From Bacteroidota bacterium (GTDB taxonomy: Bacteria; Bacteroidota; Bacteroidia; Chitinophagales; Saprospiraceae), in contig PZPC01000005.1 of the NCBI GenBank assembly GCA_003045895.1, positions 1 to 64,000 of the forward strand: DNA of 64,000 nt, read 5' to 3'. This document shows, piece by piece, positions 1 through 64,000 of the stretch. The position numbers and the translations under genes were made by a program. Under the pieces are notes generated by a model. It was not told the origin of the DNA and searched no databases. It was given only the letters and a program-made list of their open reading frames with translations. Position 1 is the stretch's first letter; the number at the start of each line of letters is the position of its first letter.

Positions 1-57
1 TTTTTGTTGTTGCTTTAGTTGTAGTAAACCAAAGATACAACGCCTGACCCACTTTAT
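1..57. other. Left-edge intergenic strip with an outward promoter
   Basis: No gene is visible here. Positions 30-37 read CAAAGATA, the reverse complement of TATCTTTG, which fits the Bacteroidota -7 consensus TAnnTTTG on the minus strand. It would drive a gene lying left of the window. The target is not visible, so this is inferred from the motif only. Confidence 0.4.
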
Positions 58-64
58 TTATCCC

Positions 65-290
65 CTATTCGTGCAACAAGGCCTCGGAATGCCCAACAAT
101 TCCTGTATCAGGCGCACATCCGTGCCCGATTCTAACAAGTGGGTCGCATAACTGTGGCGCAAGGAATGAAAACTCACACGCTTGCTGATGCCTGCCTTTT
201 CTTTCGCGCGCCGAAAAATGGTCTGCAAGCTTCGCGTCGAGTAGCATTCGCCAGGAAACTGCCCCTCAAGAAGCCAGTGCTTAGGCTTGG
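65..290 (-). pseudogene. Tyrosine recombinase (phage/XerC-D type integrase) C-terminal remnant
   Basis: The translated fragment contains [28 protein letters not shown] and [15 protein letters not shown] followed by LIQELLG, the catalytic-domain signature of tyrosine recombinases with the first box Arg and the HxxR box. After LLG the frame breaks. In the next frame the sequence continues GHSEALLHE and stops, so one G appears to be missing in the run at 92-94 (LLGHS would be restored). The catalytic Tyr segment and the whole N-terminal half are absent. The 5' end of the reading frame is supplied by a repeat (290-319) that matches the end of the MITE-like element at 55080-55243. It is a dead remnant marking past mobile-element activity. 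Confidence 0.75.
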
Positions 291-319
291 GAGAAGTTAT
301 TATTCGCCGACCCTTTAAC
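290..319. repeat. Solo copy of the MITE-type terminal sequence
   Basis: Read on the minus strand this stretch contains GGGTCGGCGAATAATAACTT, matching the left terminal sequence of the element at 55080-55243 (GGGGTCGGCAAATAATAACTT there) at about 24 of 28 aligned positions by eye. It sits exactly between the integrase remnant and the stop codon of the DUF4143 ATPase. The TAA stop of that gene (315-317) lies inside the repeat edge, suggesting a recombination or insertion junction. Confidence 0.6.
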
Positions 320-1451
320 TCACCCATTCCAAATAATTTTCAGGATTCACTACTTCAAAGCTGGCATCAGGGTAGTTGTTTTTCCAGCCGCTGGGGGCGG
401 AAGGGGTTTTCTTTTCATTCCACTTGAATTCGTATCCATACAGCTTCCCGCCTCTGTCTTCAACCCAGTCAATTTCTTGTTGGTCATAAGTTCGCCAGAA
501 GTAATTGTATACCAGCATATTGGAATAGTGCTGAAACTTTATTCTTTCAGCCACCATATAGTTCTCCCAAAGGATTCCCCTATCATTTCTCAGGTGGATG
601 GGGTTCAAATTACCAATCAGCATATTGCGAATTCCGTTATCCAGAAAGTAGTACTTACTGCTCTTATTAACCTCTTTTCTAAGGTTTCTACTAAAGCCAC
701 CTACCTTTTGTAGGATAAAGACTTTGGTGAGTAAATCCAGGTATTTATCAACCGTATTTCTGCTAATTTGCAGTGCGTTAGCCAATTCTGTGATTTTCAC
801 CTCGCTCCCAACCTGGAATGCGACCAGCCGCAGCAGATCAATTATCTTATCCGAATTGCGGATGGTTTCAAAAGTCAAAATATCTTTGAGTAGATAGGAA
901 TTAACCAAGTCTCGGAGATAAAGGGCTTTCTCCTCGTCTGTTTCAAGTTGAAACAACTCGGGATAGTTGCCAAAGATAAGCCGATCATGTAGCTTGTCTT
1001 TCTTTCCGGGCAAAGACTCTCGGGGAAGAAGTTCACCCTCGGAAATGGCAAAAATTTTAAAGGTAGTCTTTCGTCCAGTCAAGGGTTCTCCGGTATAGTT
1101 TTCCACATCAAATGCGGAAGAGCCTGTAATTAATACCTTCAAGCCCTCTATTTCGTCAACCATTAATTTAAGCGCATTTCCAATGTCGGGAATTTTTTGG
1201 GCTTCATCAATAACAAGTAGTTTTTTACCACCCAGGATTTTCGCTAAGGACGCTATACTTCTTCTTTCGAAAAGTTCTTTCGTACCAATGTCTTCACCGT
1301 TTAAAAACTGATAGGGCTCAACCGTTTCGGAGAGGATTTTCTTAATTAAAACAGTTTTCCCCACCCTTCTTGGGCCCAGTAGCACGACGACCTTATTTGG
1401 CTTCAAGTATTTTACAACTTGGGATTCAACCGCTCGAGCAATGAAGTCCAT
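315..1451 (-). CDS. AAA ATPase with DUF4143 C-terminal (PD-(D/E)XK-like) domain
   Basis: A 378-residue protein of the AAA_14/DUF4143 ATPase family. It shows Walker A GPRRVGKT at residues 26-33, Walker B LLVIDEAQ near 78-85, a sensor-like ITGSSAF, a winged-helix stretch ([20 protein letters not shown]) and a C-terminal EIDWVE...YGYEFKW. The last fits the D...ExK core of a PD-(D/E)XK nuclease fold. Family members occur widely in mobile or accessory DNA; their role is poorly understood. The gene is visibly more AT-rich than its neighbours, lies beside an integrase remnant, and starts just downstream of two tandem palindromes (1461-1522). Horizontal acquisition is likely. The start ATG at 1451 leaves only about 10 bp to the first palindrome, so those sites probably overlap its promoter. 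Family assignment is confident, function is not. Confidence 0.85.
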
Positions 1452-1460
1452 ATCCTTGTT

Positions 1461-1522
1461 TTGAACGAATTTACGTTAATTCATTCAATTATTTGAACGA
1501 ATTTACGTTAATTCGTTCAATT
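1461..1522. promoter_or_regulatory. Two tandem palindromes upstream of the DUF4143 ATPase
   Basis: Two near-identical 30-bp units (1461-1490 and 1493-1522) repeat with a 32-bp period. They differ at one base, A versus G, in the right arm. Each is a dyad with arms TTGAACGAATT and AATTCGTTCAA (A in the first copy) around a 6-bp centre. The 32-bp spacing is close to three helical turns, so both dyads face the same side of the DNA. Position and symmetry suggest an operator or recognition site for the adjacent protein or a co-acquired regulator. Confidence 0.65.
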
Positions 1523-1637
1523 GCTGGGTTTTTATGAAATATGCTGCTTAACAAGTATGCTGTCTTATAATAACGTATGAGGTCATACAAAGCACCTTGG
1601 AGTTATACCGTCAATTTTCAAAAAAACAACACCCCCC

Positions 1638-3296
1638 CTACTCCCCCACCTCCCGAAGATAAAACCGAAACGCCCCATCCACCCCCAACAGCTGAAAGTT
1701 GGGGTTGCCATCCAGCAGGGTATTGTTGGCCTTGCTGACCAGGTACACGGGCCTGTCGATGTCGCCGTGGAGCAGCCATTCCTGGTCGCGGTATTGGCTG
1801 TTGGCTTTGGGCTGCTGGCGCGCATAAAACAGGTGCGCGTAGCTCTTGAACCCGTAGGGCGCCACGTACACCTCCTGGTTTTGCAACGTCTCGTAAAAGG
1901 CAACGGCTGGCCCCTGGCTGTAGACCGCTATTTTGGGTACCACCCATAAGTTGGCGGTCAGCAGCAGCAAAAAGGTCGCCAAGCCCAGCACGCTGAGTCC
2001 GGACAGGATGTTGCGGCGTTTGAAATGATAAACCGCCAGGATTACCCCGGCAGCGAATCCGAGACCAATGAACGATTCCCACCCCGTCCAATGCACCTCG
2101 GTCTGGAGGGAGGCGACGGTCAGCACATCCCGCTGCAACAGCTCCACCAAAAGCTCCTTGTGCCTGCCCACCACCGGCAACAAGGCGATGGCACCACCCA
2201 GGATGCTGCCAAAGACCAGGATGGCCCGGCGCAACCAGCGGGGCATCGCCACCCCCTGTTCCAGCAGCCCAAAGACGTACTGCGCCGCAAAGAAAGAAAG
2301 CGGCAAATAGGCCAGGGAGGAGTAGTGGACAATTTTGGTAGACACGATGCTGAACAACACCAATACCACCCAAAACAGGAGGAACTGCCATTGCGCAAAG
2401 CCATCGGAAGCGCCCGCTGGCTTTTTGAAGAGTTGCGGCAGCGCCATAAACGACATGGGAAAACAGCCCAACAGCACCACCAGAAAATGGTAGTAAAAAG
2501 GCTGCTGGTGCCCCGCTACTGGCTTGGAGAACAATTCGATCTGGTAATTCAGGAAGGCGTAAGTCTTTTCAATCCCGTGGTAAAAAACATCCAGCGACAG
2601 CCACGTAGCCAACGGCAACAGCCAGGCCAGCGCAAACACCAGCAAGCCCGACCAACGGGGGAAGCCCTGCCCCCGGTTCCACAACAGGTAGCCACCTACC
2701 GTGAGGCCAAAGAGCAGCAACCCAACGGGGCCCTTCGTCAGCACGGCCAGGGCGTTCAACAGGCCCGCCGCCAAAAACCAGGGCAGCCCCGACGTACCCT
2801 TCGCGGGCGGGGAAGCAGATCCAGCCGCCATGCCCTGGACAAAACAGTAGATCGAAACAAAAATGAAGTAGTTGAACACCGGATCGATAATGCCCGATTT
2901 GAAGTAAAAATGGGGCAGCAGCGCACCGTAGTACAAGAGCACCCAAATGATGCCAAAACGGGTGTTGCGGTAGCATTTCCCCATAAAAAACAAGGTAAAC
3001 AGGGTAAGCCCGCCAAAGACGGCATTGGGAAACCTGGCGGCCCATTCCCCTACCCCCAAGGTGTACATGGCGGCCGCCTGCAACCAGATATAGAAGGGTG
3101 GCTTTTCGTGAAATGGCAAAAAAACGATCCGGGGTGTCAGCCAGTCGCCGGTGATCAGCATCTCCCGGGCGCATTCGGCAAAGTTGATTTCGTCCCAATC
3201 AAAGAGGTGGTTGTAGCCCAACAGCAAGAAGTAGGACAAGGACAACAGCGCCGTAACGCCCAGGTAGTACGAGGTGCTCCTATGAGTTGTTTTCAT
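1638..3296 (-). CDS. ArnT/PMT-like glycosyltransferase (GT39/GT83 type)
   Basis: A 552-residue polytopic membrane protein. The N-terminus has one membrane helix followed by FDWDEINFAECAREML, the acidic first-loop motif of PMT/ArnT-type transferases that use polyprenyl-phosphate sugars. KPPFYIWLQAAA and an ARFPNAVFG segment, then about ten further hydrophobic helices, are also typical of the family. It would add a sugar to lipid A, a lipid or a protein on the periplasmic face; the acceptor cannot be told. Its ATG is 1 bp from the stop codon of the upstream PHP-domain gene, so the two are one operon. A basic/polar C-terminal domain follows the helices, as in ArnT. Confidence 0.8.
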   Translation of the reverse strand: MKTTHRSTSYYLGVTALLSLSYFLLLGYNHLFDWDEINFAECAREMLITGDWLTPRIVFLPFHEKPPFYIWLQAAAMYTLGVGEWAARFPNAVFGGLTLFTLFFMGKCYRNTRFGIIWVLLYYGALLPHFYFKSGIIDPVFNYFIFVSIYCFVQGMAAGSASPPAKGTSGLPWFLAAGLLNALAVLTKGPVGLLLFGLTVGGYLLWNRGQGFPRWSGLLVFALAWLLPLATWLSLDVFYHGIEKTYAFLNYQIELFSKPVAGHQQPFYYHFLVVLLGCFPMSFMALPQLFKKPAGASDGFAQWQFLLFWVVLVLFSIVSTKIVHYSSLAYLPLSFFAAQYVFGLLEQGVAMPRWLRRAILVFGSILGGAIALLPVVGRHKELLVELLQRDVLTVASLQTEVHWTGWESFIGLGFAAGVILAVYHFKRRNILSGLSVLGLATFLLLLTANLWVVPKIAVYSQGPAVAFYETLQNQEVYVAPYGFKSYAHLFYARQQPKANSQYRDQEWLLHGDIDRPVYLVSKANNTLLDGNPNFQLLGVDGAFRFYLREVGE

Positions 3297-3297
3297 T

Positions 3298-4437
3298 TTA
3301 CCGCTTGATTATTAAGGTCCAACGCCACAGGATACCACCACACACCAAAAAGACCGCTATCCGGAAGATCCCGGTTTTGAAATAATTGACCCGGAGGGCT
3401 GGTGCGTAGTTGGTGGGCACCGCAGCGCCCGCATACCGAAATACCGGATTCAGGTACAAGGCGCTGGTTTTGCCTTCGGCAAATACACGGGCGTAGGTAT
3501 CGGTGGGCGAGAATTGGTAGCGAACGGAGTCGGCGTTCAGGGTTTGCTGCAGCACCTTACCGTCCTGACCAATGACGGTAATGCGACCAGCGGGCTCCTG
3601 AAAATAGTGGACAAAGCCATTGGCTATCTCCCGGGAGCGCACCAGAAACAGGCTTTGTTGCCCGGCCCAGGCATCCACCCCGTAGGCCGCGCCGGTGGTC
3701 ATGGCGGACAGCACCGCGTCGACTGATTTTTCCGGACTAAAGACCATGGTGAAGCGCTGAAAGGTCAGTTCCTTGACCAGGTCGTGGGTATCATCACTGG
3801 CATTGACGTAGACCGGATGCCCGGCAGACAGGGCCACGTCCCAGCTTTTGTCGGAAATGCGGTAGTGATTCAGCACCTCCAGCAGGGAATAATTCACGAG
3901 GTGCTTGAGGTCGTAAAGCGAATGGCCGTGCAAAAATTCCGGGTGGGCAATGATGGGCGTCGCCCCGTTGTCGTTGAGCAGTTCTAAAATGTGTTGCTTG
4001 TGGGAAGGCAACTGAAAGAGGGGAAAATCCAGGTAGGAGACGCGCGCTGCATTCAGGGCCAATTTGTGGGCCTTGAACACATTGTAACCGTGTTCATAAT
4101 TGGGCATGTAGAGCCGGTTGGTGTGTTTGAGGTGCTCATCGATATCGTGATAATTGGATATCCCGGTGATATCGTACCCGCGGCCCGTGTAAGCGGCAAT
4201 CATTTCCGGACCGGAATCGTGGCCATTGGTCAGGCCACCCCAGGCGGTGGTATGGGCGTGCCAGTTGCACTTTAGGGGGTCCACACCGGCGATACCCAGG
4301 TAGGGGTTGTACAGTTGGTCGCCGCTGAAGGGCTGACTTTCGGGAAAGTCGTACAGCCGGGTAAACGCGTACAGCCCACCGATGGCCAGCAAGGCGAGGC
4401 AGGTGATGGAGGATAAAATTTTAATAAAAAGCTTCAT
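3298..4437 (-). CDS. Membrane-anchored PHP-domain phosphoesterase-like protein
   Basis: 379 residues from the ATG at 4437. A longer frame to 4497 adds 20 residues but MKLFIKILSS starts a clean membrane anchor. Metal-binding PHP motifs are visible: HAH in CNWHAHTTAWGG, a D/H pair in GISNYHDIDEH, IAHPEF, and NASDDTHD. PHP domains hydrolyse phosphoesters using clustered metals. A second hydrophobic helix lies at the extreme C-terminus, so the catalytic domain is probably held outside the cytoplasmic membrane between two anchors. It is translationally adjacent to the ArnT-like transferase, suggesting a shared role in envelope glycolipid or polyprenyl-phosphate metabolism. That pairing is inference. 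Confidence 0.75.
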   Translation of the reverse strand: MKLFIKILSSITCLALLAIGGLYAFTRLYDFPESQPFSGDQLYNPYLGIAGVDPLKCNWHAHTTAWGGLTNGHDSGPEMIAAYTGRGYDITGISNYHDIDEHLKHTNRLYMPNYEHGYNVFKAHKLALNAARVSYLDFPLFQLPSHKQHILELLNDNGATPIIAHPEFLHGHSLYDLKHLVNYSLLEVLNHYRISDKSWDVALSAGHPVYVNASDDTHDLVKELTFQRFTMVFSPEKSVDAVLSAMTTGAAYGVDAWAGQQSLFLVRSREIANGFVHYFQEPAGRITVIGQDGKVLQQTLNADSVRYQFSPTDTYARVFAEGKTSALYLNPVFRYAGAAVPTNYAPALRVNYFKTGIFRIAVFLVCGGILWRWTLIIKR

Positions 4438-4626
4438 GGTCTGTTTGCTCCTGAAATTGTAGCGTAAAATTAAAAGAAATTCAGGATGCTGCACCACTCG
4501 CCAGCTCCTTTATGGAAGCAGCTTTTCGGCCACTTGCGAAAAGACGTCCTCCTGGTTGTTGCCATTTCCAGCGCCCCAACTGGTGCGGTGGGAACAATTT
4601 CCCTGCGAAACCCAACCCAAAGCGCG

Positions 4627-4634
4627 TATCTTTG
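4627..4634 (+). promoter_or_regulatory. uvrA -7 promoter element
   Basis: TATCTTTG matches TAnnTTTG and lies 28 bp before the ATG at 4662. It sits inside the upstream extension of the open frame, which argues that translation starts at 4662 and not at 4512. Confidence 0.6.
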
Positions 4635-4661
4635 TTGTTCATTGCAGACCAATACCAAAGC

Positions 4662-7502
4662 ATGAGTTCAGTACGTACACCGGAGGAGCACGCCGCCGAA
4701 AAAGCAGCCCTGCGCACCGCTATTTTCATAAAAGGAGCCCGGGCCAATAATTTGAAAAACATCAGCCTGGAAATCCCCAAGAACAAACTGGTGGTGGTGA
4801 CGGGCGTTTCCGGTTCGGGCAAATCGTCGATCACCATGGACACCCTCTTCGCCGAGGGGCAGCGCCGCTACGTGGAGAGTTTGTCGTCGTACGCACGCCA
4901 GTTCCTGATGCGGATGAAGAAGCCGGACGTAGACTACATCCGCGGCATCTGCCCGGCCATCGCCATTGAGCAGAAGGTGAGCACCTCCAATGCCCGCTCC
5001 ACCGTGGGCACGCTGACCGAAGTGTACGACTTCCTGCGGCTGTTCTACGCGCGGGTGGGGCGCACGTTTTCGCCGGTCTCCGGCCAGGAGGTGAAGAAAC
5101 ACGAGGTATCCGACGTCGTCGACTACCTCCTGCAACTGCCCGCCGATACCAAGGTACTGCTCTACGCCCACCCACCCACCAAATACCAGGACCGGATCAT
5201 GGGCGCCGAACTGCAACTGCTGCTGCAAAAAGGCTTCACCCGTGTGCGCTGGGACGGCGAGCTTCAAGACATTCAGGAGTTGCTGGAAACGGGCAAGCCG
5301 TTTCTGAAAGAACAGCTGAGCGCCCAAAAGCAAGAACTACTCATCCTCGTGGATCGCTTTGTGATCAAGCCCGCTGACGAAGAAAATACCAAACGCATTG
5401 CCGACTCGGTGCAGACCGCCTTCTACGAAAGCGAAGGCGACTGCCGGGTGGTGGTGGTCGATGGCGAGGAGCGCACCTTCAACAACCGCTTCGAACTCGA
5501 CGGCATGCTCTTCCTGGAGCCCAGCCCCCAGTTGTTTAACTTCAACAACCCCTACGGCGCCTGCCCCAAGTGCGAGGGCTTCAGCATGGTCATGGGTATC
5601 GACGAGCACAAGGTAATCCCCGATCCGTCGCTGAGCATCTTCGACGGGGCGGTAGCCTGCTGGAAGGGTGACAAATTCGGGCAGTGGCTGGACGCTTTCA
5701 TCGAGGTTGCGCACCAGGTGGACTTTCCTGTGCACACCCCCTACCAGGACCTCACCCGCGCCGAACAGCGCCTGCTGTGGCGCGGCAACGGCCTCTTCGA
5801 CGGCATCAACTCCTTCTTTGCCGAACTCGAAGCCAAACTCTACAAGATCCAGAACCGGGTGATGCTGGCCCGCTACCGCGGCCGTACGCTGTGCCCCGAA
5901 TGCGAAGGCAGCCGCCTGCGGGCCGAAGCCAACTACGTGCTGGTAGCAGGTAAACCCATTGCCGACCTCGTAGACATGCCCATCCAGGAACTGTTGCAGC
6001 ATTTTGCTGACCTGGAACTGAACGAGAACGACAGCAAAGTGGGCCGTCGCCTGCTGCTGGAAATCAATAACCGCCTGCAATTTATGGTAGACCTGGGCCT
6101 GGGTTACCTGACGCTGACGCGCCTGTCGAACAGCCTCAGCGGTGGCGAAACCCAACGCATCAACCTCACCCGTACCCTGGGCAGCAACCTGACCAGCTCC
6201 ATGTACCTGCTCGACGAACCGAGCATCGGGCTGCACCCCCGCGATACCCACCGGCTGGTAGGCGTACTGTACCGGCTGCGCGACCTGGGCAACACCGTCG
6301 TCGTGGTGGAACACGAGGAAGATGTGATCAAGAGCGCCGATTACCTCATCGACATTGGCCCCGCAGCGGGCATCCACGGCGGCGAGGTGGTCTTTGCCGG
6401 CCCCTACAGCGACATCTACCACGAGGCTACCGAAAGCCTGACCACCAAGTACATGAGCGGCCGCATGCAGATTCCCGTGCCCGAGCAGCGCCGACCCGTA
6501 AGCAATTTTCTGCGCGTGCGCGGCGCCCGCCAGCACAACCTGAAAAATATCGACGTCGACATCCCACTACACGCCATCACCGTGGTGACGGGCGTATCGG
6601 GTAGCGGCAAAACCAGCCTGGTCAAAGACATCATCTACCGGGCGTTGAAAAAACACCTGGAGGGCACGTACAGCAAGTCGCCGGGCGTGTACCGGGCCCT
6701 GGAGGGCGAAGTGAACATGATCACCCAAATAGAATTGGTCAACCAGAGCCCCATTGGCAAGTCGTCGCGCTCCAACCCCATCACCTACGTCAAGGCTTAC
6801 GATATCATCCGCACCCTGATGGCCAACCAACAGCTGGCCAAGATCAGGGGCTACAAGCCGGGCCACTTCTCGTTCAACGTCGAAGGCGGTCGCTGTAGCG
6901 ACTGCAACGGCGAAGGCGAGCAGGTGGTGGAAATGCAGTTCCTGGCCGACATTCACCTGGAATGCGAAACCTGCCACGGCAAGCGCTTCAAAGCCGAAGT
7001 GCTGGAAGTCCGCTACCAGGGCAAAAATATTTTCGATATCCTCAACCTCAGCATTGAAGAGGCCCTGGAATTCTTTGCCGACCACGATGACCTGATCGCG
7101 AAAATTCAGCCCCTCTCCGACGTGGGCCTGGGTTACGTAAAGTTAGGACAGGCCTCCTCTACCCTCTCGGGTGGCGAGGCCCAGCGCGTAAAGCTGGCCA
7201 GCTACCTGGGTAAGGAAAGCAGCAAAGACCACGTCTTCTTTATCTTTGACGAACCGACGACCGGCCTGCACTTTCACGATATCCGCAAGCTGCTCGGCGC
7301 TTTCAACGCGCTCGTAGAAAAGGGCCACACCGTACTGGTGGTGGAACACAACCTGGAAGTGATCAAATGCGCCGACTGGCTGCTGGACCTGGGCCCAGAA
7401 GGTGGCGACGCCGGCGGTCACCTGGTCTTCCAGGGCCGCCCGGAAGACCTCGTCCTGGTGGAGGAATCTTATACGGGGCAGTTTTTGCGGGAGAAGCTTT
7501 GA
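4662..7502 (+). CDS. uvrA: Excinuclease ABC subunit A
   Basis: 946 residues, the usual UvrA length. It is the damage-recognition ATPase of nucleotide excision repair, loading UvrB. Two ABC modules are evident: Walker A GVSGSGKSS at about residues 48-56 with signature LSGGETQRINL near 492, and GVSGSGKTS in the second half with LSGGEAQRVKL near 835. Zinc-finger cysteines are CPKC (about 300) with CPEC (about 410), and CSDCNG...CETCHG (about 744-770). The frame is open from 4512, but MSSVRTPEEH at 4662 aligns with normal UvrA starts and follows a promoter. It is convergent with the outer-membrane gene at 7778, separated by tandem repeats. Confidence 0.97.
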   Translation: MSSVRTPEEHAAEKAALRTAIFIKGARANNLKNISLEIPKNKLVVVTGVSGSGKSSITMDTLFAEGQRRYVESLSSYARQFLMRMKKPDVDYIRGICPAIAIEQKVSTSNARSTVGTLTEVYDFLRLFYARVGRTFSPVSGQEVKKHEVSDVVDYLLQLPADTKVLLYAHPPTKYQDRIMGAELQLLLQKGFTRVRWDGELQDIQELLETGKPFLKEQLSAQKQELLILVDRFVIKPADEENTKRIADSVQTAFYESEGDCRVVVVDGEERTFNNRFELDGMLFLEPSPQLFNFNNPYGACPKCEGFSMVMGIDEHKVIPDPSLSIFDGAVACWKGDKFGQWLDAFIEVAHQVDFPVHTPYQDLTRAEQRLLWRGNGLFDGINSFFAELEAKLYKIQNRVMLARYRGRTLCPECEGSRLRAEANYVLVAGKPIADLVDMPIQELLQHFADLELNENDSKVGRRLLLEINNRLQFMVDLGLGYLTLTRLSNSLSGGETQRINLTRTLGSNLTSSMYLLDEPSIGLHPRDTHRLVGVLYRLRDLGNTVVVVEHEEDVIKSADYLIDIGPAAGIHGGEVVFAGPYSDIYHEATESLTTKYMSGRMQIPVPEQRRPVSNFLRVRGARQHNLKNIDVDIPLHAITVVTGVSGSGKTSLVKDIIYRALKKHLEGTYSKSPGVYRALEGEVNMITQIELVNQSPIGKSSRSNPITYVKAYDIIRTLMANQQLAKIRGYKPGHFSFNVEGGRCSDCNGEGEQVVEMQFLADIHLECETCHGKRFKAEVLEVRYQGKNIFDILNLSIEEALEFFADHDDLIAKIQPLSDVGLGYVKLGQASSTLSGGEAQRVKLASYLGKESSKDHVFFIFDEPTTGLHFHDIRKLLGAFNALVEKGHTVLVVEHNLEVIKCADWLLDLGPEGGDAGGHLVFQGRPEDLVLVEESYTGQFLREKL

Positions 7503-7519
7503 GAAGTGGTTTTTGAGAA

Positions 7520-7647
7520 GTGTAAAAGTGTAAGGGTGTAAAAGTGTAAGGGTGTAAAAGTGTAAGGGTGTAAAAGTGTAAGGGTGTAAAAGTGTAAGGG
7601 TGTAAAAGTGTAAGGGTGTAAAAGTGTAAGGGTGTAAAAGTGTAAAA
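7520..7647. repeat. 16-bp tandem repeat array, about 8 copies
   Basis: Unit GTGTAAAAGTGTAAGG repeats without interruption from 7520, seven exact copies plus a final variant. It begins 17 bp after the uvrA stop. No spacers separate the units, so this is a VNTR-type array and not a CRISPR. Confidence 0.95.
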
Positions 7648-7663
7648 GCGGAAGTGACTTTCC

Positions 7664-7770
7664 CGTTTACACCCTTACACCTACCCAACCTTTACACTTG
7701 ACCCTTTTACACCTACCCAACCTTTACACTTGACCCTTTTACACCTACCCAACCTTTACACTTTTACACG
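7664..7770. repeat. 32-bp tandem repeat array, about 3 copies, opposite polarity
   Basis: Units built from CCTTTTACACCTACCC and AACCTTTACACTTGAC repeat with a 32-bp period. The sequence is roughly the complement of the preceding 16-bp array (TTTTACAC versus GTGTAAAA), so transcripts could fold back across the two blocks. It ends just before the stop codon of the minus-strand gene at 7778. Confidence 0.85.
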
Positions 7771-7777
7771 CTTCCGC

Positions 7778-8505
7778 TCACTGGTACCCGTTGCCCAGCA
7801 CAAAGCCCCGGCGGCCACAGGCGCCCTTGGCGATGCCGCCGACGCCGAAGGACAATTCCAGGCCAAAGCTTACGCGGTAGGGCGTGGTACGCCCCTGATC
7901 GGTGAGACTGCTGCTGATGGAAGGATAGCCATTGGCCATGCCTTCGGCAGAAACAAGGTCGGTGAAGCCGTATTCGAAACGCAGCCCTGCCTTGAAGACC
8001 AGTGCTTCCGAGCCCGACAGGAATGCCCCCAGGCCCAGCACCCCAGAAATGTAATTGTCTTCGTACGGGCCGCCTTGGGTGCTTACCGGTTGGATACCCG
8101 TGGTCGGGCTGATGCCTTGAATCAGGGTATACTTAGGGCCCAGTTCCAGGTACATCCCCGACTCCGGGTAGTAGCGATAGAGGGCATAGAGATCGAGCAC
8201 ATCCCACTCCAGGCTGTTGCGCTGCGCAGTGCTGACGTCAGGGCGGTAGGTGATATCCTGGAAGTAGGTGCCCGTCATGACTTCGAAGTTGAGGCCGTGG
8301 TAGTCGCCAATGTTCAGGCCCAGTACCCCACCGTAGGTGAAAGCCATGCTCAGGCTATAGTCGTGCTGGGCATCGTTGGCCAGGGTGGAATTGTAATAGC
8401 CAGCAGGGCCAAAACTGGCCTTGGGACCCAGTTCCAGCCAGAGTTGCGCGTGGCCGTAAGCGGTGGAAAAAGTACGAGTAGCGCAACGAAAATAATTTTT
8501 CTCAT
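7778..8505 (-). pseudogene. Outer-membrane beta-barrel protein, frameshifted in the signal peptide
   Basis: The downstream frame encodes YGHAQLWLELGP, then alternating hydrophobic strands and a C-terminal barrel pattern (YRVSFGLELSFG). An ATG at 8505 opens a good signal peptide (MRKIIFVALLVLF) but in a different frame. Adding one T to the five-T run (plus-strand A5 at 8467-8471) joins them as MRKIIFVALLVLFSTAYGHA with cleavage before QLW. Without that change the signal-peptide frame soon stops and the barrel frame has only an internal ATG at 8347. It is either a true frameshift, a slippage-based phase switch or a sequencing error. A lineage-specific small porin-like protein; ligand unknown. 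Confidence 0.7.
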
Positions 8506-8649
8506 AATATATCCAGTTTAATCGTTTAAATTTGTGCGGTGTAGCATCCTTACCACGGTTCTAAGATACACCAAGGTGGCAAAATGTACCACGCTGGAAC
8601 CTTTTTTGAAAAAAAACAAAAAAGGCTTCCGCCGTTTCACGAATAGTGT

Positions 8650-8657
8650 TACCTTTG
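8650..8657 (+). promoter_or_regulatory. rpsT -7 promoter element
   Basis: TACCTTTG fits TAnnTTTG, 44 bp ahead of the rpsT start codon. No clear -33 TTTG is seen at the usual distance. Confidence 0.5.
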
Positions 8658-8701
8658 CCAACCGAAAAAATTAAAGAAAAGAAAAATCCGCATCCAAGCG
8701 T

Positions 8702-8965
8702 ATGGCACATCATAAATCAGCTAAGAAACGTATCCGTCAAGACGCTGTCAAGCGTTTACGCAACCGTTACTACAAGAAATCAGCACGTACTGCTATTACC
8801 AAGCTACGTGAAATGGAAGATGCTACCGAAGCACAAACCTTCCTGCCCAAGGTGATCAGTATGATCGACAGCCTGGCCAAGCGCAACACCTGGCACGTCA
8901 ATAAGGCGTCCAACCTGAAGAGCAGCCTGACCAAGCACGTCAACGACCTGACGCCGCAGCAGTAA
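8702..8965 (+). CDS. rpsT: 30S ribosomal protein S20
   Basis: 87 residues, typical S20 length. The sequence starts MAHHKSAKKRIRQDAVKRLRN and carries the S20 pattern of basic helices that bind 16S rRNA at the bottom of the 30S body (ARTAITKLREM, NTWHVNKASNLKSSLTKHV). It is monocistronic, with a TAnnTTTG promoter upstream and a strong intrinsic terminator immediately downstream. Confidence 0.97.
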   Translation: MAHHKSAKKRIRQDAVKRLRNRYYKKSARTAITKLREMEDATEAQTFLPKVISMIDSLAKRNTWHVNKASNLKSSLTKHVNDLTPQQ

Positions 8966-8993
8966 GCCTAACTCCGGTTACGCTTGTTCGCCG

Positions 8994-9036
8994 CGCCTTG
9001 CACCTACCCTGGCGGTAGCTGCAAGGCGTTTTTTTT
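8994..9036 (+). terminator. Rho-independent terminator of rpsT
   Basis: Arms CGCCTTGCA (8994-9002) and TGCAAGGCG (9020-9028), with an inner CTACC/GGTAG pair, are followed by eight T residues (9029-9036). It lies 28 bp after the rpsT stop. Confidence 0.93.
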
Positions 9037-9073
9037 ATTCTCAATTTTGCTACGCCGTTTGCTTCCAGGTGTG

Positions 9074-9081
9074 TATTTTTG
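9074..9081 (+). promoter_or_regulatory. -7 promoter element of the PaaE-like gene
   Basis: TATTTTTG matches TAnnTTTG and ends on the first base of the palindrome at 9081-9100. The start codon is 27 bp downstream. Confidence 0.5.
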
Positions 9082-9100
9082 CGAACGAACGTTCATTCGC
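9081..9100. promoter_or_regulatory. Palindromic candidate TetR operator
   Basis: GCGAACGAACGTTCATTCGC is a 20-bp dyad with one mismatched pair. It sits directly downstream of the -7 element, over the expected transcription start, between promoter and ATG of the reductase gene. Operators of this size and symmetry are typical of TetR-family repressors, and a TetR gene lies at 10273. The pairing is inferred. Confidence 0.6.
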
Positions 9101-9107
9101 ATACCTT

Positions 9108-10175
9108 ATGTCGCAATTTTATCCCTTAACGGTGCAGGATATTCGTCGGGAAACCGCCGATTGTGTTTCCGTAGCCCTGGCAGTTCCCGCCGAACTGGCA
9201 GCGCAATTCCAATTTACCCAAGGCCAGTACATCACCCTGCGCACCCAGCTGGCGGGCGAAGAAGTACGCCGTTCCTACTCGCTGTGCGCCAGTCCACTGG
9301 AGCACGAGTTGCGGGTAGCCATCAAAGCGGTACCAGGTGGTCGTTTTTCCACTTTTGCCAATCAGGCCCTCCAGGTCGGCGACACCCTGGAGGTGATGCC
9401 GCCCGAGGGGCGATTCTATACCCCGCTCGACCCCGCCAACCGCAAACACTACGTGGCTTTTGCCGCCGGTAGCGGAATCACGCCGGTTTTTTCCATTATG
9501 AAAACCATCCTGGCGGTAGAACCACACAGCCGCTTCACTCTTTTTTACGGCAACCAACGCACCGAAAGCATCATCTTTCGCGAGGCCATCGAGGGATTGA
9601 AGAACACCTACCTGCAACGCCTGAGCGTTTACTACCTCCTCAGCCAGGAACATACGGGCAGCGACCTGTTCAGCGGGCGTATTACCCGCGAGCGGTGCCA
9701 CCTGTTTTGCGAAAAGCTATTCCAACCCACCGCCGTCGATGACTTCTTTCTCTGCGGCCCCGAAGAAATGATCCTGGAAGTACGTGAGGAGCTCCTCAGC
9801 CAGGGTGTCGACCGCAAACACATCCACCTCGAGCTGTTCGGAACCACTAAGCCGCCCGTTAAAAAAGTCCGGCCGCAAGTGAGCCGCAGCGACTTTCACA
9901 CTGAAGTAAGTATCCAGCGGGATGGCAACACCTTTTCTTTTGTCATGACAGATCCCGAAGAAAAGATCCTGGATGCCGCTTTGCGCAACGGCGCCGACCT
10001 GCCTTTTGCCTGCAAAGGCGGGGTGTGTTGCACCTGTCGGGCCCAAATAACCGCCGGTAGCGCCGAAATGGCCATCAACTACGCCCTGGAGCCCGAGGAA
10101 GTGGCCGCCGGATTTGTGCTCACCTGCCAGGCCCTACCCACCAGCGACCGGCTGGTCGTCAATTTTGATGTTTAA
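9108..10175 (+). CDS. PaaE-like ferredoxin-NADP-type oxidoreductase (FAD + 2Fe-2S)
   Basis: 355 residues from the ATG at 9108 (an upstream in-frame start would overlap promoter and operator). Residues 1-230 form the FAD/NAD(P) reductase module with RRSYSLCASP for flavin binding and AAGSGITPVFSIMKT for nucleotide binding. The C-terminal 100 residues are a plant-type ferredoxin domain with CKGGVCCTC and LTCQA ligands. This layout is that of PaaE, the electron-transfer subunit of phenylacetyl-CoA epoxidase, and of related ring-hydroxylase reductases. No paaABCD genes are nearby, so the partner oxygenase must be elsewhere or different. A palindrome at the promoter suggests TetR control. Confidence 0.85.
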   Translation: MSQFYPLTVQDIRRETADCVSVALAVPAELAAQFQFTQGQYITLRTQLAGEEVRRSYSLCASPLEHELRVAIKAVPGGRFSTFANQALQVGDTLEVMPPEGRFYTPLDPANRKHYVAFAAGSGITPVFSIMKTILAVEPHSRFTLFYGNQRTESIIFREAIEGLKNTYLQRLSVYYLLSQEHTGSDLFSGRITRERCHLFCEKLFQPTAVDDFFLCGPEEMILEVREELLSQGVDRKHIHLELFGTTKPPVKKVRPQVSRSDFHTEVSIQRDGNTFSFVMTDPEEKILDAALRNGADLPFACKGGVCCTCRAQITAGSAEMAINYALEPEEVAAGFVLTCQALPTSDRLVVNFDV

Positions 10176-10240
10176 GTGGCAGGACAAGAATAAAGCGTTA
10201 ACTGCTGGTCGAAAGCCCAACTTTTTAGCGGCCCGTTGCT

Positions 10241-10248
10241 TATCTTTG
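10241..10248 (+). promoter_or_regulatory. -7 promoter element of the tetR gene
   Basis: TATCTTTG matches TAnnTTTG, 24 bp upstream of the ATG at 10273. Confidence 0.55.
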
Positions 10249-10272
10249 TGTATCTAATTAGTAACGCCGGTT

Positions 10273-10854
10273 ATGGCCGAAGCAGACATTCCTAAAAAGC
10301 AAGTCATTATGGAGGCGGCGGCCCGCTTGTTCCGCGACCGTGGCTATTCTGCCACCTCCATGCGCGACCTCGCCAAAGCGGTCCACCTGCAGGCGTCCAG
10401 TTTGTACAACCACATCAACAGCAAGCAGGAACTCCTGCGGGAGATTTGCTTTCAAAATGCCAACCATTTTTTGGCTGGCATCGAAAATATCGAAAAAGAG
10501 TACGCTACCCCCGCCGAACAACTGGAACAACTGATCCAACACCACCTAATCGTAGCCACCAGCGACGCCACCTCCATCACTTCCTTCAACGACGAGTGGC
10601 GCCACCTCGAAGAACCCTACCTCACCGAGTTTGTGCAGCTGCGCAAGCGCTACGAAAATCGCTTCCGGGCCATCATCCAGGCGGGAATCGATCAGGGGAT
10701 ATTCCGCGACGCAGATCCGACCATTGCCATGTACACCGTGCTCTCGTCGCTGCGTTGGATCTATGACTGGTACCGCCCCAACCGTTCCAAATCGGTGGCC
10801 ATCATTGGCCAGGAAGTTTCGAAACTGCTGCTGAGCGGCCTTAAAAAAACATAA
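10273..10854 (+). CDS. TetR/AcrR family transcriptional regulator
   Basis: 193 residues. The N-terminal HTH spans about residues 10-55 (VIMEAAARLFRDRGYSATSM, then LASSLYNHINSK-like turn HLQASSLYNHINSKQELL). The all-helical C-terminus has a conserved WIYDWYRP segment near residue 160, resembling acyl-CoA-responsive TetR proteins. It follows the PaaE-like reductase by 97 bp with its own promoter and precedes tatC by 21 bp. The dyad at 9081-9100 is the obvious candidate operator. Effector and targets cannot be read from the sequence. Confidence 0.88.
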   Translation: MAEADIPKKQVIMEAAARLFRDRGYSATSMRDLAKAVHLQASSLYNHINSKQELLREICFQNANHFLAGIENIEKEYATPAEQLEQLIQHHLIVATSDATSITSFNDEWRHLEEPYLTEFVQLRKRYENRFRAIIQAGIDQGIFRDADPTIAMYTVLSSLRWIYDWYRPNRSKSVAIIGQEVSKLLLSGLKKT

Positions 10855-10875
10855 CCCCACCAACCCAACTTTGAT

Positions 10876-11742
10876 ATGGCACTGGATCAAGCAGATATTG
10901 AGCAATACGAATGGCGGGATGGGGAGCTCCAGCCGAAGAAAGAACAAGAGATGTCTTTCCTCGATCACCTCGAAGAACTGCGCTGGCACATCATTCGGTC
11001 GCTCATTGCAATTACCGTAGGGTGGATCATTCTGTTCATCTTCCACAACTGGTATTTCAACAATATTATCCTCGGGCCAGCGTCCAACGACTTCATAGCG
11101 TACCGCTGGTTTTGTGACCTGTCGCAAAAAATTGGCGCTGGCGACGCCCTGTGCATGACCCTGCCAGAATTCAAGATCCAGGCCGTCAACTTTGCCGAGC
11201 AATTCATCACCACCATTAAGATGTGTTTCATCGGTGGCTTCGTCATCGCTTTCCCCTATGTTTTTTACGAGATCTGGCGGTTTGTAGCCCCCGGGCTCTA
11301 TCCCGAAGAACAAAAAATCACCCGCGGCATCGTTTTCATCTGCTCAGCATTATTCCTGACGGGTATTTTGTTTGGCTTTTTCATTGTCGCCCCCTTTGCC
11401 ATCAACTTTCTCATGGGTTTTACCGCATCACCCACGGTGGCCAACAACCCGACCCTCGATTCTTTCGTCCTCTACATGGTCATGTTCACCTTACCAGCTG
11501 GCTTGATCTTTGAATTGCCGATCGTGGTGCACTTCCTGGCCAAAATGGGCCTGCTTACCGGAGCCACCATGCGCCAGTACCGCCGCCACGCCATTGTGGG
11601 CATCCTCATGGTAGCAGCCATCCTGACACCGCCCGACGTCGTGACCCAGTTCCTGATTGGCATCCCGCTCTATATCCTCTACGAGATCAGCATTTTCGTC
11701 GCCCTCCGGGCCGAGAAAAAGCACCAGCAGAGCTTGGAATAA
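10876..11742 (+). CDS. tatC: Sec-independent protein translocase TatC
   Basis: 288 residues with about six membrane helices. Family marks are MSFLDHLEELRWHIIRS (the signal-recognising N-terminal segment), FEIWRFVAPGLYPEE-type loop (YEIWRFVAPGLYPEEQK), and FELPIVVHFLAKMG followed by RHAIVGILMVAAILTPPD. TatC binds twin-arginine signal peptides at the inner membrane. A 25-residue acidic extension precedes the usual start; it is longer than in E. coli. No tatA/B is next to it. It is probably co-transcribed with the TetR gene. Confidence 0.96.
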   Translation: MALDQADIEQYEWRDGELQPKKEQEMSFLDHLEELRWHIIRSLIAITVGWIILFIFHNWYFNNIILGPASNDFIAYRWFCDLSQKIGAGDALCMTLPEFKIQAVNFAEQFITTIKMCFIGGFVIAFPYVFYEIWRFVAPGLYPEEQKITRGIVFICSALFLTGILFGFFIVAPFAINFLMGFTASPTVANNPTLDSFVLYMVMFTLPAGLIFELPIVVHFLAKMGLLTGATMRQYRRHAIVGILMVAAILTPPDVVTQFLIGIPLYILYEISIFVALRAEKKHQQSLE

Positions 11743-11773
11743 AGCAATGCCGGCCACCACCCATAAAACAAGA

Positions 11774-11804
11774 ACCGGTTGGATAGCTTTTGCTTCCAAC
11801 CGGT
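11774..11804 (+). other. Perfect 10-bp hairpin after tatC
   Basis: ACCGGTTGGA (11774-11783) pairs with TCCAACCGGT (11795-11804). No T-run follows, so it is not a standard intrinsic terminator; it may stabilise the tatC transcript end. Confidence 0.6.
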
Positions 11805-11839
11805 AATTCCCGCCTGGGAGTCCTTAAAAATATAGCTTT

Positions 11840-12283
11840 ATGCAACGGATATCTACCAACCTTACCCTCTTCTTCAAGTTCTTTGTCCCCGTCTTCTGGC
11901 TGGTCTTTTTTGGCGCCCTGGTGCTCGCTGTTTTTATCAGTGGCGACGAGTTGGCCGCTGGCCTGAGCAGTACGCGCTTCCGCCTCGGTGCCTTGTTTTT
12001 CTATTTTAGCGGGCTGGCCCTCTTCTACTTCCTGCTCTTCCCCCTCAAACGGGTGGAATACGACGACGATTTCCTCTACGCCACCAACTACTTCAAAACC
12101 TTCCGCTACCCCTGGCACAACATCGAAGACCTGGAAGACAGTTCTTTCTTCCTGTTCACCGTCGTCACCGTTGTCCTTAAGGAAGAAGGGCATTTTGGCC
12201 AGCGCATCCGCTTCGTTGCCAGCAGCCGGTTGTACCAAAGCTTCCTGGAAACGCACCCTGAATTGAAAAAGAAGGAGCTATAG
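11840..12283 (+). CDS. Small membrane protein with a PH-like tail, unknown function
   Basis: 147 residues, not recognised. Two hydrophobic helices (about residues 10-35 and 48-67) are followed by a soluble stretch beginning KRVEYDDDFLYATNYFKTFRYPW. That pattern, two helices then a short beta-rich domain with YPWHNIEDLE, resembles small bacterial PH-domain-type membrane proteins. It is convergent with def, 10 bp apart. No function is proposed. Confidence 0.7.
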   Translation: MQRISTNLTLFFKFFVPVFWLVFFGALVLAVFISGDELAAGLSSTRFRLGALFFYFSGLALFYFLLFPLKRVEYDDDFLYATNYFKTFRYPWHNIEDLEDSSFFLFTVVTVVLKEEGHFGQRIRFVASSRLYQSFLETHPELKKKEL

Positions 12284-12293
12284 GGAAGCTGCT

Positions 12294-12845
12294 TCAGACA
12301 AACTTCATCTTGTAGTCTACACTAATTTTGCCTTTCTTGATGTTTTCTAGCTTGCGCTGAATCAGCCGCCGCTTGATGGGCTTCAGCTGCTCAATGAAAA
12401 GCACGCCTTCGATGTGGTCGTATTCGTGCTGAATCACCCGGGCGTTCATCTCGTCAAAAGTGCCTTCGTGCGCCACGAAATTTTCGTCCAGCCAGCGCAA
12501 CCGCAATATCTTCGGGCGGTTCACTTCCCCGGTTACATCAGGAATGCTCAGGCAGCCTTCTTCGTAGGGCCATTCTTCCCCCGTCTCTTCCAGCTTTTCG
12601 GCATTGATAAACACTTGCTTGATGCCCTGGCCCTCTTTGTCATCATCCATAATTTGCTCGGTATCCACCACGAACAAGCGGATCGGCAAACCTATCTGTG
12701 GCGCCGCCAGGCCGACCCCCGGCGCCTTGTACATCGTTTCCCACATGTCCGCAATCAATTGCGCCAAATTGGGATAATCAGCAGTAATGGGCTCCCCCTT
12801 CTTCTTCAAAACCGGCTGGCCGTAAGCATAAACTGACAATATCAT
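12294..12845 (-). CDS. def: Peptide deformylase
   Basis: 183 residues. All three metal/active-site motifs are present: GVGLAAPQ (residues about 43-50), EGCLSIP, and QHEYDHIEG with the HExxH metal site. The enzyme removes the formyl group from nascent N-terminal methionine. It lies 24 bp downstream of ruvX on the same strand, a common Bacteroidota pairing, and probably shares its promoter. Confidence 0.97.
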   Translation of the reverse strand: MILSVYAYGQPVLKKKGEPITADYPNLAQLIADMWETMYKAPGVGLAAPQIGLPIRLFVVDTEQIMDDDKEGQGIKQVFINAEKLEETGEEWPYEEGCLSIPDVTGEVNRPKILRLRWLDENFVAHEGTFDEMNARVIQHEYDHIEGVLFIEQLKPIKRRLIQRKLENIKKGKISVDYKMKFV

Positions 12846-12869
12846 AAAACCTTGTAATTTATTCGTTTG

Positions 12870-13289
12870 CTATTGGTATTTGTGTATCTCCAGGTATTCC
12901 TGCAAAATAATGACCGCTGCAATTTTATCCACCAGGGCTTTGTCCTGGCGCTGCTTGCGTTTCGCACCACTTTTCAGGATGGCTTCCTTAGCCAACACCG
13001 AAGTAAAACGCTCATCCTGTAGGACAATGTTCAAAGCAGGATACATTTTTTGCAATTGCCTGACCAAACCCCTGATGTGTGGCACCAACTGGGTAGGATT
13101 GCCGTCCGCGTGGGAAGGCTCCCCGATCACCACCGTTTCCACTTCTTCCCGCACCAGATAAGCCTGCAAATAATCCAGTAAGGCCGCCGTAGCTACCGTA
13201 TCCAGCCCCGTCGCAATAATCTGCAGGGGATCCGTCACGGCCAATCCGGTCCGTTTGCTACCGTAATCAATTGCTAGTATTCGTGCCAT
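12870..13289 (-). CDS. ruvX: Putative pre-16S rRNA nuclease / Holliday-junction resolvase-like YqgF
   Basis: 139 residues from MARILAIDYGSKRTG at 13289; an upstream in-frame ATG at 13310 would lie across the promoter. The RNase H-like fold residues are visible: D in AIDYG, LQDERFTS, and DKIAAVIILQEYL with the last acidic residue. Members process the 5' end of 16S rRNA. A TATCTTTG element lies only 4 bp upstream, implying a very short or absent 5' leader. It heads a two-gene unit with def. Confidence 0.93.
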   Translation of the reverse strand: MARILAIDYGSKRTGLAVTDPLQIIATGLDTVATAALLDYLQAYLVREEVETVVIGEPSHADGNPTQLVPHIRGLVRQLQKMYPALNIVLQDERFTSVLAKEAILKSGAKRKQRQDKALVDKIAAVIILQEYLEIHKYQ

Positions 13290-13293
13290 TGCA

Positions 13294-13301
13294 CAAAGAT
13301 A
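13294..13301 (-). promoter_or_regulatory. ruvX -7 promoter element, almost abutting the ATG
   Basis: Minus-strand TATCTTTG (plus-strand CAAAGATA). The predicted start of transcription would fall on or next to the ATG at 13289. Confidence 0.6.
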
Positions 13302-13352
13302 CGTCGCCACCCCTTAAAATGAAAATATTCCTATTAGGGCCGCCCCCCCGTC

Positions 13353-13401
13353 GCTTGAAATTCATTTCAAGCCCTCCCGTCGCTTGAAATTTATTTCAAG
13401 C
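13353..13401. repeat. Twin 20-bp palindromes
   Basis: GCTTGAAAT and ATTTCAAGC arms separated by 2 bp occur at 13353-13372 and again at 13382-13401, a 29-bp period. Both copies are preceded by CGTC. They lie between ruvX and the end of the beta-helix pseudogene and look like copies of a small dispersed palindromic repeat. Confidence 0.85.
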
Positions 13402-13451
13402 AACCGTTGGCCACGTATGTTTTCCAGGTTCATCTGCAAGGCTCCAATCTC

Positions 13452-14372
13452 TTACGTATAACTTCCCCAGCTTACCGGGAGTGGAGCTGTGGCGCAGGGA
13501 TCGCTGGGACTTCCGTTAGGCGTCAGATCGTAGCGCAGGTGCGGATCGGCATCATTGGCGACATGGAGTCGGAGTTTTACGTTGTAAACAGGAGCAGTGA
13601 GGCCACTGAGGTTAAACTTGACAAAGCTTCTGCGGGTGCCTCCACTACCCTCACCATCATTTCTGATCACCAATTGCCCGTCTGAACCGAAATTCGTGTT
13701 AGCATACGTATCGCCCCTAACGTACGCATCTTCGCTTGCGTACAGTACTTGGGTACTGGCCGGTTCTCCGAAATCTCCTCCTCCGGCCCAGGAGTCCAGC
13801 AAGCCGTAGATATCCCCACTCCGTTGTTCCGGGACGGTGATATTGGCAACCGCACCGGCACCTAAACGATCCTCCAGCTGCTGCAAATAAAGACTGCGAG
13901 GCTGTACGTGATTGTTCCAATGCTCCCAGTGTCCGGCTCCGGTTTGCTGGATACCTTCACAGCCAATACCCCAGTTTTTGCCGCCCCGCGGGCTTTCGAC
14001 TTTAATATCGTCAGCGTAGGACAGCAGGTTCCAGAACATGGTCGTATTACCGGCCCAACCGTGGCCACTCCCCGATGCACCCCGATTTTGCACCCTAATG
14101 GCTCCGCCACGAACATTGTCAAACAACAGGCCAGTTGCCCAGCGGTGGTGTGGACCAATATCAGCATAAGAAAAATCCGGAATAACATTGACGGCATTCG
14201 TTTGCCCTTCCATCGCAAAGGGGGTGTAACTCAAGGATCCGCCATTGAGCGAGACCAGGTTCGATGACTGAGCATTACTTGTGAATGTGTAGCGTAAAAA
14301 CGAGAATAGGAAAAGGTACGAAGCAAAGTGATTCTTAAAAACTTGCTGGAAGCGAGGGCTGGCTTTTTTCAC
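13452..14372 (-). pseudogene. Secreted beta-helix/DNRLRE-domain protein, internally deleted and truncated
   Basis: 306 residues. A signal peptide ending SNAQ is followed by LVSLNGGSLSYTPFAMEGQ and NVIPDFSYA, the start of large secreted beta-helix (polysaccharide-lyase-like) proteins. The sequence then jumps directly to DIGPHHRWATGLLFDN and HGWAGNTTMFWN, which in such proteins belong to late beta-helix coils. A DNRLRE/CBM96-type domain (ASEDAYVRGDTYANTNFG, RRSFVKFNLSGL) begins near residue 205 but ends early at a stop, with its second half lost. My reading is an in-frame deletion of several hundred residues plus a C-terminal truncation. It could still make a short secreted protein. The gene lies in an AT-rich accessory-looking patch. 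Confidence 0.6.
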
Positions 14373-14742
14373 GTAACCATGATTTGAATCAAGCTTAGTT
14401 TAATAAAAAAAAGCACGGTCCAACTAAGGTAGTTTTTTAAAAAGAAAAATCCCTACTAAGATAAACTCAAAATAGGGACTTATTCTAATGTAGCCAAGGG
14501 GGGAACTGACTATACTGATGCTTTTATTTTGAAAGGGTATTCTCTTTTTTCATGTGATTATAATAATAAGATAAAGATAAGCCCAACTGGACAGAAAAAA
14601 ACGACAAATAATTAAATATTGTTGGTACTTAAATACTAAAATAACACAAACATTAAAATTGCAAACTACTGTTAACAAGCTATTTATAACAATAAATACA
14701 ACTGTGTTTTACATGTATTTTACGCATATATAATTAACTAAA

Positions 14743-14779
14743 TGTGGAGGAATCAACTATTGGAGTTGATTCCTCCACA
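14743..14779. repeat. Perfect 16-bp hairpin
   Basis: TGTGGAGGAATCAACT (14743-14758) and its exact complement AGTTGATTCCTCCACA (14764-14779) enclose a 5-bp loop. No T-run follows on either strand. Confidence 0.85.
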
Positions 14780-14833
14780 AGGAAGTTGGTTCAACCACTA
14801 GGAGAAAGGCTCCCTGGCTAACCCATAGCGCCA

Positions 14834-14923
14834 CTAGCGCGGACCAATGGTTTCCACGATAATAATCCGCTTGCTACTGGTTGGCGTTAGCTGCTGGGGC
14901 AGTCTTTTCTGTAAATTTTTCAT
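14834..14923 (-). CDS. Tiny ORF (29 aa), possible small peptide
   Basis: From ATG at 14923: begins MKNLQKRLPQQLTP and ends KRIIIVETIGPR. A basic leader-like start and a hydrophobic beta-branched tail are visible. It lies 22 bp beyond the hairpin/T-run at 14945-14968 on the same strand. No homologue is recognised and a 29-codon frame can arise by chance. It is reported because of the promoter and terminator around it and the neighbouring helical-repeat regulator-like gene. Confidence 0.25.
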   Translation of the reverse strand: MKNLQKRLPQQLTPTSSKRIIIVETIGPR

Positions 14924-14944
14924 GTGATGTTGTTTATCCCGTTT

Positions 14945-14968
14945 AAAAAAGCCACGGACGTAGCCGTG
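14945..14968 (-). terminator. Minus-strand hairpin with T6 tract
   Basis: On the minus strand CACGG and CCGTG arms around CTACGT are followed by GC and six T residues. It would end a transcript starting near 15284, or act as an attenuator ahead of the 29-residue ORF. Confidence 0.6.
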
Positions 14969-14971
14969 TTA

Positions 14972-15073
14972 TTAAGTCAAAAGCATAATAAACATGGAAT
15001 CAGGCGCAGGTACAACTACCTCGCCCGTGGTGGTACACATGGTACCAATTGTGTCAGTATAGTGTTTCTTCAA
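14972..15073 (-). CDS. Tiny ORF (33 aa with TTG start; 22 aa from internal ATG)
   Basis: With a TTG start at 15073 it reads MKKHYTDTIGTMC and ends PAPDSMFIMLLT; an ATG lies at 15040. The stop is directly before the terminator-like hairpin. The leader from the promoter at 15289 would be about 210 nt and contains another 19-codon ATG frame (15222-15163), so a non-coding RNA is equally possible. No homologue recognised. Confidence 0.2.
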   Translation of the reverse strand: MKKHYTDTIGTMCTTTGEVVVPAPDSMFIMLLT

Positions 15074-15288
15074 GAAGCTTAGGCACAAGCAGCATCAGCT
15101 TTATACCCTGGTGATAAATACCACGAGTAATCTAAATCACTGAGATCAGACCACAACAGGACTTACCTGACAATACAACTTAAAGGTAGGTGGACGCCAG
15201 ATGAATGCACAACAATTGACATTGCTTGCGCGGGCGTTCAAAAAGGTAGGTAAGATAGCTTTTGTGTTCTTACTCTGCTTGGGTGGTA

Positions 15289-15319
15289 CAAATATATTAC
15301 AATTCCATATGTATGCAAA
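15289..15319 (-). promoter_or_regulatory. Canonical Bacteroidota promoter, minus strand
   Basis: Minus-strand TTTG (15319-15316) and TATATTTG (15296-15289) are separated by 19 bp, an excellent match to the -33/-7 consensus. It lies just downstream of the helical-repeat gene and points into the gene-free stretch, not at any annotated gene. Confidence 0.7.
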
Positions 15320-15335
15320 ATAAAACGTACTTTTT

Positions 15336-16850
15336 TTAATAAAACCTGTTTTCCAAGTGGCCGACCACGTATTCCCACAAAATTTCAAAGGGGATGATCT
15401 CCGTCAGGAAGTTGGCCTGCCCTGCTTCCTCCAGGGGGTGCTGTGCCAACCGTTCCAGGTGCCGGGCAGCGTGGCGTTCTACGGCTGTTTTGTGGAAGGA
15501 ATTCTTGGGCAACTCCAAAAGGGCTTTGATAAAATAGAATGCCCGCAGGGTATCCTCCCGGTACAGGTGTCGGCGGCAGTATTGTTCGATGGCATCGATC
15601 TTGTCCACGGTTTCCTCGTAGCGGTTTCGCGCAATGAGAAAAAGAATCTGGACCAGAAGAATGCTCACGTTTAAGCCGCGTTTGTCCTTCGAAAAAAGCG
15701 GTGTTTGGTTGATAAACCGACCGATCCTGAATTTGGTAAACCGTTCGTCGTTGGCGGCGGCGGGAATTTCGCCCAGTTCTGCCAGGTATTGCAGGTAGGC
15801 GGCCAGGATGCGCCAGTATTCCTGCACTTCTGCGGGGAGTAAGCTGAAGCGGGCATGATCCCTGGCGTGCTGGTAAATTGCGTAGGCCACGCTGTATTGC
15901 CCGGTGTGCAGGGCCAGCAACAGGTACGTTTCCTGGAATTTGAACCAATTGTAGGATCCCTCCTGCAAGAGTTCCAGGCCGCGGTCCACGAAGGAGGACA
16001 ATTCGCCAAACTTGCGCAACTGAAAGTGGCAGACCATCTTTTGGTAGTAGGCGATCTGTAGTGGAACGCTGGCGGTATAGTCTTTTTGTTCAAAGAAAGC
16101 GATCATCTCGTCGCAAACGACCGCCGCCCGGGCGAAATCAGCCGCTGCGGTGTGCACACTGATGCGCAGCAGCCCGGTATAGAGGTGCAGGTTGTAGGAG
16201 TCGCAATCGGCCAGTAAGGGGGCCAGCTCCTGGTAAGCCGATTCGGCCTGCTGAATGAGGAGTGATTTATCCGCCTTTTTGCGGTAGTATTCGGAGATCA
16301 GCTGGGCATAAAGCGCTTCGGCCTGGTTTTCCAGCGCTACAATTTGCTGCAGTTCCTGGCAGGCCGTGGCGTAGCTGGCGTATTTGGCCTGGTTGCCCAC
16401 CACGGTGGCGAAGATCAGCCGGAGGTTGCGACTGATGTCAAAAGCCTGGTCGTTGAATTCGTAGCGCCGCGCCTGGCGGTAGGTTTGTTCGGCCAGTTGA
16501 ATGCCGGCGGTTCGGGCGTTTTTGCCCAACAGAATTTTTGCGGCGGCCCAATTTTTGTGGACTTCAAAGTAGGCCCGCTGGCGGCTGTTGTAGGAAGGCA
16601 AGGACAAATCCACCAAAAAAAGCGACGCCACCAGCCGGTCAATCAGATCCGATTTCAGGCGCCGGTAATCGCCCGATTGGGTCGAGCGGCCCGTTAGTGC
16701 TTTGGCAATCGCGGTCTCCTCGTGGTCATTGGCTACCAATTCGTACAATTCGCCCAGGCGGGCGTCATCGGTAAGGGGAAAGCCCAACTTGCGAATGGAT
16801 CGCAACTTGACGCGGTTGATAAGCTGTACCAGTTCTCGCAATATTTCCAT
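15336..16850 (-). CDS. Helical-repeat (TPR-like) protein, unknown function
   Basis: 504 residues, soluble, almost entirely alpha-helical. Repeated AE..Y.../A..Y.KA-like helices from residue about 110 on (AEQTYRQARRYEFNDQAF, AYAIYQHARDHARFSLLP) resemble tetratricopeptide-type solenoids. No enzyme motif, signal peptide or HTH is visible. The N-terminal block (LRELVQLINRVKLRSIRKLG, then SRQRAYFEVHKNWAAAKILLG) is reminiscent, from memory, of a large paralogous family in Saprospiraceae; that needs a search. Downstream on the same strand are a strong promoter and tiny ORFs, upstream a lone LytTR regulator. A peptide- or protein-binding role is inference. Confidence 0.7.
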   Translation of the reverse strand: MEILRELVQLINRVKLRSIRKLGFPLTDDARLGELYELVANDHEETAIAKALTGRSTQSGDYRRLKSDLIDRLVASLFLVDLSLPSYNSRQRAYFEVHKNWAAAKILLGKNARTAGIQLAEQTYRQARRYEFNDQAFDISRNLRLIFATVVGNQAKYASYATACQELQQIVALENQAEALYAQLISEYYRKKADKSLLIQQAESAYQELAPLLADCDSYNLHLYTGLLRISVHTAAADFARAAVVCDEMIAFFEQKDYTASVPLQIAYYQKMVCHFQLRKFGELSSFVDRGLELLQEGSYNWFKFQETYLLLALHTGQYSVAYAIYQHARDHARFSLLPAEVQEYWRILAAYLQYLAELGEIPAAANDERFTKFRIGRFINQTPLFSKDKRGLNVSILLVQILFLIARNRYEETVDKIDAIEQYCRRHLYREDTLRAFYFIKALLELPKNSFHKTAVERHAARHLERLAQHPLEEAGQANFLTEIIPFEILWEYVVGHLENRFY

Positions 16851-17022
16851 GGTCCCCAGAGAAAAATAAGAACAGCAAGTTAGGAAATTTGCCGCAAACA
16901 GGCGGTGCCATACCTAAAAAAACCAGCATTGTCATTAGCAACTATGCATGCGCCAGGTAACCGCTTACATCCAGTAACCCAGCGCTGATCTGGGGTAGAT
17001 CGTTCATCCCGACCGCCATGGT

Positions 17023-17349
17023 TTACATGACCGTCAGTCGGTCGGTGAGGCCATTGCTGTAGGTTCGCCCAATGGGTAGCACCTCTTCCTGGATATAGGC
17101 ATTGCGCTCTTTCATATCCAGTTTCAGCAGGTAATTGATGTTAACAATATAACTCTTATGGATGCGAATGAACACATCTTCCGGCAGCTTGAGTAGCAGT
17201 TGGCGCAAGGATATTTTTAGGGCATGCTTGCGCCCGTTGGATACAATTAAATAACAATAGTTGCCTTCCGCGTTGATATAAAGAATATCAGAGAGGTTAA
17301 CACGATGCAAGGTGTGGTTTTTCCGAACAAAAAAATTGAGCTTCTCCAT
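17023..17349 (-). CDS. Stand-alone LytTR DNA-binding domain protein
   Basis: 108 residues that are essentially one LytTR domain: LSDILYINAEGNYCYLIV, then LRQLLLKLPEDVFIRIHKSYIVN and LPIGRTYSNGL. There is no receiver domain, so it is not a full response regulator. LytTR proteins bind direct repeats ahead of target genes. It lies 172 bp upstream of the helical-repeat gene on the same strand; targets unknown. Confidence 0.88.
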   Translation of the reverse strand: MEKLNFFVRKNHTLHRVNLSDILYINAEGNYCYLIVSNGRKHALKISLRQLLLKLPEDVFIRIHKSYIVNINYLLKLDMKERNAYIQEEVLPIGRTYSNGLTDRLTVM

Positions 17350-17530
17350 TTATCTTGGCATAGGGTTCAATTAATAAATAGGGCCTTTTAAAAAACTAAT
17401 AGCGCGATATTCGGATACGAAAACGACTAAACATCGCCATTTAATCCGACTATTTTACAGCATATTTTTTAAAAAAAGACAACGCCTGAATAAGAGTCAA
17501 TTTGAAAATTGAAAGAACAAGATAGCTAAA

Positions 17531-18214
17531 TTATAAGCGTTCGAAGAGCCAATTCCAGCCCTCCCAGCACTTACGGTGAGGAACGTCTGCTATAAGGTGA
17601 TTAATAGGAGAATTTAAGTTGTCATGAAAAAAAATACTTCTTGCGTGTAACGCGATTGTCTGGTCCGTATCCACCATCTGGGCGCCGTATTTGTGGTCGC
17701 CGAGGATGGGAAAGTTGGCGGCCGCAAGTTGAACCCGAATTTGATGATACTTCCCCTCAAGGGGTTTGATTTCTAAAAGTGCCCGATCGTTGGCCGTTTC
17801 CAGAACCTGGTAAGACAGGGTAGCCCGGCTAGACTGCGGCACTTTGTTAATAAAGGCCAGTGCTCGTTTATTTTTTTGGTCTTTTACCAGGTAGTGGGTC
17901 AGGGTACCGGCCGGGGCTGTAGGTAGGCCTTCCGTTACTGCCCAGTAAATCTTTTGGACGGTGCGTTGGGCAAACTGCTCATTTAAGAACTTCAACGTGC
18001 TTTTTTTCTTGGCGAACAACAACACACCACTCACCGGGCGATCCAGTCGGTGCACAATGCCTACGAAAGGCTCCCGGGTATGACTCCCCTGCAGGTACTT
18101 CCGCACTTCGGCTTCCACACTGGGGTAGTCCCACAATTGTTCCACATTCAAACCGCTGGGTTTGTTTACGGCAATCCATTGTTGGGTTTCGCGAATAATA
18201 GTAAGATCTTTCAT
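17531..18214 (-). CDS. RluA-family pseudouridine synthase
   Basis: 227 residues from ATG at 18214, which overlaps the upstream gene's TGA as ATGA (18211-18214), fixing the start. Catalytic motif HRLDRPVSGVLLFAKK contains the active-site Asp; also LLEIKPLEGKYHQIRVQLA and HKYGAQ. There is no S4 domain, as in the short RluA/TruC-like subgroup. It isomerises uridines in rRNA or tRNA; which site cannot be told. Translationally coupled to an SGNH-like lipoprotein, a functionally odd pairing. Confidence 0.9.
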   Translation of the reverse strand: MKDLTIIRETQQWIAVNKPSGLNVEQLWDYPSVEAEVRKYLQGSHTREPFVGIVHRLDRPVSGVLLFAKKKSTLKFLNEQFAQRTVQKIYWAVTEGLPTAPAGTLTHYLVKDQKNKRALAFINKVPQSSRATLSYQVLETANDRALLEIKPLEGKYHQIRVQLAAANFPILGDHKYGAQMVDTDQTIALHARSIFFHDNLNSPINHLIADVPHRKCWEGWNWLFERL

Positions 18215-18864
18215 TCGCACAATAGGGATAAGCACAATTTTTCAAGGCGAAGAGCAACTTCCTGATGACCAGCGCGGCTCAGGTACTTCCCGTCTGGCAA
18301 CCAGAACGCCAGGGATTCAGCTACTGGGGGCAAGGTGAGATCCACCAGTACAACGTTATACTTATTCAACACCTCCTCACTAGGAAAGTTGTGCAGTTGG
18401 TCGGTAATCTCGTAGGGGGCAGGATTACCCACGAGGAGGAGGGCCGTTGGATTTGCGTTTCGGATTTTTTCCAACAACTGTTTCCAGTTGGTTGCCAGGC
18501 TAGCCTCCTCCTCACCCGCTGCCAGCCCGGCTGGCCCCAGGGCCAACAAAATAGCCTGAAAGCGCTGCTGTAAGAGCCATTCAATCCGGGCATTGGCACC
18601 GGCCACGGTTTCGCCTTTAATGCCCGCATTGACGATCTTTACCCGCTTTCCGCGGGCGATCAGCTGGCGGGCCAGTACGGCCGGATAAGCCTCCTCGGGT
18701 GGCAGACCGACGCCAGCCGTCAGGCCATCACCCAAACAGATGAGCTTCCAGGGCAAGCCATCTTCCGGAACTACTTTCCCACGCTGTTCACCGGCGGGGT
18801 TGGTGCAGGCAACCAACCAACACAAGCCGCTAAGCACCACCAACCCTATCCTCGACTTTTTCAT
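18211..18864 (-). CDS. SGNH/GDSL-hydrolase-like lipoprotein with degenerate active site
   Basis: 217 residues. The lipobox LVAC at the signal-peptide end predicts a lipoprotein. The fold marks match TesA-like SGNH hydrolases: LICLGDGLTAGVG, VKIVNAGIKGETVAGA, LLALGPAGLAAG, LPDGKYLSRAGHQEVA. The nucleophile Ser of GDSL is Gly (codon GGC), the Asn of the GND block is missing, and the His of the final DxxH block is replaced (DGKY). All three losses together indicate an inactive esterase fold, possibly a binding protein. The stop overlaps the RluA-type synthase start. Confidence 0.8.
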   Translation of the reverse strand: MKKSRIGLVVLSGLCWLVACTNPAGEQRGKVVPEDGLPWKLICLGDGLTAGVGLPPEEAYPAVLARQLIARGKRVKIVNAGIKGETVAGANARIEWLLQQRFQAILLALGPAGLAAGEEEASLATNWKQLLEKIRNANPTALLLVGNPAPYEITDQLHNFPSEEVLNKYNVVLVDLTLPPVAESLAFWLPDGKYLSRAGHQEVALRLEKLCLSLLCE

Positions 18865-19060
18865 TGGCTTGGAATTCTCATGTATTAAAAAACTAATATT
18901 TAACCAATTATCGGCAAAAATTCCGACTTTGCAATAGTTTTACATTAATCATCCCCTGGCGATCGCGGTATTCCGTCTCCCCCCCCCGATAAGAACAACC
19001 AGCGAAGCTAACCCGAACATCCCGTGGAGCATTCCTGGGTGACGAGACCACACCAAACGT

Positions 19061-19477
19061 ATGAAGAATCCAACTCATCTCATTTTTGCTGAAGATAATC
19101 CGCAGGATGTTCGCCTCTTCCGGTACGCCTTAGACCAACTGGAAACACCGGTTTCCCTGGTGCACTACGAAAACGGACGCACTTTGTTGGAAGCTTTACC
19201 GACCATCTACGCCGCCCAGGTCGCCTGTGTCCTGGTCGACCTCAATATGCCCTTTGTTGATGGCTTTAAAGTCATTACCGCTTTGCGCCAAAACAGTGAT
19301 TTTAAATATGTCCCCATTGTGGTTTTCACGTCCACCAATTCCAATGAGGAAAAACTAAAATGCTACCAACTGGGAGCAAACGGCTACGTGTCGAAACCCC
19401 TGGAAATAGAAGACCTCGTGGCGACGGTACGGCATATCTGCAATTTTTGGCTGTACACCAATGATCGGGTGGTTTAG
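19061..19477 (+). CDS. Single-domain response regulator (CheY/Rcp-like)
   Basis: 138 residues forming one receiver domain: acidic pair in FAEDNPQD, phospho-acceptor Asp about residue 60 in CVLVDLNMPFVDG, Thr/Ser in VVFTSTN, Lys in YVSKPL. The DNPQDVRLF start is typical of regulators paired with phytochrome-like or hybrid kinases. No output domain and no kinase gene nearby. It is convergent with queG. Confidence 0.9.
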   Translation: MKNPTHLIFAEDNPQDVRLFRYALDQLETPVSLVHYENGRTLLEALPTIYAAQVACVLVDLNMPFVDGFKVITALRQNSDFKYVPIVVFTSTNSNEEKLKCYQLGANGYVSKPLEIEDLVATVRHICNFWLYTNDRVV

Positions 19478-19516
19478 AGCGCCTGTTGTCTGCTTAGTTG
19501 TAGTCAGTGCACGGGT

Positions 19517-20464
19517 TCAGGGTTTTTCCGGTTCCCTGGGTTGCAAGAACTTGATGTTGCGTTGTAGGCCACTGAATTTGGTTCGTTTCACGGCCGATCG
19601 TTTAAAAACCTGCCGAAAGGTCTCTTCCGTCAGTTCCAGCCAATCCCGCTGGGTCAGTTCCAGCAACGAAGGGTCGGGTTCGAAGGCGGGCTCGTGGTGG
19701 GGCCGGGCAAACCGGTTCCAGGGGCACACCTCCTGACATATATCGCAACCAAACATCCAGTTGTCCAGCTTGCCCTCGAATTCGGTCGGAATAGCCGCTT
19801 TCAACTCAATCGTTAAATAGGAAATACATTTACTGCCGTCGACCAGGTAGCCTTCGGGCGCGATCGCTTCGGTGGGGCAGGCATCAATACACTTGCGGCA
19901 GGTTCCGCAGTAGTCTTTCATGGGGGGATCGGGTTCCAACTCCAGGTCGATGATCAGTTCGGCCAGAAAAAAATAGGAACCGGCCCGGGGATGAATGAGC
20001 AGGGTATGCTTTCCCGTCCAGCCGTTGCCCGCCCGCCGCGCCCAGTCTCGTTCAAGTACGGGCGCTGAATCTACGAATACCCGGCCTTCTACGGCGCCTA
20101 CCTGCTGCTGGAGGAATTGCAGCAGCGATTTGAGCTTGTCTTTGAGCACAAAGTGGTAATCTTCGCCATAGGCATACTGGCTGATCTTGGGCGCCGCCGG
20201 ATCCGCTTGCCTGGCGGGGTGGTGGTAGTTGTACAACAAACTGATGACCGTGCGGGCACCGGGAACCAATTGGGTTGGGTCTACCCTTTTATCGAAATGG
20301 TTGGCCATGTAACCCATTTCGCCGTGGTAGCCCCGCTCCAGCCACGCTTCCAGGTGCCGGGCTTCTTCGTCCATGAACCCCGCTTTGGCCACGCCCACAA
20401 AACTGAATCCCAGGCGGTAGGCTTCGGCCTGCAATTGCTGTTTTATGGTGGAATCCGTTTTCAT
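19517..20464 (-). CDS. queG: Epoxyqueuosine reductase
   Basis: 315 residues. It performs the last step of queuosine synthesis in tRNA, reducing epoxyqueuosine with a cobalamin and two 4Fe-4S clusters. Cluster ligands are visible in CGTCRKCIDACPTEAI and CDICQEVCPWN with another Cys in SKCISY. The N-terminal domain has RTVISLLYNY and YGEDYHFVLKDKL, and VDSAPVLERDWARRAG, all QueG marks. The C-terminus (FRQVFKRSAVKRTKFSGLQRN) matches QueG without a long HEAT extension. Other queuosine genes are not in the window. Confidence 0.96.
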   Translation of the reverse strand: MKTDSTIKQQLQAEAYRLGFSFVGVAKAGFMDEEARHLEAWLERGYHGEMGYMANHFDKRVDPTQLVPGARTVISLLYNYHHPARQADPAAPKISQYAYGEDYHFVLKDKLKSLLQFLQQQVGAVEGRVFVDSAPVLERDWARRAGNGWTGKHTLLIHPRAGSYFFLAELIIDLELEPDPPMKDYCGTCRKCIDACPTEAIAPEGYLVDGSKCISYLTIELKAAIPTEFEGKLDNWMFGCDICQEVCPWNRFARPHHEPAFEPDPSLLELTQRDWLELTEETFRQVFKRSAVKRTKFSGLQRNIKFLQPREPEKP

Positions 20465-20554
20465 GCAATTGCTTTTTTTACTTAAAATGAATCTTTTTTG
20501 GAATTCATCCGTAAAAGCGTTCTAGTTATTAGGTGTTCATCCATCTGATAGCCA

Positions 20555-20598
20555 ACAGGTCTCGACATCTGGGGGGAAGTCGAGACCTGTTTTTTTTG
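20555..20598 (+). terminator. Strong hairpin with T8 on the plus strand
   Basis: ACAGGTCTCGAC (20555-20566) pairs with GTCGAGACCTGT (20579-20590) and is followed by eight T. Both flanking genes run on the minus strand, where the hairpin is preceded by A8 and followed by TTGGC. It may still end the 20606 transcript imperfectly, or terminate antisense transcription into it. Confidence 0.7.
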
Positions 20599-20605
20599 CT
20601 ATTCG

Positions 20606-23600
20606 CTACATTTTTAGGAATTTACGCACCAGCAATTCCTCGCCATTTGTTGCCTGCAACAGCAGCAGGTATACGCCCGGGCTCAGGGTACTTACATCGA
20701 CAAAAAACCGATTGTCCAGTACTTCCTGCGGACGGCGTACCACCAATTGCCCCTGCACGTTGAATAACCGCACTTCCAGGCTACCGGTGTAGGCGTAGTG
20801 TACCGTCAGCCGATCTGTAACCGGGTTGGGGAACACTTTGGTGAGGGCAAACAGATCTTCTCCATTACAGTCTTCGTCGATCCCATTGTCGGCAATCTCC
20901 GGCTGGTTCGGATGGATGCCCGCATTGCCGTCGTCACAATCGGTATCGTCCGTTACGTACCCGGCGGGCGGAAAAGTAATACAGGTATCCACTGTGGTCG
21001 CGGCGTCGCCGTAGCTGTCATTGTCCGCATCGCGGAAATAGGTGAACAAGACCAGGTTCTCGTCGATCAATCCATCGCAGTTGTTGTCGATTCCATCACA
21101 AACTTCCACCGCGTTGGGGTGAATAGTGGCGTTGGTGTCGTCGCAGTCGAAACTATTGACTACGTAGCCGGCGGGCGGGAAAGTAATACAGGTGTCGGCG
21201 GTGACCGCGGCGTCGCCAAAACCATCGCTATCCGTATCGGCAAAGTAGGTGAACAGTGGCAAGTCTTCGTCGATCTGACCATCACAATTGTTATCCATGC
21301 CGTCACAAACTTCTATCCCTAGCGGGGAGATAGCAGGGTTCTGGTCGTCGCAATCGCCCGTCGTTGCCACCAATTCGGCCGGCAGAAAACCCCGTTCCGG
21401 ACGCAGGCAGGCCACGGTAGTTGTGCCATCACCGTAGCCGTCGGCATCCCGATCGAGGTACCAGGTCTGGCCCGGAAACTCGTTGCCGTTGGCATCGTTG
21501 CAGTCGGTTGCATCTGCTACGTAGCCCGCGGGGACCGTACAGGCAAGCGTAGGGTTGTTGGCATCGCCAAAACCATCGTTGTCGGTATCGGCATAAAAGG
21601 CCAGTTGAACACCTTCGTCGATCTGGCCATCGCAGTTGTTATCCAGTCCGTCACAAATTTCGGGCGCGCCCGGATAAACGGTGTTGTTGGTATCGTCACA
21701 GTCCTGGTAGCTAAAGAAGCCATCCAGGTCTTCGTCTTTGTAGAAAAGGTCCTGGGCTTTGGCAAAGACTTCGTTGCCAATCTCGATACCGATCAGGCGG
21801 CCGGGGATATCGTCGGCCGGCGGGTGAATACCGCCCCAAATGCGGGACAGACTGCACTGGTCGGAGGCGTCGCGGTAGGTAGCCCACTGCAAGGTGATGT
21901 CCATGCTGGGGCCATCTTCGAAGACCAGGAACTCGTTGTGCGGGGCCAGGAACTCGCCCATGCCGCCAGGAAAGTAAGCATCGCCGGTAATGGCAGTCAT
22001 CACTTCGGCCGCTGCCCGCGAGAAGGTGGAGTGTCCGGAAAGGTAACCGGCAAAATTGGGGGATACGAAAGAAGGCCGCTGGTAAGGCCACCAGTTTTCG
22101 GCCAGGATCCAACCCACGCCGGCATCCTGGATTTCGGGAATGGTCACAAAATCAGGGCCGCGCCAGGCCAGCAGCTTGACCTTGCCCACATGTTGGCCAT
22201 TCAGCCCCGCCAGGGGGTCACCCGGCATTACCAGTTCTATTTTTCCGTCCAGCAACGGCAGGCCACCCGGATGGTAGGAAGGCAGCCCCGGGTCGGTGCT
22301 TTGTCCCAGGTCGGCCATCCCCCGAATGGCGGAAACCGGCCGGGGGTAATCGTACCAGCCCTTGATCCCCCAGATGGAGATGGCTACATCGTGCATGGCC
22401 CCACCGAGGGTGAGGTAGGATTTGACGTCCCACTCCAGGTCATCCACCACATCTCCCTGGCCAGCGAATTTCTTCACGAGGGCCGGGTGGTCGCTAACGT
22501 AATTCAAAAGCGTAAACCAGTGTCCGGGCGGTGTTTCCGACGCCGGGCCGTCGGCCCAGAACTCGGCCAGTACCCGGGCATAATCGCCCCGGGGAACCAG
22601 CTGCGGTTCGTAGGGCTGGCCGGTGGCAGGGTTGAGGTCGCGGCCTTCCCCAATATCGCCGCCGTCGACCAGGTTGTAGAAACCCCTTAAGCCGGGAATG
22701 GTGGTGGGGTAATCTTCCACGGCAATATTGCCAATGCTGGCGGGCGAGATATCCCACAGCACGCCGTCATCGGGGGTCATGTGGGAAGACCAGGCAGCTA
22801 CCAGCTCAAAACTCCACTGGTATTCGCTGCTCAGGCCACCGCCGGTCTGGGTGTCCAGGGCCGGTGGTGGACCGGGGTCGTGGTAAACCCAGTAGTCGCC
22901 GCCGTCGCGCTGGTAGATGGTCAGTTCGTCGGGCGTCAGGGAGAAAGGAACCACCTTACCCCACTCCGGGCTCAAAAAAGGCGGTGTGTTGCCGGGAATG
23001 ACGTTGCCGCTCTGGTCGATAAAGATACTGAGGGTCAGGGGCTGCCAACGGTTGAAGTCAACAATATCGGGGTTACCGGGCAACGACACGATGAGTGGTG
23101 GGTTGACGGGTTGGTAGTATTGGTTGGCGTAACCCAGTTGTTCGTTGGAACCGTCCTGGCGGCCAAAAAGAATCATTTCTGCGGCCAGGTAGTTGCCCAG
23201 GGCAGCGGGCGAGCCCCCGCTGTAGTCGGTGGACACAAAATTGGGGTCGTAGCCCAACTGCTGCATCAAGACATTGAACCGGTTGAGCGTAACAAAAGCA
23301 TTCGGAGAATTTTGAAAGCGGGAGCGCAACAGGCGGTAAGCAGCGTAACTGATGGCTTCATCGCGGGCAGCGGCAACGTCGGTCGGCGCGGGAATACCCG
23401 TAAAGGGGCATTCAAACCCGCCGACTGATCTTCCTAAGAAAAAGGGTTCTGCCTCGTCATCGTAAGCGGCCCAGGCGTCGTACATGACCACCGAGGTGTG
23501 GAACAAGTTGCGGGCGTGAACGGTCGGTCGGGCAAAATCGTTGCGAATGGCCTGCAAAAGCGCTTCATTCCATTCCCGGGCGACGGAATGCTGGGCCAGT

Positions 23601-23656
23601 AGCCCCGTTAAGGGAAGCAGCAGTAAACACAGGATAATTGTTCGGGTGTGTTGCAT
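20606..23656 (-). CDS. Secreted vanadium-haloperoxidase-like protein with MopE-type repeats and T9SS sorting domain
   Basis: 1016 residues from ATG at 23656 (a GTG lies 6 bp upstream). Signal peptide ends LTGLLAQ. Residues about 25-660 are a PAP2/vanadium-dependent haloperoxidase domain with YPRPVSAIRG, GYLSGHSTFSRAAAEVM and SRIWGGIHPPADD supplying the vanadate/phosphate-binding Arg and catalytic His. From about 660 to 935 come repeated Asp/Cys-rich units such as DCDDTN...IHPNA.EVCDGIDNNCDG.IDE, the Cu-binding MopE type. The last 80 residues (VFPNPVTDRLTVHY...GVYLLLL...KFLKM) are a T9SS type A sorting domain. The product is thus expected at the cell surface or outside. Halide oxidation or phosphatase activity is not decided by sequence. 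Confidence 0.87.
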   Translation of the reverse strand: MQHTRTIILCLLLLPLTGLLAQHSVAREWNEALLQAIRNDFARPTVHARNLFHTSVVMYDAWAAYDDEAEPFFLGRSVGGFECPFTGIPAPTDVAAARDEAISYAAYRLLRSRFQNSPNAFVTLNRFNVLMQQLGYDPNFVSTDYSGGSPAALGNYLAAEMILFGRQDGSNEQLGYANQYYQPVNPPLIVSLPGNPDIVDFNRWQPLTLSIFIDQSGNVIPGNTPPFLSPEWGKVVPFSLTPDELTIYQRDGGDYWVYHDPGPPPALDTQTGGGLSSEYQWSFELVAAWSSHMTPDDGVLWDISPASIGNIAVEDYPTTIPGLRGFYNLVDGGDIGEGRDLNPATGQPYEPQLVPRGDYARVLAEFWADGPASETPPGHWFTLLNYVSDHPALVKKFAGQGDVVDDLEWDVKSYLTLGGAMHDVAISIWGIKGWYDYPRPVSAIRGMADLGQSTDPGLPSYHPGGLPLLDGKIELVMPGDPLAGLNGQHVGKVKLLAWRGPDFVTIPEIQDAGVGWILAENWWPYQRPSFVSPNFAGYLSGHSTFSRAAAEVMTAITGDAYFPGGMGEFLAPHNEFLVFEDGPSMDITLQWATYRDASDQCSLSRIWGGIHPPADDIPGRLIGIEIGNEVFAKAQDLFYKDEDLDGFFSYQDCDDTNNTVYPGAPEICDGLDNNCDGQIDEGVQLAFYADTDNDGFGDANNPTLACTVPAGYVADATDCNDANGNEFPGQTWYLDRDADGYGDGTTTVACLRPERGFLPAELVATTGDCDDQNPAISPLGIEVCDGMDNNCDGQIDEDLPLFTYFADTDSDGFGDAAVTADTCITFPPAGYVVNSFDCDDTNATIHPNAVEVCDGIDNNCDGLIDENLVLFTYFRDADNDSYGDAATTVDTCITFPPAGYVTDDTDCDDGNAGIHPNQPEIADNGIDEDCNGEDLFALTKVFPNPVTDRLTVHYAYTGSLEVRLFNVQGQLVVRRPQEVLDNRFFVDVSTLSPGVYLLLLQATNGEELLVRKFLKM

Positions 23657-23891
23657 AATCACGGATTATCAAAAAAATGATCAACGAATTGATCCTTCAA
23701 CATGGAGTGAACGGATCAATTGACAAATTTAGCTAATCCAGGTCTCTTTCCAGCCCAACGATCTGTTAAACGTTAAAATAATGACAAGTTCTTCCGCCAT
23801 TCAGCGTGCTTTTCTCCCAGAGTTATTAACTTTATTAGTCAAATCCAGTACCCCCCAGCAATTTAACGGATTAACGTTGCTACCCCTGCTT

Positions 23892-24623
23892 ATGAATAAC
23901 TTGTCTACCCTGCTGTTTACCTGTTGCTGCCTGGCCGTCGCCACGGCCACCCTGGCCCAGGCGGTTCCTACCCAACAGAACATCTCCCGCCTGACGTTTA
24001 TAAGACCTGAAGGCCCGGGAATCAACGACCTGGCCAACTACGGTAAAATCAACCGCACCGAAGGCACCCCCTACCTGAATGACGACTGGTCGCCCGGCCG
24101 CATTCGTTTCGAAGGGCAACCCAGTTTTAGTGAGGAACTCGATGTCTTGCTCGATCTGGAAAAGAACCAGCTCTTCATCAAACTGACTTCCGGCTTCATC
24201 GGCGAATTTCCCATTGAGCGGCTTGATGCCGTAACGGTCTACCCTACCGCTACCGATACCTTGACCTACGTGGTGTTCAACTTCCAGGAACTTTTCAGTG
24301 CTGGCGACCAGGGGCGGCGGTTCTACCGGCTGCTCCACCAGGGACCGCAATACCAGGTCTACCACCAACCGATCAAATACCTGCGGCGCGAGGATTACGT
24401 CGAAAACCTGGGGATGGTTCGCCGCCCCGACAAGTACATGGAACGCAACCAGTACTGGGTATTTACCACGAATAATTTAATTGAAATCAAACGCAATGAA
24501 CAGCAAATTCAAAAGGCTTTTCCGCGCCTGGAAAGTACGATCAGGCGATTGATTAAAACCTACGAGCTGGACGTAAAAGACGAAGCCGACCTGGGTAAAT
24601 TGTTTGCTTTGCTGGAAGGCTAA
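23892..24623 (+). CDS. Exported protein of unknown function
   Basis: 243 residues from the ATG at 23892; the open frame extends to 23781, but MNNLSTLLFTCCCLAVATA...LAQA is a clean signal peptide and a TAACGTTG element lies just ahead. The mature part has no recognised domain. It contains GTPYLNDDWSPGRIRF, a beta-rich centre (YVVFNFQELFSAGDQGRRFYRLL) and a charged helical tail. Such lengths and layout are common for periplasmic Bacteroidota proteins of unknown role. Confidence 0.75.
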   Translation: MNNLSTLLFTCCCLAVATATLAQAVPTQQNISRLTFIRPEGPGINDLANYGKINRTEGTPYLNDDWSPGRIRFEGQPSFSEELDVLLDLEKNQLFIKLTSGFIGEFPIERLDAVTVYPTATDTLTYVVFNFQELFSAGDQGRRFYRLLHQGPQYQVYHQPIKYLRREDYVENLGMVRRPDKYMERNQYWVFTTNNLIEIKRNEQQIQKAFPRLESTIRRLIKTYELDVKDEADLGKLFALLEG

Positions 24624-24642
24624 CTGCCCGTTGTCGGCTGAC

Positions 24643-24682
24643 AAAAAAAAATGTCTGCCCCCAAAATCAAGAAGGGCAGACA
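24643..24682 (-). terminator. Minus-strand intrinsic terminator
   Basis: On the minus strand TGTCTGCCC and GGGCAGACA arms are followed by nine T (plus-strand A9 at 24643-24651). It ends transcripts from the HtrA gene at 24908, leaving about 230 nt of 3' untranslated RNA, or a separate small RNA. Confidence 0.85.
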
Positions 24683-24907
24683 CATCAAAACAAAACGAAA
24701 AACCAACTTTAAACAAGTATTTCTTAAGCGCTGCACCAAACGGATACGATTCGCATCGAACAGCGTAATTGCTTTTCTTAAAAAACCCCTAAAAAGCCTA
24801 AATTGTTGTTCATCAAACTGTTAAGGAATTCTTAAGACCACCTTTTATAGCAGGGATTGATCTATTCTCATCTTAGCGCACCGACCTAATCCCTATCCCT
24901 ATTGGGC

Positions 24908-26047
24908 TTATTTTTGGCCCCGCATCTGCACGGGCACGATCATCTCCTTGCCCTTGCGAAAAACGGTTACTTCCAGCACATCGCCCACTTTCGACCGGCC
25001 TACGATTTCGGTCAACTCCGGCACGTCGCGGATCGTCCGGTTGTTCACCTTTACAATGACGTCACGGGGGAGTAAGCCCGCGTATTGGGCCGATCCACCG
25101 TCAACCAACTCATCGAGGACGACACCCTGGCTCAGGGTAATCCCCAGTTCATCAGCTGCTTCGGCATCGAGTGGATAGATGCTGACGCCCAGGAAAGCAC
25201 GCTGGTAGCTGCCGTATTCAATGATATCATCCACGATCCGGGTCACCAGATTTACGGGAATAGCAAAGGAGTAGCCTTGAAAAAGGCCCGTCCGGGTAGC
25301 AATAGCCGTATTGATACCCAGCAATTGCCCCTGGGCGTCGACCAGCGCACCGCCGCTATTGCCCGGGTTCACCGCCGCATCGGTTTGCAGGAAGGACTCA
25401 ATGGCATCGCGGCCGGGAATAAGTTCCAGGCTGCGCCCTTTCGCACTGATAATACCGGCGGTCACGGTGCTGGTCAGGTCCAGCGGATTGCCGACGGCCA
25501 GTACCCACTCCCCTACCCCGGCTTCGTCCGAGTTGGCGATGGCCAGGGTGGGTAAGTCGTTGGCTTCGATTTTGATAATGGCCAGATCGGTTTTTTTATC
25601 CGTACCGATCACCGTAGCCGTAAATTTGCGGTTATCGCTGAGGGTGACCATGAGGTTGGCGGCCCCTTCCACGACGTGGTTGTTGGTAATGATGTAGCCA
25701 TCTGCCGAATAGATTACCCCCGACCCTGAAGACTGGCCCATACCCCCACCGTGTGGGTTGTTGTCGTCAAAGAAAAACCGCAAAGGATTGTTGGCGCCGG
25801 CCTCACTGCCGCTGCTCGCGGCAATGTGAACCACCGAAGGGGTAGCCCGCTGCGCTGCCGCCTTGAAGTCGAATGTAGGGTTGGGCAAGTTCAAGGTAGC
25901 CTGCCCGGGTACCAGATTCACCTGTCGGGCTGGAATGTCCTGCGGTGCTGGCAGGGAGGGGCGGACACTATCGAATAGGAATACACCGAGTAAGGCAATA
26001 GCTCCGCCTACGGCGCCAGCCAGTATTGTTTTCCACCATTGCTGCAT
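24908..26047 (-). CDS. HtrA/Deg-type trypsin-like serine protease with one PDZ domain
   Basis: 379 residues. N-terminal membrane anchor (residues 8-26), then the protease domain with catalytic His in YIITNNHVVEGA, Asp in KKTDLAIIKIEA and Ser in AAVNPGNSGGALVD. One PDZ domain follows (FLGVSIYPLD...GLLPRDVIVKVNNRTI). One PDZ and a membrane anchor resemble DegS or short DegQ forms more than DegP, which has two. It would degrade or sense misfolded envelope proteins. It is monocistronic and ends at a strong terminator. Confidence 0.94.
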   Translation of the reverse strand: MQQWWKTILAGAVGGAIALLGVFLFDSVRPSLPAPQDIPARQVNLVPGQATLNLPNPTFDFKAAAQRATPSVVHIAASSGSEAGANNPLRFFFDDNNPHGGGMGQSSGSGVIYSADGYIITNNHVVEGAANLMVTLSDNRKFTATVIGTDKKTDLAIIKIEANDLPTLAIANSDEAGVGEWVLAVGNPLDLTSTVTAGIISAKGRSLELIPGRDAIESFLQTDAAVNPGNSGGALVDAQGQLLGINTAIATRTGLFQGYSFAIPVNLVTRIVDDIIEYGSYQRAFLGVSIYPLDAEAADELGITLSQGVVLDELVDGGSAQYAGLLPRDVIVKVNNRTIRDVPELTEIVGRSKVGDVLEVTVFRKGKEMIVPVQMRGQK

Positions 26048-26190
26048 TGGTCTGTTATTTTAAATTTACACGACTGCCTTTTCGGCAAATTATCCATTGC
26101 TTTTAAATGCCTGAACCCACGAAAAAGTTGCCCAACGGGCTCCTAATGCTGCTAATAATGACGGTATTCAGACCAAATGACGGTATTGAA

Positions 26191-27384
26191 CTACCAATAC
26201 CAGGGATGGTCACTGACGGACTGCACCCCGGGGGTTCCGTTCGCCAGGCGACGGGCCCGCAGGAGGGTGGCCCGGCGGTGTTCGGCAAAATCGGGTTGAC
26301 CGGGCAGTAGGTTTTGGATTTTATTGGCCCCGTTATCCGCACCGCTGTGGATGAAGGCGCCCTTGCCGAGGTAGATGCCCACGTGGGTGATTTTTTCGGA
26401 ACCGTCGTCGCGGAGCCTTCCGAAAAAAAGGAAGTCTCCGGCTTGCAGACCGTTGAGTTGATCGTCGTAAACCACGGGGAGGCCGGCGTGTACCTGCTGC
26501 GAAGCATCCCGGGGAATGATCAATCCCTGCTGCCAATAAACCGTTTTGGTGAAGCCACTGCAATCCATGCCTTTGGGGCTGGTACCTCCCCAGAGGTAGG
26601 GCTTGCCCAGCTGGTCGGTAGCGACGGCCAGGGTACGGGCAACATCCAGGGGGTTCGCCTTTAGCCAGTCGGCAAAGGATTGGAGCTCTTGCGTGGGCAC
26701 GAAGGCCCGGCGGCCATCGGGATAAGCAACCTGGGTAAAAGTTCCCTCCGTAGCTACGCGAACCAACAATCCCCCTTTGACGAGGTCACCTACCGGGAGG
26801 CTGGCCGTATGGGGTGCCGTGTAACTGTGTCCGCAATCAGCGGTATAGCTGACCCGATCGGCAGCTTTCCACTCGTTCCTGGCGGCAATGGACTGGCGCA
26901 CCAGTTCGCCGCCGTGCAGCCAGGCCAGGTACCCGTCCGGGCATTGCACCAGGTACCACTCCGCTTTCTGCTTGAGGACACGCAAAGGCGTACCCAGCAG
27001 CACTTGCGTAGCGAGTTCCTGCGAATGGCCGCGTTCCGACCGCAGATTGGCGACCGAATGCCGGGTAAGGGCCAGGGTATCGGCACCCAGATCGGGAGCA
27101 GGCAGGTTTTGGATGCTATCCACCAGCAGGATTCCGTTGGTGGCCAGCGCGTGCAACAGGCTGTCCTTGGCCGCGGGCAGCGTAGATTCGCCGCGCAGGA
27201 CGAATCCTGCGGCCGTGGGAACGATGGTCACATCGAGGCGGGCCACCCGGCGGTCGGGCACGAAGTGCTGCTGAATGCCTAACAGGATATTTTCCACCGT
27301 TGTGGCATCAATCTGGGCGGGCGGAGCGGTACAGGCAACCGCCAGACCGATCATCGTACACCACAACAGAACCCGGTTGAACAT
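26191..27384 (-). CDS. NlpC/P60 family lipoprotein with SH3-type domains
   Basis: 397 residues. The signal peptide ends in LAVACT, a lipobox. The middle (about 120-240) has bacterial SH3-like strands (LGTPLRVLKQKAEWYLVQCPDGYLAWL in two related blocks). The C-terminal 150 residues are an NlpC/P60 cysteine peptidase: PYLWGGTSPKGMDCSGFTK with catalytic Cys, ITHVGIYLGKGAFIHSG with the His. Such enzymes cut peptidoglycan stem peptides and act in remodelling or recycling. A separate N-terminal domain of about 90 residues is unassigned. Confidence 0.92.
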   Translation of the reverse strand: MFNRVLLWCTMIGLAVACTAPPAQIDATTVENILLGIQQHFVPDRRVARLDVTIVPTAAGFVLRGESTLPAAKDSLLHALATNGILLVDSIQNLPAPDLGADTLALTRHSVANLRSERGHSQELATQVLLGTPLRVLKQKAEWYLVQCPDGYLAWLHGGELVRQSIAARNEWKAADRVSYTADCGHSYTAPHTASLPVGDLVKGGLLVRVATEGTFTQVAYPDGRRAFVPTQELQSFADWLKANPLDVARTLAVATDQLGKPYLWGGTSPKGMDCSGFTKTVYWQQGLIIPRDASQQVHAGLPVVYDDQLNGLQAGDFLFFGRLRDDGSEKITHVGIYLGKGAFIHSGADNGANKIQNLLPGQPDFAEHRRATLLRARRLANGTPGVQSVSDHPWYW

Positions 27385-27432
27385 ATGGACTGTTTTAAAA
27401 GTAATTCCGTGTTGGAAATAAAAAACGCGCCG

Positions 27433-29964
27433 CTAAAAATAGAAATAAGTACCCACCACCACACTGAAGCGGCTCGCCTCGGGGTTGTCCAGGTAGTTCA
27501 GGCGCCAGAGGGCATCGATGCGAATGACTTTCAGGATATTTTCAATACCGATACCCGCTTCCATAAATGGCTTTTCACTGGGAGCCCGGAATCCCGTATA
27601 CACGGCAGCGCCCCTTTGTGGCTCGAGCGCATTGAGGCGGTTGGCAGCCTGATTTTGGGCCGACATGCGCCCAATAACCGCTTTAAAGATAGCTACTTCG
27701 CGCCATTTCAACTTGCGCAACAAGGGGATATGGTTGAGGAAGAAGCCGTCGAAGTGGTGCTCCATAATGACGCTGGCGTAGGTGTCTGCTACAAATTCGT
27801 AGCTGTTCATGGTATTAAAAACCGCACGGGACATAAAGATGGCTTCGTTACCAGGGAGCACGTCTAACAATAAAAACGGCAAGGTTCCCCGCGTAGCGCC
27901 CACCTTCACGCGGTAGGCAAACCAACCTGCCGGACTGGTATTGAACCAGTGCCGCAAGCCCACCGACAGTTTGTGGTAACTGTATTGACTCCCGAAAAGG
28001 TCGGGTAGCCCCAACGTGTACTGTGCTTCCAGAACCGGCTTGGAGGTTCCCGAGCTCACCCGGTTGAACCGCTCGCCGAGGAAGCTTTCGCCGGGTGCAT
28101 AGCGCAATTTCAGGATTACTTCGGTGGTATTGAGGGTGGTGTCAATGGTTTCACCACCCGGCTTGACAAAGGCGTACTTAAAGCCGCCGTCTCCGCCATT
28201 GCCATAGGGGTCCATACTGCGGTTCAGGACCGTAATGCGGTTGGACAAGCCACTGTTCCAGTAGCGTTCGTAATAGACTTTGGTCTCTTCTACATTAATG
28301 AGTTTGAGGTAGACGTTGCGGCGAAAAGAGCCGGAGAACAGGTTGCCTTCCAGAAAATCTTCGCTGTTTTCGCTGTTCAAACTGATGTCCTGGCGATGCG
28401 CTGCGCCAATGATCGTCCAGGGATACTGACTGAGCAGCCATTTGAGTTCAGTGCCGTACTTCCAGCGCTCGTCCTGGAACCCGTAAGCGGCATAACCACT
28501 CAACCTGATATTTTCGCTCAGGTCATCGTCGGTGCGCAGGCCCAGGCGCAGGCGGGTCCCCTCCACCTGGTTGTTGCTCAGCACCGAAAAGTAGGGACCC
28601 ACCTCCACCTTACCCAGGTCGATATACCCCCCGAAGAGGGTACTCAACACTTCGGTGTAGGTTTTGAAAGCCGGTACATTCTGGATGCTGTCCACCAGTG
28701 AATAGATGGTGGATTCGGTTTTGGAAAGCGGTTCGTGGCGCACGCTTTGCCAGAAATCCTCGTCGCTGATGAGCGGCGGCGGCGCGACGGCTTTTTTGGG
28801 TTTTTCCGGAAAATCGGCTTGGATTTCGGCAGCGTTGAGCCGGTAATCGCGGAAAGTTTCGGTACGGCGGGCAATCATCCCCGGCGCTTTTTCGGAGGGG
28901 GAAAAATCCACGATCATCTTTTGCTTGACGGGGAGCCAGTTGGCCCCTTCGCGTTGGTACTCCTGGTAGATGATGATCCTTTTGACCAGGTTGATGTTGA
29001 CATTCGGGCTCATCCGCATATTGAGCCGCTCTATGGCGAAAGTGGTATCAGCTACCCAGAAATCACCAAAGAAGGTCGTTTCCTGTTTGCGGCGGGGCTT
29101 GAACTTGAGTTTGTAGCTCCACTGCCCGCTAACGACTGCACTATCCAGGATATAGTATTCGTAGTAACTCAATCCCGCATCGGAAAATGGGCTGACGAAT
29201 GGTTTTTCCAGCACGTCGATCCAGTTGTCGTAGACGTTAAACGGAGCGTGGATCCTGCGGATAAAATCAATAAAAGAAGCATTGTCGGTACCCGAAGCCC
29301 GCTGGGCCTTGATGAGGGTAGCCCGGCGGCCAACGGCTTCGGAGTAGAAGACATCGCTCAGCACTTCGTTGATGTAGATGGGCAGGAAAGGCTTTTCGTC
29401 GGAAGTGCTGTCAATGCTTTCAAAAACAAAATCGAAGGGGTCCAATAGTCGGTTCTTCCGGATTTTTTCGGGAATCTTCTCAAAATCCAATTCTACCTTG
29501 GCATAACTTTCGTATTGGTAGGCTTGCTGGCTTTCCAGGCGGTTGCGTTCCTTGTTGCTGATAATTCCACGCACAATGGCGTTGGCCGGGTTTTCGCCAG
29601 CGAGTACCACTACTTCGGCCAGGGTCATTTCCGCTCCGGGCAGGCTGAAATTGATGACTTGTGAGGTCTGTTTTGCCAGGATTTTGTACTGGGAAGTAAA
29701 CCCGATAGCCGAAGCCGTCAGCGTATCCCGCAGCTCCTTGACGGAAAGTTCGTAGTAGCCATCGACATCGGTGGAAACCCCAATCGTTGACCCTTCGTAA
29801 TAGACATTGCAAAAGGGAATCCCTTCGTCGGTATCGGCATCGGTTACGCGGCCGGTGATCAAGTACTGTGCCTGAGCCGGCACCGTCCACAGAAGCAGGA
29901 AAGCTGGCAAAAACCAGCCCCGACGACCACTCGCCAGGAGCTTAGCCACAAGTTGGATTTTCAT
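27433..29964 (-). CDS. DUF5686/carboxypeptidase-regulatory-like outer-membrane protein
   Basis: 843 residues from the ATG at 29964; the frame opens 90 bp earlier, but the signal peptide (FLLLWTVPAQAQ) starts here and a promoter lies between. Residues about 28-115 form a CarboxypepD_reg-like beta-sandwich (ITGRVTDADTDEGIPFCNVYYEG...STDVDGYYELSV). The rest matches the DUF5686 pattern and ends in a beta-barrel-like region with an aromatic terminus (YLDNPEASRFSVVVGTYFYF). Predicted outer-membrane location, function unknown. Separate promoter, not in an evident operon. Confidence 0.9.
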   Translation of the reverse strand: MKIQLVAKLLASGRRGWFLPAFLLLWTVPAQAQYLITGRVTDADTDEGIPFCNVYYEGSTIGVSTDVDGYYELSVKELRDTLTASAIGFTSQYKILAKQTSQVINFSLPGAEMTLAEVVVLAGENPANAIVRGIISNKERNRLESQQAYQYESYAKVELDFEKIPEKIRKNRLLDPFDFVFESIDSTSDEKPFLPIYINEVLSDVFYSEAVGRRATLIKAQRASGTDNASFIDFIRRIHAPFNVYDNWIDVLEKPFVSPFSDAGLSYYEYYILDSAVVSGQWSYKLKFKPRRKQETTFFGDFWVADTTFAIERLNMRMSPNVNINLVKRIIIYQEYQREGANWLPVKQKMIVDFSPSEKAPGMIARRTETFRDYRLNAAEIQADFPEKPKKAVAPPPLISDEDFWQSVRHEPLSKTESTIYSLVDSIQNVPAFKTYTEVLSTLFGGYIDLGKVEVGPYFSVLSNNQVEGTRLRLGLRTDDDLSENIRLSGYAAYGFQDERWKYGTELKWLLSQYPWTIIGAAHRQDISLNSENSEDFLEGNLFSGSFRRNVYLKLINVEETKVYYERYWNSGLSNRITVLNRSMDPYGNGGDGGFKYAFVKPGGETIDTTLNTTEVILKLRYAPGESFLGERFNRVSSGTSKPVLEAQYTLGLPDLFGSQYSYHKLSVGLRHWFNTSPAGWFAYRVKVGATRGTLPFLLLDVLPGNEAIFMSRAVFNTMNSYEFVADTYASVIMEHHFDGFFLNHIPLLRKLKWREVAIFKAVIGRMSAQNQAANRLNALEPQRGAAVYTGFRAPSEKPFMEAGIGIENILKVIRIDALWRLNYLDNPEASRFSVVVGTYFYF

Positions 29965-30042
29965 TTTAATTATTTTCACTGCTGCCGGAGCATTTTGGGG
30001 TACGAATAATTGATCGGGAAGCCAACGGCGGTGGCTATGCTC

Positions 30043-30050
30043 CAAAAGTA
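30043..30050 (-). promoter_or_regulatory. -7 element of the DUF5686 gene
   Basis: Minus-strand TACTTTTG fits TAnnTTTG; the start codon at 29964 is about 78 bp downstream. It lies inside the spurious N-terminal extension of the frame. Confidence 0.5.
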
Positions 30051-30262
30051 ACAAAAAGCTAGTGGAACCTGTCGTAAATTTAGCGGATTAGCCCGGTATT
30101 TATTGGCAGCCCGATTTAACTTTAAGCATTTCTTAACCGCATCTTTAACGAACACCAAAGCTTAGCGTTCAGTTTTAGAGCCTGATGGCTAAAATGTTCC
30201 TGCCGCGACGTTGGCTGCTTTTCAAGCGACAAATAAGGCACCAACCTTTGCCTAACAATGCT

Positions 30263-30270
30263 TATTTTCG
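30263..30270 (+). promoter_or_regulatory. Probable -7 element of the NdpA-like gene
   Basis: TATTTTCG, one base off TAnnTTTG, 20 bp before the ATG at 30291. Confidence 0.35.
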
Positions 30271-30290
30271 CCGCAGCAAACCCCAACTAT

Positions 30291-31328
30291 ATGGATTTCA
30301 CCTTACACCAACTGGCCATTCACGAACTGATCAAACTGCCGGAGAGCAGTACGGCCGAGCTGCGGCTGAGCGATCGCCTGTTGTTCATTGACGAGCGCGC
30401 CGAGCGGCTGGTTGAAAAGCTCAACCGTACGTTCACCCAAAAAAACGAAGTACTCAACGGGCAATTGGCCGCCCCCGAAGATGCGCTGTTCCCTGGTTAC
30501 TTCCAGCTGTTGCAGGAAAGCCGGTTTTCCGAAACTGGTTTTCTCCAGTTCTCCCGCGACAGTATGGAAGCGCTCAAGGTCAGCCTGCAAGGGGTAGGAG
30601 GAGCCAAAGGCGGTTACCTGGTTTATGCTTTCTACAGCACGGGGAAAGCGGAATACAGCAAAGACATGGTGGGCATTTTTTTGGTCCGCAATACGGATGG
30701 CCTCGTGTTTCAGCCCGCTCCGGACGGCAACTTCCAATTGCATCCGGCTACTTACCTGGATATTGACCGGATGGCATTGGCGTGCCGCATTCCGATCAAG
30801 GTGGGCCAGGAAGCGTGGCAACCCGCCGCCGAGGTGATCAAACACGCCCGTACCCAAAAAGAAATCTCGGATTATTTCCTGAGCTGGCTAGCCGTAGAAG
30901 AATCGGTTTCCAGTATTGATATGACGCGCAGCTTTCTGGAAGCGGTAGCTGCTATCCCGGCGCCAGTAGACGAAACAACAGGTGAACCGATGGCGGCTGG
31001 TGCCTTCCGGGAACAGGTGGCCAACTTCGCCATGAAAAGCCCCGGGAAAACCATCAGCATCCCGGCCTTTGAAGAAAAATTCTACGGGGAAGAACACCCC
31101 CTGAAATCTTACTTCAACGAAAATGAAATGCCCCTGCAGAAAGAATTTCGGGTAGATAGCAGTGCCCTGCGGGATTACCACTTCCACAAATTCAAAGGCG
31201 AAGGCCTTTATTTTGGTTGTAAACATGCTTTTCTCCTATCCGGAAAAGTACGGGTAGAAGACGGGCAAGTGATCATTGACGACGAAGATTTGGCAGAAGA
31301 AATCCTGGCCATTCTGCAACCTGACTAA
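30291..31328 (+). CDS. Nucleoid-associated protein (NdpA/YejK-like)
   Basis: 345 residues from ATG at 30291. The sequence MDFTLHQLAIHELIKLPES and the long central part (GGYLVYAFYSTGKAEYSKDMVGIFLVRNT, LDIDRMALACRI, SDYFLSWLAVEESVSSIDMT) match the 37-kDa nucleoid-associated protein family. In E. coli the homologue sits in the nucleoid; its biochemical role is unclear. Members in accessory contexts have been linked to defence islands, but here it stands alone between housekeeping-type genes. Confidence 0.87.
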   Translation: MDFTLHQLAIHELIKLPESSTAELRLSDRLLFIDERAERLVEKLNRTFTQKNEVLNGQLAAPEDALFPGYFQLLQESRFSETGFLQFSRDSMEALKVSLQGVGGAKGGYLVYAFYSTGKAEYSKDMVGIFLVRNTDGLVFQPAPDGNFQLHPATYLDIDRMALACRIPIKVGQEAWQPAAEVIKHARTQKEISDYFLSWLAVEESVSSIDMTRSFLEAVAAIPAPVDETTGEPMAAGAFREQVANFAMKSPGKTISIPAFEEKFYGEEHPLKSYFNENEMPLQKEFRVDSSALRDYHFHKFKGEGLYFGCKHAFLLSGKVRVEDGQVIIDDEDLAEEILAILQPD

Positions 31329-31332
31329 ATTT

Positions 31333-31360
31333 TATACCAAAAAGTAAAAGGTATATTTTA
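31333..31360 (+). terminator. Weak hairpin after the NdpA-like gene
   Basis: TATACC (31333-31338) and GGTATA (31350-31355) followed by TTTTA. Short stem, so confidence is low. The rest of 31361-31619 is AT-rich without genes; TATCTTTA at 31398-31405 could be the promoter of the following signalling operon. Confidence 0.4.
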
Positions 31361-31619
31361 TATTACTTTATATGTGGTAATTTTCAATTGAATCCCTTAT
31401 CTTTATAAATATACTTCCTTATTGCACACCTTAAAGTGTAACTTTTGGCTTGTCAGCCCGTATAACCGAGTATATCATATCCAGGGTTTTATCTGCCCAC
31501 GAAAAAATTACACCCCCTTGCTACCTGTGCCTACATGTTACTCCAAAATGCTTGTGGAGAAAGTTACTTCGTGTGCTTTCCTACGTCATTATTGAAAACT
31601 GTGAAGACAACATAATAAG

Positions 31620-32717
31620 ATGCCAACTGATCGAAACTTCACGTCCAGAGGAGAAGTCTTTCGGCAAAGTGAAACGGGTACCGGTGATTCAGTTAACACG
31701 ATCAACCTCAATCCTTTTCAGCCGAAATACCAAAGGACTACTGCTCACGCAACTCTCTCCCCAGCAAAGCACTTAGCCGCTACCTCTCCCGACAGCGCCC
31801 TTTCAGTGCTATACCCCCACACCAACTTTACGGCCAGCGTGCGCACCAACCAGGCAGGTCAGCAGGTACAAAACGCCCCAATCCCGGTTGAGGAAAACAC
31901 CCCGACGCCACAAAACCAATCAGCCAACCTACATCGCCAAATTCCCGTCTGTGCAGGCCCGGCCCGAATTCTCGTCGCCGATGACAACCTGCTGGTACGT
32001 ACCTGTATGATGAATCTGCTGGATCAATGGAAGATGAACTACGTGATCTGCGAAAACGGGCAACAAGCCTGGCAAATGCTCCAAGAGGAGGATTTTGACC
32101 TGGTACTCCTGGACCTGCAAATGCCACTCATGGATGGCCACGAGGTCGTGGCGAGACTCCGGGCAGCAACGAACAACCCCAATCGGCACATCCCAATGAT
32201 CGCGCTGGCGGGCAACGGAGACACCGCCGCAAAAGAGAAAATGTTTTCTGCCGGTATCAATGCTTACCTCACGAAACCTTTCCAACCCGGCGTATTGTTC
32301 CAAACCATAACCAGCTATACGGCCATCCCCGACCATTCGAAAACCCTTCTTTATTCGGATATCCTGGACCAGCAACTCCTCCGCGAATTATACGCAGACG
32401 ATGTGGAGCAGTTGGATTTTATGTTCAACCTTTTCCTACACCACACCCCTCCTGCCCTCCAGGTCATGACGGCAGCGCTCCAGCGGGAAGACTGGGTCGT
32501 CCTGGAGCAGGAAGTGCACAAAGTGAAACCTACTTTCGCCATGGTGGGGCTGCAAAAGATAACTGAAATGGCGGGCCGACTGGAAGAAATCCTGAGCCGT
32601 CCCGAACCTATTTCCACCACCATCGGCGTGGATTTCAACCAATTCAAGGCCGCGGTACAACAAGCTTTGAACACGGTATCGATAAAACAAACATTGATCC
32701 GTCATTATTTAAAATAA
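31620..32717 (+). CDS. Receiver-Hpt phosphotransfer protein
   Basis: 365 residues. The first 115 are low-complexity and polar. A receiver domain spans about 117-235 with VADDNLLVRT, phospho-acceptor Asp in DLVLLDLQMPLMDGH (about 164) and YLTKPF. The C-terminus is an Hpt four-helix domain with phospho-His in VHKVKPTFAMVGL (about 299). It resembles the detached output end of a hybrid kinase, with no kinase core in the gene or nearby. The next gene, a LytTR response regulator, begins 6 bp after its stop, so the two form a phosphorelay operon. Confidence 0.88.
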   Translation: MPTDRNFTSRGEVFRQSETGTGDSVNTINLNPFQPKYQRTTAHATLSPAKHLAATSPDSALSVLYPHTNFTASVRTNQAGQQVQNAPIPVEENTPTPQNQSANLHRQIPVCAGPARILVADDNLLVRTCMMNLLDQWKMNYVICENGQQAWQMLQEEDFDLVLLDLQMPLMDGHEVVARLRAATNNPNRHIPMIALAGNGDTAAKEKMFSAGINAYLTKPFQPGVLFQTITSYTAIPDHSKTLLYSDILDQQLLRELYADDVEQLDFMFNLFLHHTPPALQVMTAALQREDWVVLEQEVHKVKPTFAMVGLQKITEMAGRLEEILSRPEPISTTIGVDFNQFKAAVQQALNTVSIKQTLIRHYLK

Positions 32718-32723
32718 GAAGTC

Positions 32724-33455
32724 ATGCGCTGCATTATTGTTGATGATGAAAACATGTCGAGGGCCCATCTCGCGCACTTGTGCAAGCGAATTGAATCCCT
32801 GGAGATCGTGGGGACTTTTGCCGATGCGCTTTCAGCCTACCGCTTTTTAGCCGTCGAGGCGGTTGATCTGGTTTTTCTCGACGTTGAAATGCCCGACTTT
32901 TCCGGCATTGAACTGGTACAACAATTGCAGCAACCGCCCGCCGTTATTTTCATCTCCAGCAAGGAAGGTTACGCCCTCAAGGTTTTTGATTTTATAGAAT
33001 CCGTGGTGGATTATTTGTTAAAGCCCGTTACCCTACCCCGCTTGCTCAAAGCCATTGAACGCTACCAGCGCCAACTGGCTACCGGTGGCCTCAACAGCCA
33101 GCCAGCGGCCGGTCAGCCGCTGGAAATGCGGGAAGGAGCGGCAGCACGCCATATTTTTGTTAAAACCGAGCGCAAGTATGTGCGCATCGATCTGGATGAC
33201 CTGCTTTACGTAGAAACCATGGGGGACTATGCGATCTTTAAAACCACCCAACAACAATACACGGTGCACGCAACCCTCAAAAGCATTGATGAACGACTAA
33301 ATTTGCCCAATTTCTTCAAAGTACACCGCTCTTTTATTGTCAACCTGGATAAGATCAAAGACATTGAAGACAACAGCCTCCTCATCAAAGACAAGGTTAT
33401 CCCCATTAGCCGTACCCACCGGGCACAATTGATGGATCGGATTATGCCCCTGTAG
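32724..33455 (+). CDS. LytTR response regulator (LytR/AlgR type)
   Basis: 243 residues. Receiver domain (CIIVDDENMSR, phospho-acceptor Asp about 53 in LVFLDVEMPDFSG, LLKPVT) and a C-terminal LytTR DNA-binding domain (LLYVETMGDYAIF, LPNFFKVHRSFIVNLDKI, IPISRTHRAQLM). Located 6 bp downstream of the receiver-Hpt gene, suggesting His-to-Asp phosphotransfer between them. Confidence 0.94.
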   Translation: MRCIIVDDENMSRAHLAHLCKRIESLEIVGTFADALSAYRFLAVEAVDLVFLDVEMPDFSGIELVQQLQQPPAVIFISSKEGYALKVFDFIESVVDYLLKPVTLPRLLKAIERYQRQLATGGLNSQPAAGQPLEMREGAAARHIFVKTERKYVRIDLDDLLYVETMGDYAIFKTTQQQYTVHATLKSIDERLNLPNFFKVHRSFIVNLDKIKDIEDNSLLIKDKVIPISRTHRAQLMDRIMPL

Positions 33456-33558
33456 GCTGCATTTATTCCTTTTTCCAATAACTTCCCTCCTTTTCCGTTG
33501 TTAACAGGGTAATTGCTACCGTAGGCAATCGCAATGCGACCGCTAAGTAATTGGCAGC

Positions 33559-33587
33559 TTTGCCGTATTGGCATCCGAGTATCTTTG
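33559..33587 (+). promoter_or_regulatory. Canonical promoter of the gliding-type secreted protein
   Basis: TTTG (33559-33562) and TATCTTTG (33580-33587) with 17 bp between; the start codon at 33614 follows 26 bp later. Confidence 0.7.
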
Positions 33588-33613
33588 CATTTTTGAATCG
33601 ATATCTGCTACCC

Positions 33614-35353
33614 ATGAAATCTTTTATTCTACGTTTTTTACTCCTGGCACTATTACCGGTCTTCCCCCTGGTGGCAAAAACCCAGGTGTTCTCACCCGAT
33701 TTTTTGTGCGTGACCAACGACAGCTTGTTTTGGGCCCCGGCCAATAACCCCTGTGGCACCTTCACCGCCTACGAAGTGTACGGCAGTAGGAACAATACCG
33801 GCCCTTACAGCCTGCTGGCCAGCATCGGCGATCCGGCACAAACCTTTTTCTACCACGAAGCAGCCAACAACAACGAAACCTGGTACTACTACCTGGCCGC
33901 ACCCCACAATTGTCCGGGGGAAGTGGTTCTTTTTTCTGACACCCTCGACAACCTCATTCCGCTCATCGGCCCCCTGCGCCTGGTGACCATCGAAGGCAGC
34001 GACGTCGTCATCAGTTGGTCGCCCAGCCCTTCCCCGGAGGCCATTGGTTACGTCATCAGTCGCAATACGACAACGGGCACCACCATCCTCGATACCGTTT
34101 ACAATACCACCTCCTACCTCGATGTGAATGCGGATCCGGCGTTGCGATCGGAAACCTATTTTGTGGTAGCGCTCGATGGCTGTGGCAATAAATCGCTCGT
34201 AACGGCTCCGCACCAGACTATCCTGCTGCAGTCGAGCCCACCCGATGCCTGTAATCCGGGCCTTACCCTGAGCTGGAATCCCTACATCAACTGGGGGGGA
34301 GGAGTGGACCGGTACGAAATTTTCGTATCCGTCAACGGAGCGCCAGCAACGCTCAGCGGTACAGCAGCAGGCACGGCCACCAGTTTCACCTACAGTGGTG
34401 GCAACGACGGAGAGCAACTCTGCCTCTACGTGGAGGCGGTGGAAGGCACCACCGGCTTGCGGTCGCGCTCCAGTGAAGTTTGCGAAGACATCAATATTTT
34501 GCAGCCCATCCGGCGGGTAGATCTCCTGGGGGCTTCGGTCAACGCAGACGGATCCGTCGACCTGGAATGGCGCTGGGATGCTACCGCCCGCATCGTCAGC
34601 AGCGAACAGGGCCGCAGACAAGGCAGTGGCCCGGTCGTCGTCACTCCCCTGCCCCTGGCCACACCGCTCACCGACAGCAATACGCGTACCGATACCGATG
34701 CCAATGCCCAACAAGCTGGCTACCAATATACCCTCACCGCCACTGACGAGTGTGGCAACGTAGTCGTTTCCAACGAGAGTATTACACCCCGCCTGCGTGG
34801 TAGCATTGCGACCGACGGCAACGACCTGAGTTGGAATGCTTACCAACACCCGCTGGCTACCGGGCTGGCTTACGAACTGGTGCGGGTAGGCCCCGGAGGA
34901 GAAATGGTGGTCTTCGATGGTGCGGCCAGCGATTTGAAATTCCTGGACCTGCTGGATCTGGTCGCCAACGAAGGGGTTACCCTTTGTTATTTCCTGCGTG
35001 TGAACGTGACCTACACCCTGTCCGATGGCACGGAACTGGATCGCAGTGTCACTTCCAATACCGTTTGCCTGACGCCCGCTCCCCGGGTATACGTCCCCAA
35101 CGTCTTTGCCCCCAACGGGGTCAACCGCATTTTCCGGCCCCAATTGTCTTTCGGGATGCCCACCACCTACCAGCTGTTGATTTTTGATCGCTGGGGCGGG
35201 CAAGTTTTTGAAAGTACCGACCTCAACCTGGGTTGGGACGGAACCCGGAACAATGAACCCCTGCCAGCAGGTATCTACCCGTACGTGATTCGCCTGACGC
35301 CTCAGGGCGGCACCACGGTAGAATTAACCGGTGGCGTAATGCTGTTGCGGTAG
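33614..35353 (+). CDS. Secreted protein with gliding-motility (CHU_C/T9SS type B) C-terminal domain
   Basis: 579 residues from ATG at 33614, giving a signal peptide that ends VAKTQ; the 21-residue extension of the open frame overlaps the promoter. The body consists of fibronectin-III-like segments (RLVTIEGSDVVISWSPSPS; GLTLSWNPYINWGGGVDRYEIF). The last 85 residues are the CHU_C domain: VYVPNVFAPNGVNRIFRPQ, IFDRWGGQVFES, LPAGIYPYVIRL, a T9SS type B sorting signal. An adhesin-like surface or secreted role is likely; no catalytic motif is seen. Confidence 0.9.
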   Translation: MKSFILRFLLLALLPVFPLVAKTQVFSPDFLCVTNDSLFWAPANNPCGTFTAYEVYGSRNNTGPYSLLASIGDPAQTFFYHEAANNNETWYYYLAAPHNCPGEVVLFSDTLDNLIPLIGPLRLVTIEGSDVVISWSPSPSPEAIGYVISRNTTTGTTILDTVYNTTSYLDVNADPALRSETYFVVALDGCGNKSLVTAPHQTILLQSSPPDACNPGLTLSWNPYINWGGGVDRYEIFVSVNGAPATLSGTAAGTATSFTYSGGNDGEQLCLYVEAVEGTTGLRSRSSEVCEDINILQPIRRVDLLGASVNADGSVDLEWRWDATARIVSSEQGRRQGSGPVVVTPLPLATPLTDSNTRTDTDANAQQAGYQYTLTATDECGNVVVSNESITPRLRGSIATDGNDLSWNAYQHPLATGLAYELVRVGPGGEMVVFDGAASDLKFLDLLDLVANEGVTLCYFLRVNVTYTLSDGTELDRSVTSNTVCLTPAPRVYVPNVFAPNGVNRIFRPQLSFGMPTTYQLLIFDRWGGQVFESTDLNLGWDGTRNNEPLPAGIYPYVIRLTPQGGTTVELTGGVMLLR

Positions 35354-35408
35354 GTCATTTTTCGAGGAACTTTTTAGCGACAAAAGCTGATTATTGTTTT
35401 GAAAGCTG

Positions 35409-35416
35409 TATATTTG
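35409..35416 (+). promoter_or_regulatory. -7 element of tRNA-Cys
   Basis: TATATTTG matches TAnnTTTG, 48 bp before the tRNA. Confidence 0.5.
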
Positions 35417-35464
35417 CGTTCGCTTCGGAAAACAAGACTTTTAAAAGTCGGTTTTTTTGTCAAT

Positions 35465-35535
35465 GGTCACGTGGCCGAGCGGTTAGGCAAAGGTCTGCAA
35501 AACCTTGTACAGCGGTTCGAATCCGCTCGTGACCT
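35465..35535 (+). tRNA. tRNA-Cys (GCA)
   Basis: 71-nt cloverleaf: acceptor GGTCACG pairs with CGTGACC, D-arm region GGCCGAGCGGTTAGGC, anticodon stem AAGGT/ACCTT with loop CTGCAAA (anticodon GCA), and T arm AGCGGTTCGAATCCGCT. The discriminator base is T, as expected for tRNA-Cys. No CCA is encoded. A terminator follows. Confidence 0.97.
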
Positions 35536-35544
35536 CAAGCTTCT

Positions 35545-35579
35545 AAGCCTCTTTTGCGCAAGCGAAAGGGGCTTTTTTT
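35545..35579 (+). terminator. Intrinsic terminator after tRNA-Cys
   Basis: AAGCCTCTTTTGC and GCGAAAGGGGCTT arms around a short loop, followed by T7. Confidence 0.85.
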
Positions 35580-35631
35580 ATTTTTCAAGGCGGCACTGCC
35601 TTCCTTAGTCCACCACTAAATTTCCGTTGCC

Positions 35632-36444
35632 ATGTCTTACTCCGCTTTTCTCGTCCGTACCGACCAGCACATTGCCACCGTGTCCTTTAACCGCCCCACC
35701 AAAGCCAACTCGCTGCCCGAACCGGCGTGGGAAGAACTGCACCAAATTTTTGATCAGCTGCACGAGGATCCGGAGGTACGGGTCATTATCCTGACCGGGG
35801 AGGGCAAAAATTTCTGTGCTGGCATCGACCTGGAAACGCTGATGGGATTGCAACGCTTCGAGGAAATTGCTTGCGAGGGTCGGAAACGGGAAAAATTACG
35901 CCACTTCATTTTCAAACTGCAGGCGGCTATCACCGCTATTGAAGATTGCCGCAAACCGGTACTCGCAGCCATCCACGGTGCCTGCCTGGGCGGTGGTGTG
36001 GACATTGTAGCGGCCTGCGATATGCGCTACTGCACGGAAGATGCCTACTTCACCATCAAAGAAATTGACCTGGGGCTGGTGGCCGACATCGGTACCCTCC
36101 AGCGCCTACCCAAAATTCTGCAACCCGGTATCGTGGCCGAAATGGCTTATACCGGCCGCAAAGTCGGAGGCAGCGAAGCCACGGCCATTGGCCTGACCAA
36201 CCGCACCTTTCCCACGCACGCGGAGCTGTTGGCAGCGGTCACTGAAATTGCGGCAACCATCGCCAAAAAATCACCCCTCTGTATTCGGGGAACCAAAGAA
36301 ATGCTCCTCTACAGCCGGGACCACTCGGTGGCAGAATCCCTCAACTACATGACGGCCTGGAACGCGTCGATGCTCTTGTCCAACGACCTGAAAGAAGCCT
36401 TTATGGCGGCGCTGCAGCAGCGGGATGGGGTGTTTGAGGGGTGA
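35632..36444 (+). CDS. Enoyl-CoA hydratase/isomerase family, dienoyl-CoA isomerase-like
   Basis: 270 residues of crotonase fold. Oxyanion-hole segments GKNFCAGIDL and AAIHGACLGGGVD are present. The active-site region KEIDLGLVADIGTLQRLPK resembles delta-3,5-delta-2,4-dienoyl-CoA isomerase (ECH1), which has the Asp of VADIGTLQRLP. It would take part in beta-oxidation of odd-double-bond fatty acids. Monocistronic; followed by a repeat-rich gap. Confidence 0.87.
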   Translation: MSYSAFLVRTDQHIATVSFNRPTKANSLPEPAWEELHQIFDQLHEDPEVRVIILTGEGKNFCAGIDLETLMGLQRFEEIACEGRKREKLRHFIFKLQAAITAIEDCRKPVLAAIHGACLGGGVDIVAACDMRYCTEDAYFTIKEIDLGLVADIGTLQRLPKILQPGIVAEMAYTGRKVGGSEATAIGLTNRTFPTHAELLAAVTEIAATIAKKSPLCIRGTKEMLLYSRDHSVAESLNYMTAWNASMLLSNDLKEAFMAALQQRDGVFEG

Positions 36445-36454
36445 GAAGGAAGGT

Positions 36455-36520
36455 GGAAAGGTGTAAAAGTGGAAAGGTGTAAAGGTGGAAACGTGTAAAG
36501 GTGGAAAAGGGGTAAGGGTG
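36455..36520. repeat. Degenerate GTGTAAAGGTGGAAAG run
   Basis: Successive GGTGTAAAAGTGGAAA / GGTGTAAAGGTGGAAA-like units, about 17 bp each, begin just after the crotonase stop. The same core occurs at 7520-7647 and 45421-45460. Confidence 0.75.
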
Positions 36521-36543
36521 GGCAGCCCAAAATCTTAAATTTT

Positions 36544-36594
36544 AAATCGTAAATCTTACCTCTTAAATTATTTAAGAGGTAAGATTTACGATTT
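36544..36594. repeat. Perfect 24-bp hairpin, 3-nt loop
   Basis: Positions 36544-36567 are the exact reverse complement of 36571-36594, with loop TTA. The arm core is CGTAAATCTTACCTCTTAAA. It has no adjacent T-run except a T7 at about 36607, so it may act as a distant terminator for the crotonase or be a mobile palindromic repeat. Confidence 0.9.
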
Positions 36595-36757
36595 ACGATG
36601 TTTGATTTTTTTGACGGAGTAAGGCGCGTACCACTCCTTCCTGGCGGCAACAATCAGCGATCGGCGGCGAAAAAGTAGCACCGTAAAAACGTATTAACGC
36701 ATCTTTACGTTGGAGGGTAAAACGCAGTTCCAGCCATCAAGGGATCGCGCGCACCCA

Positions 36758-36870
36758 AGCGGGGTCGCACCTGCCTTTTTATGATGGTTCTTTGACAGAA
36801 AGATGTGACCAGCCACCGGACGAAAAAGCATCGTCTTATCGATCATCCGTTGTTTTAATGCGACCCCGCT
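36758..36870. repeat. 113-bp element with 12-bp inverted ends
   Basis: AGCGGGGTCGCA (36758-36769) and TGCGACCCCGCT (36859-36870) are exact inverted repeats. The right end extends into its own small palindrome CGACCCC-GCT-GGGGTCG (36861-36877). The interior has no coding frame. MITE-like, or a structured intergenic repeat. Confidence 0.65.
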
Positions 36871-36993
36871 GGGGTCGGGTCAAACAAATTGATTAATCAT
36901 ACTGCTTCTAAGGCAGGCGAATGAGCCCAAAATACGGGTAGTCAATAGTTTAAAAAAAGGCAGTTTGAAGTAAAGGGACTGTGCCACTTCCGC

Positions 36994-37082
36994 CCTCCGA
37001 TTTTGATCACCGCGGCCATTTCCGCCCTCCGATTTCCCACCTCCGATTTTGATCACCGCGGCCATTTCCGCTCTCCGATTTC
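36994..37082. repeat. 46-bp tandem duplication
   Basis: CCTCCGATTTTGATCACCGC plus GGCCATTTCCGC begins at 36994 and again at 37040. The two copies are identical except one base over 43-44 positions. It ends 5 bp before the hemL stop. Confidence 0.85.
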
Positions 37083-37086
37083 AAAA

Positions 37087-38397
37087 TTAATTTCCAAAAA
37101 CCACATCCAGCGCAGCACACAAATGAGTGGCAGCTTCCTCCAGATCGGCCTCGGTGTGGGCGGCGCTGATAAAGCCAACCTCGTAACCTGAAGGCCCCAG
37201 GTAGACGCCCCGTTGGAGAAGTTCGTGGTGAAAAATTTTGAATTTTTCCATGCTGGCCGTTTCGATCTGGTCGGCTCGTTGGATCTGTTCGCGGCTGAAG
37301 GCAATCCAGAAAATGGAGCCGATATGCGGAATGGTAACGGTGTAGTCCTGCTGGTCGCAATACGTTTGAATACGCGCGGTAAAGCGGGCCGTTTTTTCTT
37401 CCAGATCTTCGTAGAAGCCGGGCACGAGACACTGCTCCAGGGACGCAAAACCAGCGGCCATCGCCACGGGATTGGCGGCCAGGGTACCCGCCTGGTAAAC
37501 AGGACCGTCGGGGGCCACGTGGGACATGATCTCGGCGCTGGCGGCGTAGGCCCCCACGGGGAAGCCACCACCAATAATTTTGCCGAAGGTAAGAATATCG
37601 GGTTGTATGCCGTAGCGGCCGGCGGCCCCGGCAAAGCCTACCCGAAAGCCCGAGATGACCTCGTCGAAAATGAGGAGGACATTGTGTTTGTAGGCCTTGA
37701 GGCGCAAGCACTGCAAAAAAGAAGCGTCCTGGAGCAACAACCCGTTGTTGGCAGGCACCGGCTCCACGATGATGCAGGCAATATCGTGGCCGTGCTCGGC
37801 CAGGGTCTGTTCCAGTGCTTCGCGGTCGTTGAGGGGAATCACAATCGTCTCGCGGGCATAGGACTCGGGAACCCCCGCAGAGGTAGACGTGCTCAAGGTG
37901 GCGAGGCCGGAACCAGCCTTGACCAGCAGGCTGTCGACGTGGCCGTGGTAGCAGCCTTCGAATTTCAACACTTTGTTCTTGCCCGTCACCCCCCGCGCCA
38001 GGCGCAAGGCCGACATGACTGCCTCGGTACCGGAACAGACGAAACGCATCCGCTCAATGTACGGATGGTTGTCGAGGATGAGCTTACCCAACGCATTGCC
38101 CAGGCGGGTGGGCGCGCCGAAGGAAGCACCGTTGGCAACCGTTTCGATGACCAACTCGCGGATACGGTCGTTGTTGTGGCCGTGAATGAGCGGGCCCCAG
38201 GAACAGCAGAAATCGATAAACTGGTTGCCGTCTTCGTCGGTGATGCGGCTGCCCTGCCCCTTGCGAATGAACAGCGGCGGCCCCGAAACCGACTTGAAAG
38301 CCCGTACCGGAGAATTGACGCCCCCAGGAAAATACTGCCTGGCTTCGTCAAATAAAGCCGCCGAGGTGGCGCGCGGAATACGATTGGTAAACTCCAT
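37087..38397 (-). CDS. hemL: Glutamate-1-semialdehyde 2,1-aminomutase
   Basis: 436 residues, usual length. A PLP-dependent aminomutase making 5-aminolevulinate for tetrapyrrole synthesis. Motifs: PGGVNSPVRAFKSV, CSWGPLIHGH, VCSGTEAVMSALRLARG, FEGCYHGHVDSLLVKAGSG, LIFDEVISGFRVG, and the PLP lysine in LTFGKIIGGGFPVGAYA. Monocistronic with its own promoter; the gene is divergent from arsR. Confidence 0.97.
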   Translation of the reverse strand: MEFTNRIPRATSAALFDEARQYFPGGVNSPVRAFKSVSGPPLFIRKGQGSRITDEDGNQFIDFCCSWGPLIHGHNNDRIRELVIETVANGASFGAPTRLGNALGKLILDNHPYIERMRFVCSGTEAVMSALRLARGVTGKNKVLKFEGCYHGHVDSLLVKAGSGLATLSTSTSAGVPESYARETIVIPLNDREALEQTLAEHGHDIACIIVEPVPANNGLLLQDASFLQCLRLKAYKHNVLLIFDEVISGFRVGFAGAAGRYGIQPDILTFGKIIGGGFPVGAYAASAEIMSHVAPDGPVYQAGTLAANPVAMAAGFASLEQCLVPGFYEDLEEKTARFTARIQTYCDQQDYTVTIPHIGSIFWIAFSREQIQRADQIETASMEKFKIFHHELLQRGVYLGPSGYEVGFISAAHTEADLEEAATHLCAALDVVFGN

Positions 38398-38417
38398 GGT
38401 CTTGTTTTATAAGGCTG

Positions 38418-38425
38418 CAAAGGTA
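38418..38425 (-). promoter_or_regulatory. hemL -7 promoter element
   Basis: Minus-strand TACCTTTG fits TAnnTTTG, about 20 bp before the ATG at 38397. Confidence 0.6.
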
Positions 38426-38545
38426 CGCCTTCTGCACTAGCTCTGAGCAGGTAGTTTGTCAGGGTTTTATCAAAGTTGGTGGTGGGAAGGCGGGAATCGA
38501 AGGTGGGAAGGCGGGGAGAAATAGTTACCCTAAAAAAGGAAAGCG

Positions 38546-38585
38546 TTTGACAAGTTCATTCATTAATCGTATATTTGCGATATAC
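38546..38585 (+). promoter_or_regulatory. arsR-arsM promoter with overlapping dyad
   Basis: TTTG (38546-38549) and TATATTTG (38570-38577) are 20 bp apart, a near-ideal promoter. The -7 box lies inside the inverted repeat GTATAT-TTGCG-ATATAC (38569-38585), a good candidate ArsR operator that would block polymerase until metalloid binds. Confidence 0.65.
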
Positions 38586-38593
38586 TTTAAAAT

Positions 38594-38926
38594 ATGGCAC
38601 TCAACAAAGCAAATACCTTCCCGGCAGACATTCAGGAACTGGCTTTAATCGCCAAGGCGCTGGGGCATCCGGCGCGGATTGCGATCCTGCAAACGCTGGC
38701 CCAGCGCAACAGTTGCATCTGTGGCGAAATTGTGGAAGTACTCCCGCTGTCGCAAGCAACGGTATCGCAACACCTGAAAGCGCTAAAAGAAGCCGGGCTG
38801 GTGACGGGTGAAGTAGAAGGGGTAAAATCCTGCTACTGCATCAACTACAGCTACCTGCAAAGCGTGGCACCGAAACTGACCCAATTGCTGGCGGCGCTTT
38901 GCCTGCCCAACGCTGATTGTTGTTGA
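38594..38926 (+). CDS. ArsR-family metalloregulatory repressor
   Basis: 110 residues with a winged HTH: ALGHPARIAILQTLAQR, recognition helix LSQATVSQHLKALKEAGLV, wing GEVEGVKSCYCINY. Cysteines in SCICGEIV, SCYC and the C-terminal NADCC are plausible As(III) ligands. The first gene of a two-gene operon with arsM, 31 bp apart, so arsenite is the likely inducer. Confidence 0.9.
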   Translation: MALNKANTFPADIQELALIAKALGHPARIAILQTLAQRNSCICGEIVEVLPLSQATVSQHLKALKEAGLVTGEVEGVKSCYCINYSYLQSVAPKLTQLLAALCLPNADCC

Positions 38927-38957
38927 AAATTAATTCCTGACAAAAAACCACCCAACC

Positions 38958-39827
38958 ATGAAAAACGAGCAAAATTCTTTTATCCCTATTAACGAGAAGG
39001 CTTCATCCTGTTGCGGCTCGGATTGCTGCAGCGAGCCTACCTCCCCTACCGATGCCCAGGATCTGAAAGCCCTGGTGCAAGACAAGTACGGCGCCATTGC
39101 ACGGCGGGCGGCGGGCGCGGCAGCCTGTTGCGGCGATAGTATGGACTACAGCATTATGGCCGACGAATACGGCGACCTGACGGGCTATGCGCCGGATGCC
39201 GATTTAAAGCTGGGTTGTGGCTTACCCACGGAATTCGCCAAAATCCAGCCCGGTCAGACGGTCGTGGATCTCGGTTCCGGAGCTGGCAACGACTGCTTCG
39301 TAGCCCGGGCCGAAACCGGCCCCACGGGCCAGGTCATCGGGGTAGACTTTACGGACGATATGCTGCGCAAGGCGCGGGCCAATGCCCTGAAAATGGGCTA
39401 CAACAACGTATCCTTCGTCAAAGGGGATATCGAAAACATTCCGTTACCTGATGCGACGGCCGACGTCGTGGTCAGCAACTGCGTGTTCAACCTGGTGCCG
39501 GATAAACGCCGGGCTTTCGCCGAAACGTACCGCATCCTAAAACCGGGCGGTCACTTCAGCATTTCCGATATTGTATTGGAAGGCGACTTGCCCCTGGCTC
39601 TGCAAAAAGATGCCGAGATGTACGCGGGTTGTGTAGCGGGCGCGATCCAGATGACGGATTACCTGAATCTCCTCCAGGAAACGAGCTTCCAGCACCTGAC
39701 GATTCAGAAAAAGAAGCCCATTGTACTGCCCGCCGAAGTGCTGGCCAGGCACCTGACACCCGCCGGAATAGCGGACTTCAGCAACCGCTTTGGCATCTAC
39801 AGCATCACCGTTTACGGGGAAGTGTAA
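38958..39827 (+). CDS. arsM: Arsenite S-adenosylmethionine methyltransferase
   Basis: 289 residues. SAM-binding motif I VVDLGSGAGNDC near residue 103 and VIGVDFTDDML follow. Cys57/58 (AACCGDS), Cys87 (LGCGLP), Cys175 (VVSNCVFNL) and Cys225 (YAGCVAG) match the As(III)-binding set of ArsM enzymes; the last two are the catalytic pair. The N-terminus carries extra SSCCGSDCCS cysteines. The enzyme methylates trivalent arsenic in the cytoplasm. Co-transcribed with arsR; no efflux pump or reductase is adjacent. Confidence 0.95.
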   Translation: MKNEQNSFIPINEKASSCCGSDCCSEPTSPTDAQDLKALVQDKYGAIARRAAGAAACCGDSMDYSIMADEYGDLTGYAPDADLKLGCGLPTEFAKIQPGQTVVDLGSGAGNDCFVARAETGPTGQVIGVDFTDDMLRKARANALKMGYNNVSFVKGDIENIPLPDATADVVVSNCVFNLVPDKRRAFAETYRILKPGGHFSISDIVLEGDLPLALQKDAEMYAGCVAGAIQMTDYLNLLQETSFQHLTIQKKKPIVLPAEVLARHLTPAGIADFSNRFGIYSITVYGEV

Positions 39828-39914
39828 CCTATTTCTTGTGAAAACAAAGGCTGTTTGCTACGTGGGCATACTGCCCTGAATGGGTTCTTGGGATATGAAT
39901 CATGTGGGGTACGG

Positions 39915-41372
39915 TTATTCCCTGTTCAGGTGTTGTTGATAAAACGACCAGCAGGCGCCGGCCACCTGGCGGCCCAGTTCGAGTCCGGCCACGTTATCGG
40001 CCTCAATGTGATAGCCGCCCATTACCCTGGACTTCCCCGCCATTTCGGCGGTTTGGGTGAAGGTCGGAAAGGTCAGCACCACGGTATCCCCCAGGTGAGT
40101 GGGTTCCGTCAGCGCACCCGCCACCAGCACGGCCTGCTCCCCAAATTCGTCACTACCGGTCCAGGTCTTCAGGGCTTCGGCACAGGCGCCGCTGATGGTG
40201 CTATGCCCCGAAACGTAGCTCGGGAACGGGGGACACAAAAAGGTAGCGGGGGAATAGGGGCGCCATTGGCTGCCATCCATTTCGATCATGCCCTGGCCTT
40301 CGCCCCCCCAACCCTGGATGGCTTGTCCGGCGAAATACTGGTGCACCAGCGCGTAAGGCCGGGCGTAATCGTAAAACATCTTGGCATCCCAGGAGGCGAT
40401 GAAGGCATCCATCGCGGTGATCTGGTTGTAGAAATACATTTTGACGTCCTCATCAAGGGTATGGTCATCACGGCGGGATACATCCTGGGCAAATTTCAGC
40501 CAGTGTCCGGCCTGTTGTACCGAGCGGGGTCCGTCGCGCATAAATTCGACCAGGGCTTTTTGCTCATCCGTCAGATTCGCCTGCAGGTCAACCACTTCCT
40601 GCACCTCGCGGGCCAATTGTTCGGAACCGACCAGCGGCGGCGGGCCGGGCCGGAACTGGTCGCCCGATTTTAGTGCAATGGGCCGAACCTTATCCCAAAA
40701 AGGCGTCAGGCAACCCGGCGCAAACCGGCCGCCCTGCCCATCTGAGAAGTATTTGGGTTGCCACCGGTTAGGGTCCACATTTTTGTCGGCGCCGTTCACC
40801 GGTTCGTAACCGACGTAGTTGAAATAAGGCTGTCCCAGGGAGCCCGGTTCCTCACCGTACTGGTTGGCTCCGTCCCCTCTTCTGGCGGCAATGACTGCCC
40901 ACGCTGCCAGGTTGCCGATGCCCACCGGAGTCGTTGGATCGGTCGATTGATCGAAAGGGTCTAACCCCTGCGCTTGCATAAAATCAGCGAACAAGGTACT
41001 GTCGGAATAATAATACGCCATCAGCACGCCGTAGGCCGCGTAGCTGATGGCAATTTCTTTGTTTTCCAGGAGCTGTTCGGCGGCTGGTCTTCGGTCTACT
41101 CCGGTGAGGTAAACCGGAAGGGCACGGTTGTCGAACCGGGACCAGGCGTCGAAAACCGCCACGAAGATCAGTCCCAGGTAACGGGAGGTAATGGTAGGGC
41201 GGGGCTTGAATCTTTCCGTATCATTGGCAGTGGCGGTCAGGGCCAGTTCTCCCCAGCGATAGGCTACATTATTGACCCCGCGGGGTTCGGCAGTGGTAGT
41301 CTGGGGTGGGGTATTTTGGCAACTTCCGAGTACAATAACGACCAGTATGCAGCCCACTAAATACTTCTTCAT
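39915..41372 (-). CDS. Vanadium-dependent haloperoxidase-like (PAP2) lipoprotein
   Basis: 485 residues. Lipobox LGSCQ after a hydrophobic signal. The PAP2/VHPO signature is complete: KMFYDYARPYALVHQ, PSYVSGHSTISGACAEALK, SRVMGGYHIEADNVAG (Arg and catalytic His). The family includes bromo- or iodo-peroxidases and phosphatase-like relatives; halide preference cannot be assigned. It is the second such protein in the window but differs from the 20606 gene in lacking MopE repeats and a T9SS tail. Confidence 0.88.
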   Translation of the reverse strand: MKKYLVGCILVVIVLGSCQNTPPQTTTAEPRGVNNVAYRWGELALTATANDTERFKPRPTITSRYLGLIFVAVFDAWSRFDNRALPVYLTGVDRRPAAEQLLENKEIAISYAAYGVLMAYYYSDSTLFADFMQAQGLDPFDQSTDPTTPVGIGNLAAWAVIAARRGDGANQYGEEPGSLGQPYFNYVGYEPVNGADKNVDPNRWQPKYFSDGQGGRFAPGCLTPFWDKVRPIALKSGDQFRPGPPPLVGSEQLAREVQEVVDLQANLTDEQKALVEFMRDGPRSVQQAGHWLKFAQDVSRRDDHTLDEDVKMYFYNQITAMDAFIASWDAKMFYDYARPYALVHQYFAGQAIQGWGGEGQGMIEMDGSQWRPYSPATFLCPPFPSYVSGHSTISGACAEALKTWTGSDEFGEQAVLVAGALTEPTHLGDTVVLTFPTFTQTAEMAGKSRVMGGYHIEADNVAGLELGRQVAGACWSFYQQHLNRE

Positions 41373-41383
41373 TCTACAATTTA

Positions 41384-42121
41384 TTAAATGTCATTATCTT
41401 GCTCCAGCACCACAACCGCTGCCGCCGCCGTGCCCAGTGGCAAGGCAAAAAGGAACCCGACCAAAGTCATCAGTAGCAGTACAAAAACAATCCCGTTGCC
41501 AATGACCAGCATGCGGTGTCGCTGCACAAAGTGAACGCTTTCGCGCACGCTCAGGCGGCGCTCCAGCGTGAAGTCGAAGTTGCCGAAGCCCGCGTAATAA
41601 GCCTGTAGGATCAAAATAAGCACAGGAATTAACGGGCTTAGCACCGGAAAAAAGATGCCGAAGATCAGCAGCAAGATGGTGAGCGCAACCTCCCTGATTA
41701 TGTTGCGCAGGGCAATGCGAATACCGCGCACCAGGTCCTTCAGCATTTTACCGATACGGAAGGGTACCTGGGGCCGGTCTGGAAACATTTTGCGTTCCAA
41801 CTGCTCCGACAACAAACTCATAAAAGGAGAGGCTGCCGCCATGATAATATAGCGAAAAAGCAACAACGTGAAAGCGACCAAACTGACGCCACCCATCACG
41901 GTTGCGACCTTTTCGAAGACGGCCCGCCCCCATTCAAAGGGGTAAAAACCGATCAGCCAACCGCCCAGGTCATCGCTGATACGCCAGGCTACCCCCAGCA
42001 CCAGAAGCCCCAACACGAAGCTCAATAGCACCGGGATCCAGACGTAGATACCCAACCCATACTGGCTGATGAGTTGTATGCCCCGCAAATAGGTGGTAGC
42101 TCCGTTCAGAAATCGCTGCAT
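41384..42121 (-). CDS. EI24/CysZ-like membrane protein
   Basis: 245 residues from MQRFLNG at 42121; another ATG lies 6 bp upstream (42127). Four to six long hydrophobic helices occur with an amphipathic central loop (SLLSEQLERKMFPDRPQ, FRIGKMLKDLVRGIRIALRN), the EI24 (PF07264) layout. E. coli CysZ of this family transports sulfate; no sulfur genes are near, so substrate is unknown. It ends 11 bp upstream of the haloperoxidase-like gene start and may be co-transcribed with it. Confidence 0.82.
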   Translation of the reverse strand: MQRFLNGATTYLRGIQLISQYGLGIYVWIPVLLSFVLGLLVLGVAWRISDDLGGWLIGFYPFEWGRAVFEKVATVMGGVSLVAFTLLLFRYIIMAAASPFMSLLSEQLERKMFPDRPQVPFRIGKMLKDLVRGIRIALRNIIREVALTILLLIFGIFFPVLSPLIPVLILILQAYYAGFGNFDFTLERRLSVRESVHFVQRHRMLVIGNGIVFVLLLMTLVGFLFALPLGTAAAAVVVLEQDNDI

Positions 42122-42180
42122 TGGCATCTGTTTTTTGCTACTACATACTGATCGCTTTCACCGTAGGCACCCCGCTCCTG

Positions 42181-43476
42181 CTACTTTGCAAGCAACAAAT
42201 AGTCGAGCGCAAAATTGGCGTACAGTTCTACTCCTAACGCCAGTCCCGACTCATCAATATAAAAATCGGGGGTATGATGAGGCGGTGCGGTAGCCGGATC
42301 CTGCCCCGCAGGCATTCCGCCCAGGAACACGAACAAGCCGGGCACTTCGAGGGCGAAGAAAGAAAAATCCTCCGCGCCGGTACGCGCCCGGGTGAGGATC
42401 ACGTTATCCACTCCGGCGACGGCCTTCATCGTCGGCCCCATCATAGCCGTTAGCGCCGGATCATTGTAGGTAACGGGATAGCCTTTCTCGATGGTTACCT
42501 CGGCGGTAGCACCGGAGGCTTCGGCGATATGCGTCACGGTACGGCGGATGCGTTCGTGGATATCGGCTTGCATTTCGGTGTCGAGGGTACGAATGGTTCC
42601 GATCATTTCCACCTCTTCGGGAATGATGTTGCTGCGTACGCCACCGCTTATTTTACCAATACTGATGACGGCGGCCTCTTTGGTCAGATCCATTTGGCGG
42701 CTGACGATGGTCTGCAAGCCCAGGATAATCTGGGCCGAAACCGTCACCGGATCTACCCCCGTCCAGGGTGTAGAGCCATGGGTTTGCTTGCCTTTGACTT
42801 TTATTACCAGTCGGTTGACGGCGGCCAGGGCTCCGCCGGGCTTGAACCGTACTTCACCCACGGGGGTCGAAGAATTGATGTGAATGCCAAAAACGGCATC
42901 AACGGCCGGATCCTTGAGCACCCCTTCTTTTACCATCAGTTCGGCACCGCCTTCTTCACCCGGCGGGGCGCCTTCTTCTGCTGGCTGGAAGATGAATACC
43001 ACCGTACCCGGCACTTCCGCTTTCATGCCCGCCAGGATTTCAGCAGCACCCATCAGCATGGCCACGTGCGTATCGTGGCCACAGGCGTGCATAACCCCCG
43101 ATTCGGTACCCAGGTAGGTCGTGCGCACTTTGCTGGCAAAAGGTACGTCCACCCGTTCGGTTACCGGCAGGGCGTCCATATCTGCCCGGAGGGCTACGGT
43201 TTGGCCCGGCTTGCCGCCCCGCAAAATACCGACCACCCCCGTATAACCTACCTTTTGGCGAACTTCCAGGCCCAGACCTTCCAGGTGTTTGGTCACCATA
43301 GCTGCGGTTTCAAACTCGCGGTTACTCAACTCCGGATGCTCGTGCAGGTAACGGCGCCATTCAATGACCTTCGCTTCCAATTCGCCCGCCTGCGCGTGGA
43401 TCAGCGTCTGAAACTCGCCTTGTGACCAGATCGGCCCGGCCAGAAAGCAACCTATAACAATCCATAAATAGTTCAT
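42181..43476 (-). CDS. M20 family amidohydrolase/carboxypeptidase, exported
   Basis: 431 residues. Signal peptide (LWIVIGCFLAGPIWSQG). Metal-site motifs: MHACGHDTHVAMLMGAAE and FIFQPAEEGAPPGEEGG; dimerisation/lid domain around QTHGSTPWTGVDP; late GAEDFSFFALEVPG. M20D-type enzymes remove acyl or aminobenzoyl groups from amino acids. Export suggests scavenging of N-acyl amino acids in the periplasm. Confidence 0.93.
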   Translation of the reverse strand: MNYLWIVIGCFLAGPIWSQGEFQTLIHAQAGELEAKVIEWRRYLHEHPELSNREFETAAMVTKHLEGLGLEVRQKVGYTGVVGILRGGKPGQTVALRADMDALPVTERVDVPFASKVRTTYLGTESGVMHACGHDTHVAMLMGAAEILAGMKAEVPGTVVFIFQPAEEGAPPGEEGGAELMVKEGVLKDPAVDAVFGIHINSSTPVGEVRFKPGGALAAVNRLVIKVKGKQTHGSTPWTGVDPVTVSAQIILGLQTIVSRQMDLTKEAAVISIGKISGGVRSNIIPEEVEMIGTIRTLDTEMQADIHERIRRTVTHIAEASGATAEVTIEKGYPVTYNDPALTAMMGPTMKAVAGVDNVILTRARTGAEDFSFFALEVPGLFVFLGGMPAGQDPATAPPHHTPDFYIDESGLALGVELYANFALDYLLLAK

Positions 43477-43606
43477 ACTCGTTTCTTTGTTTGACCGAAA
43501 AGGTAAGTCATTTTATGGAATCTTCTAAGACTGGCGGCGCATTAATTTTGCTATTGGGTCCGGGGAGTCGGGCCCATACAAGCCGTCGGGGGCTTCCCTG
43601 ATATTA

Positions 43607-44017
43607 CTAAAAAATAGAAGCATCCTTTTTCCGCCGATCCAATTCTTGTTGGATAATGGACACTACCAGATGGACGTCCCGAAAGGCCGGAAATTGCTGA
43701 CGCAGGATAGCATGGCCAAAAAGTGCTACGAGGAGGGAAACAGGGATCAGCGCCAAAAGCAAAAAACTAAGTAACCGGGCCTCGAAAGCTGCCGCCAGAA
43801 AGGACGCTGCCAGCCAGAGGGAAACACTAAAGCCCACCATAAAAAGTCGGTTTTGCCAACGGGTTGCGATGGCTTTTTGGCGGTTTATCTCTTCAAGGAT
43901 AAGGCTTAATTCGTGGGTGGTGTAAGGTTGCGCGCCAAACTCCATGATGAGTAGGGCATCATTATTACCGTCTTTCTCCAGACGTTCCAACCGACGTTGT
44001 AAAAAGAAGTCTTTCAT
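43607..44017 (-). CDS. Small two-helix membrane protein, unknown function
   Basis: 136 residues from MKDFFLQRRLERLEKDG at 44017 (an ATG 18 bp upstream is possible). An N-terminal charged helix, two membrane helices (about 58-80 and 83-105), then a charged C-terminal tail ending QQELDRRKKDASIF. No family recognised. Flanked by AT-rich intergenic DNA. Confidence 0.65.
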   Translation of the reverse strand: MKDFFLQRRLERLEKDGNNDALLIMEFGAQPYTTHELSLILEEINRQKAIATRWQNRLFMVGFSVSLWLAASFLAAAFEARLLSFLLLALIPVSLLVALFGHAILRQQFPAFRDVHLVVSIIQQELDRRKKDASIF

Positions 44018-44247
44018 CGAAAATTTAAAAATCACTGATGAAAATAAGTAAATATTTGGAGGAATGCAAGTTGTCAGCGGTCATTTGGCAAGTAAAAAAA
44101 GGGATTCGATCTACTTTGAGTTGTTCTTCTTTTACTGCCAGGTGTTCAATGACCAGGATGTTTGCTTTTCTTCTTGCGGATCTGTCATAGCTCCAAACCT
44201 TTGGCCCTTTACCTTTCGGGATAGTGAAGATATAAAATTTTAGCGTG

Positions 44248-44255
44248 TACCTTCG
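44248..44255 (+). promoter_or_regulatory. -7 element of the CaiB-type gene
   Basis: TACCTTCG, one base off TAnnTTTG, 22 bp before the ATG at 44278. Confidence 0.4.
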
Positions 44256-44277
44256 TACGACACCAAATCCCTCCGTC

Positions 44278-45360
44278 ATGAACAACAATTTTTTTTCGGG
44301 CTTAAAAATAGTGGAACTCGCCAGTGTACTGGCGGGGCCGGCGGTGGGCCTGTTCTTTGCCGAGTTAGGTGCCGAGGTAACGAAAATCGAAAATGCCGCC
44401 ACCGGAGGTGACGTTACCCGCCGCTGGAAAGCGCCTACCGAAGCGCCTGCGAAAACCGACTCGGCCTATTACCAGAGCGTCAATTTTGGTAAGCGGACGC
44501 TATTGCTCGACCTAAAAGATGAAACCGCACGCGCCGATGTATACACCCTGATCGCCGCTGCCGACGTCGTCATCGTCAACTACCGCCCGGGCGGCGCCGC
44601 AAAACTGGGCATGGACTACCCCACCCTGGCCGCCCGCTATCCCCGCCTCATCTACGCCGAACTGACGGGGTTTGGGGACGCCGATGATCGCCCGGCTTTC
44701 GATGTCGTATTACAAGCCGAAACCGGTTTTCTGTACCTGACCGGTGAAGCTGACCGGCCACCGGTAAAAATGCCCGTGGCGCTCATTGACTTGCTGGCGG
44801 CTCACCAGCTGAAAGAGGGCGTCCTGCTGGCGCTGCTCCAGCGGGAGCGCACCGGCCGCGGTGCCAGGGTAAGTACCAGCCTCTACGACACGGCGCTGGC
44901 CAGCCTGGCCAACCAGGCCACCAACTGGCTCATTGCGGGTTACGCTCCTCAGCGAATGGGAACCAGGCACCCCAATATTGCGCCTTACGGTGACATTTTT
45001 AAGACGGCCGACGGCGCTGAACTGGTGCTGGCAATCGGCGTGGAGCAGCAATTCCAGCAGCTCTGCACCCTCCTGGACCTGGCCCAACTGGCCCAGGACG
45101 AACGCTTCCGCACCAATGCGCAACGGGTGCAACATCGCGCAAGCCTCCTCCCGCTCCTGCAGGAACAAATTGGCTTGTACCCCAGCAGGGCCAGCTTACT
45201 GGAACAGCTCCACGCACACGGCATTCCGGCCGGCGCCATTCGCGACCTCCCCGACGTCTTTGCCCAACCGGCTGCCCAGTCCATGCTCGTCAGTAGCCAC
45301 GACGAAGCTGGCCAGCCGATTACTTGCGTCCGCAGTGTGGCTTTTCGGGTGGAAGGTTGA
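44278..45360 (+). CDS. CaiB/BaiF-type CoA-transferase (class III)
   Basis: 360 residues from MNNNFFSGLKIVELASVLAGP at 44278. Class III marks: AGPAVGLFFAELGAEVTKIE, SVNFGKRTLLLDLK, VVIVNYRPGGAAKLG, LIYAELTGFG, then RPAFDVVLQAETGF with the likely catalytic Asp, and GIPAGAIRDLPDVF. The family moves CoA between acids without free intermediates. Substrate unknown; monocistronic; followed by repeats. Confidence 0.93.
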   Translation: MNNNFFSGLKIVELASVLAGPAVGLFFAELGAEVTKIENAATGGDVTRRWKAPTEAPAKTDSAYYQSVNFGKRTLLLDLKDETARADVYTLIAAADVVIVNYRPGGAAKLGMDYPTLAARYPRLIYAELTGFGDADDRPAFDVVLQAETGFLYLTGEADRPPVKMPVALIDLLAAHQLKEGVLLALLQRERTGRGARVSTSLYDTALASLANQATNWLIAGYAPQRMGTRHPNIAPYGDIFKTADGAELVLAIGVEQQFQQLCTLLDLAQLAQDERFRTNAQRVQHRASLLPLLQEQIGLYPSRASLLEQLHAHGIPAGAIRDLPDVFAQPAAQSMLVSSHDEAGQPITCVRSVAFRVEG

Positions 45361-45701
45361 GCGAAGTCGGAAGTCGGAGGTGGGAAGTGGGAAGTGGGAA
45401 GTGGGGAGGCGGAAGTAAGGACCGTGTAAAGGTGGAAAAGGGGAAAAGTGTAAAAGTAGGGCGAGAACAACATCTGGCGTAGCGGTTTTTCAGCAATCGC
45501 CGCGAGCCGCCAACGCTGAAGACGTGGCAGGTTGCTGCGCTGCGTCGCTGCGAGAACCAACTCGAAGTCGGAAGTCGGAGGTGGAGAGGCGGAAGTAAGG
45601 ACCGTGTAAAGGTGGAAAAGGGGAAAAGTGTAAAAGTAGGGCCAGCCCAGCGCCAGGCGTATCCGCCCGCCTGCATGCGCTGTGAGAGCGGCGCAGCCCT
45701 G
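45361..45701. other. Repeat-filled gap with a 180-bp direct duplication
   Basis: No gene is supported. Positions 45364-45462 and 45564-45642 repeat at an offset of exactly 180 bp, including GAGGCGGAAGTAAGGACCGT and GTGTAAAGGTGGAAAAGGGG. The second copy lacks part of the GGGAAGTGGGAAGT run. The intervening part (45463-45563) includes GC-rich palindromic pieces. Confidence 0.85.
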
Positions 45702-47384
45702 TTAGAAACTCAGCGTCTTGCGCAAGGTAGCGCGCGAGGTTACTGGCGGGGTCACCGTTTCCAGGATAATCTTGCTACCGCCATCCTGGAGTTGTTCGAG
45801 GCGGGTGATCGCAATACCCCCATCTTTGTCGACGATCCAGAGCAGGTTATTGGTAGCGGGTTCAATACCCAGTGAAGCACCACTGGCGGCCAGGTACCGG
45901 TAAATGGTATTTTGTTTTGCATTGACCACGTAAGCGGTAACATTTTCAATGGTATTGCCTTTTTCGTCGGTGTAGTTGACACCTTGCACGGTTTGCGGTG
46001 CCGTAACCGGTTGGGCACAGTTCCAGACGCCAAAGGCATTGACGACGAAGCGGTTGACGACCTTGCGGGTCAGCTGCTCAGGGCGCCCCAGCAGTTCTTC
46101 ACTCAACTCGGCCTGGAGTGCTGCTTTGCCTTGCGTAAAGCGGGCTTGCAGGGTATCGCGACTAGCGGCTACGCTACTCTCACGCGCAGCTACGGCCGCA
46201 TCATAAGCCTGCTTTTCTTCCTGGTAAGACGCCAGGGCGCGCTGGTAGTCGGCCCCCAAAAGGACGGGGGTAACGATCAGTTTTTCTTCATTTTTGGAAT
46301 GGATCAGGGTCAACTCGAAGCGCTGACTATTGAGCCGGCGCAGGCGAACGCTTTCCCAGGTGACATTGAAGGCACGGGGATCGACGGCCGGAGATTCCGG
46401 TGTAATCTCCCAGATGGTGCCCGGATGCAGGAAGGCCAGGTCAGCAGGTTGCAGGTCACTGGCGGGATCCAGGGTAATTTCACCGCTCAGGAAATCCAGT
46501 TCCAGCGTCGGGCGGTTGCCTTTGGCCGGGGTAGGTTCCAGCGGCGCAAAAGGCAGCGGATACTGCAACTGCAGGTTTTGCAGGGCTTGCTGGAAATCTG
46601 TTTCCAACTGGGTGAGTTTTTGTTGCCAGAGGCGCTCGGGGTTGTTCTCGCCTTCGCCCAACCAGTTTTCATCGTTCACGAACTGTAGCATATCGACATT
46701 GCGGTACACCCAGGTACGGGCAGCAGTGTCCAATTGATACACATAATATTTGGGGAGGGTAAAGTAATTTTGCACAGGAACCTCACTAATGAGTTCTACC
46801 TGAATAGCCTTACCCGGCGCCAGTTCCAGGCGTTTGCCATTTTGTTCGGCGTAGATCTCCACCATTCCGGCGGAAGTCAGGTAGCGCTGCAGACCAACGG
46901 AGTCATAAGCCAGCGGAATACCGGACACAAAGAAATCAATATAATCGTGTAATTCGCGGTAATGCACCTCCACTTCGCCGCCGATCAATTTTCCGCGGTC
47001 GTTCATAAAAGCGGAAGCGGGCACCACCAGGCGGGAACCACTGGGGTATTCAATAATGCCTCCTTTGTAGGCGTCGGCCACCGTATTCCCCTGGTAAGGG
47101 GGCTGTAAATTGGGCAGCGGTGGGTGGACGTAGCTTTGCTGGGCAAAGTATTCCTCCGGCGTGAATTGTTTGGGTTGAGACCAGAAGAACAAGGAGACCA
47201 ACAGCAACACGGCCGCCGCCGCTGCACTAACCAGGTAGACCAACCGACGCACCCGACCACGAGCCAGGGCAGGTGCCGGAGCAGCCTCGTATTGTTGCAA
47301 CAGCGCAGCAAAATCCATCCGTTTCCGGATGTCTTCGGAGCTGGGCTCTTCGAGTTTAAAGCGAAAATTGTAGTTCTTTTCCAT
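45702..47384 (-). CDS. Single-pass membrane protein, probable ECF anti-sigma-type partner
   Basis: 560 residues from MEKNYNFRFKLEEPSSEDI at 47384. A cytoplasmic N-terminal 45-residue part, one membrane helix (about 48-67), then a large periplasmic domain with beta-rich text (GGIIEYPSGSRLVVPASAFMNDRGKLIGGEVEVHYRELHD) and a coiled-coil-prone stretch (YQRALASYQEEKQAYDAAVAARE). It directly follows the ECF sigma gene, 54 bp away. Position and topology suggest membrane control of that sigma factor, but no classical zinc anti-sigma (HxxxCxxC) motif is present. Confidence 0.65.
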   Translation of the reverse strand: MEKNYNFRFKLEEPSSEDIRKRMDFAALLQQYEAAPAPALARGRVRRLVYLVSAAAAAVLLLVSLFFWSQPKQFTPEEYFAQQSYVHPPLPNLQPPYQGNTVADAYKGGIIEYPSGSRLVVPASAFMNDRGKLIGGEVEVHYRELHDYIDFFVSGIPLAYDSVGLQRYLTSAGMVEIYAEQNGKRLELAPGKAIQVELISEVPVQNYFTLPKYYVYQLDTAARTWVYRNVDMLQFVNDENWLGEGENNPERLWQQKLTQLETDFQQALQNLQLQYPLPFAPLEPTPAKGNRPTLELDFLSGEITLDPASDLQPADLAFLHPGTIWEITPESPAVDPRAFNVTWESVRLRRLNSQRFELTLIHSKNEEKLIVTPVLLGADYQRALASYQEEKQAYDAAVAARESSVAASRDTLQARFTQGKAALQAELSEELLGRPEQLTRKVVNRFVVNAFGVWNCAQPVTAPQTVQGVNYTDEKGNTIENVTAYVVNAKQNTIYRYLAASGASLGIEPATNNLLWIVDKDGGIAITRLEQLQDGGSKIILETVTPPVTSRATLRKTLSF

Positions 47385-47438
47385 AGGTCGCGGTTTTAAA
47401 ACCACCTTAGTATTGTCCCGGCACTTACAGGATATTGC

Positions 47439-48014
47439 TCATTTGGTTTTTTGCTGCATCATTTTTTTCAGGCGTTCCAGAATGCGGTAAGTTTTCACCT
47501 TGGCATTACTCTCAGTGATGTCCAGTATATCGGCGATTTCCTTGAAGGGTCGCTGTTCGAAAAAACGGAGCTCGATGAGGGCTACCTCATCAGGACGCAG
47601 TTGATCCAAAGCGGCCAACATTTCGGAGATGGGCAAACCATCTTCTTCGTCCAGTTCCATTTCATCGGCCATTTCCCCGAGGGAAGCATCTTCAACGCTG
47701 ACGGTTCGCAGGGCCGGGGCGCTGCGAAAATGCTGCGCCACTTCGTTGCTGGCAATCCGAAACAACCAGGCCGAGAAAGGCACCCCCCGAAACTGGTAGC
47801 TACCCAGTCGTTGCATGGCTTTCAGGAATACCTGGGAACAGAGATCAGCCGCCAAATCGGCATCAGCCGTACGTCGGAAGACGAAGCGGGAAATCGACGC
47901 GTAATAGCGTTCGTAGAGCGGCTGAAACCGGGCAGGATTTTGCTGAGCAGCTTGAATTTCAAGCCACTCGGCTTCCATTGCGGCAGCCGATACTGTCTTT
48001 ATGGGTTCCATCAT
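47439..48014 (-). CDS. RNA polymerase sigma factor, ECF family
   Basis: 191 residues from MMEPIKT (48014); a longer frame starts at 48062 but crosses a TATCTTGC promoter-like element. Region 2 is seen as RYYASISRFVFRRTADADLAADLCSQVFLKAMQ, and region 4 as LRPDEVALIELRFFEQRPFKEIADILDITESNAKVKTYRILERLK. It is followed by the large single-pass membrane protein, the likely regulator. The target regulon is not visible. Confidence 0.92.
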   Translation of the reverse strand: MMEPIKTVSAAAMEAEWLEIQAAQQNPARFQPLYERYYASISRFVFRRTADADLAADLCSQVFLKAMQRLGSYQFRGVPFSAWLFRIASNEVAQHFRSAPALRTVSVEDASLGEMADEMELDEEDGLPISEMLAALDQLRPDEVALIELRFFEQRPFKEIADILDITESNAKVKTYRILERLKKMMQQKTK

Positions 48015-48233
48015 GAACCTATTGTTGACCGTTTTTACATTCGTCGGCAAGATACTAAACATCCCGCTTCTTCCGGTTTTGATTTTCTATTCCACTTGCA
48101 TAATGCAGGAAAGGGGGAAAAGTAACAGTTTTAATTTACTATTTTCAGGTAGCACGGGTAGGTCAACATCGGGTAGGCCAGCATCCTGGAAAAAGCGGGG
48201 TGTCGTTGTTGGTTCGCGGGGGGGAGGGGAACC

Positions 48234-49112
48234 TCAGGGCCGTTGAACGTGAAAAGCTAAGATAGCGGCTACCACGGCCTCGGGGCCCTCCGTTTGAGGA
48301 TAGTGACCGATGTCTTCCAGAACCACTACATCGGGTCGGGGTACCACCTTTCGGTAATGATCCGCCACGTGCTGTCCGGAGATGGGATCGTACGCCCCAT
48401 TGATCAAGCGTTGGGGTAGCTCGGCCCGCTGGATGGCGCCGACCCAGCGGCTTTCGTGCACCTCCCGCTCGTGCATGTAGCGGATGAGGCGGTGGAAGAG
48501 GTACTTGCCCTGCTGGTGGCTGAGGAGGGCGTAGAATTCGTCAATTTCCTGTTCGGTGGGTTGGGTCTGGGGGCCAAAGATTTGCCGGAAATTGCGCCGC
48601 AGCATGCCCCTGTTCAAAAAAGGCGTCAGCAGTCCTCCCCACCGGCTGGCCAGGGCCCGCTGAATGGGCAGCGGATGGTGGATACCCGGAAAAATACCGC
48701 CGTTGAGCAAGACCAGTGACAACAAACGTGGCGACTGGCTGGTGTAGGGATCCCGTTCGTAGTGGCGGGCCAGCAGTTCCTGGGCCACGGTGTCGCCGTA
48801 ATCGTGGGCCAGCAGATGATAAGCCTTGACGCCCTGGTCCGTCAGCAAAGCTTCGACCAAGTAGGCTTGATCCATTAACGAATAATTGTATTTCCGGGGC
48901 TTATCCGAAAAGCCAAAACCGATAAAATCCAAAGCCAGCACCCGAAAATGGGCAGCCAGGGAGGGCCACACCTTGTGCCAGTCCCAGGAGGCCGTGGGGA
49001 ATCCGTGGAGCAAAACCAAAACCGGCCCGGCCCCGGCCGACTGGTAAAATACCCGGTGTTGACCCCGATAAAGGAAGTATTGACCACTGTTTTTCCACTT
49101 TTTGAGCGACAT
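48234..49112 (-). CDS. Alpha/beta hydrolase, MEST/haloalkane-dehalogenase-like
   Basis: 292 residues. Alpha/beta-hydrolase landmarks: LLHGFPTASWDWHKV (oxyanion HGFP), ALDFIGFGFSDKP, nucleophile elbow LLAHDYGDTVAQELLAR, NGAYDPISG, and LEDIGHYPQTEGP with the His. The nucleophile is Asp (HDYGD), as in epoxide hydrolases, haloalkane dehalogenases and the animal MEST protein, which it resembles most closely by eye. Substrate unknown. Cytoplasmic. Confidence 0.85.
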   Translation of the reverse strand: MSLKKWKNSGQYFLYRGQHRVFYQSAGAGPVLVLLHGFPTASWDWHKVWPSLAAHFRVLALDFIGFGFSDKPRKYNYSLMDQAYLVEALLTDQGVKAYHLLAHDYGDTVAQELLARHYERDPYTSQSPRLLSLVLLNGGIFPGIHHPLPIQRALASRWGGLLTPFLNRGMLRRNFRQIFGPQTQPTEQEIDEFYALLSHQQGKYLFHRLIRYMHEREVHESRWVGAIQRAELPQRLINGAYDPISGQHVADHYRKVVPRPDVVVLEDIGHYPQTEGPEAVVAAILAFHVQRP

Positions 49113-49415
49113 AGTTGGCAGGATTAATAAGCGGGGTAATAAATGAACGGGAACAGTTCGTGAGCTCTTGGTGATGGGTCGATAACTTACGGTATTTTCG
49201 GTATTTTACAAAAAATCGCTCCAATAATTGTATTTTGTGGTTCGTTTGAAGCACGAGACAATTCCCTTCGCTGACATTTTTTGTGGTCCAGCTAAAGTAA
49301 AGATGAAAAGCGACTGGTAAGGAGCGTCATCTTTGCTTTCGATTGACCTCCAACACAAAAAATGTCAGCGAATCAATAATTCTTGAGTTTGCAACTATCA
49401 CTTTGCCCCATTCGC
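49113..49415. other. Divergent 300-bp intergenic region
   Basis: Between divergent genes. No ORF is supported. It is dominated by the inverted-repeat element at 49267-49372. No clean TAnnTTTG element was found for either flanking gene. Confidence 0.6.
49267..49372. repeat. 106-bp element with perfect 19-bp inverted ends
   Basis: TTCGCTGACATTTTTTGTG (49267-49285) and its exact complement CACAAAAAATGTCAGCGAA (49354-49372) bound the element. Inside, AAAGTAAAGATG and CATCTTTGCTTT pair again with one mismatch. The whole could fold as one long hairpin: a small MITE, or a structured RNA. Confidence 0.85.
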
Positions 49416-50930
49416 ATGAGACCATTCCTGCCCTTGCTTCGTTTTTTTATCCTTTGGTGTATCCTCTGCTGGTCGCTGCCGGGCAATGCCCGGACAAGCC
49501 TGGCCGAACTGGACGCCCAACTGGAACTCCTCCTGCCCGGCGCTGGCTTGCAGGAGCAATCGGCTCGGGCCTACGCCAAACAGCAACTCGCTGCGCTGCT
49601 TGCGCAGTTGGAAAAACGTAAAATCGAAAAGAAAAACCCCCACCAGGCACTGGCGATCCTGCGCAACGAGGTGGAAGGCACCTTTCTGTTGGCCTACACC
49701 CCTTATGCGGATATCAACCTGCTGTTCAAACGGGGCCAGTACGACCAGGCCACAGCTACGGCCCTATATGCCCTGCTGTTCCAACACCTGGAGATGCCCT
49801 ACGCCTTGCAAATCCAGGGCAGTGAAATTGTGCTGGTAGCCGACCTGGAAGACAACAACCAGGTTATCCGTATCCCGGGCACTGGTAGTCGCCAGTCGAC
49901 CGAAAACCAACTTTTTCAACAACTGTACCTGGACCTGTTGCGCAACCTTAACTTCCTGCCCAAAAACGAATGGAGCCGCCCGCCCGAAGAAGTGTTCCGC
50001 ACCTATTACCTGGGCAATGACAACCAGCTTACACTAGCCGAACTGGCAGATTTCCTGTATTACAGCCAGGCGTTAAACGCTTATCGCGACAAATCCTGGA
50101 CCCTGGCACTCGGCTTGCTGGCAAAGACCAATCCATCCGCTTCCCGGCCGGCATACATCGTGCTCGAGCAGGCCATCTGGCTGCAGATAGCCAATTCCGG
50201 CGACAACAGCCCGGGCACCTTGACCTACCTGTGGAAGCTTTGGCAGGCCAGCCCTAACGATCCCTGGCAGGGGGAGCTGCTGCGCCGCTTCAATACCATT
50301 ACCAGCACCCTGCCCAAACCGGGCAAGTGGGCCATTGATTCTGTTTACGGGGTGTTTAACGATCGATTTGCCCGCAGCCCGGCCGCCCAACTCCAACTGC
50401 GGGAAATGTACTTCCTGCAACAAGCCCGCTGCCAGGCCAAGCTCGGCAATTCTCAGTTGGTGATGGATTTTATGGACAGCCTCTACCTCTTGCGCCCACA
50501 CGATACAGGCATCCACAATGTACTGGGAGGGATGTTGGTTTGGTCGCTGCGCGCCAAACGGGAATTCGGGCCTGGGTTGGAAAGTATTCAGTTCTACGAA
50601 AACCGCTATCCTTTTTTGCGCAATAATCTCTTCTTTCAGGATCAGCACCTCTTTTACCTGGCCGAACGGGTACGTGCTTTGCTCGACAGGGAAGACGAGG
50701 CACCAGGCATGGCTGCTTTCCAGGACTTTAAAGACCTCGCCAGGCGTACCGGCCGCACGCCCCGCTACGATTCCTGGATCACCACGAGCTACCTGGCGGT
50801 TTCCAATTTCTATTTCCGGAAAGGTAATTATTCCCAGGCGCTGGCTACCATGGCCGACGCCCTGCGCGATGCGCCCGGCGATTCGTACCTGGAGCACCGA
50901 ATGGAAGTGCTGCGCCGGTATTTGCGTTGA
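49416..50930 (+). CDS. Exported helical-repeat protein, unknown function
   Basis: 504 residues from MRPFLPLLRFFILW at 49416, giving a signal peptide ending LPGNA. An early block resembles SirB1-type transglutaminase-like or TPR domains (NPHQALAILRNEVEGTFLLAY, then GQYDQATATALYALLFQHLEMPYALQI) without an obvious catalytic Cys. The C-terminal half is TPR-like (GNYSQALATMADALRDAPGDSYLEHRM). Probably periplasmic, role unknown. Confidence 0.75.
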   Translation: MRPFLPLLRFFILWCILCWSLPGNARTSLAELDAQLELLLPGAGLQEQSARAYAKQQLAALLAQLEKRKIEKKNPHQALAILRNEVEGTFLLAYTPYADINLLFKRGQYDQATATALYALLFQHLEMPYALQIQGSEIVLVADLEDNNQVIRIPGTGSRQSTENQLFQQLYLDLLRNLNFLPKNEWSRPPEEVFRTYYLGNDNQLTLAELADFLYYSQALNAYRDKSWTLALGLLAKTNPSASRPAYIVLEQAIWLQIANSGDNSPGTLTYLWKLWQASPNDPWQGELLRRFNTITSTLPKPGKWAIDSVYGVFNDRFARSPAAQLQLREMYFLQQARCQAKLGNSQLVMDFMDSLYLLRPHDTGIHNVLGGMLVWSLRAKREFGPGLESIQFYENRYPFLRNNLFFQDQHLFYLAERVRALLDREDEAPGMAAFQDFKDLARRTGRTPRYDSWITTSYLAVSNFYFRKGNYSQALATMADALRDAPGDSYLEHRMEVLRRYLR

Positions 50931-50954
50931 AGTAAGGGCTAGAAAACCAGTGAT

Positions 50955-51356
50955 TTAAACCAAATCCTCTTTGCTGTAAATAGAATGGGCTTCTTTGGGA
51001 GGTTGAATTTCGCGGAGCTCCAGGTGTTCGTCCATATCCATCTGGTTACTTTTGCTGGCCAGCGGGAGTTGAGGTGTAAATTTGGCGAGTTCGCGGGCGA
51101 CCTCCTGCTCCTCCCACTCGCGGGTGCCGGCTTTGGAGTAGGGCAGGCCAAACACCCACAGGTAGTGCAAGAGCAGCAAGCCCCCAAACACCGCCGCGGG
51201 GTACAAAAACCAGGGCTCGGAAGGATCGTCGAGCATATTGATGGAGAAGAGGAAACAAATAAACGCCAGGTAGGTGGATAAATGACGGTAAAACCACTTC
51301 TTAACCCGCACCTTCTTGCGGGCCTGGCGGATGTAGTCGGGTTCTGTATTTTTCAT
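50955..51356 (-). CDS. 2TM-domain protein, copy 3
   Basis: 133 residues. Two membrane helices (about 27-42 and 50-70) after a basic start RQARKKVRVKKWFYRHLSTY, then an acidic amphipathic tail with REWEEQEVARELAKF and MDEHLELREIQPP. The C-terminus is KEDLV. Matches the 2TM (PF13239) layout. Last of three tandem genes; the shared start (KKVRVKKWFYRHLSTYL) and tail show close paralogy with the 51388 gene. Function of the family is unknown. Confidence 0.85.
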   Translation of the reverse strand: MKNTEPDYIRQARKKVRVKKWFYRHLSTYLAFICFLFSINMLDDPSEPWFLYPAAVFGGLLLLHYLWVFGLPYSKAGTREWEEQEVARELAKFTPQLPLASKSNQMDMDEHLELREIQPPKEAHSIYSKEDLV

Positions 51357-51387
51357 ACGATCGCATTTGTATTAATCCTATAAGTAT

Positions 51388-51777
51388 TCACACCAGATCA
51401 TCGCTGCGGTAGCGCGGCTGGGGCGATTTTTGCTTTTCCATTTCCCGGAGTTCCAGGTGTTCGTCCATATCCAGGGAAGTGTCGGGCTGCGCGGGTGCAA
51501 TCCGGCGCATCTCCTTCTCGATTTCCTGGTCTTCCCATTCGCGGGAGCCCAGGCCCGAGCCCGGCATGCCAAATACGCGGAGGTATTGCATCGCTACCCC
51601 GATACCCCACCCCAACATGGGCCAGTAAAACCACCAACTACCCGGCGAAGTGAGCCAATTGAGAACAAAGAAAAATACCGACATCACCAGGTAGGTAGAA
51701 AGATGGCCGTAGAATTTCTTCTTCTCCGCCACCCGCTTGCGGGCTGTTTCGTATGTATTGAACTCGTCCATATCCAT
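51388..51777 (-). CDS. 2TM-domain protein, copy 2
   Basis: 129 residues: TARKRVAEKKKFYGHLSTYLVM, two membrane helices, SREWEDQEIEKEMRRI and LDMDEHLELREMEKQKSP, ending RSDDLV. Paralogue of the 50955 gene, separated by 31 bp. The acidic MDEHLELRE tail is conserved in both, hinting at a protein-interaction role. Function unknown. Confidence 0.85.
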   Translation of the reverse strand: MDMDEFNTYETARKRVAEKKKFYGHLSTYLVMSVFFFVLNWLTSPGSWWFYWPMLGWGIGVAMQYLRVFGMPGSGLGSREWEDQEIEKEMRRIAPAQPDTSLDMDEHLELREMEKQKSPQPRYRSDDLV

Positions 51778-51898
51778 TAGTGATTCTTTGACAAATCCCG
51801 TGTTTTTAAGTCAAATGAAGAATAAACCTAACGCTCCCTTTGGTCGCTTTTACTTTTATTTTCTTTTGACCCCGGTAGTTGTCAAAGCAGGTAAAAGG

Positions 51899-52192
51899 TT
51901 AAACCAAATCTTTGTCGCGCCACTGCGGGCGTTGCGGACGGCCGTATTGCTTGCGGGAAGGCGGTGGCGCAACGTCATCGTCAGCTTTACCGTAGAGGCC
52001 GTATCCCTTAAAAGCCAGGATGGCACCCCAAATGACGCTGATCTTCCAGAGGGTAGCTCCGCCTATTCCGAACAACATCAGGATAAAGATAACAAAATTA
52101 AATCCTAAAAACGAACGCAGGGACTTGCGAAATTTAGCTTCGCGGCTTTCGTGGCGCGACCCGCAGCGGGTAGATGAATCAGATGTTTTCAT
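51899..52192 (-). CDS. 2TM-like membrane protein, copy 1 (divergent)
   Basis: 97 residues from MKTSDSSTRCGSRHESRE at 52192 (longer frame to 52234 unlikely). Basic SREAKFRKSLRSFLGFNF then two membrane helices (FVIFILMLFGIG; WKISVIWGAILAFKGYG) and a polar tail ending RDKDLV. It lacks the MDEHLELRE box but shares the topology and the DLV terminus of the next two genes. First of the three-gene set. Confidence 0.7.
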   Translation of the reverse strand: MKTSDSSTRCGSRHESREAKFRKSLRSFLGFNFVIFILMLFGIGGATLWKISVIWGAILAFKGYGLYGKADDDVAPPPSRKQYGRPQRPQWRDKDLV

Positions 52193-52283
52193 GCGGCAAT
52201 ATTGAGTTTGATTAAGAATTACCCACAATATCAATCCCCCTCCGGGAAATTGCCACCTTTTTCGACCGAATGGTTTATTTTAC

Positions 52284-52643
52284 CTACTGAACAGGAGAAA
52301 TCAGCGTTCGTCCCAGGTACCCCGACAGTGCCCCGAGCCCGCCGTAGATGCCACCCAACAGGGCGGTGACCAGCACCATGGCCCACCCGCTCAGGCCGCC
52401 GAAGGTTTGCCCCAGGCGCCCCGCCAGGATGCCTTCGTTGCCGGCGTTCAGGTAGCCGCTGTAACTGCCCCAGACCAGCGCGCCACCCACCAGCCCCAAC
52501 AAAAAGGCGGCCAGCGCTGAACGCTGCTGCAGCAATAAAGTGACCAGCATACCCGCCAGGGCGACGCCGTACCAGGGTAAAAAAAGCTGCAACAGGCAGA
52601 TGAGACCGATGAGAACCAGTAAGCTGGTGGCGGTTTTGATCAT
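52284..52643 (-). CDS. Small polytopic membrane protein, unknown
   Basis: 119 residues from MIKTATSLLVLIGLICLL at 52643; the open frame extends far upstream only as a shadow of the biotin-carrier gene. Four membrane helices rich in Gly (GLVGGALVWGSYSGYLNAGNEG; GGIYGGLGALSGYLG). No family recognised. Divergent from the biotin-carrier gene. Confidence 0.7.
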   Translation of the reverse strand: MIKTATSLLVLIGLICLLQLFLPWYGVALAGMLVTLLLQQRSALAAFLLGLVGGALVWGSYSGYLNAGNEGILAGRLGQTFGGLSGWAMVLVTALLGGIYGGLGALSGYLGRTLISPVQ

Positions 52644-52706
52644 TGTCTTTTGTTTTGGCCCAACCCTACGGTACGGATCGGCGCATAAATATATGCCTAT
52701 AAATAC

Positions 52707-52714
52707 TAAATTTG
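52707..52714 (+). promoter_or_regulatory. -7 element of the biotin-carrier gene
   Basis: TAAATTTG fits TAnnTTTG, 17 bp before the ATG at 52732. Confidence 0.55.
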
Positions 52715-52731
52715 TAGGATTAAAAGCGATC

Positions 52732-53226
52732 ATGACCATGCAGCAACCCAAAAGCATCAGTGCCACCGTCAACGGACAATTCAAGTTTAGCCCCGCGGAG
52801 TTGGAAGATCTGGACTTTATTCCCATTGACGACCGCCATTTCCACATCCTGGCGGGCGGCCAATCGTTCCGGGCCGAACTCGTCCAGGCACAGCCCCAGC
52901 AAAAGGCTTTCACCATCAAGGTCAACGGCACGAAATTCGATATCCAACTGGCCGACGAATACGACCAGATGATTGATCGCCTGGGTCTGAGCGTAGTGGC
53001 CAACCACGGCGCCCAAGACATCAAGGCGCCCATGCCCGGCCTGGTATTGCAGGTGATGGTAGCTGCCGGAGACGTCGTGGTGGTGGGGCAAGCCCTCCTC
53101 ATTCTCGAGGCCATGAAAATGGAAAACGTCATCAAAGCTACGGCCACCGGAACCGTCCAGATTATCCAGGTGAGCCAGGGTGCCCCCGTAGAAAAAGGAC
53201 AGCTGCTCATTAAAATGGAGGCGTAA
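52732..53226 (+). CDS. Biotin carboxyl carrier-type protein (stand-alone)
   Basis: 164 residues from MTMQQPKSISATVNG at 52732. The C-terminal 75 residues are a biotinyl/lipoyl domain: KAPMPGLVLQVMVAAGDVV, the biotinylation site LEAMKMENVI (Lys about 129) and VEKGQLLIKME. The N-terminal 85 residues resemble the linker domain of acyl-CoA carboxylase alpha subunits. It would carry CO2 for a carboxylase whose other subunits are not in the window. Three bp upstream of the SET-domain gene. Confidence 0.9.
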   Translation: MTMQQPKSISATVNGQFKFSPAELEDLDFIPIDDRHFHILAGGQSFRAELVQAQPQQKAFTIKVNGTKFDIQLADEYDQMIDRLGLSVVANHGAQDIKAPMPGLVLQVMVAAGDVVVVGQALLILEAMKMENVIKATATGTVQIIQVSQGAPVEKGQLLIKMEA

Positions 53227-53229
53227 CCG

Positions 53230-53616
53230 ATGTCTACCCGTCTGCCTTTCCTATACATTGCGGAGATCCCCAAAAAGGGCCGGGCCGTTTTTACCGCCCG
53301 CTTCATCCCGGAAGGGAGCAGCATCGAATCCTGCCCGGTCATCGTGCTATCGGCATCCGACAAGGCCGTGATTCACCAAACCCGGCTGCACGACTACTAC
53401 TTCCTCTGGGGTGAGGAAGGGGAATGTGCGATTGCGCTGGGCTTTGGCTCCATCTACAACCACGCCTCCGACCCCAACGCCGACTATTCCATGGACACCG
53501 ACCAACTCACCATCGACGTCTACGCCTTGCGCGACATCCAGGCGGGCGAGGAAATTACTTTTAGCTATACCGAAGGCGGCAATGAGGAGACGGTGCTGTG
53601 GTTTGAGGAAGACTGA
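53230..53616 (+). CDS. SET-domain protein (putative lysine methyltransferase)
   Basis: 128 residues, a minimal SET fold. Visible marks: KGRAVFTARFIPEGSSIE, the SAM/knot segment GFGSIYNHASDPNADY (NH core), and YALRDIQAGEEITFSYTEGG with the catalytic Tyr. No other domains. Bacterial stand-alone SET proteins methylate ribosomal or other proteins; the substrate is unknown. It begins 3 bp after the biotin-carrier stop, so the two are co-expressed. Confidence 0.88.
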   Translation: MSTRLPFLYIAEIPKKGRAVFTARFIPEGSSIESCPVIVLSASDKAVIHQTRLHDYYFLWGEEGECAIALGFGSIYNHASDPNADYSMDTDQLTIDVYALRDIQAGEEITFSYTEGGNEETVLWFEED

Positions 53617-53647
53617 GGACTGTTATTGACGAGGGATTTCAATGGGG

Positions 53648-54952
53648 TTATTTGCCCCCATTAACTGTCGTTATCCACTTTTCTATCTTTTCAAAATAAG
53701 CGGGGTGAAGCTTTGACCAGTAGGGAAAATCACTTTTTCCTACATCGTACATGGAATGATTGGCTCCCGGCAGTAGTACGACCTCAAAATTGGTATTAGG
53801 TACCTTACGGAGCGCGCTGGCCAGTTTTTCGGCACTGTTTTCCGGGACAATTTCGTCGGCCGTCCCTTGTAGGATCAGGACAGGCTGTCTGGTTTTTTCA
53901 AAATAGGGGATCGGCGTGTAGTTTAACTTATCATCCACTTGTACCTCGTCGAGATTGGGTAGCCATATTTCCTGAAACCAGGGATGTACTTTGGCGGCAG
54001 CAACGGCACTTTCTACCGCTGCCCGGGTGGTATTCCCCGCAATAAATTCAAAGACCTGGCGCTGTAAAACGGCTGCCTCACCAAGGTCTTCCCCCAGGTT
54101 AGCCGCATGGGTGTTTTTCCAGTAATTCAGGTCGCTTTCCAGTAAAGACACGCCAGGACAGCTGACCACCACCCCGTATTTCAGGTCGGGTAAGGCCTGC
54201 AACAGGAAAGGAACTTTGGCGGCGCCCTGGCTACTCCCTTTTATACCCATGCTGGTCAGGGGCAGGCCGGTCGTTTGGGCGAAAAAGAGGATCGCGGCAC
54301 GGTCGTCGGCGAGCAATTCTTCCATTGCTGCCGCGGCCCAGTCGCCGGCCGTACGCCCGGTACCCTGCTTGTCGTAATGAAAGGTGGTGAATCCTTTTTG
54401 GGCAAAGTGCATCGCTTCGGCACGGGTAGCGCTGCGATCGGCATTTCCGGAGGAGGTAATTAAGACGAGCCCTTTCTTTGGTGCATTTTCCGGATACCAG
54501 ATGGTGCCATTTACGGTGCGGCCATGCGAGCTGAACTGCACGTCTTCTTTTCTTGGCGCAGTGCTTGCTGTGGGTTGGTCCCTGGTCAGCAGGTAAGGCA
54601 CTTTTACCGTATCCACACTGAGCGTTCCCTGCAACTGGGCATCGTGATTAGCCCATACATTGTTGAAGGCGTAAGTGTCGTAATCGCTGCGCAATTCAAA
54701 GCTGATGGAGTCGCCCTTTACGGTTACTTCCTGCAAAGGTATCTGGACGGCATTTTGCGCCAAACTGGTAAATGCTACCTGGTAGTTGGCCGTATCTTTG
54801 GTGATGGTCATGTTTATTTCGTCCGAGAAATTTCCGCAAGTAATCGTTCCACGGTAATTCCCCAACCTCGTGTGGTCATCCTGGGGTGGCTGGCCGCAGC
54901 CCACCAGGCTCAGGACCAATAATAGAAATAGGTATGGTTTCAATGCTTTCAT
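53648..54952 (-). CDS. Alpha/beta hydrolase lipoprotein
   Basis: 434 residues. Lipobox LVGCG. Residues about 30-125 form a beta-rich domain (LGNYRGTITCGNFSDEINMTITK...ISFELRSDYDTYAFNNVW). The C-terminal two-thirds is an alpha/beta hydrolase: GLVLITSSGNADRS, nucleophile SMGIKGSSQGAAKVPF, Asp in LQGTADEIVPEN, His in PGANHSMYDVG. The N-terminal domain and the YDKQGTGRT segment resemble esterases that act on acyl compounds in the periplasm. Monocistronic. Confidence 0.87.
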   Translation of the reverse strand: MKALKPYLFLLLVLSLVGCGQPPQDDHTRLGNYRGTITCGNFSDEINMTITKDTANYQVAFTSLAQNAVQIPLQEVTVKGDSISFELRSDYDTYAFNNVWANHDAQLQGTLSVDTVKVPYLLTRDQPTASTAPRKEDVQFSSHGRTVNGTIWYPENAPKKGLVLITSSGNADRSATRAEAMHFAQKGFTTFHYDKQGTGRTAGDWAAAAMEELLADDRAAILFFAQTTGLPLTSMGIKGSSQGAAKVPFLLQALPDLKYGVVVSCPGVSLLESDLNYWKNTHAANLGEDLGEAAVLQRQVFEFIAGNTTRAAVESAVAAAKVHPWFQEIWLPNLDEVQVDDKLNYTPIPYFEKTRQPVLILQGTADEIVPENSAEKLASALRKVPNTNFEVVLLPGANHSMYDVGKSDFPYWSKLHPAYFEKIEKWITTVNGGK

Positions 54953-55296
54953 AGGGTAAGGGTTGAAGCGTTAAGCTTTGTTTCCCTACAAATTTACGCC
55001 TTGTCGCCAACAAATGAAAGACGGGAAACCAGCACGCATCTGGCCGAGGGGTGGTAGCGGGTGCCCGACGCAGGAGGGCTAAGGGGTCGGCAAATAATAA
55101 CTTCCCCATTTGAAGTTGCTCTCCCGTCGCCATGCTGCGTTGCTCATCGCTCATGTAGCTATGGCTATACTCGCTCTTCGCGTCTTGCCTGGCAACGCGA
55201 TAGCGGCCTTGAAAAGAGTAACTTATTATTTGCCGACCCCTAAGAGCGGACGACCCGGTGCCCCCCGCCGTTAGCGGGGGGCACGGCCCCTGTTTT
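54953..55296. other. 340-bp gap holding a MITE-like element and a GC-rich hairpin
   Basis: No ORF is supported. The element at 55080-55243 occupies half of it. GTGCCCCCCGC (55258-55268) and GCGGGGGGCAC (55274-55284) form a perfect 11-bp hairpin next to the 3' end of the 55297 gene; a T6 lies 8 nt further on the plus strand, so it fits neither strand as a standard terminator. Confidence 0.75.
55080..55243. mobile_element. MITE-like element, 164 bp
   Basis: 21-bp terminal inverted repeats with core GGGGTCGGCAAATAATAA at 55080-55100 (plus) and 55223-55243 (minus), matching at 20 of 21 positions. The interior has no coding frame but contains further symmetry (GCGTTGC...GCAACGC). No transposase is present. 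A partial copy of the left end occurs at 290-319, showing the family is dispersed in this genome. Target-site duplication is not evident. Confidence 0.75.
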
Positions 55297-58200
55297 TTAC
55301 CCCAATTTAAAGTCTACTTCGACCTGCACCACTTCGCAGGTACGGTTCATGATCTGGCTACTGACTTCGTGGTTGAGAGTGGTCGTCTTTTTGTGGATGA
55401 GGGTACCGTCTGCAAACTGCACCCGCACACCTGGCTCATGGGCCAGGCGGTAGATGAACAGGACCTGGCAATAGGTGAACGCCAGGGAACCCGCGGGCAG
55501 GGTGACGTTCCGTTCCGCACCGTTGACGTCGACGTACACGAAGGGTTCGGCTTCCGGCAGGAATTCCGACTGCTGGAGTAAGTCGGGGCGGCAGCAAATT
55601 TGCCCGTCCTCCACAAAAATACCCAGTTCGCCGAAACGCGCGAGGATATCCTCCTTCACCTGCCCCGTCATGCCGGGTTGTTGGGCACCTGCATTGCCGG
55701 GCGTGTGGGAGTAGGGATCGGCGGGAAAGGCGCCGTAGTTGTCGGGTGTTTTGTGGGTGCCGAGGCCAGCCCGGATATCGTAATAATGGGCGATGAGTTG
55801 CTTGATCTGGGCGGGGTCGGCGCCAGAGTCGATGGCCTGCCAGCAGTTCTCTTCTACGGCCAACAGCAGTTTGGAGACCATGTGCCAGTAGATAGATCCC
55901 AGCCCTTCGTACCCAAAGAAGGTGCCCGAACGGCCGGTGAACGACTGGTGGTCAAACACGGTTTCGAAGAGGGCCAGGATGGAAGCGATTTCCTGCTCGA
56001 TCAGTGGTCCGTATTCGTTGGGGTCAATGGCGTGCAGGGCTGCTTCCACATCTTTTTGGTTGTGGAAGTGGCCGTTGAAGTGGTATTGCCCCCTGACATC
56101 TTTTTCAATCAGGCGCTGGTCTCCTTGGTGGACCATGGCCATGAGCAGCTTGGATTTTTCGACGGCTTGTACGGGCAGGTTATTTTTCACGTCGAAGCGG
56201 GGGAGCTGGCGGTCGGGGTACAGGATGTAGCTGTGCTGATCGGCGCGGTAGAGTTTGCTTTCCCGCAGCGCTTCCAACACGGCTATCACCTCGGTGGGGG
56301 CCAGCAGACCGGCGCTGAGCACGGCCACCTGCCCTTCGAGCATCTCGTAGAGGTGCCGGATGGCGATACCCCCATCTTCGTTGACCTTCATCAGGTTGTA
56401 GGAGTGGTAGAGGGCGTCGGGGCGCTGGTTGGCGCGGATGGTATGGTCGGTGAAGGCCAGTACCAGGGTAAAAAATTTCTGAATTTCGGGTAAGCTGAGG
56501 GTGGCTGGTTTTTCGGCAAACCCCTGGTAAACCTGGTGGCGGTACACTTCGCCGGCCATGCCGAGCTTATCGACAATCTGGCGGCGGAGGTCGTCGTCCA
56601 GGGGTCCGACGAGGCGGTTCTGGTAGGCATCAAAAGTAGCAGCGATCGCATGAAACAACTCGGCTACTTCTGCCGACACGGTGAGGTCTCGTTGCGGCAA
56701 TCCGCCAAAAAGAGATTGGCAAAAGGTGACAAAGCGGCGGATATAATACAGCGTGACCATGGATACGCCATTGCCCACCAGAGCGTTATTGGCGTCGTTC
56801 CACTCGGGCCGCTGGGTATTCAGCCAGATGCCTCCTTCGGGAATGAAATTAGACAATTTGGCCAGGAGGGTGACCAGGATTTTTTCGGTGAGGTTGACCA
56901 GGTAAACTTCGCCCTTGCTGTCCCAGATCAATTTTCCGTCGGCACCGAGGGCAGCTACGCGTTCGGCCACTTTTTCTTCCAGGTGGTGGTCAAAATCGAC
57001 GGTATCCTGGGGGTCTGCCAGCAGTTTTTCGTAGGGTCTGATGCGGTACGGCACGTTGGCGTAAGCAAAAAGCCGCTGGGAGAGCATTTCTTCCAGGGCG
57101 CCGGGGTGGTGGGCACGCGACAGTTCCAGGAGCTTGAGCAGGTAGATAATCTGGTGGTCGCCCCAGTAGCCGATGTACGACCACGGATCTTCGGGTTCGA
57201 TGACTTCCCAGTCGATCCCGTTGCGGGTGACGCGGTAGGGATTGTACCCGTCGGCGGTGGACGCGTTGACGAATTTGCTGATCATGCTTTCCAGGAACCG
57301 CGGGTAAGACAGTGCCAGGGCTTCCCAGTTCTGGAAAATATCGCGCCAGTTGCCCTCGTAATACAGTTTCTTTTCGCCGGTCTCTTCAAACAGTTCAATA
57401 GAGAAGCGGTTCCAGGGGCGGCTGGGGTCGCCGTGGCGGCGGCTAAAGGTGAGGGGCAGGTACTCCAGGCAGAGCCTTTGCAGTTGGGTGTCGCCGGTAT
57501 TGGCGGCGGCCGTTAGCAGGTCGGCATAGTGAACGACGGCGGGTAGCGCCTGGAAAAAGTCGGCGTGCTGAGCGGCTACCTGCTGGTTGAACTGGGTCAC
57601 GAAAGCCTGCAGGTCGTTTTTATGGACGCTAAAGTTATGGTCGAAAATGCCGCCCCGCATGACGTTGAACAGGACATTGCCAAAATGCCGGGCGGTCAGC
57701 ATTTTATCGGTACTTTTTTGCAAGCCGTCGGCGCTGGCCACGATGTGCAGGAGGCGGCGGGTGCCAGCCGCAATATCGGCTTCCAGGGCCTTGGCCAGGT
57801 GGTCCCCCTTTTCGATCCAATCGGCCAGGGCCACGACGGCAGCTGGCCCCTGGTTGATTTCGGCGGCGAAGTACCAGGTATTGCTGGCGCCGGCGGCGAG
57901 CTGGAGCGTACTTTCCACCAGATAGGCACCTCGTTCGGCCCGCACATTGGTCTCCTCTGCGAGGGCCAGTCCTTGCCGGAAGTGATCGAGCTGCACCGCC
58001 GACAGCAGGTGAGTGGTGACCGGCAGCCCGACCGACCACACCGTGGTGGCCATGAGCGCTTCGCTGGGCTCGGCTTTGTCGACGGGGATGGAGCTCATCA
58101 GGAAAAGGCCGAGGCCGGATGCTGCGAGCAATTCGTTTTTCTTATAGGCATCGAGCAGGTTGCTCCGCTCGGTTTGCATCTTAAGGTCGACGCCGTAGGG

Positions 58201-58755
58201 CAACAGGTTTTGCATGCCATCGAGCAGGCGCACCTGCAAGGGCTCCCCGCCGGAATTGACCAGCCGGGATTTTTTCACGAAGCCGTACTGCTCACTGCTG
58301 TACCAGCCATAGGAAAAAGTGAGTCCCAGGTCATGGTTGACCTCCTCGAAGATCAGCTGGTTGCCAGAAATATTTTTGTAGAGGTTGCGCTCCAATTGAT
58401 AGACACCGGCGTGGTGGTCCGAAAAAGGCTCCCACAAATAGGTTTTCCCTCCTTTGTCTACCAACAACAGGGTTTTGCTACCCGTCAGGTCGCTGCTGTC
58501 GTCTATTTTATCGTCCGTGTAGTAGGGGAACAAAGCGTTTTCCGGATTCTTCCGACCCGCCGACAAGCCCCCCCGGCTGGAAATGTACATCCAGTGGTCG
58601 GAATCGCTGACGACGCTGATCAGAAATGGTAGCATCCGGTCGTAATGGCTGATCTTATAGTATTCCGTACTGTCGAGGGTGACAAAGCTTCCGGTTGCTT
58701 GCTGGGCGGGGAAGTTCAGGGCGGTGGAGCCCAGGTAGATGGTGTGTTGGGTCAT
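55297..58755 (-). CDS. Large alpha/alpha-barrel-type glycosidase/phosphorylase-like protein
   Basis: 1152 residues, no signal peptide. The N-terminal 300 residues are beta-sandwich-like (DRMLPFLISVVSDSDHWMYISSRGGLSAG, YLWEPFSDHHAGVYQLERN, FSYGWYSSEQYGFVKKSRLVN), similar to the first domain of GH94-type phosphorylases. From about 440 the helical core has YEGNWRDIFQNWEALALSYP, WSYIGYWGDHQIIYLL and WNDANNALVGNGVSMVTLYY, recalling the order of conserved blocks in GH94/GH65-like (alpha/alpha)6 barrels (RDxWQDxL, GGDHxxW). A cytoplasmic disaccharide phosphorylase or glucan enzyme is plausible. I could not place the catalytic acid, so the family call is tentative. Confidence 0.55.
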   Translation of the reverse strand: MTQHTIYLGSTALNFPAQQATGSFVTLDSTEYYKISHYDRMLPFLISVVSDSDHWMYISSRGGLSAGRKNPENALFPYYTDDKIDDSSDLTGSKTLLLVDKGGKTYLWEPFSDHHAGVYQLERNLYKNISGNQLIFEEVNHDLGLTFSYGWYSSEQYGFVKKSRLVNSGGEPLQVRLLDGMQNLLPYGVDLKMQTERSNLLDAYKKNELLAASGLGLFLMSSIPVDKAEPSEALMATTVWSVGLPVTTHLLSAVQLDHFRQGLALAEETNVRAERGAYLVESTLQLAAGASNTWYFAAEINQGPAAVVALADWIEKGDHLAKALEADIAAGTRRLLHIVASADGLQKSTDKMLTARHFGNVLFNVMRGGIFDHNFSVHKNDLQAFVTQFNQQVAAQHADFFQALPAVVHYADLLTAAANTGDTQLQRLCLEYLPLTFSRRHGDPSRPWNRFSIELFEETGEKKLYYEGNWRDIFQNWEALALSYPRFLESMISKFVNASTADGYNPYRVTRNGIDWEVIEPEDPWSYIGYWGDHQIIYLLKLLELSRAHHPGALEEMLSQRLFAYANVPYRIRPYEKLLADPQDTVDFDHHLEEKVAERVAALGADGKLIWDSKGEVYLVNLTEKILVTLLAKLSNFIPEGGIWLNTQRPEWNDANNALVGNGVSMVTLYYIRRFVTFCQSLFGGLPQRDLTVSAEVAELFHAIAATFDAYQNRLVGPLDDDLRRQIVDKLGMAGEVYRHQVYQGFAEKPATLSLPEIQKFFTLVLAFTDHTIRANQRPDALYHSYNLMKVNEDGGIAIRHLYEMLEGQVAVLSAGLLAPTEVIAVLEALRESKLYRADQHSYILYPDRQLPRFDVKNNLPVQAVEKSKLLMAMVHQGDQRLIEKDVRGQYHFNGHFHNQKDVEAALHAIDPNEYGPLIEQEIASILALFETVFDHQSFTGRSGTFFGYEGLGSIYWHMVSKLLLAVEENCWQAIDSGADPAQIKQLIAHYYDIRAGLGTHKTPDNYGAFPADPYSHTPGNAGAQQPGMTGQVKEDILARFGELGIFVEDGQICCRPDLLQQSEFLPEAEPFVYVDVNGAERNVTLPAGSLAFTYCQVLFIYRLAHEPGVRVQFADGTLIHKKTTTLNHEVSSQIMNRTCEVVQVEVDFKLG

Positions 58756-59000
58756 ATTGAAAAATTAATCCGGTTGTGGCGATTAGAAAATGGGTAGCCA
58801 TGGTGTGCTAACAAAATTCGATCAGCTTAATTGCACAATTATAACAACTAATATTCGCCCGTACAAGGTGAAGCTTTAAAAACGCATTTCGCAGCACTTC
58901 CCAGTTGGTTCACCACATGTCAGTCGTAAAAAGCCGGTTGATTCTTTGTTTTTCGCTATTTTTCGAGATTCAAACCCACTAAATAGTAAAATTCGCCCTT

Positions 59001-62000
59001 ATGCTCAACCGATCCCTCCTCCTGCTCTGCCTGGCCCTCCTGCTGGGCAGCCACCTGATGGCCCAGAAAAAGCGTCCGGACACCCCCGCTGAAAAGCCCG
59101 CCCTCAAGACTTTGCAAGCCAGCACTTTTGGTGCTCTGGCCTTCCGCGCGGTAGGCCCAGCCGTGACCTCGGGGCGCATTGCAGACTTTGCCGTGAACCC
59201 CCAGCGGCCCAGCACCTACTACGTGGCTTCGGCGGGCGGCGGGGTCTGGAAAACGGTCAACCAGGGCACGACCTTTACGCCCATCTTCGATAGCCAGGGG
59301 TCGTACTCCATCGGCTGCATCTCGCTGGACCCCCAAAACGCCAGCACGGTGTGGGTCGGTACGGGCGAAAACAACAACCAGCGCTCCGTGAGCTACGGCG
59401 ACGGGGTATACCTGAGCCGCGACGGCGGCAAGACCTGGGAAAACAAAGGCTTGAAAACCTCGGAGCACATCGCCAATATCATCGTCGACCCGACGGATGC
59501 CCAAACCATTTGGGTAGCGGCCTACGGCCCCGTGTGGAGCGACGGCGGCGAGCGCGGTGTCTACAAAAGTACCGACGGCGGCACGACCTGGACCTGCGTG
59601 AAAGCGGTGAGCGAATATACCGGCTGCAGCAACCTCCTGATGGATCCGCGCAACCCCCAGGTGCTGTACGCGGCCTTCCACCAGCGCCAGCGCAAGGTGT
59701 TCACCTACATTGGTGGCGGCCCGGAATCGGCCCTCTACAAGAGCACCGACGGCGGCGCCAGCTGGACCAAGCTCGGCGGCGGGCTGCCCGGCGGCGACCT
59801 CGGCCGCATCGGCATCGACCTTTCGCCGGTCAACCCTGACGTGGTGTACGCCGTAGTGGAAGCTGCGGATAAAAAAGGGGGCATCTACCGCTCGGTCGAC
59901 GGCGGCGCCAGCTGGACCAAACAAAGCGGCACCTACACCAGCGGCAACTACTACCAGGAGCTGACCTGTGACCCCGTCAACGTGGACCGCATTTTCATTA
60001 CCGACACCTATTATCAGGTCAGCGACGACGGTGGCAAGACGGTTCGCAACCTCGGCGAGATCAACAAACACATCGACAACCACGCCATCTGGATTGACCC
60101 CACCAATACCGACCACCTGATTGTAGGTTGCGACGGCGGCGTGTACGAAACCTGGGATTTTGCCGGCAGCTGGGACTACAAGGTCAACCTGCCGGTGACG
60201 CAGTTCTACAAAGTAGCTACCGACAACGCCCTCCCCTTCTACAACATCCACGGCGGCACCCAGGACAACCTCAGCCTGGGTGGCCCCAGCCGCACCACCA
60301 GCATGAACGGCATTGTCAACGCCGACTGGTTTGTGACCTCCACGGGCGATGGTTTTGAAACCCAGGTGGATCCCACCAACCCCAACATCATCTACGCCCA
60401 GTCGCAGTACGGCGGGCTGGTGCGCTACGATCGCGGCAACGGCGAGTACTACTTCATCAAACCCATGGAAGGCGAAAATGAGCCCGCCCTGCGCTGGAAC
60501 TGGGATGCGCCGTTGGAGATTTCCAACCACAACCCGCAGCGCCTCTACTTCGGCGCCAACAAGGTGTTCCGCACCGACGACCGGGGCAATTCCTGGCGGG
60601 CCATCAGCCCCGACCTGTCGGCGCAAATTGACCGCAACCAGCTCAAAGTGATGGGCAAGGTGTGGAGCGTAGACGCCATCGCCAAGAACGGCTCTACAGA
60701 TATTTTTGGGCAAACCACGACCATTGCCGAAAGTACCCTCGACGAAAACCTCCTCTGGGTAGGCACCGACGACGGCCTCCTGCACAAGACCACCGACGGC
60801 GGCGCTACCTGGCAAAAACTGGCCAGCGCACCCGGCGTACCGGAGATGACTTACGTGAACCAGGTCATTGCCTCGCAATACGACAAAAATACAGCTTACG
60901 TGGCCTTCAACCACCACCGTTACGGCGACTTTCACCCCTACCTTTACAAGACCACCGACGGCGGCCAGACCTGGACCCCCCTGCACGCTACCCTGCCCGT
61001 ACGCGGCAACGTGTACACCATTGCCGAAGACCACGTGAACCGCAACCTGCTCTTCTGTGGCACTGAATTCGGCGCGTTCTTCACCACCGACGGCGGCAAA
61101 AACTGGGTACCCCTGGCGGGCCTGCCTACCATTGCCGTGCGCGACATGGCTATTCAGCGGCGGGAGAACGACCTGGTGGTGGCTACCTTCGGCCGCGGTT
61201 TTTACGTGCTGGACGACTACTCGCCCCTGCGCACCACGACCGAAGCCTTGCTGGCTACCCCCGCCCATATTTTCCCCATTAAGGAGGCTCTGCAGTTTGT
61301 CCCCCGCACCGATATTGGCCTGCGCGACAAAGGCCACCTGGGCAGCAGCTACTTCACCACGCCCAATCCGGCGATGGGGGCCGTCTTCACCTACTACCTG
61401 GAAAAAGATAGCCAGACCCTCAAGGAGTTGCGCCAAAAGCGCGAGGGGGAAACGGAAGACGACACCTACCCTACCCTCGACGAACTGCGCCAGGAAAGTG
61501 GGCAACCCGATCCGTACCTCCTGTTCACCATCCGCAACGGTGCGGGTGAAGTGGTGCGCCACCTCCAGGCACCAACCAAAGCGGGTTTGCAACGCCTGAC
61601 CTGGGACCTGCGCTACGCTACGCCCGCCCCCGTGGTAGGCCGCTACCAACCCGCGCCCGATGTGCTGTTTGGCAGCGCCGAAGTCGGCCACCTCGCCATG
61701 CCCGGCACCTACACGGTAGCCCTGAGCAAATACGAAGACGGCGAGTTGACCCAACTGACGGAACCCGTGTCGTTTGAGGTCAGGTTCCTGGAGCAATCGT
61801 CGCTGCCACCAGCCAACCGCCAGGGGTACCAGGATTTTGTAGAAAAAGTGGCCGACCTCCGCCGGGCCTTCAGCGCCGCCAACGACATTCACGGGGAACT
61901 CACCACCAAACTGCAGCAAATGCAGACGGCCATGCTCGACATGCCCGCCGCACCCGCAGGTGCCCTCAAGCAAGCCTACGACCTGAACCAGCAACTGAAA

Positions 62001-62288
62001 GCCCTGGGCGTGCAAATGAACGGAGACCCGGTACTGGGCCGCAACCAGTTTGAAACGCCACCGGCTATCGGCGACCGGATCGGGTTTTGCGAATATGGCC
62101 TCTGGGACGTAACCTCCGACCCGACCCAAACCTATCTGGAGGCCTACCGGATCGGCGCCCAGCAATTTGGACCCGCCCTGACCGAGCTCAAAAGGCTGGC
62201 CACCGCAGTGAGCGCCCTGGAGCTGTTGCTGGAAATGCACGATGCGCCTTATACGCCAGGGCGCTGGCCGGAATGGAAGGGGAACTGA
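59001..62288 (+). CDS. Secreted BNR/VPS10-like beta-propeller protein
   Basis: 1095 residues. Signal peptide ends LLLGSHLMAQ. At least nine Asp-box (BNR) repeats of type S/TxDGGxTW are seen: SRDGGKTWE, STDGGTTWT, STDGGASWT, SVDGGASWT, TTDGGATWQ, TTDGGQTWT, TTDGGKNWV and two weaker ones. They indicate one or two beta-propellers over residues 40-720, as in the WD40/YVTN/BNR-like or sortilin group. The C-terminal third is mostly helical with a beta-sandwich (GTYTVALSKYEDGELTQL). No sialidase FRIP motif is obvious. Terminator follows. A near-full-length antisense frame is a coding shadow. Confidence 0.87.
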   Translation: MLNRSLLLLCLALLLGSHLMAQKKRPDTPAEKPALKTLQASTFGALAFRAVGPAVTSGRIADFAVNPQRPSTYYVASAGGGVWKTVNQGTTFTPIFDSQGSYSIGCISLDPQNASTVWVGTGENNNQRSVSYGDGVYLSRDGGKTWENKGLKTSEHIANIIVDPTDAQTIWVAAYGPVWSDGGERGVYKSTDGGTTWTCVKAVSEYTGCSNLLMDPRNPQVLYAAFHQRQRKVFTYIGGGPESALYKSTDGGASWTKLGGGLPGGDLGRIGIDLSPVNPDVVYAVVEAADKKGGIYRSVDGGASWTKQSGTYTSGNYYQELTCDPVNVDRIFITDTYYQVSDDGGKTVRNLGEINKHIDNHAIWIDPTNTDHLIVGCDGGVYETWDFAGSWDYKVNLPVTQFYKVATDNALPFYNIHGGTQDNLSLGGPSRTTSMNGIVNADWFVTSTGDGFETQVDPTNPNIIYAQSQYGGLVRYDRGNGEYYFIKPMEGENEPALRWNWDAPLEISNHNPQRLYFGANKVFRTDDRGNSWRAISPDLSAQIDRNQLKVMGKVWSVDAIAKNGSTDIFGQTTTIAESTLDENLLWVGTDDGLLHKTTDGGATWQKLASAPGVPEMTYVNQVIASQYDKNTAYVAFNHHRYGDFHPYLYKTTDGGQTWTPLHATLPVRGNVYTIAEDHVNRNLLFCGTEFGAFFTTDGGKNWVPLAGLPTIAVRDMAIQRRENDLVVATFGRGFYVLDDYSPLRTTTEALLATPAHIFPIKEALQFVPRTDIGLRDKGHLGSSYFTTPNPAMGAVFTYYLEKDSQTLKELRQKREGETEDDTYPTLDELRQESGQPDPYLLFTIRNGAGEVVRHLQAPTKAGLQRLTWDLRYATPAPVVGRYQPAPDVLFGSAEVGHLAMPGTYTVALSKYEDGELTQLTEPVSFEVRFLEQSSLPPANRQGYQDFVEKVADLRRAFSAANDIHGELTTKLQQMQTAMLDMPAAPAGALKQAYDLNQQLKALGVQMNGDPVLGRNQFETPPAIGDRIGFCEYGLWDVTSDPTQTYLEAYRIGAQQFGPALTELKRLATAVSALELLLEMHDAPYTPGRWPEWKGN

Positions 62289-62297
62289 TGAAAGGCG

Positions 62298-62335
62298 GTG
62301 GCGCTGGGCCTTAGTAAACCCAGCGCCACGCTTTT
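62298..62335 (+). terminator. Terminator after the BNR protein
   Basis: GTGGCGCTGGG (62298-62308) and CCCAGCGCCAC (62319-62329) pair perfectly; GC and four T follow. Confidence 0.8.
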
Positions 62336-62457
62336 AACAACTTTTTACCACTGATAGTTAAAAGGACATTTCAACAATAAACCCTTCCTCAACTCGCTGA
62401 CGCTGCGCCAGCCTACTGCAAGCGTCGGGGGATTCATCAACTTTTTAAAACGACTTC

Positions 62458-64000
62458 ATGAAATTTTTCACCACGTTTTTCGCCCTGCTTTTGCTGGCGG
62501 GCAGCCACGCCCAAACGCCTCCCCTGGCACACTACCCGGCCCTGAGTCCCGACGGTAGCCAGTTGGCCTTTTCCTATCAGGGAGATATCTGGACGGTAGC
62601 GACTACCGGCGGCGTAGCGCGCCGGCTCACCATCCACCAGGCCTACGAAAGCCATCCCCAGTGGAGCCCCGACGGGCAGCAGATCGCCTTCCAGGGCAAC
62701 CGTTACGGCAACGACGACATCTTCGTCGTAAGTGTAAATGGTGGCGAAGCCCGCCGCCTCACCTTCCACTCCGACGCCGATACCGAACCCCAATGGACCG
62801 CGGATCAACAGGTGCTATTCAACGCCAACCGCGAATTTCGGCAGATTGAAGGGGAACGCGAAATCCTGCGGGTGCCCGCCAGCGGCGGTACGCCTCAGCG
62901 GGTGCTCAACGCTGTAGGGCTGGTGCCTTCGCCCTCGCCCGACGGGCGGTTCATCGCTTTTGTAAAAGGAAACTGTCGCTTCGCCCGGGAGGCCTACACC
63001 GGCCCCGCCAACCGCAACATTTTCCTCTACGACAGCCAGACAGACACTTACTTCTCCATTGTGGAAAATGATGCCCAGGATACCAACCCCGACTGGGATG
63101 CCAACGGCAACCTCTACTACCTGAGCGCTACCAATGGCCGCTACAATGTGTACCGGCAGGCGCTGAGTGCCAATGGCCAAGCCCAGGGGGCAGCCGTGGC
63201 CCTGACGGCCTTCGAAGACGAAGGCATCCGCAATTACGATGTCAGCGCCGACGGTACGACGCTGATCTTCGAGCGCGGCAGCGGCATCTTCACCCTATCC
63301 ATCGACGGAAAAGCAGCTCCGGTGCAGGTCGATATCCAGGTATCGGCCGACTACCGCTTCGATCCGGTCGAGCAGCTGACCCAGACCAAGGGGGCTACCG
63401 AAATGGAGTTGTCGCCCAACGGCAAGTACCTGCTCTTCGGCGTGCGTGGCGACCTGTTCGTCATGGCCAACGACAAGGAAAAGAGCCGGGCCGTACAGCT
63501 GACACGCCACCCCTTCCGCGACCAGGACGGGCACTGGCTCAATGACAGCACGGTGGTCTTCACCTCCGACCGCGACGGCAACAAGGAATTGTACCTCGTG
63601 GAATCAGGTGACGCCGCAGCGTCCAACCTCTTTAAAACCCTCAAGTGGTCGGTGCGGCGCCTGACGACGACGACTGCCGAGGAACAAGACATCATCCTCT
63701 CGCCCGACCGCAGTAAGATTGCCATGGTACGCGGCCGCGGCGTTCTGGTGGTGGCTGATATTTCCCCGAAGGGCATCAGCAACGAAAAAGTCCTCCTCGA
63801 CGGCTGGGCAACGGCCGAAGGCCTGAGCTGGAGCCCCGACAGCAAGTGGCTGGCCTACGCCCTGCCCGACCTGGATTTCAACGACGAGATTTACATCCAC
63901 GCCGCCGACGGCAGCCAGCCGCCCGTCAATGTGAGCATGCACCCCCGCGCCGACAGCGACCCGTTTTGGAGTGCCGACGGCAGCAAGCTCGGCTTCCGCT
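62458..64000 (+). CDS. Tricorn-like S41 peptidase, N-terminal part (runs off the window)
   Basis: At least 514 residues with no stop before the edge. Signal peptide MKFFTTFFALLLLAGSHAQ. Then a TolB/Tricorn-type beta-propeller: PALSPDGSQLAFSYQGDIW, PQWSPDGQQIAFQGNRYGN, PSPSPDGRFIAFVKG, ELSPNGKYLLFGVRGD, SWSPDSKWLAYALPD, and FRDQDGHWLNDSTVVFTSDRDGN. This opening is typical of bacterial Tricorn proteases, whose PDZ and catalytic core would follow to the right. The serine-protease part is not in the window, so a TolB-like non-enzymatic protein is not excluded. Confidence 0.8.
   Translation, partial: MKFFTTFFALLLLAGSHAQTPPLAHYPALSPDGSQLAFSYQGDIWTVATTGGVARRLTIHQAYESHPQWSPDGQQIAFQGNRYGNDDIFVVSVNGGEARRLTFHSDADTEPQWTADQQVLFNANREFRQIEGEREILRVPASGGTPQRVLNAVGLVPSPSPDGRFIAFVKGNCRFAREAYTGPANRNIFLYDSQTDTYFSIVENDAQDTNPDWDANGNLYYLSATNGRYNVYRQALSANGQAQGAAVALTAFEDEGIRNYDVSADGTTLIFERGSGIFTLSIDGKAAPVQVDIQVSADYRFDPVEQLTQTKGATEMELSPNGKYLLFGVRGDLFVMANDKEKSRAVQLTRHPFRDQDGHWLNDSTVVFTSDRDGNKELYLVESGDAAASNLFKTLKWSVRRLTTTTAEEQDIILSPDRSKIAMVRGRGVLVVADISPKGISNEKVLLDGWATAEGLSWSPDSKWLAYALPDLDFNDEIYIHAADGSQPPVNVSMHPRADSDPFWSADGSKLGFR

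Follow-up and report, generated by a model that had tools for sequence, protein, structure and literature searches.

Why should the gene for an ATPase with a nuclease-like domain be headed by a pair of palindromes, and what reads them? The question arises near the start of a 64,000-nt stretch of DNA from a member of the Bacteroidota (contig PZPC01000005.1), which we refer to throughout as the window. A first-pass annotation, made from the letters of the sequence, had proposed that the DNA-acting ATPase encoded there recognizes a symmetric site at its own promoter. The gene begins with ATG and encodes a protein of 378 aa. Pfam finds AAA_14 at residues 19–142 of this protein and DUF4143 at residues 189–345, and the PADLOC profile PDLC04789 (PDC-S01) matches essentially all of it, residues 4–377, with an E-value of 5.9e-152; by this whole-protein match it belongs to the PDC-S01, or AAA_14–DUF4143, family. 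The Walker residues G26, G31, K32, D82 and E83, and the PD-(D/E)XK residues E296, D328, E341 and K343, are conserved at 0.99–1.00 across 215 homologues. An AlphaFold2 model (mean pLDDT 88.4, pTM 0.87, from a 19-row alignment) comprises an ATPase part, a winged helix with its recognition helix at residues 231–243, and a nuclease-like part with strands at 315–321, 326–333 and 336–342, the domain names being our own reading of the secondary structure. Residue conservation and the modeled order of strands and helices together place the acidic and lysine residues of a PD-(D/E)XK motif, D328…E341-F-K343, in a nuclease-like fold, so that the AAA module, winged helix and D…ExK segment of the original description are all present.

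The palindromes, too, are much as first described: two near-identical dyads, 32 bp apart, precede the start codon, each of them 28 bp long (Table 1). They form part of a 31-nt direct repeat, 1460–1490 and 1492–1522, whose copies are 97% alike and lie 32 nt apart, start to start. Tandem Repeats Finder returns the same array (32 × 2.0). Nine bp separate the proximal dyad from the ATG, and 4 bp lie between the two dyads. When fitted as a row of alternately inverted half-sites, the region yields four of them, from −71 to −8 relative to the start codon, with a z of 12.2. We considered a CRISPR array, in which unique spacers part the repeats, and rejected it: here the whole 32-bp unit repeats, and those 4 bp are all that separates the dyads.

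Table 1. Features of the locus, and residues and bases of four further loci
Feature	Position	Strand	Basis
Truncated tyrosine-recombinase remnant (context only)	58..327	-	ORF, Pfam
AAA_14 + winged helix + DUF4143 (PD-(D/E)XK-like) protein, PADLOC family PDC-S01	315..1451	-	ORF, Pfam, PADLOC, AlphaFold2
DUF4143 domain match, with D328, E341, K343	417..887	-	Pfam, homologue alignment
Codon 322 (Tyr), loop of nuclease-like domain; paired with bases 12–13 of the half-site	486..488	-	Covariation, contingency, model, held-out arrays
Codons 230–232 (Ser-Arg-Asn), N-end of recognition helix; paired with bases 5, 7 and 6 of the half-site	756..764	-	Covariation, disjoint pairs, model, held-out arrays
Putative operator array: four 16-bp half-sites, 1459–1474, 1475–1490, 1491–1506 and 1507–1522, alternately inverted	1459..1522	-	Array fit, repeats
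Proximal 28-bp dyad	1461..1488	.	Repeat analysis, genome pattern search
TAAATTCG inside proximal dyad, one mismatch from TANNTTTG; TAAATTTG there in homologue L012	1466..1473	-	Sequence
Distal 28-bp dyad, 13/14 paired	1493..1520	.	Repeat analysis, genome pattern search
Viral L266: DRK, TCC			Read by eye
Gut phage record L287: DPK, TCC			Read by eye
Bacteroides finegoldii L258: SKT, TGGC			Read by eye
Treponema saccharophilum L259: DSL, TCGA; base 5 only			Read by eye

These dyads are not chance occurrences, because in the 5.57 Mb of their own genome the dyad pattern, with up to three mismatches allowed, matches only the two sites in the window, and a control pattern matches none. Across 84,980 species, each represented by a single genome, the exact pattern occurs at one place in one record, counted on both strands since the pattern is palindromic. 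The record, L041, belongs to a metagenome-assembled bacterium and has a second, imperfect copy 32 bp from the exact one; both copies immediately precede the gene of a homologue with 78.5% identity. The check proposed at the outset, that the dyad should co-occur upstream of DUF4143 genes, therefore has a double answer. Nearly the same letters are found in the closest relatives only, L041 and L012, but the geometry—a 32-bp period, with dyad axes every 16 bp—is found upstream of most homologues in the subfamily.

When 396 genomes of the order were scanned for a generalized pattern, TTGACNNAATTN6AATTNNGTCAA with up to one mismatch, 22 of them yielded 27 matches; the reversed-pattern control yielded 8, in 6 genomes. 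Thirteen of the 22 loci immediately precede a DUF4143 gene, and nine do not. Among the nine, L247 and L256 have two adjacent dyads each and L251 has three half-sites, and these look like orphan arrays that lack a subfamily gene; apart from these and L249, described below, the off-gene matches may be due to chance, as the control suggests. L248 has a single dyad. No subfamily gene lies within about 1.5 kb of the orphan dyads at L247, L248, L251 or L256, although a distant DUF4143 relative is found near L251, and it is possible that these dyads are relics of lost genes, or extra targets. A degraded dyad of the TTGAC type is present elsewhere in the window's own genome (L249; contig C30, 23811–23838), with no such gene in the 2.5 kb examined around it; it looks like a decayed array.

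How general is the arrangement? Homologues were taken, among the matches listed, from 60 relatives and from 295 genomes of the class, 396 of the order and 395 of the phylum. Two duplicates of the window (L001 and L002) were left out beforehand, and the enlarged set, after removal of three partial matches and one further duplicate, holds 228 homologues, 215 of them with at least 35% identity. In the first set, a lag scan of the 150 bp before the start codon finds a significant direct repeat (p ≤0.05, 60 shuffles each) in 87 of 125 homologues, with a period of exactly 32 bp in 74 and of 33 bp in 7. Averaged over 112 homologues, upstream self-identity reaches 0.429 at lag 32 and 0.350 at lag 64, compared with about 0.29 at most other lags. 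The lag-32 peak in the mean is absent upstream of 102 other ORFs and in 115 3′ flanks, four of which individually contain a lag-32 repeat. The 28-bp dyad is present in the upstream regions of 142 of the 215 homologues but in only 13 of 215 when these are shuffled; it occurs in 21 of 214 regions at −300 to −150, in 7 of 215 inside the gene, and in 25 of 210 3′ flanks. The spacing between dyad axes is 16.0 bp in 52 axis pairs and 32.0 bp in 25. The model of alternating 16-bp half-sites fits 174 of the 215 above the 99th percentile of shuffled regions, most commonly with four half-sites (89/174), and in 41 the fit is not above the null.

The rule covers most of the subfamily, at about 35% identity or more, and not the DUF4143 family as a whole. 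Of the 13 members with less than 35% identity, one has a strong 32-bp repeat and five pass the array fit; a common 32-bp period was not found in these or in other distant members (on plasmids of Thermus, Rhizobium, Rhodoferax and Streptococcus), some of which have repeats of 22, 33 or 40 bp, instead. Matches occur in 547 plasmid records and 24 phage records, of which eight (among the matches listed) and one, respectively, were examined. The 32-bp repeat was found in none of four distant plasmid members, nor in most viral members. A single-protein scan of viral contigs detects no relative; an alignment scan detects 21 loci, mostly distant. Two viral-contig relatives, L285 and L286, only 18–20% identical, have strong 33-bp repeats upstream, which suggests related arrays with another geometry. 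The 32-bp period is kept outside the Bacteroidota in the case from Treponema, and in Bacteroides uniformis (L261) a 34-letter repeat with period 32 stands before a gene that breaks early. No array is visible to the eye at a locus in Desulfosarcina (L260; residues NNE).

The half-sites themselves combine a constant frame with a variable center. Statistics were compiled from 140 arrays (z ≥6.5, axis between bases, 35% identity) out of 179 above the null. The 16-bp half-site has mostly A at position 2, T at 4, a core at 5–9, and AATT at 10–13. The core positions differ between arrays (entropy 1.3–1.9 bits), and positions 3 and 16 are variable, too; within an array, positions 5–7 are kept, with an identity of 0.90–0.91. 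Twenty different triplets occupy bases 5–7 in 109 resolved arrays, GAC being the commonest (45/109), and the 71 fully resolved arrays contain 37 kinds of 5-bp core. On this evidence the frame is common to the subfamily, and the address is largely the gene's own. Paralogues in the same genome share a core in 1 of 21 pairs versus about 2.9 expected, numbers too small to support a claim of insulation.

If the address belongs to the gene, its letters might be expected to follow some part of the neighboring protein, and they do. Covariation was examined in 135 of the 140 arrays, those with an orientation margin of at least 4, orientation having been assigned from a profile of all 16 columns, without protein information. 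Core similarity was compared with the similarity of each 15-residue stretch of protein, global identity removed. The best stretch is residues 220–234, the helix-turn-helix (r 0.37; the largest maximum in 300 permutations is 0.12), and the best of the 347 stretches that do not include residues 230–232 reaches 0.14. The strongest pairing between single positions is residue 232 with base 6 (r 0.70); other strong pairs in the helix join residue 231 to base 7 (0.53) and residue 230 to base 5 (0.45). Residue 322, in the nuclease-like domain, pairs with base 13 (0.56) and base 12 (0.47), and several columns scattered over the protein also correlate with base 13, at 0.30–0.40.

The pairings can be written almost as a code. 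At residue 232, Asn goes with A at base 6 in 66 of 66 arrays, Lys with C in 12 of 12, Glu with G in 13 of 17, and Ala with T in 6 of 8. At residue 230, Asp goes with C at base 5 (45/45) and Ser with G (50/58). Lys at residue 231 goes with C at base 7 (66/68); Arg there is loose, with A in 13 and C in 8 of 23. At residue 322, Tyr and His both go with T at base 13 (79/79 and 21/21), Thr with A (12/13), and Lys with G (8/8). The window protein has Ser230-Arg231-Asn232 and Tyr322, for which the table, in whose 135 arrays its own is included, gives G, A, A at bases 5–7 and T at base 13; the array reads TTGAACGAATT.

Shared ancestry accounts for part of this matching, because other columns predict bases 5 and 7 equally well and because of the scattered correlations with base 13. 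In cross-validation, residue 29 ties with residue 230 for base 5, and residue 98 (0.75) comes slightly above residue 231 (0.73) for base 7. Base 6 stands apart. When relatives at 50% identity or above are excluded, it is called correctly from residue 232 in 113 of 124 cases, compared with 63 of 124 for the nearest remaining relative and 65 of 124 for the majority base; the second-best column scores 0.67. Among 67 disjoint nearest pairs, the combination of 232 with base 6 comes out top of 5968 tests (p 7.9e-7) and alone passes the Bonferroni limit. The pairings 231–base 7 (p 1.7e-3), 322–base 13 (1.8e-3) and 230–base 5 (1.1e-2) are significant there only nominally, and several pairs outside the helix rank ahead of them, such as 171–base 16 (2.7e-5) and 159–base 3 (3.9e-5).

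Held-out arrays agree. These are 28 arrays outside the 135, with axes between bases only and oriented by flank columns; L026, L110, L126, L139 and L209 are also among the 140. Where the residue is a listed one and the base is resolved, the rules hold at base 6 in 18 of 18, at base 13 in 18 of 18, at base 5 in 13 of 17, and at base 7 in 7 of 9. The orienting columns include base 13, such that 11 Tyr–T agreements and one His–T agreement there lean on the orientation, and five Lys–G and one Thr–A are independent of it. Four further loci, read by eye with the rules in mind, fit wherever the rules apply (Table 1). With the variable letters tracking the helix-turn-helix residues of the adjacent protein, the proposal that the ATPase recognizes the symmetric site before its own gene is strongly supported, as far as sequences can speak to it.

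What might recognition accomplish? Of 163 upstream regions with an array, 97 contain the motif TANNTTTG, which we take to be the −7 promoter consensus of the Bacteroidota, and 66 do not; the motif turns up in 13 when these regions are shuffled and in 5 of 162 regions further upstream. The copy nearest the start codon overlaps the array in 47 cases, lies within 20 bp downstream of it in 50, and is upstream of it in none. This placement favors a role in regulation, yet by itself it would fit repression and activation alike. Partner genes are scarce: the largest recurrent family of neighbors is found at 4 of 102 loci, in a scan that covered flanks to about 1.5 kb and frames of at least 80 aa, and would miss a shorter partner. 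A toxin–antitoxin pair, which calls for a conserved adjacent partner, was considered and discarded on this count. Since no neighbor family recurs at more than a few loci, the gene and its array form the unit, and the gene's own protein is its natural reader. The locus thus resembles that of a helix-turn-helix autorepressor, in having an apparent operator at its own promoter, read by its own helix.

We consider it probable that the array is the operator of its own gene, bound by the gene's own protein, most likely to the gene's repression. The winged helix would read the core of the half-site through residues 230, 231 and 232 (bases 5, 7 and 6), and the loop of the PD-(D/E)XK-like domain that carries residue 322 would read bases 12–13 of the AATT flank. 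Residue 322 is beside the catalytic residues, and its match hints that the nuclease-like domain, too, sits on the half-site, near the axis. Protomers would occupy alternately inverted half-sites every 16 bp, and dimers would repeat on one face of the DNA every 32 bp, or three turns. Protein bound in this way would cover the promoter, which is why autorepression is favored, and would most likely hold a potentially harmful ATPase–nuclease at a low level. Release might come about through ATP turnover, through competition by other DNA, or through an invader. The protein, then, is probably a self-addressed, autorepressing ATPase–nuclease of the defense-candidate family PDC-S01.

Other readings must be weighed against this one. 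A bolder version, which we think unlikely, gives the nuclease a part in the same recognition: helix and nuclease domain would read one half-site, with the active site poised over the protein's own operator, and DNA bearing the same address—the incoming copy of an element, for example, or an invader—would be gripped, and nicked or cut upon ATP turnover. Drift of the address would then split the family into specificity groups blind to one another, much like the immunity groups of phages. It is rather improbable that the main use of the array is to mark where the nuclease domain loads or cleaves, in the manner of a restriction or self-exclusion site, with regulation secondary. The match of residue 322 to bases 12–13, which the held-out arrays repeat at base 13, is what one would expect of such an address, as are the near-invariant catalytic residues and, we infer, the two half-sites that face each other across a dyad axis, like a restriction target. 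Against it, a cut in the array would fall within the promoter region of the gene itself, to the detriment of the carrier; promoter-like sites go with the array; and dyads are much rarer in the 3′ flanks than upstream (25/210 versus 142/215).

Equally improbable, in our view, is that the protein binds the array as an activator of its own gene and not as a repressor. In 50 of the 97 regions the array ends a little upstream of the −7-like site, as activation would have it, but in the other 47 the two overlap, and an array that ends near a −7 site should also cover the −33 region. A role for the dyads as hairpins of the leader RNA is highly unlikely: they are inverted repeats near a start codon, and G·T-type mismatches on the sense strand exceed A·C-type (480 versus 354, a modest excess in test cells that overlap), but most mismatches are not wobble pairs (A·A 438 and T·T 421 of 2180), much of the array would go untranscribed where the promoter-like site lies in or after it, and the letters covary with helix-turn-helix residues. 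We give as little credence to another host regulator as the binder, or to a transposon or recombination end; the few orphan arrays (L247, L251, L256) and the integrase remnant that adjoins the window copy would suit these, but no neighbor family is shared by more than 4 of 102 loci, few dyads are found in 3′ flanks, the window dyad is unique in its genome, and the letters follow this gene's own protein.

The surroundings of the gene are as the first-pass annotation had them: an AT-rich patch, with the remnant of an integrase alongside. GC content is 40% at 501–1500, compared with 52–62% at 1501–6000. The remnant is a C-terminal fragment of a tyrosine recombinase that matches positions 92–155 of the 172 in the Phage_integrase profile, the match stopping ten residues before the end of the fragment; its N-terminal portion is lost at the end of the DUF4143 gene, and the contig itself begins at base 1 of the window. 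Horizontal acquisition of the patch is plausible. On plasmids of Treponema (L259) and Rhodoferax (L262) the family gene follows a Fic-family gene. The window contains other repeats as well: perfect tandem arrays at 7520–7645 (16-bp × 7.9) and 7675–7763 (32-bp × 2.8), after a long ORF (4512–7502) that resembles UvrA; a 207-bp repeat, 1.9 copies, at 20954–21356; and minisatellite-like repeats at 36450–36568 and 36994–37082, about 1 kb from a tRNA-Cys gene (35465–35536).

PDC-S01 is described as an ATPase fused to a member of the PD-(D/E)XK group, and is placed fourth among the defenses of prokaryotes by abundance, at 29,494 cases in bacteria and 9,986 in archaea (PMC12988326). In a data set from the rumen it is the individual locus met most often (PMC13356809), and DUF4143 is named in a paper on the Argonaute of Thermus (PMC4406477). 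The passages on PDC-S01 in the first two of these papers concern the same protein family as ours and do not mention an operator array. In the literature searched, mostly without subscription papers and preprints, we found no description of such arrays or of DUF4143 regulation, and no mechanism for PDC-S01. If our reading of the sequences is right, most homologues in the subfamily carry their own DNA target with them, and a code of three helix residues and one nuclease-domain residue helps to predict what it is. 'Function unknown' can then give way to direct assays: which DNA is bound, by which residues, and what the ATPase and the nuclease do there, an antiviral action perhaps included. The subfamily may also furnish a set of insulated promoter–regulator pairs.

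Among solved folds, the nearest to residues 1–280 are the archaeal AAA ATPases PABY2304 (2qen; Z 17.1 over 259 residues) and SSO1545 (2fna; Z 16.7 over 256 residues; Foldseek E-value 1.9e-9). The likeness stops at residue 280, the comparison being mostly of ATPase-domain matches that barely cover the nuclease-like part. We know of no operator for either protein. A sequence search of solved structures returns only weak matches to AAA and other ATPases, the best with an E-value of 1.6e-4. The folds of NLR, CED-4, Apaf-1 and Orc1/Cdc6 proteins follow, with Z of about 12–15, mostly over residues 1–281 and some to 345; for the STAND proteins NLR and CED-4 the scores, which are fold scores only, are about 14–15, over ranges from 1–281 to 1–345. 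By these scores the proteins appear to have in common with ours the arrangement of an ATPase with a winged helix, and Orc1/Cdc6 ATPases, moreover, bind repeated DNA sites. The window protein differs in that its winged helix would appear to follow a gene-specific code and has a PD-(D/E)XK-like domain joined to it.

In logic, the closest parallels are perhaps the phage repressors, the toxin–antitoxin pairs and the C proteins of restriction–modification systems, in which tandem dyads at a promoter are read by the helix-turn-helix of the protein made from it, with specificities that differ between paralogues. The locus described here departs from them in two respects: the half-sites keep to a fixed lattice of 16 and 32 bp, and the putative regulator is the ATPase–nuclease itself, with no partner gene common to the loci.
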